Positions 1 to 64,000 of a DNA stretch of 64,000 bases are shown piece by piece (positions within the stretch are counted from its first letter, which is position 1; every line of letters begins with the position of its first letter). Under the pieces are notes generated by a model. That model was given only the letters and a program-made list of their open reading frames with translations, ran no database searches and was not told where the DNA came from. This DNA comes from Salipiger pallidus (lineage in GTDB: Bacteria; Pseudomonadota; Alphaproteobacteria; Rhodobacterales; Rhodobacteraceae). Location: assembly GCF_014643635.1 (NCBI RefSeq), contig NZ_BMJV01000001.1:806001-870000 (forward strand). The letters are read 5' to 3'. The position numbers were made by a program, and so were the translations under genes.

Positions 1-460
1 CTGTCACCGCGCAATTCTGGGCGCGGTGGTGATCCAGCAGCCTTGTCAGATCCACGTCGGCCACGTGATCGCCCGACAGCACCATCACCTCGCGCGGAGC
101 ATAAGCGTCCAGCGTCGTGGCATTAAGGCGGATTGCATCGGCGGTGCCGCGATACCCCGAAGGACTGATCAGCTCGCCGTCGCGGATGGAGATACCCTTG
201 GCAAAGTGATGCGACCACTGGTCGCGCAGATGGCGGCACAGGCCATAAGGGCGATATTGCGTCGCGACGAAAAGCTGCGGGAACCCGGCACGGACCACGG
301 CATCGAGAATGAAGTCGACGATGCGCCCGCTGCCAGATCCGAAATGCAGCGCGGGCTTGCATTCGGCATCAGTCAGTTCGTGCAGGCGGCTGCCACGTCC
401 CCCGGCCAGCAGGAAGGGAATGCAGCGATCGACTTGCGGAGCAGAGAGAGTGCGATTCAT
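1..460 (-). CDS. glgC: Glucose-1-phosphate adenylyltransferase-like protein (5' part only)
   Basis: N-terminal 153 residues of a sugar-nucleotide transferase; the rest runs off the left edge. The start at 460 opens a frame with the nucleotide-binding signature LAGGRGSRL at residues 18-26, then KPALHFG, a VATQY segment, YRGTADA and the acidic metal-binding motif LSGDH. These occur in the order seen in GlgC, which makes ADP-glucose from glucose-1-phosphate and ATP for glycogen synthesis. The stretch between the RHL segment and YRGTADA is shorter than in E. coli GlgC. No other glycogen genes are visible, so the pathway role is inferred. A related nucleotidyltransferase is possible. Confidence 0.78.
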   Translation of the reverse strand, partial: MNRTLSAPQVDRCIPFLLAGGRGSRLHELTDAECKPALHFGSGSGRIVDFILDAVVRAGFPQLFVATQYRPYGLCRHLRDQWSHHFAKGISIRDGELISPSGYRGTADAIRLNATTLDAYAPREVMVLSGDHVADVDLTRLLDHHRAQNCAVT

Positions 461-868
461 GGCCGCGCCTTTCAAAAAATATGCACGCGATGGCGTCCGT
501 GGGGCGTCTTCGCGGAAGGGAGATGTTGGTGAGGGATCGGGCCGGCCGGGTGATCTGACCAAGAACCCGGGCAACGCCCAAAAGTTCCGCGAATTCCTTC
601 ACTCTGATGTCGAATTCATCATTCAACATATGATGCTAGCCGAATATCATACCGTTCCGGCGGCACCGCCTGCCAACCCTGCCATTCGGCACGAGTGCCG
701 CCTTGGACGGCTTCACACGCAATGCCGCCGCGCTAGGTCTCGATGCAGCCCCGTTCGGCAGATCCAACGATCAGGGCCCACCGATCTGCCCTCCGGACCG
801 GCGCCATCGGCCCGCGTCCACCACTACAGGCCCCAAGCCAAGGCCCAGCATTCCAGCAAGGAGACCCC
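461..868. other. Divergent intergenic region, no gene seen
   Basis: About 400 bases between the glgC-like gene and the transglutaminase-like gene, which face away from each other, so promoters for both should lie here. It holds two CGAATTC heptamers near 588 and 611 and an AT-richer stretch near 620-650. Open frames here have no recognisable protein features. Confidence 0.5.
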
Positions 869-1645
869 ATGCGCATCAGCATAGACGTGGCCATGAGCTA
901 CCGGTTCCGACGCCCCAACACCGCCTTCCTCGCGCTAGAGGCAGCGCAGACCGATGGCCAAGTGGTCGAGACGTCGCAGCTCGACATTCCGGATGCCACC
1001 CTGACCCGCATAGATGGCGATGCGGATGTGGGCGAGCGCATATGGGCGCAGTTCCGATCTGCGGACATGACCTTGACCTACACAGCCACCGTCGACGTGA
1101 CCCGCCCGACACAGGACCTGGGCGCGCTCGATGCCATGCCGCTGCACCGGATCCCCGGGACGGCCGCCCCTTACCTGCGCCCCTCGCGCTATTGTCAGTC
1201 CGACAAGTTCCAGAGCTTCGTCAGCCAGCGGTTCGGACACCTTTCCGGCGGGGCCAAGGTGCAGGGACTGCGCGACTGGGTCGAAGAGAACCTGACCTAC
1301 GTGCCCGGCAGCTCGGATGCCGACACCAATGTACTGGAAACCTTCGCGGGGCGGCAGGGCGTGTGCCGTGACTACGCGCACCTCATGTGCTCGCTGGTGC
1401 GCGCGGCGGGCATTCCGGCACGCATGGTCGCGGTCTACAGCCCCCACATCACGCCACCTGATTTCCACGCGGTGGCCGAGGTCTGGCTGAGCGGACAATG
1501 GTGGCTGGTGGATGCCACGGGCATGGCCGCAGCAGACAGCATGGCGATCATCGCCGTGGGGCGCGATGCTTATGACATCGCCTTCATGGATTCGCAGGAG
1601 CCGGCGCAGATGCTGTCGCAATCGGTCAACGTATCACAGGCCTGA
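869..1645 (+). CDS. Transglutaminase-like family protein
   Basis: A 258-residue protein of the transglutaminase-like cysteine protease superfamily. The papain-like triad is visible: Cys166 in GVCRDYAH, His200 in DFHAVAEVW and Asp215 in LVDATG. A beta-rich N-terminal domain (about residues 1-130) precedes it, as in bacterial proteins of this family. I chose the ATG at 869 because AAGGAGA lies just upstream (858-864) and the protein then begins in a typical way; an in-frame start farther upstream lacks such a site. No signal peptide is visible, so it is probably cytoplasmic. Substrate is unknown; family members are predicted peptidases or amide-processing enzymes. It stands alone between two intergenic regions. 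Confidence 0.85.
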   Translation: MRISIDVAMSYRFRRPNTAFLALEAAQTDGQVVETSQLDIPDATLTRIDGDADVGERIWAQFRSADMTLTYTATVDVTRPTQDLGALDAMPLHRIPGTAAPYLRPSRYCQSDKFQSFVSQRFGHLSGGAKVQGLRDWVEENLTYVPGSSDADTNVLETFAGRQGVCRDYAHLMCSLVRAAGIPARMVAVYSPHITPPDFHAVAEVWLSGQWWLVDATGMAAADSMAIIAVGRDAYDIAFMDSQEPAQMLSQSVNVSQA

Positions 1646-1964
1646 GGCTGGCGGGCGGTGCCATGGCCGGCCGGGCCCGGGCCTGACAGCCCCTCCTGCC
1701 GCAAACGCCCGACCGGATCCTGTCCGCCCCCGGTCGCGATACATGGCATCAAGGCCCTGCGACAATATCACGATTGTCGAGGGCAAGAACCGGATGGCAC
1801 GCGACAAGGCAACCTCTGCCTCAAGGCACGACCGCGCGACAGCCCAACATAAGACCCGGACCACCCCTGCCGTGTCAAAGCTGCGTCGCACGGGCAGCCG
1901 GTGCCCGGCCCCGCCTTGACCCTTGCCACCGGTTCCTTGATACCAAGGCCCAAAGGACGATTGC
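1646..1964. other. Intergenic region upstream of tatD
   Basis: About 320 bases without a convincing gene. It contains an inverted repeat (listed separately) and otherwise nothing I can assign. The tatD promoter presumably lies here. Confidence 0.5.
1760..1779. promoter_or_regulatory. Inverted repeat, possible operator or hairpin
   Basis: Perfect 7-base arms CGACAAT and ATTGTCG separated by six bases, in the gap before tatD. There is no T-run, so it does not look like a terminator. A protein-binding site is possible but unproven. Confidence 0.3.
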
Positions 1965-2777
1965 ATGACCACTCCCCTCATTACCGACAGCCACTGCCAT
2001 CTCGACTTCCCGGATTTCGACGCGGAACGACCCGACGTGATCCAGCGCGCGCTTGATGCCGGGGTGCACCGCATGGTGACCATCTGCACCCGGCTGCGCA
2101 ACGAGCCCTCCGTGCGCGCCATCGCCGAAGCCAACGATCCGGTGTTCTACGCCGCAGGCACCCACCCCATGAGCGCCGCCGAAGAGCCGCTCACGTCCGT
2201 GGACGAGCTGGTGCGCCTGTCGCAGCATCCCAAGTTCGTGGGGCTCGGGGAAACCGGCCTTGATTACCACTACACCGGCGACAGCGCCGAGGTGCAGAAG
2301 ACCTCGCTGCGGATCCACGTCGAGGCGGCGCAGGAGACCGGGCTGCCGCTGATCATCCACGCCCGCGCCGCGGACGAGGACATGATCGACATCCTGACCT
2401 CGGGCTACAGGGCGCGCCCCTACAACTGCGTGCTGCACTGTTTTTCCTCGGGGGCAGAGCTGGCGCGTGCCGCGCTGGACTGCGGGTTCTACCTGTCCAT
2501 GTCCGGCATCGCCGCCTTCCCCAAGTCAAAGGACCTGCGCGAGATCTTTGTCGCCGCGCCGCTCGACCGGATCCTCGTGGAAACCGACAGCCCCTATCTT
2601 GCGCCCCCGCCCTACCGTGGCAAGCGCAACGAGCCGGGATATACCGTGCACACCGCCAAGATCGGCGCCGAGGCCTTCGGCATCGACTACGCCGCCTTCG
2701 CCTGCGCCACGGAAGAGAACTTCGAACGGCTCTTCGCGAAAGCGGCGGCCTGGACACCGGAGAAAGCCTCCGCATGA
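1965..2777 (+). CDS. tatD: TatD family metal-dependent DNase
   Basis: A 270-residue TatD/YcfH-type hydrolase with a TIM-barrel fold. The metal-binding HxH is at residues 10-12 (DSHCHLD). It is followed by GLGETGLDYHY with a conserved Glu, a conserved IIHARAADED, a conserved HCFSS and the late ETDSPYLAPPP motif. Family members act as 3'-5' exonucleases on damaged DNA or as deacylases; the bacterial type is usually metal-dependent and cytoplasmic. Length fits the family. The stop overlaps the start of the next gene by four bases, so the two are translationally coupled. In many alphaproteobacteria this pair follows holB and metG; here those genes are not in view upstream. Confidence 0.93.
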   Translation: MTTPLITDSHCHLDFPDFDAERPDVIQRALDAGVHRMVTICTRLRNEPSVRAIAEANDPVFYAAGTHPMSAAEEPLTSVDELVRLSQHPKFVGLGETGLDYHYTGDSAEVQKTSLRIHVEAAQETGLPLIIHARAADEDMIDILTSGYRARPYNCVLHCFSSGAELARAALDCGFYLSMSGIAAFPKSKDLREIFVAAPLDRILVETDSPYLAPPPYRGKRNEPGYTVHTAKIGAEAFGIDYAAFACATEENFERLFAKAAAWTPEKASA

Positions 2778-3577
2778 GCGAATTGCGCTTCACCATCCTT
2801 GGCTGCGGCTCGTCCGGCGGGGTGCCCCGTCTGGGTGGAAAATGGGGCGATTGCGACCCGGCGAACCCGCGCAACATTCGCCGCCGCTGTTCCATGCTGG
2901 TGGAGCGCATCGGCGAGGCCGGCACCACCACGGTGCTGATCGACACCACGCCGGACATGCGCCAGCAACTGCTCGACGCCGATGTGGCGACGCTGGATGC
3001 GGCGGTCTGGACCCATTCGCACGCAGATCACACCCACGGGCTCGATGATCTGCGGCAGGTGGTGTTCAACCGTGGCGGACGGCTGCCGGTCTGGGCCGAT
3101 GGCGACACGCAGAATTCCCTGCTGTCACGCTTTGCCTATGCCTTCGTGCAGCCCGAGGGCAGCCCCTACCCCCCGATCCTCGACATGCACACCATTGGCC
3201 GGGACGCGTTTACCATCGATGGCGCGGGCGGTTCGATCACGCTGCAACCCTTCGAGGTGAACCACGGCAGCATCGACGCGCTTGGCTTCCGTATCGGCGG
3301 GCTGGCCTACCTACCGGACGTGCTCGAGATCCCCGAGGCGGCATGGGCGCATCTGCACGACCTAGACATCTGGATCGTCGACGCCCTGCGCCGCACGCCG
3401 CACCCCAGCCATGCCCACCTTGCGCTGGCACTGGAATGGATCGAGCGGGCCGCACCGAAACAGGCGGTGCTCACCAACATGCACATCGACCTCGACCACG
3501 ATGCCGTGGCCGCCGAAACGCCGGAGCATGTGCGCCCCGCCTTTGACGGCATGGTGCTGAGCCTGCCGGCCCCCTGA
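2774..3577 (+). CDS. MBL-fold metallo-hydrolase, PhnP-like
   Basis: A 267-residue metallo-beta-lactamase-fold protein. The Zn-binding motif HSHADH is at residues 81-86, followed by THGLDDLR. The N-terminus LGCGSSGGVPR is typical of the PhnP/RNase Z-like branch. Later histidines in VNHG and a C-terminal NMHIDLDHD complete the metal site. PhnP itself is a cyclic ribosyl-phosphate phosphodiesterase in C-P lyase operons. No phn genes are near, so this copy more likely has a housekeeping phosphodiesterase role; that is inference. Its start overlaps the tatD stop by four bases, and this tatD-MBL pairing is common in the group. Confidence 0.88.
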   Translation: MSELRFTILGCGSSGGVPRLGGKWGDCDPANPRNIRRRCSMLVERIGEAGTTTVLIDTTPDMRQQLLDADVATLDAAVWTHSHADHTHGLDDLRQVVFNRGGRLPVWADGDTQNSLLSRFAYAFVQPEGSPYPPILDMHTIGRDAFTIDGAGGSITLQPFEVNHGSIDALGFRIGGLAYLPDVLEIPEAAWAHLHDLDIWIVDALRRTPHPSHAHLALALEWIERAAPKQAVLTNMHIDLDHDAVAAETPEHVRPAFDGMVLSLPAP

Positions 3578-3727
3578 CCTCCGGGCGCGGCGCTGCGGGC
3601 CACCGCACGCCCGGCCCCGGCGCTGAACGATAACGCGCCCGGTTGGGATCCAGGCCCTTTTTTCTTCCGCATGATGCGGAGCACGATCCGTTTGCCCCAT
3701 GCGCAGACCACCATCCGAAAGCCCGAC

Positions 3728-4657
3728 ATGCAGGCCCTTATCGACATCATCCTCCCCGTCTTCCTTGTGATCGGAGCCGGCTACCTCGCCAGTTGGCGCG
3801 GACTTCTCAAGGACAACGCGGTGGACGGGCTCATGGGCTTCACCCAGACCATCGCCATCCCCTGCCTGCTGTTCAGGGGCATTTGGCAGCTGGACCTCGG
3901 GCAGCATTTCGAACCGGCGCTGCTCATTTCGTTCTACACCGGCGCGCTGCTGAGCTTTGCCGCGGGGATGATCGGCGCACGGGTGCTGTTCCGCCGTGAT
4001 TGGGAGGATTCGGTCGTCATCGCCTTCGCCTGCCTGTTCTCGAACTCGCTGCTGCTGGGCCTGCCGATCACCGAACGCGCCTATGGCGAGGATGCGCTGG
4101 CGGGCAACTATGCCATCATCGCCATGCACTCGCCCTTCCTTTACGCGGTGGGCATCACCTCGATGGAAATCGCCCGCGCCCATGGCAACGATCTGCGCAA
4201 GGTCCCCCTGACGATTGTGAAGGCCATGGCGCGCAACGCGCTGGTGATCGGCATCAGCATCGGGCTCGTGTTCAACCTCGCGGGCGTGACCCTGCCCGAC
4301 CCGGCGCTGCAAGCGCTCGACATGGTGACGCGCACGGCGATTCCCGCAGCGCTTTTCGCGCTTGGCGGGGTTCTGTGGCGCTACCGCCCCGAGGGCGACA
4401 TGCTGACCGTGCTCTTCGTCTGTGCCATGTCGCTGGGGGTGCACCCGGGGGTGATGTACCTCATGGGCCAGGGCTTTGGCCTTGGCACCGATGCGCTGCG
4501 ATCGGGCACCATCACCGCGGCGATGGCGCCGGGGGTCAACGCCTACGTCTTCGCCAACCTCTACGGGCGGGCCAAGCGGGTGGCGGCGACCTCGGTGCTG
4601 CTGGCCACGGGGCTGTGCCTGCTCAGCAGCTGGGTCTGGCTGCAGATCCTGCCCTGA
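3728..4657 (+). CDS. AEC family permease (auxin efflux carrier type)
   Basis: A 309-residue integral membrane protein with about ten hydrophobic helices in two blocks, beginning with a typical hydrophobic start (MQALIDIILPVFLVIGAGY). The central charged loop and overall length match the AEC/MdcF family, whose members export or import small carboxylates such as malonate. I placed the start at 3728 because residues upstream of it are charged and atypical. No regulator or catabolic operon is adjacent, so the substrate cannot be told. It is convergent with the small membrane protein gene that ends at 4664. Confidence 0.86.
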   Translation: MQALIDIILPVFLVIGAGYLASWRGLLKDNAVDGLMGFTQTIAIPCLLFRGIWQLDLGQHFEPALLISFYTGALLSFAAGMIGARVLFRRDWEDSVVIAFACLFSNSLLLGLPITERAYGEDALAGNYAIIAMHSPFLYAVGITSMEIARAHGNDLRKVPLTIVKAMARNALVIGISIGLVFNLAGVTLPDPALQALDMVTRTAIPAALFALGGVLWRYRPEGDMLTVLFVCAMSLGVHPGVMYLMGQGFGLGTDALRSGTITAAMAPGVNAYVFANLYGRAKRVAATSVLLATGLCLLSSWVWLQILP

Positions 4658-4663
4658 GCGGCG

Positions 4664-5059
4664 CTATTCCTCGACGTCGTCGACGTCTGCCTGTCCCGAC
4701 AGGCGGCGGCGCACCAACGACCAGCTGAGCCCCACGCCCAGCACAAGCGACAGCGCGAAAATGCCCAGCCACGCGGACAGCGCGGGGTTGGCCATGTCGA
4801 TGATGCCGAAATCGCGCAGCACCCAGACCAGCGCCGCCACCACGGCGACCACCAGCACCATGCCGAGTCCCCCGATCGAGCGGATCGTCGCCCGCAGGTA
4901 TACGACGTAGGCGATCACCAGCAGCAGCCCCAGAAGCACCACCAGCGACAGCGGCTGATCCCCCGGCGCCAGCGCCCAGCGGACATAGCTGGGAAAGCTC
5001 GGGTTCCAGGTGAGCGCAAGAAGCACGAAGGCAAAGATCCAGCGCAGGAAAAATCCCAT
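4664..5059 (-). CDS. Small four-helix membrane protein (DUF6524-like)
   Basis: A 131-residue membrane protein beginning MGFFLRWIFAF. It has four hydrophobic segments, at about residues 5-23, 33-53, 62-84 and 95-118, and an acidic tail (DVDDVEE). It resembles a family of small Rhodobacterales membrane proteins I know as DUF6524; this is recall, not a search. I chose the ATG at 5059 because residues encoded upstream of it do not fit the helix pattern. It is divergent from purA and convergent with the AEC permease. Function unknown. Confidence 0.72.
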   Translation of the reverse strand: MGFFLRWIFAFVLLALTWNPSFPSYVRWALAPGDQPLSLVVLLGLLLVIAYVVYLRATIRSIGGLGMVLVVAVVAALVWVLRDFGIIDMANPALSAWLGIFALSLVLGVGLSWSLVRRRLSGQADVDDVEE

Positions 5060-5219
5060 GTCACTCTCCGACCAAAACGATGTTGCGCACGGGGATGCAC
5101 CGGATTTTCGCCCGCGTCCACACAAGGGCCCGTCACATCCGCGCAATTTGGCGGTTTCATACCGCCCAGCGGTTCGCTATACGAAGCGCGTTTGGATTTC
5201 CTGAAGGACAGGTGGAAAT

Positions 5220-6515
5220 ATGGCCAACGTGGTTGTCGTGGGCGCCCAATGGGGTGACGAAGGCAAGGGCAAGATCGTGGACTGGCTGTCGAGCCGCGCC
5301 GACGTGATCGCGCGCTTCCAAGGCGGCCACAACGCGGGCCATACGCTCGTCATCGACGGCAAGGTGTTCAAGCTGAACGCGCTGCCCTCGGGCGTTGTGC
5401 GCGGCGGCAAGATGTCGGTGATCGGCAATGGCGTGGTGCTCGACCCGTGGCACCTCGTGAAGGAGATCGCCACGATCCGCGAACAGGGCGTCGAGATCAG
5501 CCCCGAAACGCTGATGGTCGCCGAGAACACTCCTCTCATCCTGCCCATTCACGGCGAACTTGACCGTGCCCGCGAAGAAGCGGCGAGCCAGGGCTCGAAG
5601 ATCGGCACCACCGGCCGCGGCATCGGCCCGGCCTACGAGGACAAGGTCGGCCGTCGCTCGGTGCGCGTGGCGGATCTGTCGGACCGCGCGACGCTGGAAT
5701 CCCGCGTCGACCGTGCGCTCACCCACCACGACGCCCTGCGCAAGGGCCTCGGGATGCCACCCGTGGACCGCGAGGCCCTGATCGAGCAGCTGCTCGAGAT
5801 CGCCCCCGAAGTGCTGCAATATGCCGGCCCCGTGTGGAAGGTGCTCAATGAAAAGCGCCGTGCCGGCAAACGCATCCTCTTCGAAGGGGCACAAGGTGCG
5901 CTGCTCGACATCGACTTCGGCACCTATCCCTTTGTCACGTCTTCCAACGTGATCGCGGGCCAGGCCGCCACCGGCACCGGCATCGGCCCGGGCGCCATCG
6001 ATTTCGTTCTGGGCATCGTCAAGGCATACACCACCCGCGTCGGCGAAGGCCCCTTCCCGACCGAGCTCGATGACGAGGACGGCAACCGCCTCGGCACCCG
6101 TGGCCGCGAATTCGGCACCGTGACGGGCCGCAAGCGCCGCTGCGGCTGGTTTGACGCAGTTCTGGTGCGCCAGACCTGCGCGACCTCGGGCGTCAACGGC
6201 ATCTCGCTGACCAAGCTGGACGTGCTCGACGGGTTCGAGACCATCAAGATCTGCACCGGCTACGAGCTGGACGGAGAGGTCCTCGACCACCTGCCCATCG
6301 CGACGGAACAGCAGATCCGCTGCAAGCCGATCTATGAGGAGATGGAAGGCTGGTCGGAATCGACCGAAGGCGCCCGCTCGTGGAACGACCTGCCCGGCGC
6401 TGCGGTGAAATACGTGCGCCGCATTGAAGAGCTGATCGGCTGCCCGGTCGCGCTTCTCTCGACCTCGCCCGAGCGTGACGACACCATCCTCGTCACCGAC
6501 CCGTTCGAAGACTGA
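5220..6515 (+). CDS. purA: Adenylosuccinate synthase
   Basis: A 431-residue enzyme that joins IMP and aspartate at the cost of GTP, the first step from IMP to AMP. The GTP-binding signature GDEGKGK is at residues 12-18 and the IMP-binding GGHNAGHT at about 38-45. GIGPAYEDK and the C-terminal RKRRCGWFD, also typical of PurA, are present. Length matches the family exactly. It starts at ATG 5220 with a purine-rich GAAGGACAGG upstream. The small DUF2842 gene follows after ten bases and is probably co-transcribed. Confidence 0.98.
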
Positions 6516-6525
6516 GCGCAAAGCC

Positions 6526-6756
6526 ATGCCCTTGAAGCACAAGACCCGCAAACGCCTGTCTCTGCTGCTCCTTTTGGTGTGGCTGCCGCTTTATATCGTG
6601 GCGGCGGTGAGCCTCGTGAACTGGCTTGGCCGCCCGCCCATCTGGCTGGAACTTCTGGTCTACGTGGGCCTTGGCTTCCTCTGGGCGATCCCCTTCAAGT
6701 TTATCTTCAAGGGGGTCGGCCAACCCGACCCGGACGCGCCCCGCGACGAGGGCTGA
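6526..6756 (+). CDS. DUF2842 family small membrane protein
   Basis: A 76-residue protein with a basic N-terminus (MPLKHKTRKR), two hydrophobic helices at about residues 11-30 and 38-60, and a short polar tail. This matches DUF2842, a small two-helix family of Rhodobacterales and relatives with no known function. It starts ten bases after purA and is likely read from the same transcript. An intergenic palindromic repeat follows it. Confidence 0.82.
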   Translation: MPLKHKTRKRLSLLLLLVWLPLYIVAAVSLVNWLGRPPIWLELLVYVGLGFLWAIPFKFIFKGVGQPDPDAPRDEG

Positions 6757-7124
6757 CGCCACCACGAAACTGACCGGGCCGTCCTGCTGGCGGCCCGATC
6801 CGGACGCCTCCGGCGGGCGTAGTTTTAAAGAGAAGAAACACCGGCCAGCGCGACACCCGGCCCTTCTTCTCTTGAAAAATACGCCGGCGGCCGCGGCACA
6901 CGGCGGGGGCAGAGCCCCCTCGGCACCTTCACAAAACGAATGATCCGAACGACTTGGCACCTGTGCCGGCGTTAAGAGCATGCGCGCAGCATTGTTGGCA
7001 TGCAAATGATGCATGGCAGAGTTTACAAAACAGCAGACAAGTCCCCCCTGACTCTGATCCCTGTTCGCGTTAACGGAACCTCCTGAAGAAAAAATGTCTC
7101 AAATGCGAACGGATACGAAATAAA
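6757..7124. other. Intergenic region upstream of the MHS symporter
   Basis: About 370 bases without a gene. The first part holds dispersed repeat copy A (listed separately). The later part is AT-richer and should contain the symporter promoter; an imperfect inverted element with GTTAAC at its centre lies at about 7063-7079 and could be an operator. Confidence 0.5.
6801..6920. repeat. Dispersed intergenic palindromic repeat, copy A
   Basis: Left half begins GGACGCCTCCGGCGGGCGTA and continues into AAGAGAAGAA (6828-6837). The right half is its inverted counterpart, TTCTTCTCTT (6864-6873), then AATACGCCGGCGG and a GGGGGCAGAGCCCCC hairpin. The whole can fold into one long hairpin between the DUF2842 gene and the symporter gene. 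It shares its core with copies B and C. Confidence 0.75.
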
Positions 7125-8429
7125 ATGACGGATAGCACCGCCGATGTTGAAACGGCGGCGGCCTCGACCGGCCAGCCGGCTCTCAACTCTCCCGCAAAGG
7201 TTCTCACCGCGAGCCTTGTCGGCACCACCATCGAATTCTTCGATTTCTACGTCTATGCCACGGCGGCCGTACTGGTGTTCCCGGCGCTGTTCTTCCCCGG
7301 GCAGGACGCCATGACAGCCCTGCTGGCCTCTTTCGCGACCTTCTCGATCGCTTTCTTCGCCCGCCCGCTGGGCGCCGTGGTCTTCGGCCACTTCGGCGAC
7401 CGCATCGGCCGCAAGGCGACGCTGGTGGCCGCGCTTCTGACCATGGGCATCTCGACCGTTGTCATCGGCCTGCTGCCCACCTACGAGACAATCGGCCTCT
7501 TTGCGCCGCTGCTGCTGGCGCTGTGCCGCTTCGGCCAGGGCTTTGGCCTTGGGGGTGAATGGGGCGGTGCAGTCCTCATGGCGACCGAGAACGCCCCAGA
7601 GGGCAAGAAGAACTGGTACGGGATGTTCCCGCAGCTGGGCGCGCCCGCCGGCCTATTCTTGTCGTCCGGCATGTTCTGGCTGCTGCTGCAGTTCCTTCCC
7701 GAGGAAGCGTTGCTGAGCTGGGCTTGGCGGATCCCGTTCCTGGCCTCGACCGTCCTCATCGTCGTCGGCCTCTGGGTACGCCTGTCGATCACCGAGACCC
7801 CGGACTTCCAGAAGGCCATCGACAACGAAGAGCGCGTCGCGGTGCCCGTCGTCGAGATCTTCTCGAACCACAAGGTCTCGCTGCTGCTGGGCACCTTCGT
7901 GGCGCTCGCGACTTTCGTGCTGTTCTACATCAGCACTGCCTACCTGCTGAGCTACAACGTCAAGGTCGTGCAGATCCCGTTCACCGATGCGCTGGCGATC
8001 CAGATCTGGGGCGCGGTCGTCTTCGGCCTGTTCATCCCCGTCGCTGGCAAGACCGCCGAGCGTTTTGGCCGTCGCCAGGTGCTGACCGCGACCACCATCG
8101 GCATCGCGGCCTTCTCGTTCCTCGTGCCAGTGCTGATGGTCGAGAACGAGCTGCGCATCATGGCATTCGTCACGCTGGGCATGGCGCTCATGGGGATGAC
8201 ATACGGCCTCATCGGCACGGCCCTTGCCGCGCCCTTCCCGACCCGGGTGCGCTATACCGGCTCGTCGCTTACGTTCAACTTCGCGGGCATCGTTGGCGCG
8301 TCTCTGGCGCCCTACATCGCGACCTACCTGCAGTCGACCTACGGCATCGCTTACGTGGGTTACTACATGTGCCTCGCCGCGCTGATCACCCTGCTGTGCA
8401 TCTTCGCAAGCGGCAAGGGCAAGGTCTGA
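7125..8429 (+). CDS. MFS transporter, metabolite:H+ symporter (MHS) type
   Basis: A 434-residue major facilitator protein with about twelve hydrophobic segments. The N-terminus contains VGTTIEFFDFYVYATAA, typical of the MHS (KgtP/ProP/ShiA-like) branch. The MFS motif A appears as GHFGDRIGRKATL from residue 88. RFGQGFGLGGEWGGA is also diagnostic of MHS members. These proteins take up organic acids or osmolytes by proton symport; this substrate cannot be told from sequence. It is a single-gene unit with a strong terminator just after it. Confidence 0.9.
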   Translation: MTDSTADVETAAASTGQPALNSPAKVLTASLVGTTIEFFDFYVYATAAVLVFPALFFPGQDAMTALLASFATFSIAFFARPLGAVVFGHFGDRIGRKATLVAALLTMGISTVVIGLLPTYETIGLFAPLLLALCRFGQGFGLGGEWGGAVLMATENAPEGKKNWYGMFPQLGAPAGLFLSSGMFWLLLQFLPEEALLSWAWRIPFLASTVLIVVGLWVRLSITETPDFQKAIDNEERVAVPVVEIFSNHKVSLLLGTFVALATFVLFYISTAYLLSYNVKVVQIPFTDALAIQIWGAVVFGLFIPVAGKTAERFGRRQVLTATTIGIAAFSFLVPVLMVENELRIMAFVTLGMALMGMTYGLIGTALAAPFPTRVRYTGSSLTFNFAGIVGASLAPYIATYLQSTYGIAYVGYYMCLAALITLLCIFASGKGKV

Positions 8430-8452
8430 GCCACCACCCCGCCTGAAACGAG

Positions 8453-8482
8453 AAACGGCGCGTCCCGAGGGGCGCGCCGTTT
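8453..8482 (+). terminator. Hairpin terminator after the MHS symporter
   Basis: Arms AAACGGCGCG and CGCGCCGTTT form a strong GC-rich stem, ending in TTT on the plus strand and, by symmetry, on the minus strand. It lies between convergent genes (symporter and yciB) and probably serves both. Confidence 0.75.
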
Positions 8483-8507
8483 GCATTCCCTCAGATGGGC
8501 GGCAGCG

Positions 8508-9113
8508 TCAGGCCGCGTCATCCTTTTCCAGCGCGTATTCCTTGAAGAGCCCGTTCTGCGTCATGAAGAAGGCAAAGATCGCAGCCGTCAGGCCGAAGGT
8601 CTTGAAATAGACCCAGGTTTCCGTGCTCATGGTGCGCCAGATGATTTCGTTGAGGACCGCGAGAGCAAAGAACAGCGCGCAGACCCGGCGGGTGAGGATC
8701 ATCCAACCTTCGTCCTGAAGCGGCATCAGCCCCTCCATCACCTTGCGCAGCCAGCTTTCCCCCCGCAGAAGGCCGATCCCGAGGGCACAGCCAAAGAGCA
8801 GGTAGATCAGCGTCGGCTTCATCTTGAAGAACCGCTCGTCGTTGAGCCAGACCGACAGGCCGCCGAAGACCACGATCAGCACCGCCGTGACGATCTGCAT
8901 GGGCGACAGATGACCGGTCAGTTTCCAAAGGATACCTGTGCAGGCCAGCATGAGCGGGATGAACCCGGCGGTGACGAGGATGAAGCCCTCGTACTCGGTG
9001 CCGGCGATGGTGAAGACCCGATCCTTGAGCAGCAGGTAGGCGGCGAAGAAGACGATGATCGGTCCGATCTCGAGCGCCGTCTTGGTGAGGGGGTTGATCT
9101 GTTTCGCGGCCAT
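8508..9113 (-). CDS. yciB: Inner membrane septation protein A (YciB family)
   Basis: A 201-residue membrane protein with five or six hydrophobic helices and the YciB/IspZ signature near the N-terminus (LEIGPIIVFFAAYLL) and later PTLIYLLFG. YciB is linked to cell envelope integrity and division in E. coli; in Shigella the loss of IspZ affects septation. I chose ATG 9113 because the protein then starts MAAKQINPLTKTALEIGP, as family members do; the longer frame adds basic residues with no family match. It lies between two terminators or spacers near ftsY, a frequent arrangement in this group. Confidence 0.88.
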   Translation of the reverse strand: MAAKQINPLTKTALEIGPIIVFFAAYLLLKDRVFTIAGTEYEGFILVTAGFIPLMLACTGILWKLTGHLSPMQIVTAVLIVVFGGLSVWLNDERFFKMKPTLIYLLFGCALGIGLLRGESWLRKVMEGLMPLQDEGWMILTRRVCALFFALAVLNEIIWRTMSTETWVYFKTFGLTAAIFAFFMTQNGLFKEYALEKDDAA

Positions 9114-9243
9114 GCGGCGCCTCCTGCTGGTTCCCGCCAACAGATAGCCACCGGGACGAAGGTTCTCAACGTCCATCGTTGCACTGCGCCCGGAACCATG
9201 CGCCATCGTGGATGGTTTTCTTCGCTAACAAGGGGAGAATCAG

Positions 9244-9738
9244 ATGACAGACCAATTCGTTGCGGAATTCACCGGCACCTTTTCGACGGTGCCCGCGCCG
9301 GTGGCGGCGGCCCGGCTCGTGGCGGCAATCCTGCTGGCCGCCTGCGTCGGCTTCGAACGCGAGCGGCGCGGCAAGCCGGCGGGCCTGCGGACCCATGTGC
9401 TGGTGTCCGTGGCCGCCTGTCTCTTCGTGATCCTCGGGCGCGAGCTGGCAGCGATGGATTTCGGCAGCGGAGAGCAGCGCAACGACCCGCTGCGCATGAT
9501 CGAAGCGGTGACCGCCGGGGTCGCCTTCCTGGCGGCAGGGATCATCTTTACCAGCGGCGGAGAGGTGCGGAACACCACCACCGGAGCATCGCTGTGGCTG
9601 GCGGGCGCCATCGGGCTTGGCTGCGGTGCCGGACAGATGCCGCTTGCGGCCATGGCAACGCTGGTCGTGGTCGTCGTGCTGACCTTGCTGCGGTGGCTGG
9701 AGCATCGGCTCTGGCCCGACAAGAAGATCGACGACTGA
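9244..9738 (+). CDS. MgtC/SapB family membrane protein
   Basis: A 164-residue protein with four hydrophobic helices. The MgtC core is visible: RLVAAILLAACVGFERERR near residues 25-43, then GLRTHVLVSVAACLF, and GVAFLAAGIIF. Classical MgtC proteins matter for growth at low magnesium and inside macrophages and inhibit F1Fo ATP synthase. This copy lacks the long C-terminal cytoplasmic domain of Salmonella MgtC, so it belongs to the short type. AGGGGAGAA precedes the start. It sits alone between yciB and ftsY. Confidence 0.88.
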   Translation: MTDQFVAEFTGTFSTVPAPVAAARLVAAILLAACVGFERERRGKPAGLRTHVLVSVAACLFVILGRELAAMDFGSGEQRNDPLRMIEAVTAGVAFLAAGIIFTSGGEVRNTTTGASLWLAGAIGLGCGAGQMPLAAMATLVVVVVLTLLRWLEHRLWPDKKIDD

Positions 9739-9760
9739 GAACGCCAGCTGGGCTAGGGCC

Positions 9761-9781
9761 AAATTCCTTGCCAAGGAATTT
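9761..9781. repeat. Short perfect hairpin repeat, copy 1
   Basis: Nine-base arms AAATTCCTT and AAGGAATTT around a GCC loop, between the convergent mgtC-like and ftsY genes. An identical 21-base element occurs at 25055-25075. Its place between gene ends suggests a bidirectional terminator or a small mobile repeat. Confidence 0.7.
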
Positions 9782-9798
9782 GTCGCCCCGCCCGAAGG

Positions 9799-11298
9799 TC
9801 AGTCCCCGAGGCCGGTGAGCGCGGCGGCGAATTCCTCGGGATCGAAGGGCGCAAGATCGTCGATCTGCTCGCCCACCCCGATGGCATGGATCGGCAGGCC
9901 GAACTTATCCGCCAGCGCCACCAGCACGCCACCCTTCGCGGTGCCGTCGAGCTTGGTCATCACGAGGCCCGACACATCCGCCACCTGGCGGAAGATCTCA
10001 ACCTGCGTGACCGCGTTCTGCCCGGTGGTGGCATCCAGCACCAGCAGCGTGTTGTGCGGCGCATCGGGGTCCTTCTTGCGGATCACCCGGACGATCTTGG
10101 CCAGTTCCTCCATGAGGTCCTGCCGGTTCTGCAGGCGACCGGCAGTGTCGATCATCAGCAGGTCAGCACCGTCGGCCTGTGCCTTGGTCATCGCCTCGAA
10201 GGCAAGGCTCGCGGGGTCCGACCCTTCGGGCGCGGTCAGCACCGGCACCCCGGCACGGTCGCCCCAGACCTGAAGCTGCTCGACCGCAGCGGCACGGAAG
10301 GTATCCCCGGCGGCGATCACCACCGATTTTCCGGCGGCGCGGAACTGCGAGGCGAGCTTGCCGATGGTCGTGGTCTTGCCCGACCCATTCACCCCCACCA
10401 CAAGCACCACCTGCGGCGTCTTGGCGTAAAGCGGTAGCGGACGCGCCACCGGCTCCATGATGCGGGCCACCTCCGTGGCGAGGGCCTGCTTGATCTCCTG
10501 CGTGGACACACGCCGGCCATAGCGCCCCTCGGCAAGGTTCGAGGTTACCCGCAGCGCGGTATCGACGCCCATGTCCGACGCGATGAGCAGCTCTTCGAGG
10601 CTTTCCAGCATGTCATCGTCGAGCACCCGGCGCACGACCGGCGCAGCGGGGGCCGAGGGCGCCGCCGGGGCGTCACGGCCAAAGAGCCGTCCGAAAAAGC
10701 CCTTCTCAGGTGTCTTGGTCGGGGTCTCGGCGGGTGGGGCCGTCGGTTGCGGATCGCGCGGCATAGGCGCCTCGGAGGGAGCCTGAGGCGGCAGACCGGA
10801 AGGCGTGGACGGTTTGGGATCGGCGGGCGGCTCGATGCGCGGCCCTGGGTCCTGCTCCGGCGCACCTTGAGGCAGCGGCGTCGGCGCGGGATCGGACGGC
10901 GCAGGCACCTCGGTCGGGCTCGGGGCCGGTGCGGTGGCGGGGGGCTGCGGCACCTCTTGCGGTGCGGGCCCGGGGATCCCGGAAGGCGGCGGCGGCACAT
11001 CCGCCGGTGCAGGGGTCGGGGCTGGCGTAGGATCTGGCGTCGGGCGCGGCTCGGCTTCGGGAACAGGGTCCGCAGCCGGCGGCTGGGTGCGCGGTGCTGG
11101 CGAAGGCTCGGGAGTCGGAGTGGGCTTCGGTTGCGGCGTCGGGTCTGCCGCAGGTGCGGGCGTCGCCGGCGAAGCGGCCGGCTTCGGCTCTTCGGGGCTG
11201 TCTTCCTCACCCCCGTCCTTCACGATGTCATCGAGCCCCTGCTCGAGCTTCGAGGAGGATTTGAGCAGCTTGTTCTTGAGCTTGCCGAAAAAGGACAT
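9799..11298 (-). CDS. ftsY: Signal recognition particle receptor FtsY
   Basis: A 499-residue SRP receptor GTPase. The C-terminal NG domain shows the P-loop GVNGSGKTTTIGKL at about residue 301, DTFRAAAVEQ at about 330, DTAGRL at about 380 and TKLDGTAKGG near the end. It docks ribosome-SRP complexes at the membrane for co-translational insertion. Between a short N-terminus (MSFFGKLKNKLLK) and the NG domain lies a linker of about 170 residues very rich in Pro, Ala and Thr. Linkers before the NG domain vary widely, but this is long and unusually proline-rich. I chose ATG 11298; the longer frame adds an unlikely leader. Confidence 0.96.
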   Translation of the reverse strand: MSFFGKLKNKLLKSSSKLEQGLDDIVKDGGEEDSPEEPKPAASPATPAPAADPTPQPKPTPTPEPSPAPRTQPPAADPVPEAEPRPTPDPTPAPTPAPADVPPPPSGIPGPAPQEVPQPPATAPAPSPTEVPAPSDPAPTPLPQGAPEQDPGPRIEPPADPKPSTPSGLPPQAPSEAPMPRDPQPTAPPAETPTKTPEKGFFGRLFGRDAPAAPSAPAAPVVRRVLDDDMLESLEELLIASDMGVDTALRVTSNLAEGRYGRRVSTQEIKQALATEVARIMEPVARPLPLYAKTPQVVLVVGVNGSGKTTTIGKLASQFRAAGKSVVIAAGDTFRAAAVEQLQVWGDRAGVPVLTAPEGSDPASLAFEAMTKAQADGADLLMIDTAGRLQNRQDLMEELAKIVRVIRKKDPDAPHNTLLVLDATTGQNAVTQVEIFRQVADVSGLVMTKLDGTAKGGVLVALADKFGLPIHAIGVGEQIDDLAPFDPEEFAAALTGLGD

Positions 11299-11424
11299 GT
11301 AAGGGGACCCCAGCGCTTGCGTTCCCTTCACCTAATACGCCCCCGCCCCGGTGAAAAGCCCATAGGGCCATGCGCCGTGACGGATGAGTTGACCTTTCAT
11401 GGCCACGTGGTCCAACTGTGCCCC

Positions 11425-12330
11425 ATGTGGCGCGCGCTTTTCCTGATGTGGATGACGGCTCTCTGCGTCCCGGTACCGGGCGCGGCGGAACCGGACCTGT
11501 CCGAGCCGGGGACCCTGTGCTCCGCCGGTGCCTTCGGTCCGGTGCAGTGCATCCGCCCCAGCAAGTTCGTCCATGACACCTGCCATGCCATTGACCAATT
11601 CGCCAAAACCAACGGGCTGGACCCGGGGTTCTTCGCGCGGCTGATCTGGCAGGAAAGCCGCTTTGATCCCAACGCGCTCAGCCATGCCAACGCGCAGGGC
11701 ATCGCGCAGTTCATCCCGTCGACCGCCGCGATGCGCGGCCTCACAGATCCCTACAATCCCGCGGAAGCGCTCGAATACTCTGCCGAGTATCTCGGCGAGC
11801 TCAGCCGACGCTATGGCAATCCCGGCCTTGCCGCCGTGGCCTATAATGGCGGTGAGAGGCGCGCGGACGAGATCCGCGCCGACAGCGCCGCCCGGCTGCC
11901 GTCCGAGACGGTCAACTACGTGCAGATCATCACCGGCCTGCCAGCCACCACATGGGCCGATGAGCCGCCCGAGGCCCGTGATTTCTCGCTTCAGCCCGGG
12001 GTCCCCTTCAGGGAGGCCTGTCACCAGCTGGCCCGCAACCGCCGTCTCACCGCCTTCCCCGAACCGGAACCCAGCGTCTCACCTTGGGGCGTGCAGCTGG
12101 CCTTCGGCACGTCAAAGTCGCGTGCAATGGACGAATACCGCAGCCGCACGCGGTCCTGCGCAGCGCAGGTAAAGGGTGAAGAGCCGGACCTCGTGTGGCA
12201 GGACAGCCGTGCAAGCCCGGCGGGCGGCTACTGGATGGCCCGGCTGGGCCGGCCCGACCAGGCCAGCGCCTGGCGCTACTGCGCGAAACTGAAGGAGAAT
12301 TCCTGCCTCTGCGCGGTCTACCGGAACTAG
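11425..12330 (+). CDS. Lytic transglycosylase, SLT domain, secreted
   Basis: A 301-residue protein with a signal peptide (hydrophobic to about residue 20, cleavage near GAA-EP). A soluble lytic transglycosylase domain follows, at about residues 55-180. The catalytic Glu77 lies in WQESRFDPNA, followed by GIAQFIPSTA and AYNGG, the standard SLT motifs. It should cleave the MurNAc-GlcNAc bond of peptidoglycan in the periplasm. The region after residue 190 carries several cysteines and no motif I recognise. The start at 11425 gives the best signal peptide; another ATG at 11446 is possible. It is transcribed away from ftsY. Confidence 0.9.
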   Translation: MWRALFLMWMTALCVPVPGAAEPDLSEPGTLCSAGAFGPVQCIRPSKFVHDTCHAIDQFAKTNGLDPGFFARLIWQESRFDPNALSHANAQGIAQFIPSTAAMRGLTDPYNPAEALEYSAEYLGELSRRYGNPGLAAVAYNGGERRADEIRADSAARLPSETVNYVQIITGLPATTWADEPPEARDFSLQPGVPFREACHQLARNRRLTAFPEPEPSVSPWGVQLAFGTSKSRAMDEYRSRTRSCAAQVKGEEPDLVWQDSRASPAGGYWMARLGRPDQASAWRYCAKLKENSCLCAVYRN

Positions 12331-12373
12331 CGGCGCGAGGGACAGGCTACTGGCAGTCCTGCCCGGCCCATGG

Positions 12374-13246
12374 TCATTCCGCCGCGATCTCGGTGCGTCC
12401 GCCCAAGGCGCGGAACTCGGCCCGCAGCATGTCGATCAGCGGCGTCACGATGCGTGGCCGAGCGGTGGTCGCGTAAAGGCAGATCTTCTGCATCCCCAGA
12501 TCCGGGAGCACCCCGGGCGGCACCATTTCCAGATGCGCGGGCGCATGGCCTTCCAACACCGGCGTCACGGCAAGGTCCGCCGACACGGTCACCTCGATGG
12601 TGCGGTCGCTTTCCGAATCCACCGCAAGCTCCCACTCGGTCCGGCTTTCTTGCATCATCGCCGCCGCCACCGGGCGGAAGCCGCAGCGGCGCGAGAGGGC
12701 GATGCGCAGGGGCCGGCTCTTCCACGCAGAGCCGCCCGGCGCGCCGTACCACCGCAGGGGCACCTCGTGCAGCGCCTCGCCACCATCGCCGGTCTCTGCT
12801 TCGGTGGTCAGGATCACGTCCACCGCCCCTTTCGAGAACTGCTGTTTCAGATCAGCGGTGTACGAGCTCACAAGCTGTAGCCGCACGCGCGGAAAATCCC
12901 GCTGCATTCGCCTCATAACCCGCGGGATCACCGGGTAGACGATGTCATGGGGCACCCCGAGGATGATCTCCCCTTCCCAGTCCTGCATGGTGAGCCGGGC
13001 GTAGATGTCATCGTTCAGCTCGACCATCTGCCGCGCGTAGGTCAGCAGCTGTTCGCCCGCCTGTGTCAGCGCCACTCCCCGCCCCGACCGATCCAGCAGC
13101 GACAAGCCCAGCGTCTCTTCAAGCCGCTTGATCTGCATCGATACTGCCGATTGCGTGAGGTTCAGGAACCCCGCCGCGCGGGTCACGCCGCCCGCATCCG
13201 CGACGGCCACGAAGGATCTCAGGGAGGTCAGGTCCAGATTGCGCAT
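12374..13246 (-). CDS. LysR family transcriptional regulator
   Basis: A 290-residue regulator. The helix-turn-helix occupies about residues 3-62, with the family hallmark AAGFLNLTQSAVSMQIKRLE, and the substrate-binding domain fills the rest (GVPHDIVYPVIPRVM). I chose ATG 13246, which gives the usual MRNLDLTSLRSFVAV start. It is divergent from the DUF1127 gene over about 125 bases, the usual arrangement for a LysR protein and a gene it controls, so the DUF1127 gene is the most likely target. The effector cannot be told. Confidence 0.9.
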   Translation of the reverse strand: MRNLDLTSLRSFVAVADAGGVTRAAGFLNLTQSAVSMQIKRLEETLGLSLLDRSGRGVALTQAGEQLLTYARQMVELNDDIYARLTMQDWEGEIILGVPHDIVYPVIPRVMRRMQRDFPRVRLQLVSSYTADLKQQFSKGAVDVILTTEAETGDGGEALHEVPLRWYGAPGGSAWKSRPLRIALSRRCGFRPVAAAMMQESRTEWELAVDSESDRTIEVTVSADLAVTPVLEGHAPAHLEMVPPGVLPDLGMQKICLYATTARPRIVTPLIDMLRAEFRALGGRTEIAAE

Positions 13247-13371
13247 GAATCGGATCTCGTGATGGGTGGGATCAGGAATAGTCGTTTTACTGATGGGTCG
13301 CCGTTGAGCATACCGATCACACCACACGATGAAAACGAATTTAATCATCACAGTTCCTGAACGAGGTCATC

Positions 13372-13602
13372 ATGCACCGTGAACAATCACTTTCCTGCCC
13401 CGTTACCTCTGCCCCCCCGGCCGAACGTCGCCGTCGCGGCCTGCTTGCCGCGCTGATCGAGGCCCACGCCCTCTGGCAGCAACGCCGCCGCCTGCCCCAG
13501 CTTGATGACCACCTGCTGCGCGACATGGGCATAACGCGCGCCGAGGCCGAGGCAGAGGCCGCGCGCAAGCCGTGGGACGCGCCTCGCCACTGGTCCCGCT
13601 GA
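13372..13602 (+). CDS. DUF1127 domain protein
   Basis: A 76-residue basic protein. Its C-terminal half has the DUF1127 pattern: a WQQRRRLPQLDDHLLRDMGI stretch followed by an acidic Ala-Glu repeat and KPWDAPRHW. Such small arginine-rich proteins are abundant in alphaproteobacteria. In Agrobacterium and Rhodobacter members have been tied to RNA turnover and phosphate or carbon stress; whether this one binds RNA is unknown. It is divergent from a LysR regulator. Confidence 0.85.
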   Translation: MHREQSLSCPVTSAPPAERRRRGLLAALIEAHALWQQRRRLPQLDDHLLRDMGITRAEAEAEAARKPWDAPRHWSR

Positions 13603-13656
13603 CCCAGGCCAAGCCACTGATCCCCGGTGATTTACGCAATTTTCGGCATCAGAATC

Positions 13657-13673
13657 GGAAACCATATGTTTCC
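13657..13673. promoter_or_regulatory. Inverted repeat upstream of the Bax-inhibitor-1 gene
   Basis: Arms GGAAAC and GTTTCC around CATAT, about 110 bases before the start of the next gene. A second small hairpin, TGCCCG/CGGGCA, lies at 13745-13762 close to the ribosome binding site. Either could be regulatory; no factor can be named. Confidence 0.3.
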
Positions 13674-13779
13674 ACGCTGTTTCCGCCTCGGGAGTTCTTG
13701 AAATACACCCCCACTCTGCCAATATCCGTAAGGACTGGTTTATCATGCCCGGAAATGCGGGCACAGCTTGGAGGTATAG

Positions 13780-14520
13780 ATGGCTGAATACAGAACAATC
13801 CGGACCGCTGCCGGTGGAAGGTCGTCGGCCCAGATTGACGAGGGCCTGCGCTCGCACATGAACAAGGTCTACGGGACCATGTCCGTGGGCATGCTCGTGA
13901 CCTTCGCTGTCGCATGGGCCGTCGGTACAACCCCTGAACTGCTGTCGGTGTTCCGCGACCCGGCAACGCTGCAGCCGAACATCCTTGGCTGGATCGTCAT
14001 GTTCGCGCCGCTGATCATGGTCTTCGCCTTCAGTGCGGCGATCAACCGTCTGTCCGCGGCCGCGGCGCAGCTGTTCTTCTACGTCTTTGCCGCGGTGATG
14101 GGCCTGTCCCTTTCGTGGATCTTTGTCGCCTTCACCGGCTTCTCGATCGCGCAGGTGTTCCTTATCACGGCAATCGCCTTCGCGGGCCTGTCGCTCTGGG
14201 GTTACACCACCAAGAAGGACATCTCCGGCTGGGGTGCGTTCCTCATCATGGGCGTGATCGGCATCCTCGTGGCATCGATCGTGAACATCTTCCTAGGCTC
14301 GCCGGCGATTGCCTTCGCGATCTCGATCCTTGGTGTGCTGATCTTCGCGGGCCTCACCGCCTACGACACCCAGAACATCAAGAACACCTACCTCCAGCAT
14401 GCCGCGCATGGTGACAGCGAATGGCTGGGCAAGGCGGCCATCATGGGTGCGCTGAGCCTCTACCTGGACTTCATCAACATGTTCATGTTCCTGCTGCAGC
14501 TCTTCGGCAACCGCGAGTAA
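13780..14520 (+). CDS. Bax inhibitor-1 / YccA family membrane protein
   Basis: A 246-residue protein with about seven hydrophobic helices and the UPF0005 pattern, including GLTAYDTQNIK near residue 193 in the last third. Bacterial relatives (YbhL, YccA, BsYetJ) are membrane proteins; YccA modulates FtsH and BsYetJ is a pH-sensitive calcium leak channel. The start at 13780 is preceded by GGAGGT at good spacing. It is a single-gene unit ending in a clear terminator. Possible links to the hflKC genes 20 kb away are only by analogy. Confidence 0.92.
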   Translation: MAEYRTIRTAAGGRSSAQIDEGLRSHMNKVYGTMSVGMLVTFAVAWAVGTTPELLSVFRDPATLQPNILGWIVMFAPLIMVFAFSAAINRLSAAAAQLFFYVFAAVMGLSLSWIFVAFTGFSIAQVFLITAIAFAGLSLWGYTTKKDISGWGAFLIMGVIGILVASIVNIFLGSPAIAFAISILGVLIFAGLTAYDTQNIKNTYLQHAAHGDSEWLGKAAIMGALSLYLDFINMFMFLLQLFGNRE

Positions 14521-14540
14521 GCGACAGCACCAGACAAATG

Positions 14541-14567
14541 AAAGGCCCCGCATTTGCGGGGCCTTTT
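14541..14567 (+). terminator. Rho-independent terminator after the Bax-inhibitor-1 gene
   Basis: Stem AAAGGCCCCGC / GCGGGGCCTTT with a four-base loop, followed by a T-run. It lies 20 bases after the stop codon and before the convergent aminotransferase gene. Confidence 0.88.
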
Positions 14568-14621
14568 TCATTGTGCCGGTCGGGCCGGGTCCCGCTCAGC
14601 CCTTATGCGGACTGGCGGGGC

Positions 14622-15266
14622 TCAGGCCACTGCCGCCGGGATCAGCCCGCGAAGGGAATTGCCGACCCAGAGCGCCTCGGCTGCCATCAGGTCATGGTAA
14701 TCCAGCACCGCCTCGCGGCACTCGCCGGTCACCAGCAGCTGTTCGCGAAGGATGCCCGGCAGCAGCCCCGAAGACAGCGCCGGCGTCACCATCTGACCGT
14801 CCAGTTGCAGGAAGACATTGGTGAAGGCACCCTCGCAAAGCTCGCCCCGCGTGTTGAAGAACAGCACATCGTAAAGCTCCGCCGCCTTCTGCTTGAGAGT
14901 TCGGTCATAGAGAGTACGGCGGGTTGTCTTGATCCGCAGGAACGGTTCCTCCGGGTCAAGCCGCACCCCAGAGATCCCCACCATCGCCTTCTCGGGGGAC
15001 GAGCCAAGCGTGAACGGCTGGCGGGTCATCCCCACCTCTCCATCAAGGTCGAAGGTCAGGCGCACGCGCTGGGGAGTGTCACTGCTGATACTGAAGAGCC
15101 GCTTGTGAACCTCGGCGGGATCATAGGCAAAGCCCAGCACCTCGCATGTCCGCTGCGCGCGCGCGAGGTGCCGGTCGCCGCGCACGGGACCGGAATCGGG
15201 CAGCCAGAGCATGGTTTCAATCACGCGGAGCGCGGGATCAGTCCGGTCACGAAGCGGGATTTCCAA
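14622..15266 (-). CDS. Class IV aminotransferase (4-amino-4-deoxychorismate lyase type)
   Basis: A protein of about 214 residues with the fold-type IV PLP signature. The Schiff-base lysine is in RIKTTRRTLYD, and the cofactor-binding NTRGELCEGAFTNVFLQ follows. It lies directly after pabB and overlaps it, so it should be the lyase that releases p-aminobenzoate from aminodeoxychorismate for folate synthesis. Start choice is uncertain: a TTG at 15266 has AGGAAG five bases upstream, while an ATG at 15293 has no ribosome binding site. I prefer the TTG. At about 214 residues it is shorter than E. coli PabC, as is usual for this alphaproteobacterial branch. Confidence 0.82.
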   Translation of the reverse strand: MEIPLRDRTDPALRVIETMLWLPDSGPVRGDRHLARAQRTCEVLGFAYDPAEVHKRLFSISSDTPQRVRLTFDLDGEVGMTRQPFTLGSSPEKAMVGISGVRLDPEEPFLRIKTTRRTLYDRTLKQKAAELYDVLFFNTRGELCEGAFTNVFLQLDGQMVTPALSSGLLPGILREQLLVTGECREAVLDYHDLMAAEALWVGNSLRGLIPAAVA

Positions 15267-16426
15267 AGTGCTTCCTCGTATTCGGCATCGCAATCACTGT
15301 CATGCACAATCCCGCCGCCCACGCCCATAAGGGCCTCGCCCGGCGCGGTGACGGTCAGGGTGCGGATGGAGACGCTGAAATCGGCGCTGCCGTCCGGTGC
15401 CGCCCACCCAATGGCGCCGCAGTACGCTCCGCGCCGCCAGCGTTCAAGATCATGGATCGCCTGCATCGCGGCGATCTTGGGCGCGCCGGTGATCGACCCG
15501 CAAGGGAACAGCGCCTCCATCAACTGCGGCAACGGCACATGGCCGTCCAGCTGCGCCTCGATGCGCGACACCATCTGGTGAACGGTGTTGTAGCGCTCGA
15601 CCTCGCAGAGCGCAGGAACCCTCACCGACCCAACCCGACTGAGGCGCGACAGATCATTACGCATCAGATCGACGATCATGATGTTCTCTGCCCGATTCTT
15701 CTCGTCTCTGGACAAGGCATCACGCAGGGCGTCGTCCTCTGCTGTTTCGGAGCCACGCGGGGCGGTGCCCTTCATGGGCGCCACCTCGATGCGGCCCGCT
15801 GCATCCATGCGGAAGAACAGTTCGGGCGAACAGGACAGGATCTCTGTGCCGCCGATGGCCAGATGCGCCGCGTGACCCACCGGCTGGAAGCGCCGCAGCG
15901 CCTGCCACAGCGCGGCCCCGCTGCCCTCGAAGCGCAGCGCCATGGGCATGGTGAGGTTGACCTGATAAAGATCGCCCCGCGCGATCATCGCCTTGATCTG
16001 GTCGAACCTTACCCCGTAGGCGGTACGATCCCAGAGCGGCTCGGCCGACAGGACGGCGGCAGGCTCTTGGGTGGGCTCGGGCACATCGCGGGGAGCGTCA
16101 AAGACCCCAAAGGCCAGCAAGGGCCCCTCGCCCGGCACATCGCCGAGCAGTGGTGCCAACTTCGGCTCGAGTGCGAGGCCCAGCTCGTAGGCAGCAAAAC
16201 CGGCGATCCAGAGGCCGCTTGCGCGGGCCTCTTCCAGCCGTACCAAGGCGCCGGGCACCTCAGAGGCACGATGGGCCGTTACGACGGCGCGCGGCACGTC
16301 GAACAGTGCGGGCCGGCCACCGGGCCCGGCCTCCACGAGGACGCTTCCGCCTGACTGCTCCACCGCTGCCTCCGCACCGTCTGCCGGGTTCGCCGCCCTA
16401 AGGCTCGCGCCCACCGGCTTGTCCAT
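15221..16426 (-). CDS. pabB: Aminodeoxychorismate synthase component I
   Basis: A chorismate-binding enzyme of about 401 residues. The C-terminal domain has the family motifs PMKGTAPRG, KNRAENIMIVDLMRNDLSR and LFPCGSITGAPKIAAMQAI. It aminates chorismate to 4-amino-4-deoxychorismate using ammonia from a PabA partner, which is not in this window. The PIKGT lysine appears as the Lys of MKGT. The start is uncertain: I took ATG 16426; an ATG at 16501 and a later GTG are possible, and the first 25-50 residues do not look conserved. The 3' end overlaps the aminotransferase gene. Confidence 0.88.
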   Translation of the reverse strand: MDKPVGASLRAANPADGAEAAVEQSGGSVLVEAGPGGRPALFDVPRAVVTAHRASEVPGALVRLEEARASGLWIAGFAAYELGLALEPKLAPLLGDVPGEGPLLAFGVFDAPRDVPEPTQEPAAVLSAEPLWDRTAYGVRFDQIKAMIARGDLYQVNLTMPMALRFEGSGAALWQALRRFQPVGHAAHLAIGGTEILSCSPELFFRMDAAGRIEVAPMKGTAPRGSETAEDDALRDALSRDEKNRAENIMIVDLMRNDLSRLSRVGSVRVPALCEVERYNTVHQMVSRIEAQLDGHVPLPQLMEALFPCGSITGAPKIAAMQAIHDLERWRRGAYCGAIGWAAPDGSADFSVSIRTLTVTAPGEALMGVGGGIVHDSDCDAEYEEALWKSRFVTGLIPRSA

Positions 16427-16571
16427 CCGGGACGCCGATCTCCGCCGCCCGTGACCGTCTCTTTCAGGCGGTACCGCGCAGGTTCGCCTCTTCAACGACA
16501 AAGGCCACGCGAGGTCATGTCCCCGCGCGGCCCGTCACTGTCCCGTAAAGCCGGGTCCGTCGACTCGAGGC

Positions 16572-16739
16572 TTACTTGATCTTGCCTTCTTTGTACTCGA
16601 CGTGCTTGCGCGCGACCGGGTCGTACTTACGCACGGTCATCTTCTCGGTCATGGTACGCGCGTTTTTCTTGGTCACGTAGAAGTGGCCCGTGCCTGCGCT
16701 CGAGTTCAGGCGGATCTTGATGGTGGTCGGCTTCGCCAT
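16572..16739 (-). CDS. rpmG: 50S ribosomal protein L33
   Basis: A 55-residue basic protein reading [18 protein letters not shown] at the start and ending [10 protein letters not shown]. This is the cysteine-free (zinc-independent) form of L33, recognised by [10 protein letters not shown] and [10 protein letters not shown]. It is part of the large ribosomal subunit near the E site. AGGAGAA lies before the start. It stands alone between pabB and rnpB. Confidence 0.96.
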
Positions 16740-16853
16740 GGTTCTTCTCCTGCGACGGTCCTGCGCCAGCGCAGGGGCCCCGTGAAATCTCTTGAAGCCC
16801 GCCTTTTACCCATCCCGTGTGCCAAGTCAACCGGGAAGGAAGCGGAATCTCAT

Positions 16854-17274
16854 GCGTGGAGGACCTGTAAGCCGGATTCTGTTCACGGGGCGAACCCCGA
16901 TCGGCGACCATTCCTCTAGGCCGACGGTTGCCCGCCGGCTCAAGCTGCCAACCCGGACCTCTCGGGCCAAAGCCGCCCTGCGGCGATATCCCCGTAAGGA
17001 TCATGCCCGCGCGAGGTCCCTATTTGGCATTGCTCCCGGTGGGGCTTGCCATGCCGCCCCCGTTGCCGGGGGCGCGGTGGGCTCTTACCCCACCGTTTCA
17101 CCCTGACCCGCCGCTGATCCCCGTGGCGAACCGATGGGGACGGCGGGCGGTCTGTTTTCTGTGGCGCTATCCGTCAGGTTGCCCTGCCCGGGCGTTACCC
17201 GGCACCGATGCTTTGGTGAGTCCGGACTTTCCTCCCCCATCCGAAGATGGCGGCGGCCGCCCGGTCCTCCACGC
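16854..17274 (-). ncRNA. rnpB: RNase P RNA, class A
   Basis: The minus strand contains the conserved pieces of bacterial RNase P RNA: GAGGAAAGTCCGGACTC near the 5' end, GGTGAAACGGTGGGGTAAGAG in the middle region and AACAGAATCCGGCTTACAG near the 3' end. The terminal helix P1 is clear: GCGTGGAGGACC at the 5' end pairs with GGTCCTCCACGC at the 3' end, twelve perfect pairs, which sets the limits given. At about 420 bases it is of normal size for alphaproteobacteria. It is the catalytic RNA that trims tRNA 5' leaders. Mature ends may differ by a few bases. Confidence 0.96.
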
Positions 17275-17394
17275 CCGGCTCTCTTAGGCGGGGGCGCAGG
17301 GCGCGTCAACGGCGCATCGTCGGGCCTGCGGGCTCGCGCTCCCACGCATTCCACGAACCTGCGCGGGCGGAGGCCCGCACCGCTGGATCAGGGC

Positions 17395-18105
17395 TCAGCG
17401 CAGCAGCATCGGCTCGTTCAGCCAGCCTCGCAGGATGTCGCTGACGCGGTCGGGGGTCTCGAGCGTCGGCAGGTGGCCGGCCTCCTCGATGACCTCAAGC
17501 CTCGCTCCGGGTATGAGCTCGGCAAGGAAGCTCTGGCGTTTCACCGGGTACAGCGTGTCATGGGCGCCGCAGAGGACAGTCACCGGCACCCGGATCTTGC
17601 GCAGAGCGCCCTGCTGGTCGCGGCGGCGCTGTAGCACGCGCACCTGGCGTACCAGCATATCGGGTCCGAGGCCGTCGGCCATGTCCTCGACCATTCCCTG
17701 GATCTCGGCCCGGTACGGGCCCGGCGCCAGCGCCTCGAGCGGCAGCAGCCGCCCGATGGCCACCGAAAGCTGCCCGGAGCGTGCCTTGATGATGATCGGG
17801 TCAAGCTCGGCCGCCTGTTGCGGCGTCTCGGCCAGTGGCGTGGTCCCCATGAGCATGAGCCGCGCCACCCGGTCCGGCGCCCGGCGCTGCAGCTCCATGG
17901 CGACGATCCCGCCAAGGCCCAGCCCCGCCAGCGCAAAGCGCCGCGGCAGCACATCAAGAAGCGACGACGCGATTTCCTCGACCCGCTCGCCACCGGTGAC
18001 CGGCGCGACCATCACCGCCATGTCCCGCGACAGGTCGGCGATCTGCGGCCCGAAAAGCCGCGCATCGCACATGAGTTCCGGCAGAAGGACCAGCGGGTCA
18101 GCCAT
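17395..18105 (-). CDS. Alpha/beta hydrolase with Gly in place of the nucleophile Ser
   Basis: A 236-residue alpha/beta hydrolase fold protein. The nucleophile elbow, normally G-x-S-x-G, reads A60-G61-L62-G63-L64-G65-G66, so the serine position holds glycine (codon GGC, one base from AGC). The other triad members look intact: Asp in CGAHDTLYP and His in EEAGHLPTLE. It starts MADPLVLLPELMCDARLFG, typical of a Rhodobacterales hydrolase branch that usually keeps the serine. Either it is a non-hydrolytic member, a recently inactivated gene or a base error. Substrate unknown. It is transcribed alone. Confidence 0.85.
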   Translation of the reverse strand: MADPLVLLPELMCDARLFGPQIADLSRDMAVMVAPVTGGERVEEIASSLLDVLPRRFALAGLGLGGIVAMELQRRAPDRVARLMLMGTTPLAETPQQAAELDPIIIKARSGQLSVAIGRLLPLEALAPGPYRAEIQGMVEDMADGLGPDMLVRQVRVLQRRRDQQGALRKIRVPVTVLCGAHDTLYPVKRQSFLAELIPGARLEVIEEAGHLPTLETPDRVSDILRGWLNEPMLLR

Positions 18106-18355
18106 GCCGCCCCGCGCCGCTTACTGGAACCGCGCTGCATGGCCCCGGACCATGCGTCAGCGATGACGCGGCGGCCCCGATCCCGAGGGGCGCCCGTGCC
18201 CCGCACACCCACACTCCCAGTCCGAAGACCGACATACCCTGCCCTGCTCCCTGTGACGCCTATTGCCTGCGTGGAAGCGTACCAGAGGCACGGCCGAGAG
18301 AAAGCCGGAAATGGCCGGGCGGCACATGCCCGCCATCACGCTTTCGCGGGCGGGC

Positions 18356-19390
18356 CTATTCCGCGGCGACGGCCCGCCTTCCCGGCGTCGCCCGTCCCGC
18401 CTCCGACAGGATCTGCACCCAGATCGCTGCCTCGTCATAAAGCGTCCATTCCCGCCGCACCCCTTCCGGACCGAACTCCGCGTGGCTGATGCCCATCACG
18501 TGCACCTCCGCCCCGCTGGGCCGGCCAAAGGCACCCCAGCCGCTGTGCCGTCCGCTCAGAGACCAGCGCAGCGCCGCACGCGGTGGCATCAGCTGCTCCT
18601 CCAGGCCGACCTGGTGGTGGATGGTGAATACCGCGTCCGGAAAGGCCGCGCGCAAGCCGAACCAGAACCGCTCGGCACCGTCCGGCCCTTCGGCGATGCG
18701 GCCCCCCGGATAGGCCATGCGCGCCGCCGGATCGTATTGCGCTGCGATTTCCGAGAACCCCGCCGACATGATCCGTTCCAGCAGCCCGGCAAAGGCCATG
18801 CCCCACTGGTTGCCATTGCCCTGACCCGTGTATGGGCCCGGCTGGTCTAGCCCCGGGTGGAACGGCCCGCCATCCGGCGCTCGTGTGCCCAGTTGCGCCC
18901 GCGCCCAATCGGACACCCGAATGCCCAGCTGCGACAGGATCGCCCCGGTGTCGCGCACCGACCATATTTCACAGATGCGGGTGTCCTTGGCATAGATGTC
19001 CGACAGCATCCGGAACCGCAGCGGCGTGCCCCCGGGCGTCCCGAACAGCCCGATGCCCTCGTGCTGCCCCTGCAGCAAGAGCCGCTGCGAGCCCAGCATC
19101 CCCACCCTCTCGGCCCCGGCCCAGATCACGTCCTCGGTCCGGGCGGCAAGGTCCGGCAGCGCCGCCATCAGCTCGAGCGCCTCGCCTCGAAGCGCTTCCG
19201 GGCCATATCCCATGGCCAGCGCCTGCCGGTGGATCAGCTGTGGATGACAGGCCCTGCGCAGACCGGCATCAAGGCTGCGCCGGTTCCACATCGTCTCGGC
19301 GGTTTCACGCAGGAAGGCAGGGAACGCCCCCGGATCGCCGCCCGAGCTTGCCTCGCGTCCGTGTCTCGTCCGGCTGTCCAGCCCGCGCAT
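18356..19390 (-). CDS. Protein with two SnoaL-like (NTF2-fold) domains
   Basis: A 344-residue protein made of two related halves of about 150 residues. Each half reads like a SnoaL/ester-cyclase NTF2-fold domain, with WNRRSLD and RLLLQGQHEG in the first, and GGRIAEGPDGAERFWFGLR and LSGRHSGWGAFG in the second. Such domains bind small hydrophobic ligands in a cone-shaped pocket and include polyketide cyclases and dehydratases, but many bacterial members have no known substrate. The lack of polyketide genes nearby argues against antibiotic synthesis. No signal peptide is seen. It is separated from neighbours by 80-250 bases. Confidence 0.78.
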   Translation of the reverse strand: MRGLDSRTRHGREASSGGDPGAFPAFLRETAETMWNRRSLDAGLRRACHPQLIHRQALAMGYGPEALRGEALELMAALPDLAARTEDVIWAGAERVGMLGSQRLLLQGQHEGIGLFGTPGGTPLRFRMLSDIYAKDTRICEIWSVRDTGAILSQLGIRVSDWARAQLGTRAPDGGPFHPGLDQPGPYTGQGNGNQWGMAFAGLLERIMSAGFSEIAAQYDPAARMAYPGGRIAEGPDGAERFWFGLRAAFPDAVFTIHHQVGLEEQLMPPRAALRWSLSGRHSGWGAFGRPSGAEVHVMGISHAEFGPEGVRREWTLYDEAAIWVQILSEAGRATPGRRAVAAE

Positions 19391-19472
19391 CGCCGCCTCC
19401 TGTCAGATCACATGTCAGATCACCGGGGCACTCTCGCAAAGCTTAGTTAGCAAATGGTTTCCGCCCGTCGCG

Positions 19473-19901
19473 TCAGTAGCCCTCCCACCGGAAGGCATGG
19501 TCACCTTCTCGCAAGGGCGAGAATGGGTTGTGGGCGATTTCCCAGATATGCCCCTCAGGGTCGGCGAAATAGCCGTGGTAGCCATCCCAGAACACCTCCT
19601 GCGCGGGCTTGAGCATCGTTGCACCTGCCGCCTCGGCCCTCGACAGAAGTCCATCGACCTCCGCGCGGCTGCCAAGGTTATGGGCGAGCGTCAGTCCCCC
19701 ATGCCCGAGGCTCTCCACCGGCACACCAATGTCCTCGGCCAACTCCTCCAGCCCGAAGAGACCCAGCGTCTGTCCCAGCAGATCGAATGCCACCACGCCC
19801 TCGTGGCCCGGAGCGCGGGTCCACCCCAGCGCCTCGTAGAAGGCCGTCGCCCGGGTCATGTCGCGCACCCCGAGCGTGATGAGGCTGATCCGCTGTTCCA
19901 T
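19473..19901 (-). CDS. VOC family protein (glyoxalase/bleomycin-resistance fold)
   Basis: A 142-residue vicinal-oxygen-chelate protein. It starts with LITLGVRDMTRATAFYEALG, the usual first beta-alpha-beta unit, and has the second-module DGYHGYFADPEGHIWEIAHN with the metal-binding Glu near the end. This branch includes dioxygenase- and glyoxalase-like proteins of unknown substrate. Its start overlaps the stop of the hydrolase gene upstream by one base, so the two are probably coupled. Confidence 0.88.
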   Translation of the reverse strand: MEQRISLITLGVRDMTRATAFYEALGWTRAPGHEGVVAFDLLGQTLGLFGLEELAEDIGVPVESLGHGGLTLAHNLGSRAEVDGLLSRAEAAGATMLKPAQEVFWDGYHGYFADPEGHIWEIAHNPFSPLREGDHAFRWEGY

Positions 19902-20647
19902 TAGCCCAGAACCTCGAGAATGGCCGCCTCAACGGCGGCGAGGTCGGCAGGCTCGGACAAGCGATGGTCGGCTCCCTTGAGGAAGGTCAGCCGCACGTCT
20001 TTCCCTTCAATGTGATCGAACAACGCCAGCGCCGTCTCACGGCTCACCGCCGCGTCCTCGGTCCCCTGCAGCAGCCGCACCGGGTAGGGCATGGGCAGCG
20101 GCGCGCGCAGGACAAGCTGGTCCCGGCCGTCCTCGATAAGCCGCTTGGTGATGGCATAGGGATCACCGTAGGCCGAGGGCATGTAGGTCACGCCCTCCTC
20201 CATCACCTTTCGCTTCTCGTCGTCGGAGAAGGAGGCCCAGAAGCCGTCTTCGGTGAAATCCGGCGCTGCGGCGATGCCCACGAAGCCCGCCATCCGCGCG
20301 CTCAGCCGTTTGGCAAGGATCGACGCGATCCAGCCGCCCATGGACGAGCCGACGAGCAGCAAGGGCCCCTCGGTCACCGCCTCGATCACCGCTTGGGCAT
20401 CCGCAGCCCAGTCGCCGATGCAGCCGCCCTCGAAGACGCCGCCGGACTGGCCATGCCCCGAGTAGTCAAGCCGCAGGAACGCCCGCCCCTCAGCCTCGGC
20501 CCATGCCTCGAGATGCACGGCCTTGGTGCCCTCCATGTCCGACTTGTAGCCCGACAGGAACACGATTGTCGGGGTGATTCCCGGCGTGAACGCATAGGCG
20601 AGGCGGGCGCTCGGGCCCTCGAGATAGGCGATTTCAGCCAAGGTCAT
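19901..20647 (-). CDS. Alpha/beta hydrolase
   Basis: A 248-residue serine hydrolase with a full triad: Ser in VGSSMGGW at about residue 101, Asp in LQGTEDAAVS and His in LKGADHRLSEP. RLDYSGHGQSGG is the oxyanion-side loop. The family contains palmitoyl thioesterase ABHD10-like and carboxylesterase enzymes; in alphaproteobacteria the close relatives are annotated only as alpha/beta hydrolases. It is the first gene of a two-gene unit with the VOC protein. Confidence 0.88.
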   Translation of the reverse strand: MTLAEIAYLEGPSARLAYAFTPGITPTIVFLSGYKSDMEGTKAVHLEAWAEAEGRAFLRLDYSGHGQSGGVFEGGCIGDWAADAQAVIEAVTEGPLLLVGSSMGGWIASILAKRLSARMAGFVGIAAAPDFTEDGFWASFSDDEKRKVMEEGVTYMPSAYGDPYAITKRLIEDGRDQLVLRAPLPMPYPVRLLQGTEDAAVSRETALALFDHIEGKDVRLTFLKGADHRLSEPADLAAVEAAILEVLG

Positions 20648-20907
20648 CTCCTTAGGTGTGGTGCCGGGACCGTGCCGCGCCGTCGACTTCGATGCAAGAG
20701 GATCGGCCGGCGCATCGCATTTCCCGTGTCACCGAAAAGACTTGCTAGAACGGCAAACCATGGCACACGAAGGGCTGCGCAAGCCCTTGTTTCACACGCA
20801 TATCGGCCATGCCGCTAGGGCCGTTTTCCACCGCGAGTAATCGTGTGATGCTGCACCGCAGAAACAAAGCCGTCGGCCAGAAGGCCGCATCCGCACAAGG
20901 ACATACC

Positions 20908-21255
20908 ATGAAAGCCCTCACACTCGCCGCCCTGCTGCTCGCAGCCCCTTTCGCCGCCTCCGCCGAGACCCTGACCCTTGCCGCTCCCCTCGCGGGTGGC
21001 ACCGTTCACACCGACACCGTGGACATGTCGGTCTACTGGACCGCCGCGGGGGATAGCGCGTCCGAGGTTGTGGCGACCTACGTGGCCGCCGGCAACCCGG
21101 CCGAACCGCAGGTGATGCGCATGCGCCTCGAGGATGGCGACAGCGTGGTCTTCGGCCTGCCCGGCCACACTGGCGACAGCCGGAATTTCGCCCGCAAGAG
21201 CGGTGCCGTCACCGTCACAGCCGCTCCGCTGAAAAGCCAGTTGGCGATGAACTGA
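20908..21255 (+). CDS. Small secreted protein of unknown function
   Basis: A 115-residue protein with a clean signal peptide (MKALTLAALLLAAPFAASA, cleavage near ASA-ET). The mature part of about 95 residues is rich in Thr, Ala and Val and ends LKSQLAMN. It has no cysteine, so it should be a soluble periplasmic or exported beta-rich protein. I chose ATG 20908, preceded by AAGGACA; a longer frame from 20809 adds charged residues that would spoil the signal peptide. I do not recognise the family. Confidence 0.72.
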   Translation: MKALTLAALLLAAPFAASAETLTLAAPLAGGTVHTDTVDMSVYWTAAGDSASEVVATYVAAGNPAEPQVMRMRLEDGDSVVFGLPGHTGDSRNFARKSGAVTVTAAPLKSQLAMN

Positions 21256-21275
21256 TCGCGCCCTGAAAACGCAAG

Positions 21276-21310
21276 AAGGCCCGGAAACCAGCGCAGGTCT
21301 CCGGGCCTTT
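21276..21310 (+). terminator. Hairpin terminator between the secreted protein gene and yebC
   Basis: Arms AAGGCCCGGA and TCCGGGCCTT with a 14-base loop, followed by TTCATTTT. It lies between convergent genes. Confidence 0.72.
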
Positions 21311-21329
21311 CATTTTGCAAAGCACTCGC

Positions 21330-22070
21330 TCAGAGCTGCGCCATCACCTCGTCGGAGGCTTCGAAGTTGGTGGTGACGCGTTGCACGTCGTCGTCGTCCT
21401 CGAGCGCATCGACCAGCTTCATCAGGGTCTGCATGGACTCGAGGTCCAGCTCGGTGGTGGTCTGCGGCTTCCAGATAAGCTTGGTGCTCTCGGACTCGCC
21501 CAGCTCTGCCTCGAGCGCGGTGGACACCTCGTTGAGATCGGTATCGGCGCAGTAGATGACGTGGTTTTCCTCGTCGCTCTCCACGTCCTCGGCACCGGCC
21601 TCGATGGCGGCCATCATGACCGTGTCCGCATCACCGACCTCGGCCTTGTAGACGACCTCGCCCTTGCGATCGAACATGAAGCCGACCGAGCCGGTCTCGC
21701 CAAGGTTGCCGCCGTTCTTGGTGAAGGTCGACCGCACGTTCGAAGCGGTGCGGTTGCGGTTGTCGGTCATCGCCTCGACGATGATCGCCACGCCGTTGGG
21801 GCCATAGCCCTCGTAGCGGATTTCCTCGTAATCCTCGCCGTCGCCACCGATGGCCTTCTTGATGGCGCGCTCGATATTGTCCTTGGGCATGGACTGGCTT
21901 TTCGCTTCCTTCACCGCAAGGCGCAGGCGCGGGTTCTTCTCGGGATCAGGATCGCCCATCTTGGCAGCGATGGTGATCTCCTTGGAGAATTTCGAGAACA
22001 GCTTTGCGCGCACCGCGTCCTGACGGCCCTTGCGGTGCTGGATGTTTGCCCATTTGGAATGGCCGGCCAT
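21330..22070 (-). CDS. yebC: YebC/PmpR family regulator (TACO1-like)
   Basis: A 246-residue member of the YebC family, starting [19 protein letters not shown], which is nearly invariant in the family. Other hallmarks are the [14 protein letters not shown] stretch and [14 protein letters not shown]. These proteins were first seen as DNA-binding regulators (PmpR); YebC and mitochondrial TACO1 have since been tied to translation of proline-rich stretches on the ribosome. The start at 22070 is set by the conserved N-terminus; a longer frame exists. The proline-rich FtsY in this window could be such a client, but that is speculation. Confidence 0.95.
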
Positions 22071-22185
22071 GGTGCCTCTTGCCCCTGTCACGTCTGATTG
22101 GAAACTCGAGACGCGCTATACCTCAGCCACGCCCCCCGCCGCAAGCCCCGCCCCTTTCCCGGCCCTGGTGCCCGGCCCGACCACA

Positions 22186-22300
22186 GGATGCCTCCGGCGG
22201 GGATATTTAGGGTCAAAGGAAACATGGCGCTCCTCGCTTCCTTTGACCTTCAAATATCCCGGGGGAGTCCGCCGACGGCGGGCGGGGGCAGCGCCCCCTC
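22186..22300. repeat. Dispersed intergenic palindromic repeat, copy B
   Basis: Left half: GGATGCCTCCGGCGGGGATATTT then GGTCAAAGGAA (22211-22221). Right half, inverted: TTCCTTTGACC (22238-22248), then AAATATCCCGG and a GGGGGCAGCGCCCCC hairpin. The stem letters differ from copy A but the pairing is kept. The right half overlaps the last 50 bases of the UdgX fusion gene. Confidence 0.78.
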
Positions 22301-23731
22301 ACCACGCAGCAGCGCCGCTGCGGTGGCGAGGTCGCTTTCAAACAACTGTTCCGCATCAGGACGCGCCTCCTGCGGCAATCGCAGCAGGTAGGATGGATGG
22401 GTCGTGACAACCACAAGGATACCACTATACGTCTGTTCGACCCTGCCACGGCGGGAAGCAACGGCGCGGCCGTCACCGGTGAGACTTTCCAGCGCGGTGG
22501 CCCCCATCGCGACGATGAGGTCCGGCTTCACGAGATCGATCTCGCGCTCGAGCCACCAGCGGCAGTGAGAGATCTCGCCACCGTTCGGCCTCTGGTGCAG
22601 GCGGCGTTTGCCGCGGGGAGTGAACTTGAAGTGCTTTACCGCATTCGTCACCCAGGCCTGTTCCCGACCAAGTCCTGCACGGGCGGAAACCTTGTCAAAG
22701 AGCTGCCCCGCGGGCCCGACGAAGGGGCGGCCCGCAAGATCCTCCTGGTCCCCCGGCTGTTCGCCGACGATCATCAGGCGCGCCTCGCGCGGGCCCTCGC
22801 CCGCCACCGCCTGCGTGGCATTGCACCACAGCGGGCATCGGCGGCAGGCGGCAAGCTCCGCTGCGAGGGCCTCGGGGCTGTCGGCCTCCGGCAGGGGCAC
22901 ATCCGCCCGCGCCTTCTGCAGTCGTGTCGTGATCGGCGCGGCGCGGCGGGGCGGCAGCGTGGGGGCGGCCTCGGCCATTGCCTGCGCGTGGGCCTGTGCC
23001 CCGGCGATGAGGCCCGGGATGAGGGAGGCTTCGGGCAGGTTCTTCCAGTATTTGCGGGGCATCTCGGACTGCATGGCCTGCGGCTTCAGGCGCGCCGGAT
23101 TAAAGATGTTGCGGAAATAGGTGCGCCAGAGGTCCTCGGCCCCGTCCTGCGGCAGGTCGGGGCGCGGTTCGGGGGGATGCAGGCTCAGCGTACCGCCCTC
23201 AAAGCGAGCCGACAGGTCGGGGGTGAAGATCGCCCAGTCCATGTCCCCGAAGCGGTTCGTGAAGAAGGGGGATACCGGCTCGAGGATGAAATGCGACGGC
23301 TCGAACCAAGCGGCAAAGCTGCGGCGCGGCGCGTCCTTCGCGCCGATCTCGCGGAAGCGCAGGAAGGCCGTCATCTTGTGGCGGTCGCGGCTGACCTCTT
23401 TGGCCATGCGCTCGAGCCGGTCCACCCGCGCATCCCCCCGGTCGCGCAGCAACGTCCTGTTGCCCTGCAAGGCCCAGAGCAGGCCATAGGCGCGGGCGAA
23501 GCGTTCGGGATCGCGGTGCCAAATCACCTTGCGTACCAGATCCACATAGGTGCGCGGCACGGTGACCGGCGCGGCAGTCGGGGGCGGAGCGCCCTCGGCA
23601 AAAAGATCCGCACCCACCTCGCCGTGATGCCACAGCACCTCCTCGGGTGGGAGGCCCGCGGCCAGCAAACCCCGGGCCGCATCGCGAAACGCCTCCCACG
23701 TGCCGATCTTCGGCAGGACCACGCTGCGCAT
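22250..23731 (-). CDS. UdgX-type uracil-DNA glycosylase fused to a TIGR03915-like domain
   Basis: A 493-residue two-part protein. The N-terminal half (about residues 1-255) has RYxxRF-like aromatic and basic segments such as KYWKNLPEASLIP and matches my memory of TIGR03915, a putative DNA metabolism family. The C-terminal half is family 4 UDG-like. It has a cysteine pair in CRRCPLWC, GEQPGDQED, and the UdgX R-loop KRRLHQRP with His379, the residue that forms a covalent bond with abasic DNA in mycobacterial UdgX, and it ends with HPSYLLR. It starts at ATG 23731, overlapping the stop of the radical SAM gene. The last 16 or so residues are encoded by a dispersed repeat. Confidence 0.88.
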   Translation of the reverse strand: MRSVVLPKIGTWEAFRDAARGLLAAGLPPEEVLWHHGEVGADLFAEGAPPPTAAPVTVPRTYVDLVRKVIWHRDPERFARAYGLLWALQGNRTLLRDRGDARVDRLERMAKEVSRDRHKMTAFLRFREIGAKDAPRRSFAAWFEPSHFILEPVSPFFTNRFGDMDWAIFTPDLSARFEGGTLSLHPPEPRPDLPQDGAEDLWRTYFRNIFNPARLKPQAMQSEMPRKYWKNLPEASLIPGLIAGAQAHAQAMAEAAPTLPPRRAAPITTRLQKARADVPLPEADSPEALAAELAACRRCPLWCNATQAVAGEGPREARLMIVGEQPGDQEDLAGRPFVGPAGQLFDKVSARAGLGREQAWVTNAVKHFKFTPRGKRRLHQRPNGGEISHCRWWLEREIDLVKPDLIVAMGATALESLTGDGRAVASRRGRVEQTYSGILVVVTTHPSYLLRLPQEARPDAEQLFESDLATAAALLRGEGALPPPAVGGLPRDI

Positions 23732-24963
23732 CAAATCAGCTGAAGCTGCTCGGGGGGCGGCGCGAAACGGGCACGCAGGTCCTGCACCTCGAGATGCCGG
23801 GGTCGCCAGTCAAGGCAGGTGAGGAAGTCCTTGCCCTGCTTGAGGTTCACGCCCATGCGCCGCAGATCCTCGTAACGCAGGGCGCGGTTCCGCCGGGCGC
23901 TCAGGATCCGGCCGACGCTCTTGGTGCCGACCCCGGGGATGCGCAACAGCAACTCGCGGTCCGCGCGGTTCACGTCCACCGGGAAGCGGTGGCGATTGGC
24001 CAGCGCCCAGGCGAGCTTGGGGTCGATGTCGAGATCGAGATGCCCGCCCTTGGTGGCCGAAGCGATCTCGGGCAACTCGAAACCATAGAAGCGCAAAAGC
24101 CAGTCCGCCTGGTAGAGGCGGTGTTCGCGCATCAAGGGAGGGCGGATTAGCGGCAGCGTAGAAGAGGCGTCGGGGATGGGCGAGAACGCCGAATAATACA
24201 CCCGCCGCAGCCCATAGCTGGAATAGAGCCGGGTCGAGGTGCCGAGGATCGTGGTGTCGTCCGCGCCGTCAGCGCCCACGATCATCTGCGTCGACTGGCC
24301 CGCAGGGGCAAAGCGCGGCGGGCGCTTCCCGGTGTGCGAACGCTCCTTGCGCTCTTCTCGCTTGAGGCGCACGTCGGCCATGGCGCGGCGGATCTGGTCG
24401 GGGGACTTTTCCGGCGCGTATTGCCCCACGGCGGCGTCGGTGGGCAGTTCGATGTTGATCGAAAGCCGGTCGGCGTAAAGCCCCGCCTGCTCGATCAGCG
24501 CGGGATCGGCGTCGGGGATGGTCTTGAGGTGGATATACCCCCTGAAGTGATGCTCCTCTCGCAGGGATTTTGCGATGCGCACCATGTCGGCCATGGTGTC
24601 GTCGGGCGACCGAATGATGCCCGAGGACAGGAACAGCCCCTCGATGTAGTTACGCCGGTAGAACTCGAGCGTGAGGCTCACGACCTCTTCGGGCGAGAAC
24701 CGGGCGCGCGTGGTGTTCGAGCTCACCCGGTTCACGCAATAGGCGCAATCGTAGATGCAGAAATTGGTCATCAGGATCTTGAGCAGGCTGATGCAGCGCC
24801 CATCGGGCGTGTAGGCGTGGCAGATCCCCGAGCCGGTGTTGGACCCGAGGCCGACTCCATCGCGGGAATCCCGCTTCTGCCCTCCGCTGGAAGCGCAGGA
24901 GGCGTCGTATTTTGCCGCATCGGAGAGGATCGCGAGCTTCTGCTCAAGGGTGTGACGTGCCAT
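23731..24963 (-). CDS. Putative DNA modification/repair radical SAM protein (TIGR03916-like)
   Basis: A 410-residue radical SAM enzyme with the cluster motif C69-IYD-C73-AY-C76. Extra cysteines lie at 23, 48 and 57. Toward the C-terminus is a helix-hairpin-helix DNA-binding motif (RIPGVGTKSVGRIL). This architecture is the putative DNA-acting family TIGR03916, whose reaction is unknown. It is the first gene of a two-gene operon with the UdgX fusion and overlaps it by one base triplet (TGATG), which implies balanced synthesis. I chose ATG 24963 because the protein then begins MARHTLEQKLAILSDAAKYD, as relatives do. Confidence 0.88.
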   Translation of the reverse strand: MARHTLEQKLAILSDAAKYDASCASSGGQKRDSRDGVGLGSNTGSGICHAYTPDGRCISLLKILMTNFCIYDCAYCVNRVSSNTTRARFSPEEVVSLTLEFYRRNYIEGLFLSSGIIRSPDDTMADMVRIAKSLREEHHFRGYIHLKTIPDADPALIEQAGLYADRLSINIELPTDAAVGQYAPEKSPDQIRRAMADVRLKREERKERSHTGKRPPRFAPAGQSTQMIVGADGADDTTILGTSTRLYSSYGLRRVYYSAFSPIPDASSTLPLIRPPLMREHRLYQADWLLRFYGFELPEIASATKGGHLDLDIDPKLAWALANRHRFPVDVNRADRELLLRIPGVGTKSVGRILSARRNRALRYEDLRRMGVNLKQGKDFLTCLDWRPRHLEVQDLRARFAPPPEQLQLI

Positions 24964-25054
24964 GTGTTCATGGTACGTTCCAAACCCCATGCCCGCAAGA
25001 GGTGACGCAGCGCACGGCACTCACGTCTTCGCGCGCGGCTCGGACATGAGCGGC

Positions 25055-25075
25055 AAATTCCTTGCCAAGGAATTT
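25055..25075. repeat. Short perfect hairpin repeat, copy 2
   Basis: Identical to the 21-base hairpin at 9761-9781 (arms AAATTCCTT/AAGGAATTT, loop GCC). It lies in the 135-base gap between the SLC13 permease gene and the radical SAM gene, both on the minus strand, where it could end the permease transcript. Confidence 0.7.
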
Positions 25076-25098
25076 ACCGCCGCCCCGGCGGAGCGGCT

Positions 25099-26877
25099 TC
25101 AGAGCGGCCAGATCAGCGGGATCAGCAGCGCCGCGAGGATGCCGGTGGTGATGTTCAGCGGAACGCCCACCTTGAGGAAGTCCGAGAACCGGTAGCCCCC
25201 CGGCCCGTAGACCAGCGTGTTGGTCTGGTAGCCGATGGGCGTCGCAAAACTGCATGAGGCGGCCACCATGACCGCCACCACCAGCGGGCGCGGATCCACC
25301 CCGATGGCGTCCCCGAGGCTGATGGCGATGGGGGTCACCACCACCGCCACGGCATTGTTGCTTACCGTTTCGGTCAGCACCGAGGTCAGCAGGAACACCG
25401 CCCAGACCAGCAACGGCCCCGGCAGATTTTCAAGCAGCGGCGCGATGACGCCCACGATCATCTCGACAGCTCCCGAGCTTTCGAGCGCCGCGCCGATGGC
25501 GAGCATGGCGAAGATCAGTGCCAGAAGCTGGCCTTCCACGAAGGAGAACGCCTCGTCCGCGTCGATGCAGCGGGCCAGCAGCACCACCGCCACGGCCACC
25601 ACCGCCAGCGCGAGGATGGGGGCCACCCCCAGCGCCGACAGCGCCACGATTCCCGCCATGGCCCCGATGGCCACCGGCGCATGGCCGCGCCGGAAGGCCC
25701 GGGCCGAAGGGTGGGACACGTCGACCATATCCATGTCGTCCGACAGGCGCTTGATATCCTCGGGGGCGCCTTCCAGCAGCAGCGTGTCGCCCACGCGCAC
25801 CACCAGGTCATCAAGTTTGCGCCCGATGTTCTGGTTCCGCCGGTGCACCGCAAGCTGGTAGACGCCGTAGCGCCGCCGCAGCCGCAACGCGCCCAGCGAG
25901 CGGCCCACCATCTTGCACCCGGGGGTGATCAGCACTTCCACGGTCGTGGTTTCGCGCGCCGAGATCTGGTCAACCCGCTTGAGGGACTTGTTGCGCTGCA
26001 AGCCCAGAAGCTCGGTCATCTGGGTGCGCAACACCACCCGGTCCCCGACCTCGAGCACCACGCCCGTCAGGTTCCGGCGCAACGATTCGTCCCCCCGCAC
26101 CACGTCGATGAGCCGCACGCCCTCGCGCTTGAACAACTGCACCCCCAGCACTTCCCGCCCCACGAGGTTGCTTTCCGGCGGGACCACAGCTTCGGTAAAG
26201 AACTTCATGCGCGAGCGGTCGGTAAGCATGCCGGCCATGGAATGCCGTTCGGGCAACAGGAACCGCCCGGCCACGATCAGGTAAAGCATCCCCCAGGCCA
26301 CCAGGATGACTGCCAGCGGCGTCACCTCGAAGATCGAGAACGGCTCGAGCCCGCTGCTGCGCGACACGCCATCCACAAGCAGGTTCGTCGAGGTGCCAAT
26401 CAGCGTGGTCGTCCCCCCGAGGATCGCGGCATAGCTCAGCGGAATCAACAACTTGGAGGGCTGCACCCCGAGCGTCTGAGAAATCTGCACGAAGATCGGC
26501 AACATCATCACCACCACCGGGGTGTTGTTCATGAAGGCCGACGCGATGATCACCACGACCATGATGAGCGCGATGGCGCTGCGGGGCCTGAGCCTCACCT
26601 GCCGTTGCGCGAAATGGGCGAAGGCGTCAAGCGCGCCGGTGCGCACCATCGCGCCCATGACGATGAACATCGCCGCGATGGTCCATGGCGCCGGGTTCGA
26701 CAGCACCCCGAGCGCCGCGTCATAGGGAAGCACCCCCATGACAAGCAGGAAGGCCACGCCCCCTATGGCGACCACCTCGGTGGGGTATCGCTCCTGCAGG
26801 AACAGAACAAACATGGCCACAACAGTGGCCATGGTCACGTAAGCCTGCGCCACCTGGCTCAGCTCGATAAATTGCAT
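25099..26877 (-). CDS. SLC13 family anion permease with TrkA-C (RCK_C) domains
   Basis: A 592-residue membrane protein. Two hydrophobic blocks, about residues 10-200 and 395-590, flank a soluble central part with two RCK_C-like domains (about residues 205-380). Examples are EVLGVQLFKREGVRLIDVVR and RSLGALRLRRRYGVYQLAV. This layout is that of the divalent anion:Na+ symporter family, including sulfate and dicarboxylate transporters of the SAC1/YfbS kind. SNNAVAVVVTPIAISLG near the C-terminus is the family signature. Substrate is not determinable; sulfate is a common guess for this domain order. It is a single gene. Confidence 0.9.
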   Translation of the reverse strand: MQFIELSQVAQAYVTMATVVAMFVLFLQERYPTEVVAIGGVAFLLVMGVLPYDAALGVLSNPAPWTIAAMFIVMGAMVRTGALDAFAHFAQRQVRLRPRSAIALIMVVVIIASAFMNNTPVVVMMLPIFVQISQTLGVQPSKLLIPLSYAAILGGTTTLIGTSTNLLVDGVSRSSGLEPFSIFEVTPLAVILVAWGMLYLIVAGRFLLPERHSMAGMLTDRSRMKFFTEAVVPPESNLVGREVLGVQLFKREGVRLIDVVRGDESLRRNLTGVVLEVGDRVVLRTQMTELLGLQRNKSLKRVDQISARETTTVEVLITPGCKMVGRSLGALRLRRRYGVYQLAVHRRNQNIGRKLDDLVVRVGDTLLLEGAPEDIKRLSDDMDMVDVSHPSARAFRRGHAPVAIGAMAGIVALSALGVAPILALAVVAVAVVLLARCIDADEAFSFVEGQLLALIFAMLAIGAALESSGAVEMIVGVIAPLLENLPGPLLVWAVFLLTSVLTETVSNNAVAVVVTPIAISLGDAIGVDPRPLVVAVMVAASCSFATPIGYQTNTLVYGPGGYRFSDFLKVGVPLNITTGILAALLIPLIWPL

Positions 26878-27165
26878 CTGCGTCCTGCCCGTCCTGCCCG
26901 CGCGTCCCCACGCCGTCCCATTGGTGCCGTCTCACACGCGCCCGGGCGCATGTCGTCACACGTTCCGGCGCATTCTGGCGGCGACACTTTGCGCATGCAA
27001 GCATCCATCGTGATCGCGGCCGCGTCATCGGGCGCGAAGAACAGGCTGACCGGCGTCGCCGGAATTCACGGACGCAGCCTTTGCCTCGGGTTGCACCCGG
27101 ACCACCGGGACATGCCCGCAACGGTCAGCCCCGAGGCCATGGCCAGAGACAGCGCCGCAAAGCGA

Positions 27166-27978
27166 TCAGGGACCGGACTGTTCCAGCCGTCCACCCTGCC
27201 GGACCATCTTGACGGTCACCGCCTTGCCCGTGCGCTCATCGGTCTCCACGTAGAAGCCCGATACCGTCGCCTCGCCCAATGCCGGCTGGAAGCGGCCCTT
27301 GGGCATCCCGGTGACAAAGCGGCGCATGGGCTCGACCTTGTCCATGCCGATGACGGAATCGTAGTCGCCGCACATGCCCGCATCCGTGAGGTAACCGGTG
27401 CCCTTGGGCAACACCTGCGCGTCGCCGGTTGGCACGTGGGTGTGTGTCCCTGCCACAAGGCTCGCCCGGCCATCGCAGAAATGCCCCATGGCCATCTTCT
27501 CGGAGGTCGCCTCGCAATGCACGTCGACCACGATGGCCTGCGCCTGACCGCCCAGCGGATAGCGGCTGAGCACCCCGTCGAGGGCCGAGAACGGATCGTC
27601 AAAGGCGCGCTTCATGAACACCTGCCCCAGCGCCTGCGTCACCAGCACCTTGCGCCCGCGACGGTCTGGGAACAGCCCCACCCCGCGCCCAGGCGCATTC
27701 TTGGCAAAGTTGAGGGGGCGGATGATGCGCGGCTCGCTCTCGATATAGGTGAGCATGTCCTTCTGGTCGAAGGCGTGATCGCCCAGCGTCACCACGTCGG
27801 CCCCGGCCTGGAACAGCAGCCGCGCGTGATCCGGCGACAGCCCCATCCCGTTCGAGGCGTTCTCGCCGTTGACAACGACGAAATCGAGTTTCCAGTCTTC
27901 GCGAAGGCGGGGGAGATGTTCCGTGATGGCGGCGCGGCCGGCGCGGCCCATCACATCCCCGAGAAATAGCAGCTTCAT
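27166..27978 (-). CDS. YmdB-type metallophosphoesterase (TIGR00282)
   Basis: A 270-residue calcineurin-like phosphoesterase starting MKLLFLGDVMGRAGR. The metal ligands sit in GDVMG (Asp8), NGENASNG, GDHAFDQ, VDVHCEATSEK and GTHTHVPTGD, the set typical of TIGR00282/YmdB. Bacillus YmdB hydrolyses cyclic nucleotides and shapes motility and biofilm choice. Relatives in alphaproteobacteria are uncharacterised. The start is fixed by the conserved N-terminus. It is separated by 260-290 bases from both neighbours and may be a single-gene unit. Confidence 0.92.
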   Translation of the reverse strand: MKLLFLGDVMGRAGRAAITEHLPRLREDWKLDFVVVNGENASNGMGLSPDHARLLFQAGADVVTLGDHAFDQKDMLTYIESEPRIIRPLNFAKNAPGRGVGLFPDRRGRKVLVTQALGQVFMKRAFDDPFSALDGVLSRYPLGGQAQAIVVDVHCEATSEKMAMGHFCDGRASLVAGTHTHVPTGDAQVLPKGTGYLTDAGMCGDYDSVIGMDKVEPMRRFVTGMPKGRFQPALGEATVSGFYVETDERTGKAVTVKMVRQGGRLEQSGP

Positions 27979-28241
27979 GCCGCCATGGGATAAGCGCCGT
28001 GCCCCGGAAAGCAAAGCGCCAAATTCGCGCTATTTGCGCAGATTGTCCCGCGGCGCGGCATTCCAGGCGTGAAAGCGCCCCTCGCCAGTGATCTGGCGGG
28101 ACACCTGTTCAGGATCGCGGGTCAGTTCGGACGGTCGAGACAACCGGTCAGCGGGACGTGACCGGGAATGCAATCCACGCAGTCTGCCTCGGCACCATGG
28201 TTGGATCGAAGGGCCCGGATCAGCCAGAACCGAGCAACCAC

Positions 28242-28940
28242 TCAGTGCGGATCGCACGCCATCGCAGCCCGCATCACGCCTTCGGAATAGGCCCCAAGCG
28301 CCTTCGCCTCAATGCGCCCGTGCTGCAACCGCGCTGCCATCACCCTGTGCCACGCACCGTCGGCGAGGATCATCTCCGGCCCGTTTCCGCAATCGCGCAG
28401 CCCACCCGTGATGTAATCCCAGCCGATGCGGTGATTGCTGAAGCCTTCTGCCCGCGCGACCTCCTCGAGCCGCCCGCTGCCGGCGCGGTAGCGCCAGATG
28501 CGCAGCACCTTGGCAAGATGCGGGCGGTCCACCCAGGCAATCTCGATCCGGCCGTCACCGTCGAGATCCCCCGCCCCCACCGGCGCCAGCCAGCGGTGCC
28601 GCTGACCAATGAAGGGCCCGGCCGCCAGAAGCCCGTCCACATCATACAGCGCCAGCCGCGCCCCTTCTGACAGGTCCGTCTCAACCACCATGGCCGCACG
28701 CCGCCCGCCCAATTCCACAAGCCGTGGGGCAAGATCCTCGAACACCCGGGTGTGCGGCAGCCGGATCACCACGTCTTGCGAGGTGCCGCCTTCGGACACC
28801 CGCAACCGCAAGGCCCCCCACTCCACCGCATCCCCTAGGACGCCGTGATCGTAGCGGGTCACCGGGTCGAGGTATTCCGCCGCAACGATCTCGGCGGCAG
28901 CAGGCAGCGCAGACCAAAGGACCAGCACCGCCATCGTCAT
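28242..28940 (-). CDS. Secreted VCBS/FG-GAP-like protein
   Basis: A 232-residue protein with a short hydrophobic leader (MTMAVLVLWSALPAAAE) that looks like a signal peptide, then a beta-rich body with one clear calcium-binding FG-GAP/VCBS loop, GDLDGDGRIEIAWVD, near the middle. Such loops form blades of a beta-propeller; only one is obvious, so the rest is degenerate or a different fold. I chose ATG 28940 for the leader; an upstream frame adds a very basic 55 residues. It probably sits in the periplasm or outside. Function unknown. Confidence 0.75.
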   Translation of the reverse strand: MTMAVLVLWSALPAAAEIVAAEYLDPVTRYDHGVLGDAVEWGALRLRVSEGGTSQDVVIRLPHTRVFEDLAPRLVELGGRRAAMVVETDLSEGARLALYDVDGLLAAGPFIGQRHRWLAPVGAGDLDGDGRIEIAWVDRPHLAKVLRIWRYRAGSGRLEEVARAEGFSNHRIGWDYITGGLRDCGNGPEMILADGAWHRVMAARLQHGRIEAKALGAYSEGVMRAAMACDPH

Positions 28941-29038
28941 GTGCAGGGCGGACGCCCCAGGCCACCACCGGCGGGGCGGCGGCCACGCGCCGCGGGCCGG
29001 ACGGCCCCACCGGCGCAGGGGCAGACGCGGCGCCCGCT

Positions 29039-29380
<342 letters not shown>

Positions 29381-29562
29381 TCAGAAGTCCCGCCATTCCT
29401 AAGGCCGGCCCGCGGTGTTTTCCAGCCCCCTCGAAGGTTGCGGCGTCGTAGGCAGCCCCCATTCACCCCAATCCCTGGCATGCGGAGTGCTTCCCTGCCT
29501 CGGCCAAACCCGTTAACATCCCGCTCAAACGCAGGCAAAAGCGACACAGAAGACCCGAGCAG

Positions 29563-30117
29563 ATGACATTCCCCTTTCCGTATGGCCGCCCCGCCGGCCC
29601 TGCCAGCGCGCTGCTGCTGTGTCTCTGCCTCGGCTTGTCCGCCTGCGACAGCGGCGAGCCGTCTGCCACCCAATGGCCCGAAGACAGCACCCCCGCCCCC
29701 GAGAAGATGCCAGACGGCACCTGCTGGTCTCGCGAGGTGACCCCGGCGGTCTACGAGCATGTCATGGGCGAGGTGCAGGTGGTGCAGGCCGAGATCGCCG
29801 ATGACGGCACGGTGATCCGCCCGCCGATCTACCGGCGTGCTCCGGTGCCGCGCGTGGTCACCCCGCGCGGCGAGCTGCGCTTCCGCTCGCCCTGCGCCGA
29901 GGAGATGACGCCCGAGTTCATCTCCTCGCTGCAACGGGCGCTTGCCGCCCGGAGCCGCTTCGACGGCGAGATCACTGGCCGTTTCGATCCCCCGACCCGC
30001 GCCGCGATCAAGACCTACCAGACCGAGCGCGGCCTCGAGAGCGGACAGCTGTCCCTTGAGACTGCACGGACGCTCGGCCTCGTGGCGACCCCACTTGAGG
30101 ATATCGAGACCTTCTGA
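29563..30117 (+). CDS. Lipoprotein with a peptidoglycan-binding domain
   Basis: A 184-residue lipoprotein. The lipobox LSAC places the lipidated Cys at residue 28, after a hydrophobic leader. Three further cysteines lie in the N-terminal region after the leader and before the C-terminal domain. A C-terminal PG_binding_1 domain covers about residues 120-160 (SLQRALAARSRFDGEITGRF then DPPTRAAIKTYQ). It is likely anchored in the inner or outer membrane and touches peptidoglycan. The start at 29563 has no strong ribosome binding site visible. It is divergent from the ferredoxin gene. Confidence 0.88.
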   Translation: MTFPFPYGRPAGPASALLLCLCLGLSACDSGEPSATQWPEDSTPAPEKMPDGTCWSREVTPAVYEHVMGEVQVVQAEIADDGTVIRPPIYRRAPVPRVVTPRGELRFRSPCAEEMTPEFISSLQRALAARSRFDGEITGRFDPPTRAAIKTYQTERGLESGQLSLETARTLGLVATPLEDIETF

Positions 30118-30686
30118 ACCTAGCGGGCCGGACAAGATGCACGGAGCCGGGCAAAACCGTAGAATGCTCCAGGATTTTCCAGCTGTCCTTAGGCTGCCCT
30201 TCACCTTTGTCGCGCAATCCTGATCTCGGGCCAGTCTCTCAGGCAGGTCTTCTCAGGCTGACCTGTCTAGAAACGCGGCATTGAGGACCCGGCCACGCGC
30301 TGTGCAATACCGGCAGCGCGGCGCCTAGGGCGCCTGACTCACGGCGCGGTCGTCCTGACAGTCCGCCGATGGCGTCCCTACGGTGCAGCCAATGATGGCT
30401 CGCGGCACAGCGAATGGTGCCGCCTGACACAGCCCATCTTGCGCCCGGGGCCAGTGCGCGACGTCCAGCCGGTTTTGCGCCGGGTCCCGAGCACAAACGT
30501 CCCGTCGAAACGCGGTCACTTTGAGGCCACCGCCTACGTCACGCAGCAATTAAGTCGCGCATCCACCAAAGACCACAGCAGCCTACGTCACTCCGCAAAC
30601 CGCATTGGGTACGCCCCTCACGCCGGACATCACGCAAGCGCCATCCCCCTATTCCCGTCACGCCGCCACCCCGAACGGACACCGCC
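30118..30686. other. Gene-poor region with a pair of direct repeats
   Basis: About 570 bases without a convincing gene. Two copies of GCCTACGTCAC followed by C-x-GCA lie at 30532-30542 and 30581-30591, about 49 bases apart and upstream of the next gene, so they may be binding sites. No transposon ends, no tRNA and no terminator were seen. Several short frames cross it but none has codon use or motifs of a real gene. Confidence 0.55.
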
Positions 30687-31643
30687 ATGTGCCTTCTTTC
30701 CCCGCCCCTCTCTCCGCTTTCGCTCAGCACGCTCTCGGCGACCATGCAGGCCAGCCAGCGCGCACGCGGGGCCAAGGAAGTGACCACCGTCAGCCTGACA
30801 CCTGCCACCCCTTACGGCCCCACTTGGGTCAAGGCCCCGGACGTGACAGTGCGAGACAGCGGATTGGGCAAGGTTCTTCACGACTACGACGATCCGCTGA
30901 CCCGGATGGCCGCCGAACGGCCCATGTCTGGCTCCGAGCTTGCTCAGGGCCTCGTGGACCACATGGATGCCAGAGGGCAGGACATACTGCACGAGCTGCG
31001 CAACCGCCTTGGTGCGGTCATGGCCGAAGCGCTCGGCCTGCCGGCGACGGATGACGTCGGCGAGCCGGTCGACCCATCCGAACTGCGCGCCCTTGCCGAA
31101 GACGCCGGGCAACCGCTGCTCACCATGGCCCTCGACCGGTTCGAGCGGCATGTTTCGGATTTCGGCAAGACGATTGAAACACTGCGCGCCCGGGCAGGCA
31201 CCGAAAGCGACCAATCCAGCGACGACAAGGCCCGCGACGGTCTTGTTCGCCGCGCCATCGGGGCCTTGGTGGATGGGCAGCTGGAACCCGAGCGCCTGCG
31301 CCACGAGATCGACGCCCTGCGCGGTGCGGCCATCCTGCGCCTGACCGGCGCTACGGAAGAGGACCAGCAGCGGGCGCTGGCCTTTCGCCGAGCGTCATGG
31401 GCGGTCGCTCTGAACGCCAAGCGAACCGACATGGTCAAGGACATGTGGCGCGACTACAAGTCGGGACGCTTTGCCGCCACCGCGGACACAAGCACGGTCT
31501 GGGCCGACCAGTCCGTCAACGTCGACAGCAGCCGCGCGACCGGTGCCGTGGTGACCTTTACCCAGACCTACGATCACTATGCCAGTGCCACGCTTTCACT
31601 CGGCGCGCAGAGCGTAAGCAGCAATACGCTGCGGTTGGTCTGA
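30687..31643 (+). CDS. Hypothetical protein, orphan
   Basis: A 318-residue predicted protein that I cannot match. It has no signal peptide and no clear membrane helix. The middle (about residues 70-230) is rich in charged and helix-forming residues (for example RFERHVSDFGKTIETLRARA), suggesting a long alpha-helical, possibly coiled-coil segment; the end is Ser/Thr/Ala-rich. It lies between two long non-coding stretches and upstream of a heptanucleotide tandem array, in the least conserved part of the window, so it may be a lineage-specific or acquired gene. Start at ATG 30687 is a guess; a later ATG at 30744 is possible. Confidence 0.5.
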   Translation: MCLLSPPLSPLSLSTLSATMQASQRARGAKEVTTVSLTPATPYGPTWVKAPDVTVRDSGLGKVLHDYDDPLTRMAAERPMSGSELAQGLVDHMDARGQDILHELRNRLGAVMAEALGLPATDDVGEPVDPSELRALAEDAGQPLLTMALDRFERHVSDFGKTIETLRARAGTESDQSSDDKARDGLVRRAIGALVDGQLEPERLRHEIDALRGAAILRLTGATEEDQQRALAFRRASWAVALNAKRTDMVKDMWRDYKSGRFAATADTSTVWADQSVNVDSSRATGAVVTFTQTYDHYASATLSLGAQSVSSNTLRLV

Positions 31644-31834
31644 GAGGGCTGCTTAATGACCGAAAGCGGCAGCTATGAACATGTCTCGACGCGCCTTGAT
31701 ACGCAGTCGGCCACCAGTCCTGCAATGATCGGGCCAAACTGGCCAATCGCTTGGATCGTCACGCGCGGGGCGCAGCGCAGGCCGAAGCGGATCATCCCGA
31801 ACCGCAGCGGTGGTGTCGCACTCCACTGCACAAA

Positions 31835-31918
31835 ACCTGAGACCTGAGACCTGAGACCTGAGACCTGAGACCTGAGACCTGAGACCTGAGACCTGAGACC
31901 TGAGACCTGAGACCTGAG
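31835..31918. repeat. Tandem repeat, 12 copies of a 7-base unit
   Basis: The unit ACCTGAG is repeated twelve times without interruption, 84 bases in all. Because 7 is not a multiple of 3, gain or loss of a unit would shift any reading frame. It lies in non-coding DNA between convergent genes. Confidence 0.95.
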
Positions 31919-32011
31919 TGTTGCAGCGGCCGGCGACCGTCAAACCCATCGTCCACTGGCTCAAGCGCCTCTTCCGAACAGACACCCAGTCATGGGAGTT
32001 TCTATGCAGAA

Positions 32012-32037
32012 AGGGCCGCCCCTTGCGGGACGGCCCT
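32012..32037 (-). terminator. Hairpin terminator after degP
   Basis: On the minus strand the stem is AGGGCCGTCCC / GGGGCGGCCCT with one mismatch and a short loop, followed by TTTC. It lies 36 bases after the degP stop. The hairpin after hflC (34056-34080) has the same arms, including the same mismatch. Confidence 0.75.
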
Positions 32038-32072
32038 CCTGTTCGTCGTCTTACCCCAGTCAGGGGTGCCGA

Positions 32073-33551
32073 TCATTCTTCGTCGAGCGACAGCGCCACG
32101 AAACGGGGATCGCCACCGCGACGGACCAGAAGCAGGATCGACTTGCGGCCCGCATCGCGGGATTCCTCGATCCGGGTCTCGAGATCTGACACGCTCAGAA
32201 CCTCGGACTGGCCTGCTTCGGTGATGATGTCACCGGCGCGCAGACCCTTTTCGAAGGCCTCGGTGGACTGGTCCACGTCGGTCACCGCAAGACCCTTGGC
32301 ATTCTGGTCGACACCAAGCTCATCGCGCAGCTCCTGCGTCAGCGGCGACAGGGTCAGACCCATCACCTGCGCTTCGGCAGGCTCGTCCCCAGGCGCCATG
32401 TCCTGGCTGGCGGGATAGGTGCGCTCGGCTTCCTCGCGGCGGCCGAGGGTCACCAACAGGGTCTCGGTGGTGCCGTTGCGATTGACCACCACGCGGACCG
32501 CCTTGCCGACCTCGGTGTTGCCGACGATGCGCACCAGCTGTCGCGTGTCCGACACCGGCTTGCCGTCAAAGCTGGTGATGACATCACCGGCCTGCATGCC
32601 TGCCTCCATCGACGGGCCTTCCGGCACGTCCGAAACCATCGCGCCTTCGGTCGAGGCAAGGCCAAGCGCCTCGGCCATGTCGTCGGTCACGTCCTGAATG
32701 CGCACGCCCAGCCAGCCACGACGGGTCTCGCCATATTCCTTGAGCTGATCAACCACCTTGCCGACCACGTTCGACGCCATCGAGAAGCCGATGCCGATGG
32801 AGCCGCCGTTGGGCGACAGGATCGCGGTGTTCACGCCGATCACCTCGCCGTCCATGTTGAACAGCGGGCCGCCCGAGTTGCCACGGTTGATGGCGGCGTC
32901 GGTCTGGATGTAATCGTCGTAAGTGCCCGACAGCGCGCGGTTGCGTGCCGAAACGATGCCCGCGGACACCGAGAAGCCCTGTCCGAGCGGGTTGCCCATG
33001 GCCATGACCCAGTCACCCACGCGGGCTCCGTCGGAGTTGCCGAAGGAGACGAACTTCAGCGGATCGTCTGCCTCGACCTTCAGCAGCGCGATGTCGGTGT
33101 TAGGGTCGGTGCCCACGAGGGTCGCGGGCATCGTGAAGCCTTCGAAGAACTCGATCTCGATCTCGTCGGCGCCTTCGATGACGTGGTTGTTGGTAACGAT
33201 GTAGCCGTCTTCCGAGATCACGAAGCCTGACCCGAGGGCCGAGGAGCGGCGCGGCTGCTGTTCGCCCGGCCCGCCGTTGCGTTCGTTGAATTCACGGAAG
33301 AAATCCTCGAAAGGCGAGCCTTCGGGGACGATGCCCTGCGGGCCGGTACGCCCAGCCACGGTGGTCGACGTGGTAATGTTCACCACGGAGGGGCTCACGC
33401 GCTCGGCAAGGCCGGAAAAGCTCTCGGGCGCGGATTGCGCCGACGCCATGAGCGCCTGCGAGACGATCAGAAACATCGACAACGTGGCAAGCCAGAACAG
33501 CCTAAGTGGCCGGGTGCCATCTTGTGTCACGGCAAGTGCTTGGGGTTTCAC
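32073..33551 (-). CDS. Periplasmic serine endoprotease, DegP/HtrA type
   Basis: A 492-residue protease with a signal sequence (about residues 14-38). It has a trypsin-like domain with His123 in NNHVIEG, Asp153 in NTDIALLKV and Ser226 in RGNSGGPLF, then two PDZ domains. Family members degrade and refold misfolded periplasmic proteins. I chose GTG at 33551: AAGGAG lies six bases upstream and the frame upstream of it has no start with a binding site. It is immediately downstream of hflC and hflK in the direction of transcription, an order common in alphaproteobacteria, but is separated by 565 bases and a terminator. Confidence 0.95.
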   Translation of the reverse strand: MKPQALAVTQDGTRPLRLFWLATLSMFLIVSQALMASAQSAPESFSGLAERVSPSVVNITTSTTVAGRTGPQGIVPEGSPFEDFFREFNERNGGPGEQQPRRSSALGSGFVISEDGYIVTNNHVIEGADEIEIEFFEGFTMPATLVGTDPNTDIALLKVEADDPLKFVSFGNSDGARVGDWVMAMGNPLGQGFSVSAGIVSARNRALSGTYDDYIQTDAAINRGNSGGPLFNMDGEVIGVNTAILSPNGGSIGIGFSMASNVVGKVVDQLKEYGETRRGWLGVRIQDVTDDMAEALGLASTEGAMVSDVPEGPSMEAGMQAGDVITSFDGKPVSDTRQLVRIVGNTEVGKAVRVVVNRNGTTETLLVTLGRREEAERTYPASQDMAPGDEPAEAQVMGLTLSPLTQELRDELGVDQNAKGLAVTDVDQSTEAFEKGLRAGDIITEAGQSEVLSVSDLETRIEESRDAGRKSILLLVRRGGDPRFVALSLDEE

Positions 33552-34116
33552 CTGGAACTCCTTCTCTGCGGCAGGTTTCCCGACGGCGCGCCGGCGCGCC
33601 TGCCTCCTCACGATGAGGCTAACATAGGACCGTTGCGGCAGCACGGAAGAAAAGGTTGCAAGGCTTCAAGCGCATGTGAAACGCCGTTGAGCATCAGCGC
33701 CGTCAGCGTATCCCTGGAAGTGGGGGCTGGCAGGGGTCAGCTGCAACGTCCGATCGGAACATAGGTGATGCGGAAGCGGGACCGTTCCGCGTGGCTGGGA
33801 AGACAGACGTCTTCAGGCACAGGCAACGCGATAAGAAAGACAGTCTTCGTGCGCTATAGCGGACAAGCGAGGTTCGCCTGACCAAGCGGGCAAGCGGTGC
33901 GCCAGCTTGCGACAGGCTCAAAGCCTCTTCAGCGCATGACATATCGACCACGCCCTCACCGCCCCCTGCCGCGGGTGTCTCAGCCACGGGAACAAGCGCC
34001 CCCGCAATGGAGCCACCTGCTGGCGCGGAGCCATGGCGGGCGAGCGGCAGGAAAAAGGGCCGCCCCGGTGGGACGGCCCTCTGGTCAGTGTGACGTCTTG
34101 CCGCGAGGGCGCGGTG
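33552..34116. other. Intergenic region between hflC and degP
   Basis: About 565 bases without a gene, holding the hflC terminator at its right end (on the minus strand) and presumably a degP promoter near its left end. A minus-strand frame at 33703-33987 is basic and unstructured with no family match. A dense region of alternating purine-rich segments around 33770-33870 has no assigned role. Confidence 0.5.
34056..34080 (-). terminator. Hairpin terminator after hflC
   Basis: On the minus strand the stem AGGGCCGTCCC / GGGGCGGCCCT with loop ACC is followed by TTTTTC, a standard terminator 36 bases after the hflC stop. Confidence 0.82.
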
Positions 34117-35205
34117 TCATTCGGTTGCCGGGGCCGCAGGTGCCGGGGTTTGCACTGCCGGCGCCGAGTTGCCCGTGTCAGGCTCTTCGTCGTCGGTCTC
34201 AGGCGACGCCTGCTGATCTTCAGCATCGGTCTCGGCCTGCGCCTCTTCGGCGTCGGTCTCCGTCGCCGCCTGCTGTTCGTCCCCGCCGGGCGTTTGCGCC
34301 TCATTGGACGCCGACGGCAGTGCCACCGGAGAATCCCCACCCTGCGCGCGGAAGTACTCGAAGAACTCGCCCTCGGGTGTCATCACCAGCGTGGAGTTGT
34401 CGCCGCCCAGTGCCTGCTCGTAAGCCGAGAGCGACCGGTAGAAGGCAAAGAACTCGGGATCCGCACCATAGGATTCGGCGAAGATCGCGTTGCGCTCTGC
34501 GTCGGCTTCACCGCGGGTCACGTTGGCATCGCGGTTGGCTTCGGACTCGGTCTCGACAACGGTACGATCGGCAAGGGCGCGAACACGCTGCGCCGCTTCG
34601 TTACCGCGCGCGATCTCGTCAGCGGCTTCCCGTTCACGCTCGGCGCGCATCCGGGCGAAGGTCGCCTCGAGGTTCTGCATCGGCAGGTTAGTCTGCTTCA
34701 GCCGCACGTCCACCACGTCGAGACCCAGCGACCGGGCCGAGGCACGGGCGTTGTCGCGAATGCGGTTGGTCAGCTCGCGCCGATCCGCCGACAGGATGGT
34801 GTCGGACGTCACCTGATCGGCACCCAGCGTTTCCCGGATCTGGGCGTTGAGGATGCCCGAGAGGCGATCCTCGGCGGTGCGCACACCGCCCACGCCCACG
34901 GCCTGACGGAACTGCACCACGTCAGAGATGCGGTAGCGTGCGAAGGCATCCACCACGAGGCGGCGGTCGTCGGACGGCGTCACCTCGATGGTGTCCGTGT
35001 CCAGCGACAGGATGCGGTCGTCATAGGTGACCACTTCCTGGATGAACGGCACCTTGAAGGCGAGGCCCGGCTCTTCCTTGACGGACTTGATCTGGCCGAA
35101 CTGGAGCACCAGCGCCTTTTCCCGTTCGTCGACCACAAAGATCGACGACAGCGCCAGCACGGCGATCACGACGATGGCGGGCAGGATGTAGGTTGTCTTG
35201 CGCAT
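34117..35205 (-). CDS. hflC: Protease modulator HflC
   Basis: A 362-residue SPFH/prohibitin-domain protein. One N-terminal membrane helix (about residues 6-24) is followed by the SPFH domain (from DEREKALVLQFGQI) and a coiled-coil with REREAADEIARGNEAAQRVR. The C-terminal 70 residues are a Glu/Ala/Asp-rich low-complexity tail of the kind often variable between strains. HflC with HflK forms a large cage-like membrane complex around FtsH and restrains its action. It starts four bases after hflK. Confidence 0.96.
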   Translation of the reverse strand: MRKTTYILPAIVVIAVLALSSIFVVDEREKALVLQFGQIKSVKEEPGLAFKVPFIQEVVTYDDRILSLDTDTIEVTPSDDRRLVVDAFARYRISDVVQFRQAVGVGGVRTAEDRLSGILNAQIRETLGADQVTSDTILSADRRELTNRIRDNARASARSLGLDVVDVRLKQTNLPMQNLEATFARMRAEREREAADEIARGNEAAQRVRALADRTVVETESEANRDANVTRGEADAERNAIFAESYGADPEFFAFYRSLSAYEQALGGDNSTLVMTPEGEFFEYFRAQGGDSPVALPSASNEAQTPGGDEQQAATETDAEEAQAETDAEDQQASPETDDEEPDTGNSAPAVQTPAPAAPATE

Positions 35206-35208
35206 GGA

Positions 35209-36354
35209 TCAGTTCCCCCCCGCGTTTGAGTTGCGGTTCAGCTCGTTGAGCGGAAGATACGGCACGACGCCCGATCCGCCCTCAGTCAGCGACTGGTCGA
35301 GGATGGTCTTGTCCACATCACCCAGCACGCGCTCCATGGTCTCGAGGTAGAGACGGCGGCGAGTGACCTCGGGGGCCTTGGCGTATTCCTCGAGCACGGC
35401 GGAGAAGCGCGAGGCCTCACCGATGGCGTCGTTGACCACCTGAGAGCGGTAGCCTTCGGCTTGCTCGCGGATCTGCGCCGCTTCACCACGGGCCTCGGCG
35501 ACCACGCGGTTGGCATAGGCGTCGGCCTGGCGTTCGAGCCGGTCGCGTTCCTGTTCTGCCGCCTGCACCTCGCGGAAGGCGTCGATCACCTCCTGGGGTG
35601 GATCGGCGGTATCAAGGTTCACACGCACCACGCTGATGCCGCTGTCGTATTCGTCCAGCGTAGCCTGGATCTGCTCGAGCGCGGTGTCGGCGATGATGCC
35701 ACGGTCCCGGTTGAGGATCGGGGCTAGGTTGGATGCGGCGATGATCTCGCGCATGACCGCCTCGGAGACCGCCTGAACAGTCAGCTGCGGGTCGCGCACG
35801 TTGAACAGCAGCTTCGCCGGGTCGGCGATATTCCAGACCACCTGGAATTCGATGTCCACGATGTTGGCATCGGTGGTCAGCATCAGGCCGTTTTCACCCT
35901 GCCGTCCGCCGCCAATGGTTTCGGTGCGTTCGGAGGTCACGTTCACCACCTCGGCGGTGACCAATGGCCACGGCGCGAAGTTGAGGCCCGGATTGCCGGT
36001 GGAGCTGTATTCCCCAAGGAACAGCTCGACCGACTGCTCTTCGGGCCGAACGGTGTAGAAGCTCATGTAAGCCCAGAGGCCAAGCGCCACGAGGGCCGCG
36101 ATGCCGATGGTGCCGCGCGACAGGCCGGGGCCACCGCTGCCGCCCGAAGGCTTGCCGGTGCCGCCACCGCCATTGCCGCGTCCCCCCATGAGAACGCGCA
36201 GGCGCTCCTGGCCCTTCTTCATCAGCTCGTCGATCTCGGGGATCTGTGGATCATTGGGGCCGCGACCACCGCCGCTGCCGCCTCCGCTCGGGGGCCGGTT
36301 GTTGCCCCCGTTGCCGCCACCGCCGCCCCAAGGGCCGCCGCTGTTTCCTGCCAT
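35209..36354 (-). CDS. hflK: FtsH protease activity modulator HflK
   Basis: A 381-residue SPFH protein. A Gly/Pro/Asn-rich N-terminal tail precedes a single helix (about residues 78-98). The SPFH domain follows and a coiled-coil (AEQERDRLERQADAYANRVV) closes it. HflK and HflC assemble together with FtsH. I chose ATG 36354, giving MAGNSGGPWGGGGG as in relatives; the longer frame has no family match. It is the first gene of the hflK-hflC pair and follows gor. Confidence 0.96.
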   Translation of the reverse strand: MAGNSGGPWGGGGGNGGNNRPPSGGGSGGGRGPNDPQIPEIDELMKKGQERLRVLMGGRGNGGGGTGKPSGGSGGPGLSRGTIGIAALVALGLWAYMSFYTVRPEEQSVELFLGEYSSTGNPGLNFAPWPLVTAEVVNVTSERTETIGGGRQGENGLMLTTDANIVDIEFQVVWNIADPAKLLFNVRDPQLTVQAVSEAVMREIIAASNLAPILNRDRGIIADTALEQIQATLDEYDSGISVVRVNLDTADPPQEVIDAFREVQAAEQERDRLERQADAYANRVVAEARGEAAQIREQAEGYRSQVVNDAIGEASRFSAVLEEYAKAPEVTRRRLYLETMERVLGDVDKTILDQSLTEGGSGVVPYLPLNELNRNSNAGGN

Positions 36355-36428
36355 GAAGTTCCTTCCCTTCCCCTCAAATTTCCGTGGTCCCGTACTTGGG
36401 TCCAGAAATGTGCATTCGTTGCGCGAAT

Positions 36429-37886
36429 TCAACCGGTCCGGGTCGGTTTCCGCATGGTGACGATCTCTTCGGACATGGTCGGGTGCACCGCCACGGTCCG
36501 GTCGAAATCTTCCTTGGTCGCGCCCATCTTGACGGCGATGCCGGCCAGCTGGATCATCTCGCCTGCGCCGGGGGCCACGATGTGGCAGCCCAGCACCTTG
36601 CGCGTCTCCTGGCAGACCACGAGCTTCATCAGAACACGGTCCGGACGACCCGCAAAGGCAGTCATCATCGGGCGGAAAGAGGTCGAGTAGACCTCGATCG
36701 GGCCCTTCTCGCGCGCGTCCTCCTCGGACAGCCCGACGGTGCCGAATTCCGGCTGGGTGAACACCGCCGACGGAATCAGATCGTGATCCACCGGGGTCGG
36801 GTTACCCTTGAACACGGTTTCCACGAAGGCCATGCCCTCGCGGATCGCCACCGGGGTGAGGTTCACCCGATCGGTGACGTCGCCAATCGCGTAGATCGAC
36901 GGCACGGCGGTCTGGCTGTATTCGTCCACCACGATCTCGCCCTTGCGGCCAAGCTCGATCCCGAGGTCCTCGAGGCCAAGCTCGTCCGAGTTCGGACGGC
37001 GGCCAGTGGCAAAGAACACACGATCGAAGATTTCGGTGTCGCCGTTGGTGGCCTTGACCCAGATCGGACCGTTGGCGTCGCCACCTTCCGCGTCCGCGAC
37101 TGCATCTTCGTGCATGCGGGTGCCCATGGAGATGGCGCCCTGATCGTCCCCTGTGTAATCCTCGTCGGTGGCGCAGCGCATCTCGACGATGTCGGTGCCG
37201 AGGTGCAGCTTGACGCCGCGCTCGGACATGGCGTCGGAGATAAGGCCCCGCGCCTCTTCGTCGAAGCCCCGCAGGATCTGCGCGCCGCGATAGTACTGTG
37301 TCACCTCGACGCCAAGGCCGTGCAGGATGCAGGCGAACTCGCAGGCGATGTAGCCGCCGCCCACCACGAGCACCTTCTTCGGCAGCTCGGCGAGGTGGAA
37401 GATGTCATCGGACACGAGGCCGAGATCGGCATTGGGGATCTCGGGGCGGACTGGACGGCCACCGGTGGCGATGAGGATGTGCTTGGCCCGGAACGTCTCG
37501 CCGGTCGAGAGCTTCACGGTGTGCGGGTCCACGATGCTGGCGCGGGCGTCGAAGCTGTCGACGCCGGAGTTGGCCAGCAGCTTGCGGTAGACGCCTTCGA
37601 GGCGGTCGAGCTCCGCGTTCAGCTTTTCCTTGAAGCCGCCCCACTTGAATTCACCGTCCTCGATGGTCCAGCCGTAATTGCGCGCATCCTCTGTCATGGC
37701 ACTGTATTCGCTTGCGAATACCATGAGCTTCTTGGGCACGCAGCCGCGGATCACGCAGGTGCCGCCGTAGCGGCCCTCTTCGGCGAGAGCGACCTTTGCG
37801 TCCGCCTCTCCAGCCGCGACGCGGGCAGCGCGGACCCCGCCGGAGCCGCCACCGATGACAAAGAGATCATAGTCGAAATCGCTCAT
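36429..37886 (-). CDS. gor: Glutathione-disulfide reductase
   Basis: A 485-residue flavoprotein. The FAD-binding GGGSGG is at about residues 12-17, the redox-active pair Cys44/Cys49 in GTCVIRGCVPKK, the NAD(P)-binding GGGYIACEFA in the middle and the C-terminal active-site VAVHPTMSEE with the catalytic His. It reduces GSSG with NADPH in the cytosol. At 485 residues it is slightly longer than E. coli Gor (450), with an insertion of about 20 residues in the NADP domain. hflK follows after 75 bases. Confidence 0.96.
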   Translation of the reverse strand: MSDFDYDLFVIGGGSGGVRAARVAAGEADAKVALAEEGRYGGTCVIRGCVPKKLMVFASEYSAMTEDARNYGWTIEDGEFKWGGFKEKLNAELDRLEGVYRKLLANSGVDSFDARASIVDPHTVKLSTGETFRAKHILIATGGRPVRPEIPNADLGLVSDDIFHLAELPKKVLVVGGGYIACEFACILHGLGVEVTQYYRGAQILRGFDEEARGLISDAMSERGVKLHLGTDIVEMRCATDEDYTGDDQGAISMGTRMHEDAVADAEGGDANGPIWVKATNGDTEIFDRVFFATGRRPNSDELGLEDLGIELGRKGEIVVDEYSQTAVPSIYAIGDVTDRVNLTPVAIREGMAFVETVFKGNPTPVDHDLIPSAVFTQPEFGTVGLSEEDAREKGPIEVYSTSFRPMMTAFAGRPDRVLMKLVVCQETRKVLGCHIVAPGAGEMIQLAGIAVKMGATKEDFDRTVAVHPTMSEEIVTMRKPTRTG

Positions 37887-38189
37887 GGCTTACCTCAGCT
37901 CACCTGTTCTTCACTTGCGCCCGGATAGACCACAGCACCGGCGGAATGACCAGACGCCGCGGGGCGGGATGCCGCCACGCACGCACCGCATGACCGCTTT
38001 CGCGGCAGGCCCGTTTCGCCGCTCCGCGCTGCAGCCTTTCGGAGCCTAAGACGTGATGGCCCCGTAGAACTGTGTTCGGGGCGCGATGTTCACGCCGCCT
38101 TCACGAGAACACCATCACGCCGCGGGCACCGTGACCGCTCCGATCCGCTGCCGCGCAAGCCCGGCCGCACCGGCCACGCGGCGGGGGCC
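37887..38189. other. Intergenic region between rpiA and gor
   Basis: About 300 bases of GC-rich sequence without a recognisable gene, repeat or terminator. The gor promoter may lie at its left end. Confidence 0.5.
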
Positions 38190-38972
38190 TCAGACGTCGC
38201 GGAAGAGGTTGTCGTCCTCGACGAAATCCACGCGATCCTCATCCACGGTGCCGGCGTTGATGTCGCGCACCTCGACCTTCCCGTCGCCGTAGCCGATCAC
38301 CACCTTGTCACAGATGTCGATGAACAGGCCGTTTTCCACCACGCCGGGGATCTGGTTGAGGATCAGCGCCATCTGGCGCGGGTTGCCGATGCGGCTGAGA
38401 TGCAGGTCGAGGATGTAGTTGCCCTCGTCCGTATGGTAGGGTTGATCGCCGTTCATGCGCAGCGTGGTCTGACGGCCCAGAACGTCCATGGACACCAGAG
38501 CCTCTTCGAGCAGCGCCTGGCTTGCGGTCCAGCCGAAGGGGATGACCTCGACCGGCAGGGGGAAGGCGCCCAGCGTCTCGACGCTTTTCGCGGCGTCCGC
38601 GATGACGACCATCTGGTCGCTGGCGGTGGCGACGATCTTTTCCTGCAGCAGCGCCCCGCCGCCGCCCTTGATGAGGCTGAGTTCTCCGTCGAACTCGTCG
38701 GCGCCGTCGATGGTCAGGTCGAGCCAGCCGGCCTCTTCGAGGCTGACGACCTCGATACCCACCTCGCGAGCAAGCTCGGCGGTGCGGGTCGACGTGGGCA
38801 CGCCGCGGAAGCGGATGCCTTCCTCGCGCACGCGCTCGCCAAGGCAGCGCACCAGCCATGCGGCGGTGGAGCCGGTCCCGAGGCCGACGCGCATGCCGTC
38901 CTCAACGAATTCGGCGGCGCGCCGTGCGGCCACGAATTTGGCCTTGTCGATGGGCGAAAGGTCTCCGGACAT
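38190..38972 (-). CDS. rpiA: Ribose-5-phosphate isomerase A
   Basis: A 260-residue isomerase interconverting ribose-5-phosphate and ribulose-5-phosphate in the pentose phosphate pathway. Family motifs are GLGTGSTAAWLV near residue 30, TSTRTAELA, TIDGADEFDG with two active-site Asp residues, and KGGGGALLQEK. Length is slightly above E. coli RpiA (219) owing to a C-terminal extension typical of alphaproteobacteria. It could be co-transcribed with gor, which is in the same orientation 300 bases downstream. Confidence 0.96.
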   Translation of the reverse strand: MSGDLSPIDKAKFVAARRAAEFVEDGMRVGLGTGSTAAWLVRCLGERVREEGIRFRGVPTSTRTAELAREVGIEVVSLEEAGWLDLTIDGADEFDGELSLIKGGGGALLQEKIVATASDQMVVIADAAKSVETLGAFPLPVEVIPFGWTASQALLEEALVSMDVLGRQTTLRMNGDQPYHTDEGNYILDLHLSRIGNPRQMALILNQIPGVVENGLFIDICDKVVIGYGDGKVEVRDINAGTVDEDRVDFVEDDNLFRDV

Positions 38973-39100
38973 ATGTGTCCCCCGGTGTTGGAGCAGAATC
39001 TTGGGTTCGCGGCCTTATAAGAGACGCAGGGTGGTCAGGCGACAGGTTATTGCGGCGTAGGCATTGCGGCAACCGGTTGCGTTCCGCCCGTGGGACGGTG

Positions 39101-39163
39101 GGGACGCCTCCGGCGGGCGTATTTGGAAAGAGAAGAAGCCGGGGGGGGGCGCCCCTGCCCGCA
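39101..39163. repeat. Dispersed intergenic repeat, copy C (half element)
   Basis: GGACGCCTCCGGCGGGCGTA followed by TTTGGAAAGAGAAGAAG, matching the left half of copy A nearly letter for letter, then nine G residues. The inverted right half seen in copies A and B is absent, so it is a half element. It lies between the rpiA start and the end of a GNAT gene. Confidence 0.72.
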
Positions 39164-39175
39164 CCATGCCCCGGA

Positions 39176-39703
39176 TCACAGGTGGCGGTACATGTAGGTT
39201 GTGGCGTCACGCCGCGGGCCGCCGTCGGGGGCAGCGGCAAAGCCGGGGATCTCGCCCGCCACCTCGAAGCCGCAGGACGCATAGAGCGGCTGGGCAGCAT
39301 CGCCGCTGCGCGTGTCGAGGGTGACGAGGCTGCGGCCTTCCTCGGCGGCGCGGGTGAGCAGCGTCTGCATCAGCGCGCGCCCAATGCCCCGGCGGCGGTG
39401 CGAAGGACGCACGAGCATCTTGGAGACCTCGGCCCGGTGCGCCTGGTTTGGCATCATCTGGAGATCGAGTTGCACCGTGCCGACCACGGTGTCTCCGGCG
39501 AAAGCTCCCCAGAGCAGGCGGCGGCCGGGACCGAGCGCCGGGAAGACCGCATGGCACCAAAAGGCGCGGGCCTCGGGAGGGGTGAAAGGCATGACGAAGC
39601 CGACGCTGGCGCCGTCCGTGACACAAGCGTGAAGCGTGATGGCGAGATCCTCGAGATGATCAGGCGCGGCGTGGGGCGGGATGAGGCGGATCGGGTGGTG
39701 CAT
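39176..39703 (-). CDS. GNAT family N-acetyltransferase
   Basis: A 175-residue acetyltransferase. The acetyl-CoA-binding segment V-R-P-S-HRRRGIGRALMQ (the R/Q-x-x-G-x-G/A motif) is at about residues 105-120, with a conserved DTRSGDAAQPLY stretch and a YASCGF end. I chose ATG 39703, giving MHHPIRLIPPHAAPDHLEDL; an extra 31 residues upstream look non-coding. Members of this branch are often annotated as antibiotic or amine acetyltransferases, but the substrate here is unknown. It is separated from the XRE-cupin regulator by about 200 bases. Confidence 0.88.
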   Translation of the reverse strand: MHHPIRLIPPHAAPDHLEDLAITLHACVTDGASVGFVMPFTPPEARAFWCHAVFPALGPGRRLLWGAFAGDTVVGTVQLDLQMMPNQAHRAEVSKMLVRPSHRRRGIGRALMQTLLTRAAEEGRSLVTLDTRSGDAAQPLYASCGFEVAGEIPGFAAAPDGGPRRDATTYMYRHL

Positions 39704-39906
39704 GATGGACCTCGGGGTGTGGCCGGCTCGGGGCCGATTGTAACTGGCCTGTTGTGACTGGCGGGGGATCAGAACGATGGCCGATGCTGCAGACATTCAG
39801 CGGATGGGGCCTTTGGTTTTTGCCTGCCTGTTGATCGGTCGGCAGGCCGGTCGGCGATCGGGTGGGCGGGCCGCGCTGGCACAGGGCGGCTTACGGGGCG
39901 ACGCAG

Positions 39907-40461
39907 TCAGGGCGCCACGAGGAAGAGCATGTATTGGGCGTACTTGTCGGGCGGCGTTTCGAACACCGAAGGCCCGTCCAGCCGGTAGCGCAGGGCATCG
40001 CCGGGGCGCAGATCATGGGCCTCCTGCCCAAGCGTCACCCGCAGCCGTCCTGAGATCAGCACCAAGTGATGTTCAAGGTCCGGCACTGGGCTGTCCTCGT
40101 AGGCGATGCGCATGCCGGGATCGAGGCGGCAGTCCAGCACTTCTCCGGCAAGGGCCGGGCTGGCGGGGGATGCCACTCGGCGCACGAAGCCAGTGTCGCG
40201 AAAGACCGACTGGCTGTCCCGGCGCGACAGCGGGGTGAAGCCGTCCTCGACCATGGCAAGCAGTCGCGAGATTGTCATGCCGTAGGCGGTGCAGAGCTTT
40301 CCCAGTACCTCGGCGGTGGGGCTGACCTCGGCCTTCTCAAGCCGCGACAGGGCGGCCCTGCTAACCCCGCTGAGCGCGGCGAGCTGATCCAGCGTCAGGC
40401 CCCGGTCAGCGCGTAGCCGGGCGAGGCGATGGGACAGGCGGTCGGTGATCGCGTCGGACAT
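39907..40461 (-). CDS. XRE family regulator with a cupin domain
   Basis: A 184-residue regulator. An N-terminal helix-turn-helix (about residues 13-67; LDQLAALSGVSRAALSRLEK) is joined to a C-terminal cupin barrel (about 110-180; ISGRLRVTLGQEAHDLRPGD). Such proteins sense small molecules through the cupin and regulate nearby genes. It is divergent from the pdhA operon across about 420 bases. An inverted repeat at 40472-40484 just upstream of its own start may be its operator. Confidence 0.9.
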   Translation of the reverse strand: MSDAITDRLSHRLARLRADRGLTLDQLAALSGVSRAALSRLEKAEVSPTAEVLGKLCTAYGMTISRLLAMVEDGFTPLSRRDSQSVFRDTGFVRRVASPASPALAGEVLDCRLDPGMRIAYEDSPVPDLEHHLVLISGRLRVTLGQEAHDLRPGDALRYRLDGPSVFETPPDKYAQYMLFLVAP

Positions 40462-40471
40462 GGGAAGCTCC

Positions 40472-40484
40472 GAGAATTTTTCTC
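40472..40484. promoter_or_regulatory. Inverted repeat near the XRE-cupin start, possible operator
   Basis: Arms GAGAA and TTCTC around TTT, 11 bases upstream of the XRE-cupin start codon on the minus strand. An autoregulatory site is plausible for this type of regulator. Confidence 0.4.
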
Positions 40485-40850
40485 AATATCGGGATAATTT
40501 GCTGATAGAGGCCGGATCTGGCAAGCCCCTTGGCGCGGCCTGCGCGCCAAACATGGGAGGATGCCTGCGGAACAGGCACCGCTTCAGGGCCGGGGGCGCG
40601 AACGCATCTGTCAGCGCGTCTGCAGGATGGCAAGGCTCCGGGCAGACCTGTTGCTGCCTTGCCCAGGCAGCATAAGAGCGGAAGCGCGTCTGGTCGGAAC
40701 GCCGCGCTGTGGCGGGGTGTTGCCGCAGACTGGCATCGCCATCGCCCCGCCCTACCCTTGCACTTGGGCCCCGAGGGCCGACCCGGTTTTTTGACCGGGC
40801 ACTGTCCCTGCCCTTTGACACCCGGGGCGTCACTCGGTAGGGTGCCGGAA

Positions 40851-40866
40851 AGTTTAACACTAAACT
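40851..40866. promoter_or_regulatory. Perfect inverted repeat before pdhA, possible operator
   Basis: Arms AGTTTA and TAAACT around ACAC, ending 17 bases before the pdhA start codon. Position and symmetry fit a repressor site or the edge of a promoter. The divergent XRE-cupin regulator is one candidate partner; this is inference. Confidence 0.5.
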
Positions 40867-40883
40867 ATCATGGGAGGGATCGC

Positions 40884-41906
40884 ATGGCCGCCCGGAAATC
40901 TGCCGCCAAGCCGAACGTTTCACCCGAGGAGCTCAAGCAATATTACCGCGACATGCTGCTCATCCGCCGCTTCGAAGAGAAGGCGGGTCAGCTGTATGGC
41001 ATGGGGCTCATCGGTGGTTTCTGTCACCTTTACATCGGCCAGGAAGCCGTTGTCGTCGGCCTTGAGGCCGCAGCGGAGGAAGGGGACAAGCGCATCACCT
41101 CCTACCGCGACCACGGCCACATGCTGGCCTGCGGTATGGACCCCAACGGCGTGATGGCCGAACTTACGGGCCGCGAAGGCGGCTACAGTAAGGGCAAGGG
41201 CGGCTCCATGCACATGTTCAGCCGCGAAAAGCACTTCTACGGCGGCCACGGCATCGTGGGCGCGCAGGTGCCGCTGGGTGCGGGCCTCGCCTTCGCCGAC
41301 AACTACCTCGAGAACGGCCGCGTGACCTTCACCTACTTCGGTGACGGCGCTGCGAACCAGGGCCAGGTCTACGAGACCTTCAACATGGCCTCGATCTGGA
41401 AGCTTCCGGTGGTCTTCGTCATCGAGAACAACCAGTACGCCATGGGTACCTCGCAGAAGCGGTCCACCTCGACCGAGGACATCTACACCCGCGGCGGCCC
41501 CTTCGGCATCCCCGGTGAGCTGGTCGACGGCATGGACGTGCTGGCGGTCAAGGAAGCTGGCGAAAAGGCCGTGGCACACTGCCGCGCCGGCAAGGGCCCG
41601 TACATCCTCGAGATCAAGACCTACCGCTACCGCGGCCACTCCATGTCGGACCCGGCAAAGTACCGGACCCGCGAGGAAGTGCAGAAGATGCGCGAAGAGC
41701 GTGATCCGATCCAGAACGTGCGCGATCTGCTGCTTCAGGGTGGCCACGCCACCGAGGACGACCTCAAGGCGATCGACAAAGAGACCAAGGACGTGGTCAA
41801 CGCCTCGGCCGAGTTCGCCAAGGAAAGCCCCGAGCCCGCGCTCGACGAGCTGTGGACCGACATCTATTCCGACGACGTGCCCCAGGGTGACGCGATCGAC
41901 GCCTGA
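40884..41906 (+). CDS. pdhA: Pyruvate dehydrogenase E1 component, alpha subunit
   Basis: A 340-residue thiamine-diphosphate enzyme. The ThDP-binding GDG motif is in YFGDGAANQGQVYETFN, and the phosphorylation-loop region SYRDHGHMLACGM, GGKGGSMHMF-like KGKGGSMHMF and YRYRGHSMSDP are all present. It decarboxylates pyruvate together with PdhB. I chose ATG 40884 with GGGAGGGAT upstream; the frame extends farther without a sensible start. It is the first gene of pdhA-pdhB-pdhC, with an 18-base gap to pdhB. Confidence 0.97.
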   Translation: MAARKSAAKPNVSPEELKQYYRDMLLIRRFEEKAGQLYGMGLIGGFCHLYIGQEAVVVGLEAAAEEGDKRITSYRDHGHMLACGMDPNGVMAELTGREGGYSKGKGGSMHMFSREKHFYGGHGIVGAQVPLGAGLAFADNYLENGRVTFTYFGDGAANQGQVYETFNMASIWKLPVVFVIENNQYAMGTSQKRSTSTEDIYTRGGPFGIPGELVDGMDVLAVKEAGEKAVAHCRAGKGPYILEIKTYRYRGHSMSDPAKYRTREEVQKMREERDPIQNVRDLLLQGGHATEDDLKAIDKETKDVVNASAEFAKESPEPALDELWTDIYSDDVPQGDAIDA

Positions 41907-41924
41907 GGCAGGAGAGACCAAGCA

Positions 41925-43310
41925 ATGGCAACTGAAATTCTGATGCCCGCCCTGTCCCCCACCATGGAAGAGGGCACGCTGGCCAAGTGGCTGGTCAAGG
42001 AAGGTGACACCGTCACCTCGGGCGACATCCTCGCCGAGATCGAGACCGACAAGGCCACCATGGAATTCGAAGCGGTCGACGAAGGCATCGTCGGCAAGCT
42101 GCTGATCGAGGAAGGCACCGAAGGGGTCAAGGTCAACACCCCCATCGCGGTGATGGTCGAGGAAGGCGAAAGCGTCGATGACGCTGCGACCTCTTCGGAC
42201 AGCGGCAGCGACGACAGCGCCGCCAAGGCCCCCGCCGAGCCCAAGGGCGATGCCGCCCCCGGCCCGCAGGAGATCGCCTCGAAGGTGCCCGCCGCCGCGG
42301 CATCCGCCGACTGGCCCGAAGGCACCGAGATGAAGCAGCAGACCGTGCGCGAAGCGCTGCGGGATGCCATGGCCGAAGAAATGCGGTCCGACGCCAACGT
42401 CTTCGTCATGGGCGAGGAAGTGGCCGAGTACGAGGGCGCCTACAAGGTGACCCAGGGGCTGCTGGCCGAATTCGGATCGAAGCGCATCATCGACACGCCC
42501 ATCACCGAACACGGCTTTGCCGGGATCGGCGTCGGCGCGGCCTTCGGCGGTCTGAAGCCGGTGGTCGAGTTCATGACCTTCAACTTCGCCATGCAGGCGA
42601 TCGACCAGATCATCAACTCCGCGGCCAAGACGCTGTACATGTCTGGCGGCCAGATGGGCTGCCCCATGGTCTTCCGCGGCCCCAACGGTGCCGCCGCCCG
42701 CGTGGGTGCGCAGCATTCCCAGGATTACGCGGCCTGGTATTCGATGATCCCCGGTCTGAAGGTGGCGATGCCCTACTCGGCAGCGGACGCCAAGGGTCTG
42801 CTCAAGTCGGCGATCCGCGATCCCAACCCGGTGATCTTCCTCGAGAACGAGATCCTCTACGGCCGGTCCTTCGACGTGCCGGTGATGGATGATTTCACCG
42901 TGCCCTTCGGCAAGGCGAAGATCTGGCGCGAAGGGTCGGACGTGACCATCGTCTCCTTCGGCATCGGCATGCAATATGCGCTTCAGGCAGCGGACCAGCT
43001 GGCCGAGGATGGCATCGACGCCGAGGTGATCGACCTGCGGACCCTGCGTCCGATCGATTACGGCACGCTGATCGAGAGCGTGAAGAAGACCAACCGCTGC
43101 GTGACCGTTGAGGAAGGCTTCCCGGTGGGCTCCATCGGCAACCACCTGTCGGCCTATATCATGCAGAACGCCTTCGATTATCTCGATGCGCCGGTGATCA
43201 ACTGCGCGGGCAAGGACGTTCCCATGCCCTACGCCGCGAACCTCGAGAAGCACGCGCTGGTGACCACCGCCGAGGTGATCGACGCGGTCAAAGCTGTCAC
43301 GTATCGGTAA
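41925..43310 (+). CDS. pdhB: Pyruvate dehydrogenase E1 component, beta subunit, with N-terminal lipoyl domain
   Basis: A 461-residue protein in two parts. Residues 1-80 form a lipoyl domain with the lipoylated lysine in [16 protein letters not shown] Ser/Ala/Asp/Pro-rich linker leads to the E1 beta (transketolase-like) domain from about residue 135, with [18 protein letters not shown] and [13 protein letters not shown] near the end. A lipoyl domain on E1 beta is a known feature of alphaproteobacterial PDH. Its lipoyl-domain DNA is nearly repeated in pdhC. Spacing to pdhC is 13 bases. Confidence 0.97.
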
Positions 43311-43323
43311 GGGAGCCACACAC

Positions 43324-44661
43324 ATGCCCACCGAAATCCTGATGCCCGCCCTCTCGCCCACCATGGAAGAGGGAACGCTGGCCAAGTGGCTGGTCAAGGA
43401 AGGCGACACCGTGAACTCCGGCGACATCCTCGCCGAGATCGAGACCGACAAGGCGACGATGGAGTTCGAGGCGGTCGACGAAGGCACCATCGGCAAGATC
43501 CTCATCGACGAGGGCTCCGAGGGGGTGAAGGTCAACACCCCCATCGCCGTCCTCCTCGAGGAAGGTGAAAGCGCCGACGACATCGACAGCGCAACCGAGG
43601 CGCCGAAGGCGTCGGCCAAGTCCGATGCGCCGGCTACCGAGGCGGCTCCCGAAGGGGACGCCGAGAAGGCCGCCGCCGCAACGCCCACCGTGGCCTCTGC
43701 TCCGGCAGCGCCCAAGGACGGGGACGGCAAGCGCATCTTCGCCACCCCGCTGGCGCGGCGCATCGCCGCCGACAAGGGGCTCGACCTGTCGCAGCTGAAG
43801 GGCTCCGGCCCTCACGGTCGCATCGTCAAGGCTGACGTGGAAAACGCCGAGGCCCCGAAAGCGGACGCACCCAAGGCGGCCTCTGCGGCCCCCGAGGCCA
43901 AGAAGGCCGATGCCGCTGTCATGCCCGCAGGCCCGAGCGCCGATGCGGTCAAGAAGATGTACGACGGTCGCGAATACGAAGAGGTCAAGCTCGACGGCAT
44001 GCGCCGCACCGTGGCGTCCCGCCTCACCGAGGCCAAGCAGACCATCCCGCACTTCTACCTGCGCCGGGACATCAAGCTCGACGCGCTGCTCAAGTTCCGC
44101 AGCCAGCTGAACAAGCAGCTCGAAGGGCGCGGCGTGAAGCTGTCGGTCAACGACTTCATCATCAAGGCGTCCGCGCTTGCTCTGCAGTCGGTGCCCGATG
44201 CGAACGCCGTCTGGGCGCAGGACCGGATGCTGAAGCTCAAACCCTCGGACGTGGCGGTTGCCGTCGCGGTCGATGGCGGCCTCTTCACCCCGGTGCTGAA
44301 AGATGCCGAGATGAAGTCGCTCTCGGCCCTGTCTTCGGAAATGAAAGACCTCGCCAAGCGAGCCCGTGACCGCAAGCTTGCGCCGCATGAATACGTCGGC
44401 GGCAGCTTCGCGATCTCGAACCTCGGGATGTTCGGCATCGACAACTTCGACGCGGTGATCAACCCGCCGCATGGCGCGATTCTCGCCGTGGGTGCGGGCG
44501 TCAAGAAGCCCGTCGTCTCCGAAGATGGCGAGATCGGCGTGGCCACGGTCATGTCCGTGACCCTTTCGGTCGACCACCGGGTCATCGACGGTGCGCTGGG
44601 TGCAGAGCTGCTCAAGGCGATTGCCGAGAACCTCGAAAACCCGATGGTGATGCTGGCCTGA
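43324..44661 (+). CDS. pdhC: Dihydrolipoamide acetyltransferase (E2) of pyruvate dehydrogenase
   Basis: A 445-residue E2. One lipoyl domain occupies residues 1-80 with Lys43 as the lipoylation site. An Ala/Lys/Glu-rich linker follows, then a peripheral-subunit-binding domain near residue 135 ([20 protein letters not shown]) and the catalytic core with the His/Asp motif [13 protein letters not shown] near the end. It transfers the acetyl group to CoA and forms the complex core. The E3 gene (lpd) does not follow, since an MFS gene lies next. Gene name pdhC follows alphaproteobacterial usage (aceF in E. coli). Confidence 0.97.
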
Positions 44662-45026
44662 TCCGGCCCTCGCAACGAATCTCAGAACGCCCGTCGCAGC
44701 CTTGCGGCGGGCGTTCTTCATTGGGGCCACAGGGATTGGCCTCGGCGTGACGGTGGGACTTTCGGGGCGCTCGGCGAAGCTGATGCCACAGCCGGAAATC
44801 ATCGGCCGCCCGTTCATTCCTAGCCTTCGCGCTTTGGCCGAAGAGAATTTGCACGCCAGTTGAAGGTTTGGTTTGCCCGGCATGTATGTTTGGCGCTCAT
44901 GGCACCGTTGCAAAAGCGGCGTCTTGTGCAGCCCCCCTTCCCTTGTGATAGCGTAAACAGATGCTGCGGCGCGGCAGGACGATTTGCGCCTGCCCGTCCC
45001 CTATCCCAGATTTCCGGAGGTCCGTC
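44662..45026. other. Intergenic region between pdhC and the MFS gene
   Basis: About 365 bases holding the pdhC terminator and then sequence that probably contains the MFS promoter. No further gene, repeat or RNA was seen. Confidence 0.5.
44684..44717 (+). terminator. Rho-independent terminator after pdhC
   Basis: Stem AGAACGCCCG / CGGGCGTTCT with an inner GC pairing, followed by TTCATT. It lies 22 bases after the pdhC stop and ends the operon. Confidence 0.85.
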
Positions 45027-46217
45027 ATGGATCAGCCCGACCGCCAGGCCCGACTGACGATCCTGTCGCTTGCCACCGGCGCCTTTGCCATTGGCGTCAC
45101 CGAATTCGCGTCCATGGGCCTTCTGCCCTATTACGCCGCCGGCCTCGAGGTGACCGAGCCGCAGGCCGGGGCCGCGGTCAGCGCCTATGCCATCGGCGTC
45201 GTCGTCGGCGCGCCGGTGCTGGCGGTGCTGGGCAGCTACCTGCCGCGCAAGCTGTTGCTGATCCTGCTCATGGTCTTCTTCATGCTGGCGAACCTGTTCT
45301 CGGCGGCGGCCACAAGCCTCGATACCCTTGTCATTGCCCGGGTGCTGTCTGGCCTGCCGCATGGTGCCTTCCTTGGGATCGGGATGCTCTTTGCAGCGGA
45401 ATTTTCGCCTCCGGGCAAGAAGGCCGCAGGGGTGGCCAAGGTTCTCATGGGTCTCACCGTCGCCAATGTCATCGGCGTGCCTGCCGCAGGCGCCATCGGG
45501 CAGATGTTCGGCTGGCGCTGGTGCTTCATCATTGTGGCAGTCATCGCTGCCCTGTCGGCGCTTATGATAACCCGTGCCGCCCCGGCGGCGGCGGGCGCCC
45601 CTGCCGCCAATCCGCTGCGCGAGCTATCGGCACTCGCCAACCGTGCCGTCTGGCTGACGCTGGCCGTGGGGGCCGTGGGCTTTGGCGCAATCTTCGCGAT
45701 CTACTCGTTCTTCTCTGCCGCGCTCATCAACTCTGCCGGTGCGCCGGAATGGGTGATCCCGCTGGCCCTGTCGGCCTTCGGCATCGGCGCGACCGCGGGC
45801 AACTACTACGCCGGACGCCTTGCAAACTGGTCGCATTTCGGCGGCGCGCTCGTGATCCTCGTCGGCATGGTGATCTGCTCGATGGTTTACGCGGCGGTCA
45901 TGGGCCACTGGGTGGCCATGTCCATCACCGTCATGGTGCTGGGCCTCACCGCCGGCCTCGTGATCCCGCTGCAGATGCGCCTCATGGACGTGGCGGGCGA
46001 CGGCCAGACCCTTGCCGCATCGCTCAACCACGCGGCCTTCAACGCGGCAAACGCGCTGGGTCCGTGGCTGGCCGGCATGGCGCTGAGCGCCGGCTACGGT
46101 TGGAGCGTCACGGGCCACGTGGCCGCGGCCCTTGCCCTGGGCGGCATCCTCGTTCTGGGCATCGCATGGCTTGATGCCAGGCCCCGCCGCGACAAGCGGG
46201 CCTTGGCCGGTTGCTGA
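45027..46217 (+). CDS. MFS transporter, drug-efflux (AraJ/NepI) type
   Basis: A 396-residue major facilitator protein with about twelve hydrophobic helices. The start region reads FAIGVTEFASMGLLPYYAA, followed by AVSAYAIGVVVGAPVLAVLG and SGLPHGAFLGIGMLFAAEF, the pattern of the DHA1/AraJ branch that exports drugs, purine ribonucleosides or arabinose-like sugars. I chose ATG 45027, preceded by CGGAGG. Substrate unknown. It is a single-gene unit with its own terminator. Confidence 0.9.
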   Translation: MDQPDRQARLTILSLATGAFAIGVTEFASMGLLPYYAAGLEVTEPQAGAAVSAYAIGVVVGAPVLAVLGSYLPRKLLLILLMVFFMLANLFSAAATSLDTLVIARVLSGLPHGAFLGIGMLFAAEFSPPGKKAAGVAKVLMGLTVANVIGVPAAGAIGQMFGWRWCFIIVAVIAALSALMITRAAPAAAGAPAANPLRELSALANRAVWLTLAVGAVGFGAIFAIYSFFSAALINSAGAPEWVIPLALSAFGIGATAGNYYAGRLANWSHFGGALVILVGMVICSMVYAAVMGHWVAMSITVMVLGLTAGLVIPLQMRLMDVAGDGQTLAASLNHAAFNAANALGPWLAGMALSAGYGWSVTGHVAAALALGGILVLGIAWLDARPRRDKRALAGC

Positions 46218-46249
46218 ACCCCGGACCGAAGCGAGAGCCATAGAACAGA

Positions 46250-46284
46250 AGGGCCGGTCATCCCGCGATGACCGGCCCTTTTTC
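46250..46284 (+). terminator. Rho-independent terminator after the MFS gene
   Basis: Perfect stem AGGGCCGGTCATC / GATGACCGGCCCT with loop CCGC and a following TTTT, between the MFS gene and the convergent cysE gene. Confidence 0.9.
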
Positions 46285-46305
46285 ATGTCTGGCGATGTGA
46301 TGGCC

Positions 46306-47124
46306 TCAGCCTGAGCAATTGCAGCCGGTCAGCTTCTGATCCATGTCCCGGGACGGCTGATCGCAGCCCGCATCCCCGACGATCTTCGCGGGCACCCCCG
46401 CAACGGTCTTGCAGGGCGGCACCTCTTCGAGGACCACAGAGCCCGCCGCAATGCGCGAGCCTGCACCAATGCGGATATTGCCAAGGATCTTCGCCCCGGC
46501 CCCGATGAGCACGCCATCACTGATCTTGGGATGGCGGTCCTCGTCTTCCTTGCCGGTGCCGCCAAGGGTCACCGAATGCAGGATCGACACGTCGTTGCCC
46601 ACCACGGCGGTTTCACCGATGACGATGGAGTGGGCATGGTCGAGCATGATGCCCTGCCCGATTTTCGCGGCGGGGTGGATGTCGACGCCGAACACCTCGG
46701 AGGTGCGCATCTGGATGAAGAACGCGAGATCCTGACGCCCCTGCCCCCAGAGCCAATGCGCGACGCGCTGGCACTGGATCGCCTGAAACCCCTTGAAATA
46801 GAGCAGCGGCTGGAGAAACCGGTGGCAGGCCGGATCGCGTTCAAAGGTGGCGCGGATGTCGGCGCGGGCGGCGCGGGCCAGCCACGGATCAGAGGCATAG
46901 GCCTTGTCGCAGATCTCTCGCAGGATCTGGTCGGACATCTCGCCGTTGGCGAGTTTCATCGCGATGCGAAAGGCAAGCGCGCCCTCGATGGTGGCGTGGT
47001 GCAGCACAGAGACATGGACCATTCCGCCCAGCAGAGGCTCGGCCGCGACGGCGGCTTCGGCTTCCTGGGTGATGCGGGCCCAGACCGGGTCCAGTTCTGC
47101 GATCTTTGCGCGGGTTTCGGCCAT
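46306..47124 (-). CDS. cysE: Serine O-acetyltransferase
   Basis: A 272-residue CysE. The N-terminal alpha-helical domain leads to a left-handed beta-helix made of hexapeptide repeats (IGQGIMLDHAHSIVIGET, VSILHSVTLGG, IGAGAKILGNIRIGAGS). The active-site DHAHS and GGTGK regions are present. It acetylates serine as the first step of cysteine synthesis. The C-terminus ends TGCNCSG with three cysteines in the last dozen or so residues and is somewhat longer than in E. coli. Not clearly linked to the adjacent GTA cluster. Confidence 0.95.
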   Translation of the reverse strand: MAETRAKIAELDPVWARITQEAEAAVAAEPLLGGMVHVSVLHHATIEGALAFRIAMKLANGEMSDQILREICDKAYASDPWLARAARADIRATFERDPACHRFLQPLLYFKGFQAIQCQRVAHWLWGQGRQDLAFFIQMRTSEVFGVDIHPAAKIGQGIMLDHAHSIVIGETAVVGNDVSILHSVTLGGTGKEDEDRHPKISDGVLIGAGAKILGNIRIGAGSRIAAGSVVLEEVPPCKTVAGVPAKIVGDAGCDQPSRDMDQKLTGCNCSG

Positions 47125-47287
47125 GGGATACCTCCGTTCGCTCCGCCCATACTAGCAGATAGGCCGGAGGTCCAGAAACGCAAAAGCGTCATGCATCCGA
47201 TCGGATTGCGTGATGGATCGGAAGATCAGGTATCGCCAGATCATCCAAGCTGTACCTGACCGGAGGCTAAAGTGGGGCACCTTGCAG

Positions 47288-47623
47288 TCACGCCGCCCCG
47301 GGGGTGTTGAGCACGCGCACCCCGTCCAGTCCGTCCCGCAGATGTCCCGCCCGACGCCGCAGCGCTTCGAGCACGAGGATGAGGCAGTCGATGTATTCGG
47401 GATCGTCGAGCCTGCGTTCCGGCCCCGTCCCACGCGCCAGCGCCGCCGAGCGCAGCGTCCCGTTGCCCCATTGCGGGTGTGTTCGCCCAATGCGTCGGCG
47501 ATACCGATCGGCCGCGTCCGCCTCGCAGACCATCTTCCGGGCCACCTGCCAGCGCTGCCCCGACCGTTCGAGGAGCAGCGCGCAGGCGGCGGCGCTGACA
47601 TCGCCGGGCAGGACCGGCCTCAT
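47288..47623 (-). CDS. Small GTA-cluster protein coupled to the megatron gene
   Basis: A 111-residue protein with MRPVLPGDVSAAACALLLER at the start and a Trp/Arg-rich middle (QRWQVARKMVCEADAADRYR). Its start overlaps the megatron stop by four bases (ATGA), and it is in the same direction, so it is almost certainly translated with the GTA genes. I do not recognise a domain. Similar small genes follow the megatron in other Rhodobacterales from memory, but this was not checked. Confidence 0.75.
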   Translation of the reverse strand: MRPVLPGDVSAAACALLLERSGQRWQVARKMVCEADAADRYRRRIGRTHPQWGNGTLRSAALARGTGPERRLDDPEYIDCLILVLEALRRRAGHLRDGLDGVRVLNTPGAA

Positions 47624-50600
47624 GCGAAAAGGTCCAGCTTTGCCACCGGCCCGGCCCCGAAGCGGGCCGAAACCTGCGCCACGGTGACGACGTACTGTCC
47701 AGACAGCCCGTCCCATTCCGGATTATAGGTCCAGTTCGCAGAGCCGCGCGTCGCGGTGCGGACCGTCTCACCGTTCTGCAGGACACAGATCTCGTAGGCC
47801 TCCGTTTCCTCGCCCAGCGGGACCTCGGGCAAGTCCCAGTTGTCCCCGTCGACGCGTGTGCGCCGGATCCAGCTGAACTGCCGGACAGGGCCGTTGCCAT
47901 CGGCGCGCAAATGCACCGGGCTGTAGGGCCGAAGCCCGTTGCCCTCGAAGCGATGGACCTCGTGAACATAGGTGGAATCCTCCACCAGCTTTCGCGCAGG
48001 CCCGATCCGGAAATGGCGCTCCTGCCTCAGATGCCGGGACCGCAGTTCGATCTGGCGCGGCGTCCCGTTCATGACCACTACCCAGGAACCTGCGGGCCAT
48101 TGGCCCGACGTGGCCGCGTCCGTGCCCAGCTGACCGCGCAGGCGATGGCCAAGCTCCCATGTGCCCGGCGAAACGAGGGTGGCATCGCGAAACTGAAGCA
48201 ACTCCCACCCTCCGGGCGAGCCATCTCCAATGGCGATCAGGTTACCTCCGCGCAGAAACGCGGCGTCGTCGATGGAGGACAGGGTGCCATTGGCCATCCT
48301 GACCCTCAGCGGCGCCCCCCTGTCGATTCTCCCCGAGGGTGCCGGGGCAAGTTCGGTTTCCGTCACCCCGACAAGGGATTGCGTGCCGATAATGGTCTTG
48401 AACCGGTAGCCCGTGTCCGTATCCGAATGGCGCACGGCGACGAGACCGGGCCACAACTCCGCGCTTATGGCAACATGCGGGGCATGTGCGACCTCGTCCC
48501 CTGTCATCAGCGGCAGATCTAGGAAGAACGGCTGCACCTTTGACAAGGGGCGCCCCGGGCGCAGGGACGGTGGGTTTTCGGGGAACTCGGTGGGCAGGTA
48601 GGTATCGGGCTCGATGCGCACCGCTTCGACGACCTGGTGGTCACCGATTTCGATCTTGTCGATCCGCGCAAGTATCCGCCCCGCCTCGGACGGCAAAGAA
48701 ACGACATCCCCCGCTCCGACGTCAAGCCGGGACAGTGGCAGTGCAAAGCGCAGGGTTTCACGGGCAATGCGGGCCTCGGTCAGCCAGCGCTCGGCGGTGA
48801 GGCGGCCTTCGCGGCGGGTCATCAGCATGTTGAGCTCGGTTTCGGCCACCGCGTGAGTGGCATCGTCCGGCAGCACGGTTTCCTCGGCGGCGATGGCGTG
48901 ATCTGCATCCGCCTCCACAAAACGCACGCGTATCCGTCCTGCCATCTCGGCCTCGCTGGCACGGGTGCGGACCAGCCCGCCCTCGAGCTCGTCCGACACC
49001 GCGAGGCGCGCCGGCTCGAGCGGCGTCGCGTCCTGCCCGTCCCGCATGAGAAACACCAGCTTGCCATCCCGCTCGATGGCGTCGAACCCGTGCGCCAGCA
49101 TCAGCGGCTGAAGCGTACGGCGGGCGTCACCGACCTGATCGACCATGAAGCCTCGCACCCAGCCATGGAGCGCACTGGTATCGTGGTCTTCGAGACCAAC
49201 CCTCTCACAGATTTCCGACACCACCGAGGCAAGCGTACGCGACGAGACGCGCCCGTTGATCCAGTGCCCACGGCGGTAGTTCGGTCCGTCGGTCCACAGC
49301 TCGCCCAGCCCGGGGAACCATGGGTAGGGCCGTGCATCCCATGCCCAGACATAGGCGTGATCCATGTCGATCATCGGTGCGCCGTATTCGGTGGAAACCG
49401 GGTTGTGCTCGGGATCTCGCCAGTAGGCATGCATGGCACGCAGGTACTGGCGCTGGATCAGCTCATCGCGCAGGCCGTTCGAGAAATGCGGCAGCTGGCT
49501 TTCCGAGCTTTTCTCGTCGAGGAACTTGTTGGGCTGGTTGGTGCCCTTGTCGATGGCAGCGCAGCCCAGCTCCGTGAAACGCACGGGCTTGGAGCCGGGC
49601 AGCCAGGCGGTCGGATCCGCCTGCCGGACGCCGGCAATGCGCTCGTGGTGGAAATTGCTCCACCAACCCCGGATGTCCTTGTAACGCCAGATCCAATGCT
49701 CGCCCCATGCACCATCGGTGATCGGCTCGCGCCGCTGGGCACGGCGGCCGTTGGGGCTGGTATAGTACCAGTCAAAGCCCTCACCACCCTCGATGTTGCT
49801 CTTGAGGTAGTCGGGATTGTGGATTGCCCCCCAGTGGGCATCGGCGTGATCGTTCCCATCACGCCAGTCCGAGAGCGGCATGTAGTTGTCGATACCGATG
49901 AAATCGATGTTCTCATCCGCCCAGAGCGGATCGAGGTGGAAGTAGACGTCGCCCGATCCGTCCTGTGGATGGTAGCCGAAATATTCCGACCAGTCGGCAG
50001 CATAGCTGATTTTCGTGTCCGGCCCCAGCAACGCACGGCACTCGGCGGCCAGCGCGCGGAAGGCCGCGACCGCCGGGAACCCGCTGTCCGAGCGGATCTG
50101 CGTCAGCGCCCGCATCTCCGAGCCTATGCAGAAGCTCTCGACTCCGCCGGCGAACTTGCACAGCGCCGCTTGGTGCAGCACGAACCGCGACAGGCTCCAT
50201 TCGTCGGGCCCGCTATATTCCGGACCGATGCTGCCCATGCTGAAATCGCTCGCCGTCGCGCTGCCGAAGAAGGTCGCCACCTCGGCCGCGGCGGCTGCCG
50301 TTCCATCGGGCGATCCGTCCTGTCCAGGCGCAAGGCTGGTGGTGATGCGACCGCGCCAAGGCAGGGCCGGCTGGCCTTCGCCGCCGCTCCACGGGTCCGG
50401 CAACGTGTTGTCTGCAAGCTGGTCCATCAGGATGAACGGGTAGACCATCACCCTCAGTCCCTGGTCCTTCATGCGCCGGATCGCCTGGACAACGGAGATG
50501 TCCGACGGCGTGCCGCCATACACCGGGCGGTCATCGACACGGTTCACTGCCTGCGCGGCGTCCCGGTCGAGGCTGCCGACCAGCCAGGGCTTCGACGCCT

Positions 50601-51522
50601 CGAAGTCCTTCTGCTCCACTTTGGGCCGGATGCTGCAACGGCCACACCGCAGGTCGTCTCCGAACCAGCTGACCACCAGCGACACCGCACCGCAGGACGG
50701 CACTTCATCAGTCAGCTGCTTGAGTGAGGTGTTGAAATCAGGCTGCTCGGACGGCGTATTGACGTTGATCGCGGTCTCGCCGTTCCAGTTGCGCCCAAAG
50801 TAGATCTCTTCGGTGGCCAGCGCGTATTCACCCGTGCCAGGGATCATCGCGACGCCGCTGATCGCGTGGGGCAGATCTTTCAGGTCGGTTTGTTCCGGGC
50901 GCGTCACCTCGAACGAGAACTGCGGCAGGCGATTGCCAAACTGCTCCAGACCGAGATCCTCGAACACCACGTAGGCCGTGCCTCGGTAGGCCGGAACCAT
51001 GCCCACCCCTTCGATGGCCTCCATCTTGGGGTCCGGCTCCTGGTCGCGTGATCCGGTGTAGACCCGCATGTTGAGATCACTCAATGGAAGCTCCGCGCCA
51101 TCGGCCCAGACCCGGTTCACCCCGGTGATCACCCCCTCGCAGAGCGCGACCGCGAGGTTGACGGAATAGGTATAGCTGACCGTGGTCATCGAGGGCTGCG
51201 ACGGGCTGCCCTTGCCGCCGCCTTGGGAGTCCTCAGTCACGTGCTCGGTGAACTCCGATGCCCAGATCGTATGGCCGCCCAATCGCATCCGGCCATAGAC
51301 CTGCGCGATGGCGGCGCCCTCACCCGCTCCGCTGAGCCGGAAGCGTTCGATGCGGCCGGTCTCGATGGTCTGCGAGCCGGCGCCCATCAGCCGCTGATCC
51401 AGCGCCCGCCCGAGGCTGGCGCCGATGAACCGGCCCACGGCGGTCATTGACAGCCCGAGGACGGATCCGCCGATCGAGCTTCCTACCGCTGCCCCCACTG
51501 CCGAGAATAGGATCGTGGCCAT
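47620..51522 (-). CDS. GTA host-specificity protein (megatron, g15)
   Basis: A 1300-residue tail protein and the largest gene in the window. The N-terminus (MATILFSAVGAAVGSSIGGS) is hydrophobic, and the centre carries a TIM-barrel-like glycoside-hydrolase region (DFIGIDNYMPLSDWRDG, WWSNFHHERIAGVR). The C-terminal third has beta-rich fibre-like sequence. In RcGTA the homologue is the central tail fibre/receptor-binding megatron. The start overlaps the stop of the NlpC/P60 gene (TGATG), so I chose ATG 51522; the longer frame adds residues already used by g14. Confidence 0.95.
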   Translation of the reverse strand: MATILFSAVGAAVGSSIGGSVLGLSMTAVGRFIGASLGRALDQRLMGAGSQTIETGRIERFRLSGAGEGAAIAQVYGRMRLGGHTIWASEFTEHVTEDSQGGGKGSPSQPSMTTVSYTYSVNLAVALCEGVITGVNRVWADGAELPLSDLNMRVYTGSRDQEPDPKMEAIEGVGMVPAYRGTAYVVFEDLGLEQFGNRLPQFSFEVTRPEQTDLKDLPHAISGVAMIPGTGEYALATEEIYFGRNWNGETAINVNTPSEQPDFNTSLKQLTDEVPSCGAVSLVVSWFGDDLRCGRCSIRPKVEQKDFEASKPWLVGSLDRDAAQAVNRVDDRPVYGGTPSDISVVQAIRRMKDQGLRVMVYPFILMDQLADNTLPDPWSGGEGQPALPWRGRITTSLAPGQDGSPDGTAAAAAEVATFFGSATASDFSMGSIGPEYSGPDEWSLSRFVLHQAALCKFAGGVESFCIGSEMRALTQIRSDSGFPAVAAFRALAAECRALLGPDTKISYAADWSEYFGYHPQDGSGDVYFHLDPLWADENIDFIGIDNYMPLSDWRDGNDHADAHWGAIHNPDYLKSNIEGGEGFDWYYTSPNGRRAQRREPITDGAWGEHWIWRYKDIRGWWSNFHHERIAGVRQADPTAWLPGSKPVRFTELGCAAIDKGTNQPNKFLDEKSSESQLPHFSNGLRDELIQRQYLRAMHAYWRDPEHNPVSTEYGAPMIDMDHAYVWAWDARPYPWFPGLGELWTDGPNYRRGHWINGRVSSRTLASVVSEICERVGLEDHDTSALHGWVRGFMVDQVGDARRTLQPLMLAHGFDAIERDGKLVFLMRDGQDATPLEPARLAVSDELEGGLVRTRASEAEMAGRIRVRFVEADADHAIAAEETVLPDDATHAVAETELNMLMTRREGRLTAERWLTEARIARETLRFALPLSRLDVGAGDVVSLPSEAGRILARIDKIEIGDHQVVEAVRIEPDTYLPTEFPENPPSLRPGRPLSKVQPFFLDLPLMTGDEVAHAPHVAISAELWPGLVAVRHSDTDTGYRFKTIIGTQSLVGVTETELAPAPSGRIDRGAPLRVRMANGTLSSIDDAAFLRGGNLIAIGDGSPGGWELLQFRDATLVSPGTWELGHRLRGQLGTDAATSGQWPAGSWVVVMNGTPRQIELRSRHLRQERHFRIGPARKLVEDSTYVHEVHRFEGNGLRPYSPVHLRADGNGPVRQFSWIRRTRVDGDNWDLPEVPLGEETEAYEICVLQNGETVRTATRGSANWTYNPEWDGLSGQYVVTVAQVSARFGAGPVAKLDLFA

Positions 51523-51962
51523 CAGTTCATCTCCCTTGGGAATGCAAATCGCGCCGCCACGCGGCGACGCCACGGCAGGCTAAGCGGACTCTCGATCACG
51601 CCATGCCCGGTATAGGCATGCACAAAGCTCGCGCCCTGCCCGGTGCGGGCCTGAAGTCCGAGATGTTTCGCCACTGCACCGTCACGCATGCGGAACAGCA
51701 GAATGTCACCCGGCGCGTCATCGGACAGCGCCTTGCGATGCATGTGGCGCAAGGAGGCGCGCATCAGCGCCTCGTCCCCTTGCGGCTCGGACCAGTCCAT
51801 GGTGTAGGGCGGCACCTCTTCGGGCTCGGGGCCGATGACCTCTCGCCAGACTCCCCGGATGAGGCCCAGGCAATCGCAGCCCGCGCCCCTGACCGAGGCC
51901 TGGTGTACATAGGGCGTGCCGATCCAGCCCCGTGCCGCCTTCACAAAAAGATGGCCGGTCAT
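51522..51962 (-). CDS. GTA cell-wall peptidase, NlpC/P60 (g14)
   Basis: A 146-residue cysteine peptidase. The catalytic Cys is in GAGCDCLGLIRGVW; a His-containing AKHLGLQARTG follows, giving the usual NlpC/P60 Cys-His pairing. In RcGTA the homologous g14 is a tail peptidase thought to open the cell wall during DNA entry. It overlaps g13 at its 5' end and the megatron at its 3' end by a few bases each. Confidence 0.93.
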   Translation of the reverse strand: MTGHLFVKAARGWIGTPYVHQASVRGAGCDCLGLIRGVWREVIGPEPEEVPPYTMDWSEPQGDEALMRASLRHMHRKALSDDAPGDILLFRMRDGAVAKHLGLQARTGQGASFVHAYTGHGVIESPLSLPWRRRVAARFAFPREMN

Positions 51963-52840
51963 CGTCTGCTCCCGCCCATGCGGCTGCCCGATTGCGACGG
52001 GAAGACCATCAACCAGTCTTCTTCCGGGATATCGGGAAATCCCTGAAAGTTCAGACCGTTGTGAAATTTTTGCCGACAGGTGTCGAACCGCTTGTCGCAG
52101 CCCGCGGTGATCCTCACCGTGTCCCCCGCGATGATGGGCGCGCCAAACGGCTCCCAGAGTTCGATCACGCGGTCCCCGTCGCGCAACTGGTCACGCTTGA
52201 TGCCAAGCGCCAGTCCCGACGCCGCACCGTCCAGCACCTCGAGGCGCCCGCGCAGGAACCAACCTGGCTCGAACGCCTCAAGAGGGCCAAGCGTGAAGCT
52301 GCGGTTGTCGGTGGCCGACAGCAACCGACCTTCGTAGCGGAAGCGCGGGCCCGATAGGTCGACCCGGCAGGTGCCATCCCCAAGCACGGCGGGACAGGGC
52401 GCCTGGTACACCCGCCCCACCGGACGATTGAGCGCCTCGGTCAGACCGCGCAGCTCGGCGTGGAATGCGCCATCCCCCCGGCGGATCTCACCGATGGTGC
52501 CACGGAACAATACCTTGCGCTGGTCCGTATCGTGCCAGTTGACCAGCCAGCACACCACCTCGGCCCCGTCAAAGCGGCCAGCCTCGATATCAGCCTCAGA
52601 CAGCGCGTCGTCACGCAGGGCACCCATGGCCTCGGTGTTGTCGACAGAAAGGCCTGTCGCCTGCTGCAGTGCAAGCGCGCTGAGGCCCGTGTCAGCGCGG
52701 AAGGTCTGGCCGTCAAAGCTCAGATCCCGGTCGTGATCCGTAAACCCGTATTGCAGGCCGTCAGTCCGTGTGACACGCCAGCACCGAGACACAGTGGTCA
52801 GTCCTGTGGCAAGATGTGCATGAAGTTCAGCAACGCCCAT
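51959..52840 (-). CDS. GTA baseplate hub protein (g13; DUF2163/TIGR02218)
   Basis: A 293-residue protein of the DUF2163 (TIGR02218) family. It begins MGVAELHAHLATGLTTVSRC and carries a C-terminal cysteine group, CPAVLGDGTC and GCDKRFDTC, that matches the set binding an iron-sulfur cluster in the RcGTA hub. It forms the tail tip hub with the distal tail protein. It overlaps g12 by one base and g14 by four. Confidence 0.95.
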   Translation of the reverse strand: MGVAELHAHLATGLTTVSRCWRVTRTDGLQYGFTDHDRDLSFDGQTFRADTGLSALALQQATGLSVDNTEAMGALRDDALSEADIEAGRFDGAEVVCWLVNWHDTDQRKVLFRGTIGEIRRGDGAFHAELRGLTEALNRPVGRVYQAPCPAVLGDGTCRVDLSGPRFRYEGRLLSATDNRSFTLGPLEAFEPGWFLRGRLEVLDGAASGLALGIKRDQLRDGDRVIELWEPFGAPIIAGDTVRITAGCDKRFDTCRQKFHNGLNFQGFPDIPEEDWLMVFPSQSGSRMGGSRR

Positions 52841-53472
52841 CAGACCCGCACCTCCACCACCGGCACGTCAGGCGCCTGCCCCGCGTTGAAGCTGGCAACG
52901 CTGACGTTTATCCGGTCGGCATCGAAGCGCACCGGCACGTCGAACTCGTATCCCGCCGACACCTCGGCCCCCACCATGGGCGCGCTCTCGAAGGTCAGCA
53001 GCCCCGTGGTCACGTCGACCGCGAAGTGCACGCCTTCGAGCATTTCCACATCCTGCACCGCCGCCTTGACCGTTCCCGCCACCGGCTTTTTGATGGGCCG
53101 CTGGTAGCTGGTGCCCCCGGATCGGTAGTTCTTGACCAGCTGGAAGCTGCGGCTCACCCCATCACCGTAGGCGATGACCTGGTCACCTGCGGACACGGTT
53201 CCGCTCGGCTTGCAAGACCGGTAATCCGACCAGTCCTTCCAGCGAAACCCGTAGAGCTGACCGCGCCGCGCCTCGAAGAAGGCAAGGATGGTCTCGATGT
53301 CGTCCAGCTTGCGCAGCCCGAGGCCGGCATCAAAGCGCCGCCGGGAATGGGCCCAGGGGCTGTTGCGCTCTTCGTGGCCGCTGGTCAGCTGCACCACGTC
53401 GGTGCGCCTCTCGGGGCCGCCCAGCGCGCCAAAGCTCAGGTCGGCGGGAAATCTTACCTCATGGAAGCTCAT
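52840..53472 (-). CDS. GTA distal tail protein (g12; DUF2460/TIGR02217)
   Basis: A 210-residue protein of the DUF2460 (TIGR02217) family: MSFHEVRFPADLSFGALGGP at the start, then FEARRGQLYGFRWKDWSDYR and a YEFDVPVRFDADR stretch. In RcGTA its relative forms the distal ring where the tube meets the baseplate. It is joined to g13 by a one-base overlap. Confidence 0.95.
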   Translation of the reverse strand: MSFHEVRFPADLSFGALGGPERRTDVVQLTSGHEERNSPWAHSRRRFDAGLGLRKLDDIETILAFFEARRGQLYGFRWKDWSDYRSCKPSGTVSAGDQVIAYGDGVSRSFQLVKNYRSGGTSYQRPIKKPVAGTVKAAVQDVEMLEGVHFAVDVTTGLLTFESAPMVGAEVSAGYEFDVPVRFDADRINVSVASFNAGQAPDVPVVEVRV

Positions 53473-53482
53473 TGTCGGTCCC

Positions 53483-54148
53483 TCACCTGTTGCGTGCGCC
53501 CTGTCCCAGCGCGCGGCTCATCTGTGCCGCGATCTGGGACTGGCTGCGCCGGAAACCCTGTGCGTCGGGCGTGCTGATATTCATCACTACGGTGACTGGT
53601 CCGCCTCCGCCGCCTTGGCCGCGCACCCCGAGTTTGCCGTCAGGGCCACGGCTCAGCGGCATGATTGCCTCGGGGCCGGCCTCGCCCATAAGCCCGGTAC
53701 CACCGCGCATGGGAAAGCTAACCGGACCGCTCACGACGCCGCCCGTGGCAAAGGGCATCACGCGCCCCTGACTGAACGAGCCGCCGTTCGCGAATGGCAT
53801 CACCCCTCCGAACATTGCCCCGACCCCTTGCGTGACCATCCCAGCGAGATGCTGGGTGACCGGCTTCACCGCCGCCTTATAGGCTGCGTTCATCATCGTA
53901 CGCGCCACCGTCTCAAGGGCATCAGACAGCTTCATGCCATCAAAGATCACGCCGTCGATTGCCCGGCCCAACCCCCGGCTGAGAGAGCGGTCCAGCTTTG
54001 TCACCCCCGATCCGGTGGCGGAAAATGTCTGGTTGATACGCCGCATCTCCGCGTCGAACCCCGCGGCCATCGCGGTGGCTGACCCAAGATTCTGCTCGAG
54101 CGCGGCCACCTCCCCGCCCAGCTCGTCAAACGTCTCGAAATCGGTCAT
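53483..54148 (-). CDS. GTA tail tape measure protein (g11)
   Basis: A 221-residue tape measure protein, short as in RcGTA because the GTA tail is short. It starts MTDFETFDELGGEVAALEQN and has a helical first half, then a Gly-rich middle (MPFANGGSFSQGRVMPFATGG) ending GLMGEAGPEAIMPLSRGPDG, the family signature. It sets tail length and is ejected with DNA. The start overlaps the chaperone gene by four bases. Confidence 0.93.
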   Translation of the reverse strand: MTDFETFDELGGEVAALEQNLGSATAMAAGFDAEMRRINQTFSATGSGVTKLDRSLSRGLGRAIDGVIFDGMKLSDALETVARTMMNAAYKAAVKPVTQHLAGMVTQGVGAMFGGVMPFANGGSFSQGRVMPFATGGVVSGPVSFPMRGGTGLMGEAGPEAIMPLSRGPDGKLGVRGQGGGGGPVTVVMNISTPDAQGFRRSQSQIAAQMSRALGQGARNR

Positions 54149-54345
54149 GAACCATCTCCTTTCACCTCGTCAGGGTAGGCCGCCAGCAGCTCATCGAGCC
54201 GCGCGCGCCCCATGGGTATCTGGCCGCTTTCCTCACCCAGCATCAGCCGCAGCTCGACAGGGGTCAGGGCCCAGAACTCATCCGGCCGCAGCCCCAGCCC
54301 GCGAAATCCCGCGCGCATGAGCTTCGGCCAGTCGAAACCCTCCAT
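54145..54345 (-). CDS. GTA tail assembly chaperone (g10.1)
   Basis: A 66-residue protein: MEGFDWPKLMRAGFRGLG then LRPDEFWALTPVELRLMLG. This is the short Phage_TAC-type chaperone found between g10 and the tape measure in RcGTA-like clusters. It overlaps g10 by one base and g11 by four. Confidence 0.9.
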   Translation of the reverse strand: MEGFDWPKLMRAGFRGLGLRPDEFWALTPVELRLMLGEESGQIPMGRARLDELLAAYPDEVKGDGS

Positions 54346-54665
54346 CAGGTCTCTCCCGGCGTCATGAAGGCCCGGGCCAGCAGCTCAGCCGCGGCGCGGG
54401 CCGCACCCATGGGCCCGCCCTCGATCTCGGCGCTGAGAAGGTCTCGCGCGGTGCCGGTCCAACCGCCCCCGCGAAGGCCCGCCACGATCAGCGCAAGCAC
54501 ATCGCGGGTGCTGCACCCGCCGCTCTCGAACCTCTGAACCAGCTCGACGAGCGAGCCCTCCTGCAGCGATGCCTCGAGCTCGGCCAGCGCGCCCAGCGTC
54601 AGCTTCATGAGGTGGCGCTCACCGTCGATCACCAGCGCCACCTCGCCTCTCCACGGGTTGGTCAT
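54345..54665 (-). CDS. GTA tail assembly protein (g10)
   Basis: A 106-residue protein beginning MTNPWRGEVALVIDGERHLM, with the LTLGALAELEASL signature of the GTA TAC_11-type family. In RcGTA the homologue is a tail chaperone. It overlaps g10.1 by one base and starts one base after the stop of g9. Confidence 0.92.
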   Translation of the reverse strand: MTNPWRGEVALVIDGERHLMKLTLGALAELEASLQEGSLVELVQRFESGGCSTRDVLALIVAGLRGGGWTGTARDLLSAEIEGGPMGAARAAAELLARAFMTPGET

Positions 54666-54666
54666 G

Positions 54667-55089
54667 TCAGCTCACCGGGACCGGCACGAAAGACAACGGA
54701 CCTGCCGACGCCAGCGACACCTCATAGGTGGCCTCTCCATCGTGGCTACCAGCGTATTCGATCGACGTCACCTGGAAGGCACCGGTGACCGTGCCGAAGG
54801 CGGGGATGATGACTTGGAAGTCCGGGGTCTCGCCGTCGAAGAAGATCTGCCGGGCCCGTTCATCCGTGCCCGCATCCCTGAACACCCCCGAACCGGAGAT
54901 GCTGGCCGACCGCACCCCGGCGCCGGCCAGCAGCTCGCGCCAGCCCCCCTGGGATTCAAGCGTCGTGACGTCGACGCTTTCGGCGTTGAAGCTGATGCGC
55001 GTGGCGCGCAAGCCAGCCATGGTTTCGAACTGACCGTCGCCGGTCAGATCCACCTTGATGAGAAGGTCCTTGCCGTTCTGGGCACCCAT
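54667..55089 (-). CDS. GTA major tail protein (g9)
   Basis: A 140-residue tail tube protein of the TP901-1 type. It starts MGAQNGKDLLIKVDLTGDGQ, with VDVTTLESQGGWRELLAGAG and a C-terminal beta-rich YEVSLASAGPLSF. Its subunits stack as rings in the tail tube. It follows the tail terminator gene after 25 bases. Confidence 0.94.
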   Translation of the reverse strand: MGAQNGKDLLIKVDLTGDGQFETMAGLRATRISFNAESVDVTTLESQGGWRELLAGAGVRSASISGSGVFRDAGTDERARQIFFDGETPDFQVIIPAFGTVTGAFQVTSIEYAGSHDGEATYEVSLASAGPLSFVPVPVS

Positions 55090-55114
55090 CTTGCTTGCTC
55101 CTTGAATAGAGGGG

Positions 55115-55522
55115 TCAATCGTCTTCGACGCGGGCGCGGAAGGTCATGTCGATCCGCCGCAGACCGCCACTTTCGCGCTTGGCCTTTGCCTTGAGGAAAC
55201 GCAGGCTCACCAGTCGTCCCCGCTCCAGCACCGGGCCGGCACCGCTCAGCGCGTCGCAGGCGGCGGCGGCCACGGTCTTGGCGACCTGAAAGCCCGCCGC
55301 ATCGGTGACCACCGCCACGTTGAAATCATGCCAGGCGCCAACGCCGGTTGCGTCCGAAGCATCCCGCACGGTTTCGGCGCCCAGCGTGACATAAAGCTCT
55401 GGCAGGGTGCCCTGTGGCAGCGCGTCGTAGATGTGCGCTCCGACAAGGGCCGACAACGCCGTGTCCTCCACGAGTGTCTGGTAGACGGCGCTCTGAAGCG
55501 CCGCGGTCATGGCATAGCTCAT
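55115..55522 (-). CDS. GTA tail terminator (g8; DUF3168)
   Basis: A 135-residue protein with the DUF3168 pattern: MSYAMTAALQSAVYQTLVED, YVTLGAETVRDASD and a C-terminal RRIDMTFRARVEDD. It forms the ring that ends the tail tube next to the head. It overlaps the head-closure gene by four bases. Confidence 0.94.
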   Translation of the reverse strand: MSYAMTAALQSAVYQTLVEDTALSALVGAHIYDALPQGTLPELYVTLGAETVRDASDATGVGAWHDFNVAVVTDAAGFQVAKTVAAAACDALSGAGPVLERGRLVSLRFLKAKAKRESGGLRRIDMTFRARVEDD

Positions 55523-55857
55523 GCTGCAATCTCCTCACGGGTTTCGCAGGTCAGGTACATGCCGTCAGGCTCGCTCTCGGTGACCGCGAGGATGTGGTAG
55601 ACTCGGCCCGCGGCGCGGAACCGCTGCCCCGGTACCGGACGGCTGTCGTCACCCACCGGCGCACCGCGCACGATGATGCGGAACATGTTGATGGCCAGCG
55701 GCCCGGTCTCACCGGTGCTTTCCCGGCCGGTCCGCGGGCGGATCTCGCCCCACAGCGTGCCAAGCACCGCCCAGCTGCGCATGTAGCCCCCCGCGCCATC
55801 CGGCGCATTCGACGGCGCCTCAAGCGATAGGCTTCGGTTGAGAATGGGTGTTTTCAT
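55519..55857 (-). CDS. GTA head completion/closure protein (g7)
   Basis: A 112-residue protein of the phage head-tail joining family: APDGAGGYMRSWAVLGTLWG and FRIIVRGAPVGDDSRPVPGQ. It closes the connector beneath the portal. It overlaps g6 by four bases and g8 by four. Confidence 0.93.
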   Translation of the reverse strand: MKTPILNRSLSLEAPSNAPDGAGGYMRSWAVLGTLWGEIRPRTGRESTGETGPLAINMFRIIVRGAPVGDDSRPVPGQRFRAAGRVYHILAVTESEPDGMYLTCETREEIAA

Positions 55858-56447
55858 GCGCCGAACCCCAGTCTCACGGCCCGGTAGCGGGCGATGAGGG
55901 AGGTCACGCCGAAGGGCATGCAGCCCTGTCCCAGCGCGGTTTCGTTGCGGTATTCGTAGTAATGCGCCGCCAGCAGCAGCACCGCCTGGCGCAGATCGCC
56001 GGGCAGGTCCGAAAAGCTGAGGCCGTAGCCGGCGATGAGCCGGACCTCCGCAGAGCCACCGTCGGGGATGCGGGGCAAGCCCCCACCGGTGGGGCGCAAC
56101 GTAGGCACCTGCAGATCACGCTCAAGACGGTAGCGCCCGTCATCCACCGTCTCGGCGGCGCCGAAGCGGTCGATGATCGTGACCTGCACGATGCTTGTCA
56201 CCGGGGCGACCGGAAGCACCGCCCGGGCGGGGTCGCGCCAGTCGTGCAGCGCCCACACAAAACCGCGCTCCATCAGGATCTTACCGGTGCGGGCCTCGAT
56301 GGCTGCGATCGCCGCCGCTATGAACGAGACAAGGACAGGGTCTTGCACCTCGCTCTGGGAAAACCCGGTCCCGAGCCTCAGGTGGGTCTTCAGCTCGTCC
56401 ACCGGAAGATCGGCGTCGGACAACTGGTTTTCTTCGATCAGCATCAT
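55854..56447 (-). CDS. GTA head-tail connector protein (g6)
   Basis: A 197-residue protein of the phage gp6-like head-tail connector family. Its ELKTHLRLGTGFSQSEV and DPVLVSFIAAAIAAIEARTG segments form the helical bundle, followed by a long C-terminal part ending YRAVRLGFGA. It forms the adaptor ring under the portal. I chose ATG 56447; the frame extends to 56516 but the added residues are basic and out of keeping. There is a 130-base gap between its start and the capsid gene. Confidence 0.92.
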   Translation of the reverse strand: MMLIEENQLSDADLPVDELKTHLRLGTGFSQSEVQDPVLVSFIAAAIAAIEARTGKILMERGFVWALHDWRDPARAVLPVAPVTSIVQVTIIDRFGAAETVDDGRYRLERDLQVPTLRPTGGGLPRIPDGGSAEVRLIAGYGLSFSDLPGDLRQAVLLLAAHYYEYRNETALGQGCMPFGVTSLIARYRAVRLGFGA

Positions 56448-56579
56448 GGTCTTTCTCCGCAATCCTCTCCCGACCTCGTCCCGGCGTCGGCGACCCCGGG
56501 GGCCCGGTCGGGCCACAGGACACGTTCGGCCGGCGTTCCATGGCGGGCGTCCGCGCCGCCCACCATGTTCGCATCAGGA

Positions 56580-57764
56580 TCAGGCCTCCGCGCAGCGCAG
56601 CAGCTTGATGGCGGCAAAGTCGGTCACGTCGCCGCCCACGCGCTTGGTGGCGTAGAACAGCACATGCGGCTTGGCGCTGAACGGATCGCGCAGGACGCGC
56701 AGGTCAGGCCGCTCGGCGATGGTGTAGCCTGCGCCAAAATCACCGAAGGCGATCGGGAAAGTACCTGCGCCGATGTCGGGCATGTCCTCGGCGATCAGCA
56801 CCGGGTATCCCAGCAGCCGCGCGGGCTCGCCGGCAGCAAAACCGTCGGACCACAGGTGGCGGCCATCTGCATCCTTGAGTTTGCGCAGCGCGCCCGCCGT
56901 CTTAGAGTTCATCACGAAGGCGCCCTTGGAGCGGTACTCGGCCCCCAGCGCATAGACGAGGTCGATGATCGCGTCGCCGTCCCCGACTGTGCCATCACTG
57001 CCGGTGGGGACGTACCCAAGGTTGCCCCAGGTCCAGACATCATTGTCGACGGTCGCGTGGTTCAGGAAACCGCGCGGCTTGTCGATGCCGTCACCGCTGA
57101 CGAAGGCCGCTGCCTCGGCGCGGCTGAACTTGTCGGCGATGCGCCCGGCCAGCCACAGCTCGATATCGAAGGCGCTATCGTCCAGCAGCCGCTGCGAGGC
57201 TTTTGGCAGGGCCGACAGCTCGTGCAGCTTGATCGACACGCGGTCGATGGTGGGGGTGCCGGTCTCGGTCGACGAGGTCACCTCGTCCACCCAGCCCGCG
57301 CCGGTCTCGCCCTGGTCGATGAGCACGTCGTAGGACGTAGCCTCGACGCTCACCACCGATGCGATAGCGCGGATCGACGAGGTGCTGTCGAGCACCGACT
57401 TGACGGTTTCGGATGTCACCGGATCGACAAGGTAGCCGCCATCGCCCGCCACCGCGGTCGACATGGATTTGCCCTCGAGGACAAGGCCCCGCAGGCCGTC
57501 GTCGTCACCGGTGCGCAGGTAGGCGTCAAAGGCCCTCTGGTGAGGCACGAACACCTCGGCCGAGGTGGCAAGCGCCGGGCGGGAACGGGGGGTGGTCATC
57601 TTGGCGTCAAGCATGGTCAGTCGCTCTTCCTGTTTTTGAAGCTTCATCTGCAGGTCACCCCGCAGGGCCTTGATGTCCCCGACGAGTCCCGCGACAGCGG
57701 CGCTCACCCGGGCGGCCGGGGGCATATCTTCCCCGGTCCGAGAAACAGTCTCGGAGTTGGTCAT
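56580..57764 (-). CDS. GTA major capsid protein, HK97 fold (g5)
   Basis: A 394-residue HK97-type capsid protein. A helical N-terminal delta region (about residues 1-100) is probably cut off by the g4 protease. The capsid body has the typical DGGYLVDPVTSETVKSVL and GKSMSTAVAGDGG start, and ends PHVLFYATKRVGGDV. Length and motifs match the RcGTA capsid. It is the most abundant structural protein expected. Confidence 0.96.
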   Translation of the reverse strand: MTNSETVSRTGEDMPPAARVSAAVAGLVGDIKALRGDLQMKLQKQEERLTMLDAKMTTPRSRPALATSAEVFVPHQRAFDAYLRTGDDDGLRGLVLEGKSMSTAVAGDGGYLVDPVTSETVKSVLDSTSSIRAIASVVSVEATSYDVLIDQGETGAGWVDEVTSSTETGTPTIDRVSIKLHELSALPKASQRLLDDSAFDIELWLAGRIADKFSRAEAAAFVSGDGIDKPRGFLNHATVDNDVWTWGNLGYVPTGSDGTVGDGDAIIDLVYALGAEYRSKGAFVMNSKTAGALRKLKDADGRHLWSDGFAAGEPARLLGYPVLIAEDMPDIGAGTFPIAFGDFGAGYTIAERPDLRVLRDPFSAKPHVLFYATKRVGGDVTDFAAIKLLRCAEA

Positions 57765-57791
57765 GATCTCGATCCCGTTGTTGGTGGCGCG

Positions 57792-58334
57792 TCAGTGCCG
57801 CGCCAGGTCCAGACGCGCGCCCTCGAGCGCCTGCGCCAACTCGCGCAGCATGGAGGCATCAAGGCTTTCGCCCTTCGCAGCCACCCGCGCACTGGGAAGC
57901 ATCGGGAAGGTCACCAGCGACACCTCCCAAAGCTCCAGTTCCGTAAGGAGCCTGCGCCCCTTTTCATCCTTTGCCGCCTTTACCGTGCGGTAACCGATGG
58001 ACAGCCCGTCAATCGCACCTGCCGCAATCAGCGCGGCGGCCTCACGGCCCTTCTCGATGCAGTCGAGGATGCGGCCCCTGACATATAGACCCCGGTCGTC
58101 CTCACGCACCTCGTCCCAGATACCGATGGGCTGGGCCGGATCGTGCTGCCAGAGCATCTTGACCGCGCGGCCCTCACCAGCGAGCCGCTTCAGAGACAGC
58201 CCGTAGGCCCCCGCATAGACCACGTCTCCGCCCTGATCGCAGGCCCCGAACAGCGAGGCGTAGCCTTCAATCTTCGTGCCATCGGCCACCGTGATTTCCG
58301 TATCGAAGCGGCAGAACTTGTGTTCCAGATCCAT
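57792..58334 (-). CDS. GTA prohead protease, HK97 type (g4)
   Basis: A 180-residue serine protease of the HK97 prohead family. The catalytic His is in LWQHDPAQPIG and the Ser in GAIDGLSIGYR. It trims the capsid N-terminus during head assembly. I chose ATG 58334, giving MDLEHKFCRFDTEITVADG; the longer frame has no match to the family. It is followed by the capsid gene after 27 bases. Confidence 0.94.
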   Translation of the reverse strand: MDLEHKFCRFDTEITVADGTKIEGYASLFGACDQGGDVVYAGAYGLSLKRLAGEGRAVKMLWQHDPAQPIGIWDEVREDDRGLYVRGRILDCIEKGREAAALIAAGAIDGLSIGYRTVKAAKDEKGRRLLTELELWEVSLVTFPMLPSARVAAKGESLDASMLRELAQALEGARLDLARH

Positions 58335-58366
58335 TCCCGTTCCCTTTCCCGATTGTCCCGCGCGGC

Positions 58367-58600
58367 TCATGGCCCGACTGCCATTAGGCCCTGGAAGGCC
58401 TGCACGAGGATCGCCCCCGCAATTCCGTAGACAGCCAGCCACAGGCGCTTCTCCAGCCGCTCCAGCATCAGCTCAAGCCGGTCGAGCCGCGCGTTGAGCG
58501 CCTCCACATGCAGCCGACTGACCCGCTCATGCGCCTCCAACTTCAGCGCCGGAGCGCAGGCAAAGGGCTCGTATGGCAATTGGCGATCACTCACCGTCAT
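58367..58600 (-). CDS. GTA head-formation protein g3.5
   Basis: A 77-residue protein beginning MTVSDRQLPYEPFACAPALK. It has a helical middle rich in Leu and Arg (NARLDRLELMLERLEKR) and a hydrophobic C-terminal segment (LWLAVYGIAGAILVQAF). This fits the RcGTA g3.5 family, linked to head formation. It overlaps the end of the portal gene by 14 bases. Confidence 0.9.
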   Translation of the reverse strand: MTVSDRQLPYEPFACAPALKLEAHERVSRLHVEALNARLDRLELMLERLEKRLWLAVYGIAGAILVQAFQGLMAVGP

Positions 58601-59777
58601 CCTCCTGCGGCAGCTCGGGCAGCCCGAGCATCCGCCGCTTTTCCGCCGGGGTCAGGAAATCGGCCCCCGACACGCGGGACCATTGCGCATCGCGCTCCTG
58701 CGCCAGTGCCGGCACCTGGTCGAGGTCGGGCTTCAGCTCGATCACCTCGCCCAGATGCGACGACAGCCAGCGCCCCACCGCCGCGGTGACCCGAGAGGCC
58801 AGCGGCAGCACGGTCAGGCGATAGAACGCCCGATGCGCTTCCTGGTAGTTGGCGTAAGTGGCCTCCCCGGTGATCCCAAGCAGCATAGGCGGCACCCCGA
58901 AGGCCACGGCGATCTCGCGCGCGGCGGCTTCCTTGGTCTTCTGGAACTCCATGTCCGAAGGCGAGAACCCCATGGGTTTCCAGTCAAGACCGCCCTCCAG
59001 CAGCATCGGCCGCCCGGCATTGCGCGCGCCCTGATGCATAGTTTCCATCTCGTCTCGCAGGCGGGCGAACTGATCGTTGCTCATGGCGCCCTGCCCGTCC
59101 GCGCCGGTCCAGACAATCGCCCCCGAGGGGCGGGCGGCGTTGTCCAGAAGCCCCTTGGACCAGCGGCTTGCGCTGTTGTGCACGTCCACCGCCTGGGCGG
59201 CAGCCTGGATCGGCGACAGCCCGTAGTGATCGTCCTGCGGATGGAACGCCTTGACGTGGCAGATCGGCGAGACGCCTCCGGTGACGTCGAAGCGATGGCG
59301 GCGCCCGTCCACCATGTAATCATAGGCCGCCGGCCAGCCATCCGGCCCCGGAATGACCCGCATCCGGTCCGAGCGCAGCACATGCAGCTCGGCAGGCACC
59401 GACGTGCCTCCGCTGACCGCCTCGACATAGCCGTCGCCGGACAGCAACAGGTTGCCATAAAGCGCCTCGAACAGATCCGCCTTGCCCTGTCCGGAGTTCG
59501 GCGTGGTCACAAGCCTCAGCAGCGGATGCTGCGCATAGCGCTGCCGCTCGTCCTGAAGCACCAGCGGCAGAGCCGCCGCCGCCTCGGAGATCAGCTTCAC
59601 CGCCCGAAAGCCCACCGGGTTGCCCGCAAAGCCCTGCCGGGTCAGCGAGCCGGTGTCGCGAGGGGTCCAGGCCACGCGCCCGGCGGAGGCGTAGGCCATC
59701 ACCGGCCCGGTGGCCGAAGCCTTGGCTTCCAGCTCGAGAGCCTCGTCACGGCCTTTCCGCAGAAAATCGAATACCAT
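58587..59777 (-). CDS. GTA portal protein (g3)
   Basis: A 396-residue HK97-type portal protein. Family landmarks are PVGFRAVKLISEAAAALPL, YGNLLLSGDGYVE, a YGLSPIQAAAQAVDVHN stretch and FGVPPMLLGITGEATYANYQ. It forms the DNA gate of the head. I chose ATG 59777 (MVFDFLRKG), preceded by GGAG; an upstream ATG at 59795 is possible. Its 5' neighbour is the plus-strand acetyltransferase, so the usual terL-portal junction is interrupted. Confidence 0.93.
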   Translation of the reverse strand: MVFDFLRKGRDEALELEAKASATGPVMAYASAGRVAWTPRDTGSLTRQGFAGNPVGFRAVKLISEAAAALPLVLQDERQRYAQHPLLRLVTTPNSGQGKADLFEALYGNLLLSGDGYVEAVSGGTSVPAELHVLRSDRMRVIPGPDGWPAAYDYMVDGRRHRFDVTGGVSPICHVKAFHPQDDHYGLSPIQAAAQAVDVHNSASRWSKGLLDNAARPSGAIVWTGADGQGAMSNDQFARLRDEMETMHQGARNAGRPMLLEGGLDWKPMGFSPSDMEFQKTKEAAAREIAVAFGVPPMLLGITGEATYANYQEAHRAFYRLTVLPLASRVTAAVGRWLSSHLGEVIELKPDLDQVPALAQERDAQWSRVSGADFLTPAEKRRMLGLPELPQEDDGE

Positions 59778-59830
59778 CGCCTGACGCTCCTTCATCCGTT
59801 CCGGCCCGTGGGCCGCCTGACCCGCATCGC

Positions 59831-59851
59831 GTTCTAGAAGGACATTAGAAC
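59831..59851. promoter_or_regulatory. Inverted repeat upstream of the portal gene
   Basis: Arms GTTCTA and TAGAAC separated by nine bases, 54 bases upstream of the portal start. The region up to 60025 is AT-richer than its surroundings and must hold promoters for the divergent acetyltransferase and perhaps for the late GTA genes. Confidence 0.4.
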
Positions 59852-60025
59852 GTGTTGATTAAGAGCCTCTGCGGGCACCGCGCTGGTTGAGCGCAACAGC
59901 GTTAAAACGTTCAAGCGTAAAGCTGCTATGCGTTTGACGCTCTGGCGCGACAGGTTGATGACAGGTTAGGCTCTTCCATCGCCGCCCCGGCCGACAGACC
60001 GATTGACTGGAAACGACGGAATTTC

Positions 60026-60508
60026 ATGAGCACTGCCACCCTCACAGCCACCCTTCGCCCGATGCTGCCCTCCGACGCCGATGCCGTCGCCGAAATCTTC
60101 CGCGAAGCGATCCTTGTCGGCACCGCCGCGGATTACACCGAAGAGCAGCGCATCGCTTGGGCCGGCCCCAAGCTCGATCCCGAGCGCTGGCGCGACCGCA
60201 TCGGCATTTCTGTGGGTCTCATCGCAGAGCGTGACGGCAAGCCGGTAGGCTGCATGACGCTGATGGAGGGCAATCACCTCGACATGGCCTTCGTGCGCCC
60301 CGAGGCGACCGGCACCGGCGTCGGCGGGCAGTTGCTGGGCTCCCTCACCATGATCGCCCGCGCCGGGGGGGCACGGGCGATCACATCCGATGTCAGCATC
60401 ACCGCGCGTCCGTTCTTCGAACGCTACGGCTTCAAGGTCGTAAAGGACCAGGTGCGCATCCGCCGCGGCGTCGAGCTGCCGAACTTTGCCATGCGCAAGG
60501 ATCTCTGA
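60026..60508 (+). CDS. GNAT family N-acetyltransferase inside the GTA cluster
   Basis: A 160-residue acetyltransferase on the plus strand. GNAT motifs are visible: RPMLPSDADAVAEIFREAI at the start, VRPEATGTGVGGQLLGSL (acetyl-CoA loop) and FFERYGFKVVKDQ at the end. It lies between the large terminase gene (stop 4 bases away, convergent) and the portal gene (250 bases away, divergent), so it is antisense to any transcript that carries the whole GTA cluster. Substrate unknown. It has the same base composition as its neighbours, so there is no clear sign of recent transfer. Confidence 0.9.
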   Translation: MSTATLTATLRPMLPSDADAVAEIFREAILVGTAADYTEEQRIAWAGPKLDPERWRDRIGISVGLIAERDGKPVGCMTLMEGNHLDMAFVRPEATGTGVGGQLLGSLTMIARAGGARAITSDVSITARPFFERYGFKVVKDQVRIRRGVELPNFAMRKDL

Positions 60509-60511
60509 ATC

Positions 60512-61858
60512 TCAGATCACCCTCAGCCCGGGGCGCTTCCAGTTGCCCATGGGCGCGACCACCAGCTCGGTCAGCGCCCAGACCAGAGCATCCACGCGGT
60601 CGGGCGACCCCTGCCCTTCGTAGCCGGCAGCGGTCATCAGACCCATCTGCTCCTCCAGCGCCACGAAGACGCCGGCGTGCCCGATGCGGCCCTGCTCATA
60701 CAGCGCCGCGACAGGTTCCGCCCGCGCCACCTTGCCGCGCGTGGCATGGACCTTGCGCAGCGGGATCTGCGGGGCGACCTGCCGCAGCACCGTCTCGACC
60801 ATGGCGCCGCCCTGATTGACCTCAGCCACCACGCGGTCCGCCTGCCAACGCTCATAGGCATGCGCTGCCGCCTGCGCCCAGCCCGTGGGTGACACCCCCT
60901 GCACCGTCGCATCCTCGAGCACCCAGGCCCGCCACGCCTGGGGCGGCCCGTCGCAGACCACGCCCGCCACCACGATGCCGCAGGCGTTCGACGCCTTGCC
61001 CTCGCCCGCGGGCGGATCCACCGCCACCACGATGCGGTCAAACTCAGCGGGGGCCTTCAGCCCCTGCGCCCGCTCCATGAGTTCGGCTGTCCAGAGCGCG
61101 CCGTCCACGTCCGTCACGAGGATGCCGTCCAGCTCCTGTCGCGCCAGCCGCGAGTTGCCGTAGCGCGCACGCACTTCCTCAAGGAAACTATCGGCAAGGT
61201 TCGCACGGTTGGCTTCGGTCCTGGCACGGGTCACTACGGTGCTGTCCAGCTCCAGAAGCTCTTTCAGTATTCCGACATTTCGCGGGGTCGTCGTCACGCA
61301 GACCTGCGGATTCTCTCCCAGCCGCAGCGCAAATTGCAACATATCCCAAGTTTCGCGAGCCTTCTTCCACTTGGCCAGCTCATCGACCCACGCACCATCG
61401 AACTGCGGGCCGCGCAGCCCCTCGGGATCATGGGCCGAGAACACCATCGTCTCGGCTCCGTTGGGCCAGACAAGGCAGCGCCGCGTCGCCTGCCACTCGG
61501 GGCGGCGGTCGGGCGGAGAACACGCGATGATTCCGCTTTCGCCAAAGATCATCACCTCGCGCACTTGGTCCATGGTCTCGCCGATCAGCGCCACACGCCT
61601 GCATTGGCCCTTCGACAGAGGCATCGCGCCCTCGACTTGGGCGCGCACCCATTCGGCCCCGGCACGGGTCTTGCCAGCGCCGCGGCCCCCCATGATGACC
61701 CAGGACCGCCAGTCACGCTCGGGGGGCAACTGGTGCTCCATGGCCCAGAACTCGAACAGGTAGGGGAGCGCAAGGCACTCCCCCTCCGTCAACTCATCGA
61801 GGAAGCTCTCCCGCACCGCAGCACCGGCGGAGGCGAGCCATCCGGCACCCGATCTCAT
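60512..61858 (-). CDS. GTA large terminase subunit (g2)
   Basis: A 448-residue packaging ATPase-nuclease. The Walker A GGRGAGKT lies near residue 55 and a Walker B-type WVDELAKWK at about 160. The nuclease domain contains VVAVDPPAGEGKASNACGIV and DRVDALVWALTELV. It fills GTA heads with host DNA by a headful-like mechanism. I chose ATG 61858 because the protein then starts MRSGAGWLASAGAAVRESFL, as relatives do. It overlaps the small terminase gene by 65 bases. Confidence 0.94.
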   Translation of the reverse strand: MRSGAGWLASAGAAVRESFLDELTEGECLALPYLFEFWAMEHQLPPERDWRSWVIMGGRGAGKTRAGAEWVRAQVEGAMPLSKGQCRRVALIGETMDQVREVMIFGESGIIACSPPDRRPEWQATRRCLVWPNGAETMVFSAHDPEGLRGPQFDGAWVDELAKWKKARETWDMLQFALRLGENPQVCVTTTPRNVGILKELLELDSTVVTRARTEANRANLADSFLEEVRARYGNSRLARQELDGILVTDVDGALWTAELMERAQGLKAPAEFDRIVVAVDPPAGEGKASNACGIVVAGVVCDGPPQAWRAWVLEDATVQGVSPTGWAQAAAHAYERWQADRVVAEVNQGGAMVETVLRQVAPQIPLRKVHATRGKVARAEPVAALYEQGRIGHAGVFVALEEQMGLMTAAGYEGQGSPDRVDALVWALTELVVAPMGNWKRPGLRVI

Positions 61859-62135
61859 CGCGCGCGCGTTCGAGATCGAGGGCCCAGTCCCCGACGAGGC
61901 CTTTCTGCTTTCTCCTGACATTGGCGATCTGCGCCTCCGTTTCATGGCTGGCCCGCATCCAGTACCGCAGGTCCGCCATCAGCTTGCCCGTCTCCGTCTT
62001 CGAGACCGCGTCCCCGTCTTCGATCTGCGTCTTGATGCGCCGGATCTCGTCGCCGAGCTCTTTCAGAACGTCGACAATCTGCTCGCGCTCGTTTTCGAGT
62101 CGCGACATTTCCTCTTCCAGTTGGATAAGGATCAT
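61794..62135 (-). CDS. GTA small terminase subunit (g1)
   Basis: A 113-residue coiled-coil-like protein starting MILIQLEEEMSRLENEREQI, with a charged helical middle and SKTETGKLMADLRYWMRASH. This matches the RcGTA first gene, identified as the small terminase. It is the first gene of the cluster, preceded by a promoter-like sequence, and its 3' end overlaps the large terminase gene by 65 bases, which implies coupling. Confidence 0.92.
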   Translation of the reverse strand: MILIQLEEEMSRLENEREQIVDVLKELGDEIRRIKTQIEDGDAVSKTETGKLMADLRYWMRASHETEAQIANVRRKQKGLVGDWALDLERARDEIGCRMARLRRCCGAGELPR

Positions 62136-62261
62136 GCTCGATACCTTTCTTGCCTGTGGGTGGTCCGTTCGGTGGTGCAGGATCTTTTTCGGGTTTTTTG
62201 TATGTGAAGGCGTGGTCTTGCCTGTTCCACGCCGTCTGCCCTGTTCATCCAGCAGGGTTGC

Positions 62262-62289
62262 AAGCTACCAGAGCGGTGGCTCCTGTCAA
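62262..62289 (-). promoter_or_regulatory. Promoter candidate for the GTA cluster
   Basis: On the minus strand, TTGACA (62289-62284) and TAGCTT (62267-62262) are separated by 16 bases, a plausible sigma-70 type pair about 125 bases upstream of the g1 start codon. RcGTA clusters are activated by GafA at this position in Rhodobacter capsulatus, but a GafA site cannot be recognised from sequence alone. Confidence 0.4.
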
Positions 62290-62390
62290 AAATCAGCACC
62301 GCGCGCCATTATATAAACCCCTGTTATTTCACATTAATAAATGGTTATCGGCGCCGCGCGCGACCTCGTTTGACACTGTCTACGCAACAC

Positions 62391-62426
62391 AAAAAGGGCG
62401 CGGCACCGATGTGGTGCCGCGCCCTT
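62391..62426 (-). terminator. Rho-independent terminator after pntB
   Basis: On the minus strand, stem AAGGGCGCGGCACC / GGTGCCGCGCCCTT with a five-base loop is followed by TTTTT. It ends the pntAB transcript about 90 bases after pntB and would also shield the GTA promoter from read-through. Confidence 0.9.
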
Positions 62427-62517
62427 GGTTCTTTCTCCACAGGAAGACCGTGCGCATCTTCGGCGGTTCCCACGACCCCGGAACAAAAGCGCCCCGATCC
62501 CGCAGGAACCCGCCAGG

Positions 62518-63939
62518 TCAGTCGATGCGAGTCAGCAGATCTCCGACGGACGCCTTGGCATCGCCGTAGAACATGCGGGTGTTGTCCTTGTAGAATAGCG
62601 GGTTCTCGATGCCTGAGTAGCCCGTCCCCTGGCCGCGCTTGGACACGAAGACCTGCTTGGCCTTCCACACTTCGAGAACCGGCATCCCCGCGATGGGGCT
62701 GTTCGGATCTTCCTGTGCGGCAGGGTTCACGATGTCGTTCGAGCCGATGACGATCACCACGTCCGTTTCCGGGAAGTCGTCGTTGATCTCGTCCATCTCC
62801 AGCACGATGTCATAAGGCACCTTGGCCTCGGCCAGAAGCACGTTCATGTGCCCCGGCAGACGGCCCGCCACGGGGTGGATCGCAAAGCGAACCTCCTTGC
62901 CCTTGGCGCGCAGCTTGCGGGTCAGTTCCGCGACGTTCTGCTGTGCCTGCGCCACGGCCATGCCGTAGCCCGGAACGATGACGATGCTGTCCGCCTCGTC
63001 CAGAGCCGTGGACACGCCGTCCGCATCGATGGCAACCTGCTCACCTTCGACTTCCATCGCCGGGCCCGCCGAACCGCCGAAGCCGCCCAGGATTACCGAG
63101 ATGAAGCTACGATTCATCGCCTTGCACATGATGTACGACAGGATCGCACCCGACGAGCCCACCAGTGCGCCAACCACGATCAGAAGATCGTTGCCAAGGC
63201 TGAAGCCGATGGCCGCCGCCGCCCAGCCGGAGTAGCTGTTGAGCATCGACACCACCACCGGCATGTCGGCGCCGCCGATGCCCATGATCAGGTGGTAGCC
63301 GATGAACAGCGCCGCCAGCGTCATGAGGAACAGCGGGAAGAAGCCGCCGGTGCTCATGTACCAGATCAGGCAGATGACCGAGATCACCGCCGCCCCGATG
63401 TTGAGCATGTGCCCGCCCGGCAGTTTCTTGGCCGCCGAGGTCACCTTGCCGGCCAGCTTGCCATAGGCAACGACCGACCCGGTGAAGGTGATGGCCCCGA
63501 TAAGGATGCCAAGGAACAGCTCGACCGACAGGATGCCCAATTCGACACCGTCCTTGTGGGCGACCAGCTCGGCAAAGGCACCGTGATAGTCGGCACCGCT
63601 GGTGACGGCCTTCATGGTGAAATGAGCGTTGTAGCCGACGAAGACCGCCGCGAGACCCACCAGCGAGTGCATGGCGGCAACCAGCTGCGGCATCTCGGTC
63701 ATCTCGACCTTCTTGGCGACATACATGCCGATGGCACCGCCCGCCACGATCAGGATGATCGACAGCCACCAAAGGCCCGCACCGGGGCCGATGAGCGTTG
63801 CGAACACCGCCAGCGCCATGCCGACGATGCCGTACCATACGGCACGCTTGGCGCTTTCCTGCCCCGAAAGGCCACCCAGCGACAGGATGAACAGAACGGC
63901 TGCGACCACATAGGCCGCCGTCGTGAATCCGAATTCCAT
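62518..63939 (-). CDS. pntB: NAD(P) transhydrogenase subunit beta
   Basis: A 473-residue membrane protein. About nine hydrophobic helices fill the first two-thirds, followed by the NADP(H)-binding domain dIII with [12 protein letters not shown] and [19 protein letters not shown] and the [20 protein letters not shown] region. It couples proton flow to hydride transfer from NADH to NADP+. It is downstream of pntA with about 13 bases between them. Lengths fit the proton-pumping PntAB type. Confidence 0.96.
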
Positions 63940-63952
63940 GATCTCTGCCCCC

Positions 63953-64000
63953 TTACGACTTCTGGAACATGGCGAGCATGCGCCGTGTCACGAGGAAGCC
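63953..64000 (-). CDS. pntA: NAD(P) transhydrogenase subunit alpha, C-terminal end only
   Basis: The last 15 codons before a TAA at 63953-63955 read [15 protein letters not shown] and then stop. This is the usual end of PntA (or of its membrane-part PntAA/AB variants), directly before pntB in the same direction. The gene continues beyond the right edge. Confidence 0.82.

What the first reader, a model, noticed from the sequence alone, without database searches (positions are those of the whole stretch)
22250..24963. Two-gene DNA-repair-like operon: radical SAM/HhH protein plus a UdgX fusion
A radical SAM enzyme with a helix-hairpin-helix DNA-binding motif is coupled by TGATG to a fusion of a TIGR03915-like domain with a UdgX glycosylase that keeps the covalent His (His379, KRRLH). 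The pairing implies a pathway that removes or changes a DNA base, with UdgX trapping the uracil site. The radical SAM substrate and the role of the first domain are unknown.
Basis: partly seen in the sequence, partly recalled or inferred. Interest (0 to 1): 0.65.

Follow-up and report, generated by a model that had tools for sequence, protein, structure and literature searches.

The report
SOS-controlled radical SAM / UdgX repair operon
Two overlapping bacterial genes, probably switched on by the DNA-damage alarm, encode an uncharacterised radical enzyme and its constant partner, here fused to a protein type known to lock onto uracil in DNA; the gene family is already catalogued but what it repairs is still unknown.

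Summary
Window 24963-23731 (-) encodes a radical SAM protein (TIGR03916, 581.7 bits). It overlaps by one base (TGATG) with 23731-22250 (-), a fusion of TIGR03915/DUF4130 and TIGR03914/UdgX that keeps the KRRLH histidine, His379.

The pairing is in NCBIfam's names, and SOS control of a related operon is in print. I add four things. (1) The constant partner of the radical SAM protein is DUF4130, not UdgX: of 299 genomes, 53 carry the radical SAM gene; all 53 carry DUF4130 and 40 carry UdgX. (2) A LexA-type box lies 2 nt before the start codon. 108 of 110 alphaproteobacterial loci have one; 8 of 13 beta/gamma loci carry CTGTN8ACAG instead. (3) Genomes that lost the radical SAM gene, or all but DUF4130 or UdgX, can keep such a box. 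(4) 75 of 76 UDG halves keep the covalent His; one is dead.

Best reading: an SOS-induced DNA-lesion module with a radical SAM/DUF4130 core and UdgX as an optional uracil/AP-site trap. Lesion and chemistry are unknown. New member of a known kind.

The parts
24966..24980 (.). LexA (SOS) box of the alphaproteobacterial type, GTTCN7GTTC (GTTCATGGTACGTTC), 2 nt before the radical SAM start codon
   Evidence: Seen. Same motif class upstream in 108 of 110 alphaproteobacterial radical SAM loci against 133 of 5544 control stretches. The same genome has it before lexA and recA. By count alone it is not significant in the window (3 found, 1.53 expected).
23731..24963 (-). Radical SAM protein, 410 aa, TIGR03916 family
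   Evidence: AlphaFold2 mean pLDDT 84.5; best solved folds LipA, HydE, MqnE (Z 16.2-16.8) and BioB (Z 15.6).
24736..24759 (-). CX3CX2C radical SAM cluster motif (residues 69-76, CIYDCAYC)
   Evidence: Invariant in alignments A1 (14 rows) and A3 (54 rows) and in the 132 ORFs that span this region.
24793..24897 (-). Span of three further conserved cysteines C23, C48, C57 upstream of the radical SAM motif (candidate auxiliary cluster; inferred)
   Evidence: All three in 131 of 132 ORFs that span this region, including Fusobacterium, two Clostridia and three Bacteroidota; the exception (L097) is an ORF that does not align at C23. Residues 27-58 are mostly below pLDDT 50 in the model, so cluster binding is untested.
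23887..23979 (-). Helix-hairpin-helix region (about residues 329-359)
   Evidence: Pfam HHH_5/HHH_3/HHH below cut-off; profile matches to ComEA and RuvA, E 0.02-0.09.
23729..23733 (-). TGATG stop/start overlap between the two genes
   Evidence: Sequence.
22250..23731 (-). Fusion protein, 493 aa
   Evidence: AlphaFold2 mean pLDDT 88.9, pTM 0.55.
23027..23704 (-). TIGR03915 / DUF4130 half (residues 10-235)
   Evidence: 191.9 bits; invariant in 25 sequences from several phyla: F123 R125 F126 P145 R160 I168 W202 R214 P225 W229 E234; no solved relative by profile, best E 0.22.
22322..23023 (-). UdgX half (residues 237-470, TIGR03914)
   Evidence: 315.5 bits; Z 30.8 to UdgX 6ajo.
22595..22609 (-). 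KRRLH loop with the covalent histidine His379
   Evidence: His kept in 75 of 76 UDG halves examined.
22200..22260 (-). Long hairpin at the 3' end of the operon, overlapping the fusion's last codons
   Evidence: Folded as RNA: -36.8 kcal/mol, z -8.05. Role (terminator or mRNA end) inferred.

Best explanation
This is an SOS-induced DNA-damage module. Its core is the radical SAM protein acting together with DUF4130. I propose that the HhH tail and DUF4130 hold damaged DNA and that the radical SAM barrel uses a 5'-deoxyadenosyl radical to act on a lesion (direct reversal or conversion); the three extra N-terminal cysteines may carry an auxiliary iron-sulfur cluster. The UdgX half is an optional second tool: it excises uracil and stays covalently on the abasic site through His379, shielding sites left by damage or by error-prone synthesis. 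Shown here by sequence: domain identities, conserved residues, constant radical SAM/DUF4130 pairing in the genomes sampled, SOS boxes, optional and separable UdgX. Inferred: LexA binding and induction at this locus, DNA as substrate of the radical SAM enzyme, auxiliary cluster, role of DUF4130, the lesion, and covalent activity of this particular UdgX half.
For: Pairing: radical SAM 53, DUF4130 56, both 53 of 299 genomes. UdgX in 40 of 53 radical SAM genomes. SOS box in 108 of 110 alphaproteobacterial loci against 2.4% of control stretches; CTGTN8ACAG in 8 of 13 beta/gamma loci. Same motif class before lexA, recA, uvrA, a uvrD/pcrA helicase and a PA0069-type radical SAM gene in this genome. 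Four genomes that lost parts keep a box. SOS control of a UDG/COG4277 operon already reported (PMC8565304 passages). UdgX active site intact in 75 of 76. Fold matches.
Against: No substrate or activity is shown for the radical SAM enzyme or DUF4130, here or in the papers my searches reached. The HhH is below Pfam cut-offs in this protein. The best fold matches of the barrel are cofactor-biosynthesis enzymes, not DNA enzymes, so a non-DNA substrate is not excluded. The auxiliary cluster region is not modelled with confidence. None of 21 loci outside Alphaproteobacteria has the GTTCN7GTTC box, and 13 of these 21 have neither that nor CTGTN8ACAG, so SOS control is not shown for all of the family. 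Four UdgX-only loci show no box in the stretch read. DUF4130 without radical SAM survives in 3 genomes, so DUF4130 may have a role of its own.
Confidence: 0.5

Rival explanations
1. One linear pathway: the radical SAM/DUF4130 pair changes a DNA base into a uracil-like or labile base and the UdgX half captures the resulting site.
For: Gene fusion and translational coupling; UdgX over cut-off strongly associated with the radical SAM gene, 40 of 53 genomes with it against 12 of 246 without.
Against: 13 of 53 radical SAM genomes lack UdgX and 10 of 52 UdgX genomes have neither partner over cut-off; the annotated loci read from Bacteroidota, Clostridia and Acinetobacter are unfused; dead UDG half in L123; the fused/unfused state needs 7 changes on a quick radical SAM tree.
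Confidence: 0.15
2. A DNA-modification system: the radical SAM enzyme with DUF4130 installs a modified base (for example thiolated), as the 'modification' in the NCBIfam name allows.
For: Family name; fold rows that include sulphur-inserting and methylating radical SAM enzymes such as LipA, BioB and RlmN; three conserved extra cysteines.
Against: A damage-type promoter box argues against a standing modification; no match to defence-system models at E up to 0.01. In the 9 annotated neighbourhoods read no partner gene besides DUF4130 or the fusion recurs by product name; toxin-antitoxin genes of three different kinds lie near the operon on 3 of the plasmids.
Confidence: 0.12
3. The radical SAM enzyme acts on protein or RNA, for example on its partner, and the DNA link is only through regulation and the UdgX half.
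For: Closest folds are cofactor, peptide and RNA enzymes; HhH call is weak.
Against: ComEA/RuvA-type HhH similarity in the family profile; pairing with UdgX, a uracil-DNA protein; SOS-type boxes in alpha-, beta- and gammaproteobacteria.
Confidence: 0.13
4. A spore-photoproduct-lyase-like direct-reversal enzyme for thymine lesions, as 'SplB-like radical SAM photolyase' in PMC3765255 suggests.
For: [quoted passage not shown] SOS box.
Against: Spore photoproduct lyase is not among the 50 Foldseek or 50 VIA rows shown nor among the 11 NCBIfam models that hit P0002 at E up to 10; these lists do not exclude it. This genome has a separate PA0069-type radical SAM gene behind its own GAAC box, which I take from memory to be the COG1533/SplB type.
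Confidence: 0.1

Closest known systems
NCBIfam TIGR03916 / TIGR03915 / TIGR03914 set (putative DNA modification/repair radical SAM, putative DNA repair, UdgX)
   Same: All three models over cut-off in two overlapping genes.
   Different: Nothing essential found; an ordinary member with the UdgX fusion.
SOS-regulated COG1573-COG4277 operon (Sanchez-Osuna 2021, PMC8565304; Verrucomicrobia and Caulobacter reports cited there)
   Same: UDG gene plus COG4277 gene under LexA control; I equate COG4277 with this radical SAM/HhH protein from memory.
   Different: The passages seen treat it as a uracil-DNA glycosylase repair system; here the constant partner is DUF4130 and UdgX is optional.
Mycobacterium smegmatis UdgX
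   Same: 47-48% identity over about 195 residues, Z 30.8; GEQPG, KRRxH and HPS motifs.
   Different: The solved protein is a single UDG domain of about 210 residues; here it is fused to DUF4130. 7 of 76 UDG halves lack the cysteine pattern (columns 296, 299, 390) of the others.
LipA / HydE / MqnE / BioB radical SAM barrels
   Same: Best solved folds: LipA 16.8, HydE 16.3, MqnE 16.2 (tied) and BioB 15.6, rmsd about 3, over 212-224 residues.
   Different: Low identity, 11-18% in those rows; TIGR03916 adds an HhH tail and C23-X24-C48-X8-C57, not the LipA CX4CX5C spacing (recalled).
Spore photoproduct lyase (SplB)
   Same: Radical SAM and DNA repair; SplB is SOS-linked in PMC8565304 (passage).
   Different: Not among the best fold or family rows shown; membership not shown and not excluded.

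Membership tests
TIGR03916 radical SAM | Score over the curated cut-off, near full length | tested here: met
   581.7 bits against 343.5, profile 1-394 of 415
TIGR03916 radical SAM | CX3CX2C cluster motif | tested here: met
   Residues 69-76, conserved
TIGR03916 radical SAM | C-terminal HhH DNA-binding motif | tested here: inconclusive
   Below Pfam cut-off; ComEA/RuvA at E 0.02-0.09 by profile
TIGR03916 radical SAM | SAM cleavage and DNA substrate | not testable with these tools
   Biochemistry needed
TIGR03915 / DUF4130 | Score over curated cut-off | tested here: met
   191.9 against 112.25; Pfam 126 against 27
UdgX | TIGR03914 over cut-off and UdgX fold | tested here: met
   315.5 against 189.95; Z 30.8, rmsd 1.3, 193 residues
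UdgX | R-loop KRRxH with the covalent His, and GEQPG motif A | tested here: met
   KRRLH with His379, and E324-Q325-P326-G327; His kept in 75 of 76 UDG halves
UdgX | Covalent uracil-DNA adduct | not testable with these tools
   Not tested
LexA/SOS regulon | LexA-type box near the start codon, conserved in relatives | tested here: met
LexA/SOS regulon | LexA binding and damage induction at this locus | not testable with these tools
   Not tested; reported for related operons (PMC8565304 passages)
Spore photoproduct lyase | SPL family and fold match | tested here: inconclusive
   Not listed among the rows shown, which does not exclude it
Lipoyl synthase | CX4CX5C auxiliary-cluster motif (recalled) | tested here: not met
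   Extra conserved cysteines are C23, C48, C57

The most novel reading that the evidence does not exclude
The radical SAM protein and DUF4130 form one enzyme, a radical-based DNA-lesion repair enzyme distinct from spore photoproduct lyase and photolyases, with an N-terminal three-cysteine auxiliary cluster and a DUF4130 lesion-holding subunit. It is present from Clostridia and Fusobacteria to Proteobacteria. Proteobacteria later bolted UdgX onto it so that SOS-time uracils and abasic sites are shielded by a covalent protein cap from the same operon.
Probability: 0.3. Interest if true: 0.8.

Novelty: new member of a known kind. Interest (0 to 1): 0.4.

Why it matters
UdgX is used as a uracil-DNA tool, yet its precise physiological role is described as largely unknown (PMC10359453 passage). 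This survey places the fused form behind SOS boxes, shows that it can outlive its partners behind such a box, and shows that the part no radical SAM genome in the sample lacks is DUF4130, for which I found only a predicted function in print. That points experiments at the radical SAM/DUF4130 pair, testable in harmless bacteria such as Caulobacter, as a possible radical-based DNA repair enzyme.

Tried and rejected
A DUF4130 profile against solved sequences gave only E 0.22 and worse, with tryptophan dioxygenases on top, taken as chance. Spore photoproduct lyase does not appear in the rows; this does not exclude kinship. Anti-phage role: no PADLOC match at E up to 0.01.

Phage origin: 10 hits in the phage records are 8 unannotated faecal 'Bacteriophage sp.' contigs and 2 Acinetobacter records of 240 kb; of these I fetched one faecal contig without annotation and one Acinetobacter record, which has glyS and glyQ near the operon. 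I took them as probably bacterial DNA. Viral contigs gave 2 loci, one of them a fragment.

A third operon partner: none recurs by product name in the 9 annotated neighbourhoods read (searches had no annotation); 3 of them hold toxin-antitoxin genes, each of another kind. Genes between the two in two sphingomonad genomes include hemerythrin, beta-helix and diheme cytochrome genes, and TnpB in Azospirillum. Sampling whole genomes of other phyla was not possible, so cross-phylum statements rest on plasmid and phage records, some of which are megabase-sized and probably mislabelled chromosomes.

First counts replaced: the box count (98 of 115) and the cross-phylum alignment kept only loci that matched a motif containing C23; one search repeats both without that filter (154 distinct ORFs; 22 lacked the N-terminus and 1 had too little upstream sequence, dropped for the box count). 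The fused/unfused tree is a quick tree on the motif-filtered loci with noisy labels: L018, whose reading frame is broken between the halves, was left out, and L123 was counted as unfused although it has a dead UDG half.

Papers: no biochemical test of TIGR03916 or TIGR03915 showed up in searches of the open library (listings and passages only). Not held: da Rocha 2008, Erill 2016, Price 2018. Price 2018 was looked up because I recalled, unsourced, that fitness screens may touch this family. PMC10776899, PMC13384398 and PMC12907096 held none of the relevant terms in the passages asked for.
Full report
What is there. On the minus strand, 24963-23731 encodes a 410-aa radical SAM protein and 23731-22250 a 493-aa fusion; stop and start share a base in TGATG. 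NCBIfam places the first in TIGR03916 (581.7 bits, cut-off 343.5) and the second in TIGR03915 (191.9, cut-off 112.25) plus TIGR03914, the UdgX model (315.5, cut-off 189.95). Pfam gives Radical_SAM, DUF4130 and UDG, with three HhH models under their cut-offs. The genome holds three further UDG-superfamily genes.

Is it known. Yes in outline. NCBIfam's names already link the families. [quoted passage not shown] PMC8565304 (passages seen) reports an SOS-regulated COG1573-COG4277 two-gene operon in Bacteroidetes and cites Verrucomicrobia and Caulobacter precedents, whose papers are not held. That COG4277 is this radical SAM/HhH family is from memory. Searches of the open library showed no biochemical test of the radical SAM protein or DUF4130.

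Who needs whom. In 299 genomes drawn from the window's phylum, 53 have TIGR03916 over its cut-off (13 more genomes with weaker matches were dropped), 56 have TIGR03915 over its cut-off (one weaker, G071, dropped) and 52 have TIGR03914 over its cut-off (175 further genomes have only weaker TIGR03914 matches, dropped as likely other UDGs). All 53 radical SAM genomes have DUF4130; 3 genomes have DUF4130 without radical SAM (G200, G217, G287); 40 of 53 radical SAM genomes have UdgX; 10 UdgX genomes have neither partner over cut-off. Species are not independent, so the Fisher values are only descriptive. The annotated loci read from outside Alphaproteobacteria split: Spirosoma, Parabacteroides, Bacteroides, Pusillibacter and Acinetobacter have an unfused partner gene, Caballeronia has the UdgX fusion. 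On a quick tree of 114 radical SAM proteins the fused or unfused state needs 7 changes among 107 labelled rows. The constant unit in this sample is therefore radical SAM plus DUF4130.

SOS control. GTTCATGGTACGTTC lies at 24966-24980, 2 nt before the radical SAM ATG. Three such sites occur in the window where 1.53 are expected, so the evidence is position and conservation. Scanning 250 nt upstream of the codon aligned to residue D15, 108 of 110 alphaproteobacterial loci have GTTCN7GTTC or its complement (misses L105 and L121; the viral contig L175, which groups with sphingomonads, is counted here), and 0 of 21 loci from other groups or of unassigned origin do. Control: 133 of 5544 stretches of 250 nt from such loci, true sites included. 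A Clostridial locus (L184) has two GAACN4GTTC sites at -218 and -189, which I note without weight. In the window's own genome the same motif class precedes lexA, recA, uvrA, a uvrD/pcrA helicase and a PA0069-family radical SAM gene. The narrower pattern GAACNTN5GAAC has 23 matches in the whole genome against 21 for its backward control, so single hits without gene context mean little.

Natural dissections. Three genomes of one genus (g23, which groups with named Bradyrhizobium) have DUF4130 without radical SAM. In G217 and G200 the fusion has the box GTTCATGATATGTTC some 150-220 nt upstream, the same box that precedes the radical SAM gene in related genomes; in G287 DUF4130 alone (about residues 1-221) has GTTCATGGTATGTTC upstream; in G071 radical SAM and most of DUF4130 are gone and the UdgX frame follows GAACATACCATGAAC. 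No radical SAM remnant was found by tblastn at E 1e-3 in these four stretches. G200's contig begins about 1.2 kb upstream of the fusion, so its radical SAM absence is less sure. Four other UdgX-only loci (L075, L077, L085, L091) show no box in the stretch read. So a remaining piece can be kept behind an SOS box without the others, but this is not the rule for UdgX alone.

Active sites. Among 83 loci scanned, 82 gave an ORF related to the fusion; with P0001, 76 rows have a UDG half and 7 do not or are cut off. His379, the motif A glutamate and the motif B HP are each kept in 75 of 76. The exception, L123 from Acetobacter nitrogenifigens, has lost all three. Seven of 76 lack the three-cysteine pattern of the iron-sulfur site; six of these seven were read clearly and one, L110, may be an alignment slip. 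In the radical SAM protein, C23, C48 and C57 besides CX3CX2C are all present in 131 of 132 ORFs that span the region, including loci of Fusobacterium, two Clostridia and three Bacteroidota; the exception, L097, does not align at C23. This suggests but does not show an auxiliary cluster. The predicted barrel is closest to lipoyl synthase, HydE and MqnE (Z 16.8, 16.3 and 16.2, tied), then BioB (15.6). DUF4130 has no solved relative by sequence, and its fold could not be searched alone.

How it most likely works. DNA damage inactivates LexA and the operon is expressed. The radical SAM protein, guided by its HhH tail and DUF4130, acts on a DNA lesion by 5'-deoxyadenosyl radical chemistry; UdgX, where present, excises uracil and caps the abasic site covalently. 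The regulation is supported by sequence here and by published work on related operons; the UdgX chemistry is described for M. smegmatis UdgX (PMC10359453 passage) and inferred here from conserved residues; the radical SAM/DUF4130 chemistry is inference. The data speak against an obligate hand-over from radical SAM to UdgX.

Verdict. A real, ordinary member of a catalogued but functionally open system. The useful additions are the constant presence of DUF4130, the clade-matched LexA-type boxes, the deletion derivatives that keep a box, and the dead UDG half. On re-checking I replaced two motif-filtered counts by unfiltered ones; the odds did not need to change.

Noticed in passing
window 22200-22260: Very stable hairpin (-36.8 kcal/mol, z -8.05) at the end of the fusion gene, overlapping its stop region, before the YebC/PmpR gene.
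   Followed up: partly
L123 6852-8360: Acetobacter nitrogenifigens fusion whose UDG half has lost the motif A glutamate, the covalent His and HPS, next to a radical SAM gene with an open frame.
   Followed up: partly
L104, L106, L109, L111, L160, L186 fusion genes: Fused UdgX halves that lack the iron-sulfur cysteine pattern but keep the KRRxH histidine.
   Followed up: partly
L192 1729-2322; L193 2800-5042: In two sphingomonad genomes unrelated-looking genes lie between radical SAM and fusion, including a hemerythrin-domain protein, a beta-helix protein and a diheme cytochrome.
   Followed up: partly
L200 406-1488: A second radical SAM gene of this genome, PA0069 family, starts 12 nt after a GAACN7GAAC site, possibly another SOS gene.
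   Followed up: partly
L186 6246-7388: TnpB-family gene, on the other strand, between the radical SAM and UdgX fusion genes on an Azospirillum plasmid.
   Followed up: no
Plasmid records, 158 hits: The radical SAM gene is frequent on plasmids of Roseobacter-group bacteria (58 Phaeobacter records), on one Leisingera plasmid beside repABC.
   Followed up: no
window 25099-26877: CitMHS/DASS-type transporter with TrkA-C domains upstream of the operon on the same strand; no sign seen that it belongs to it.
   Followed up: no
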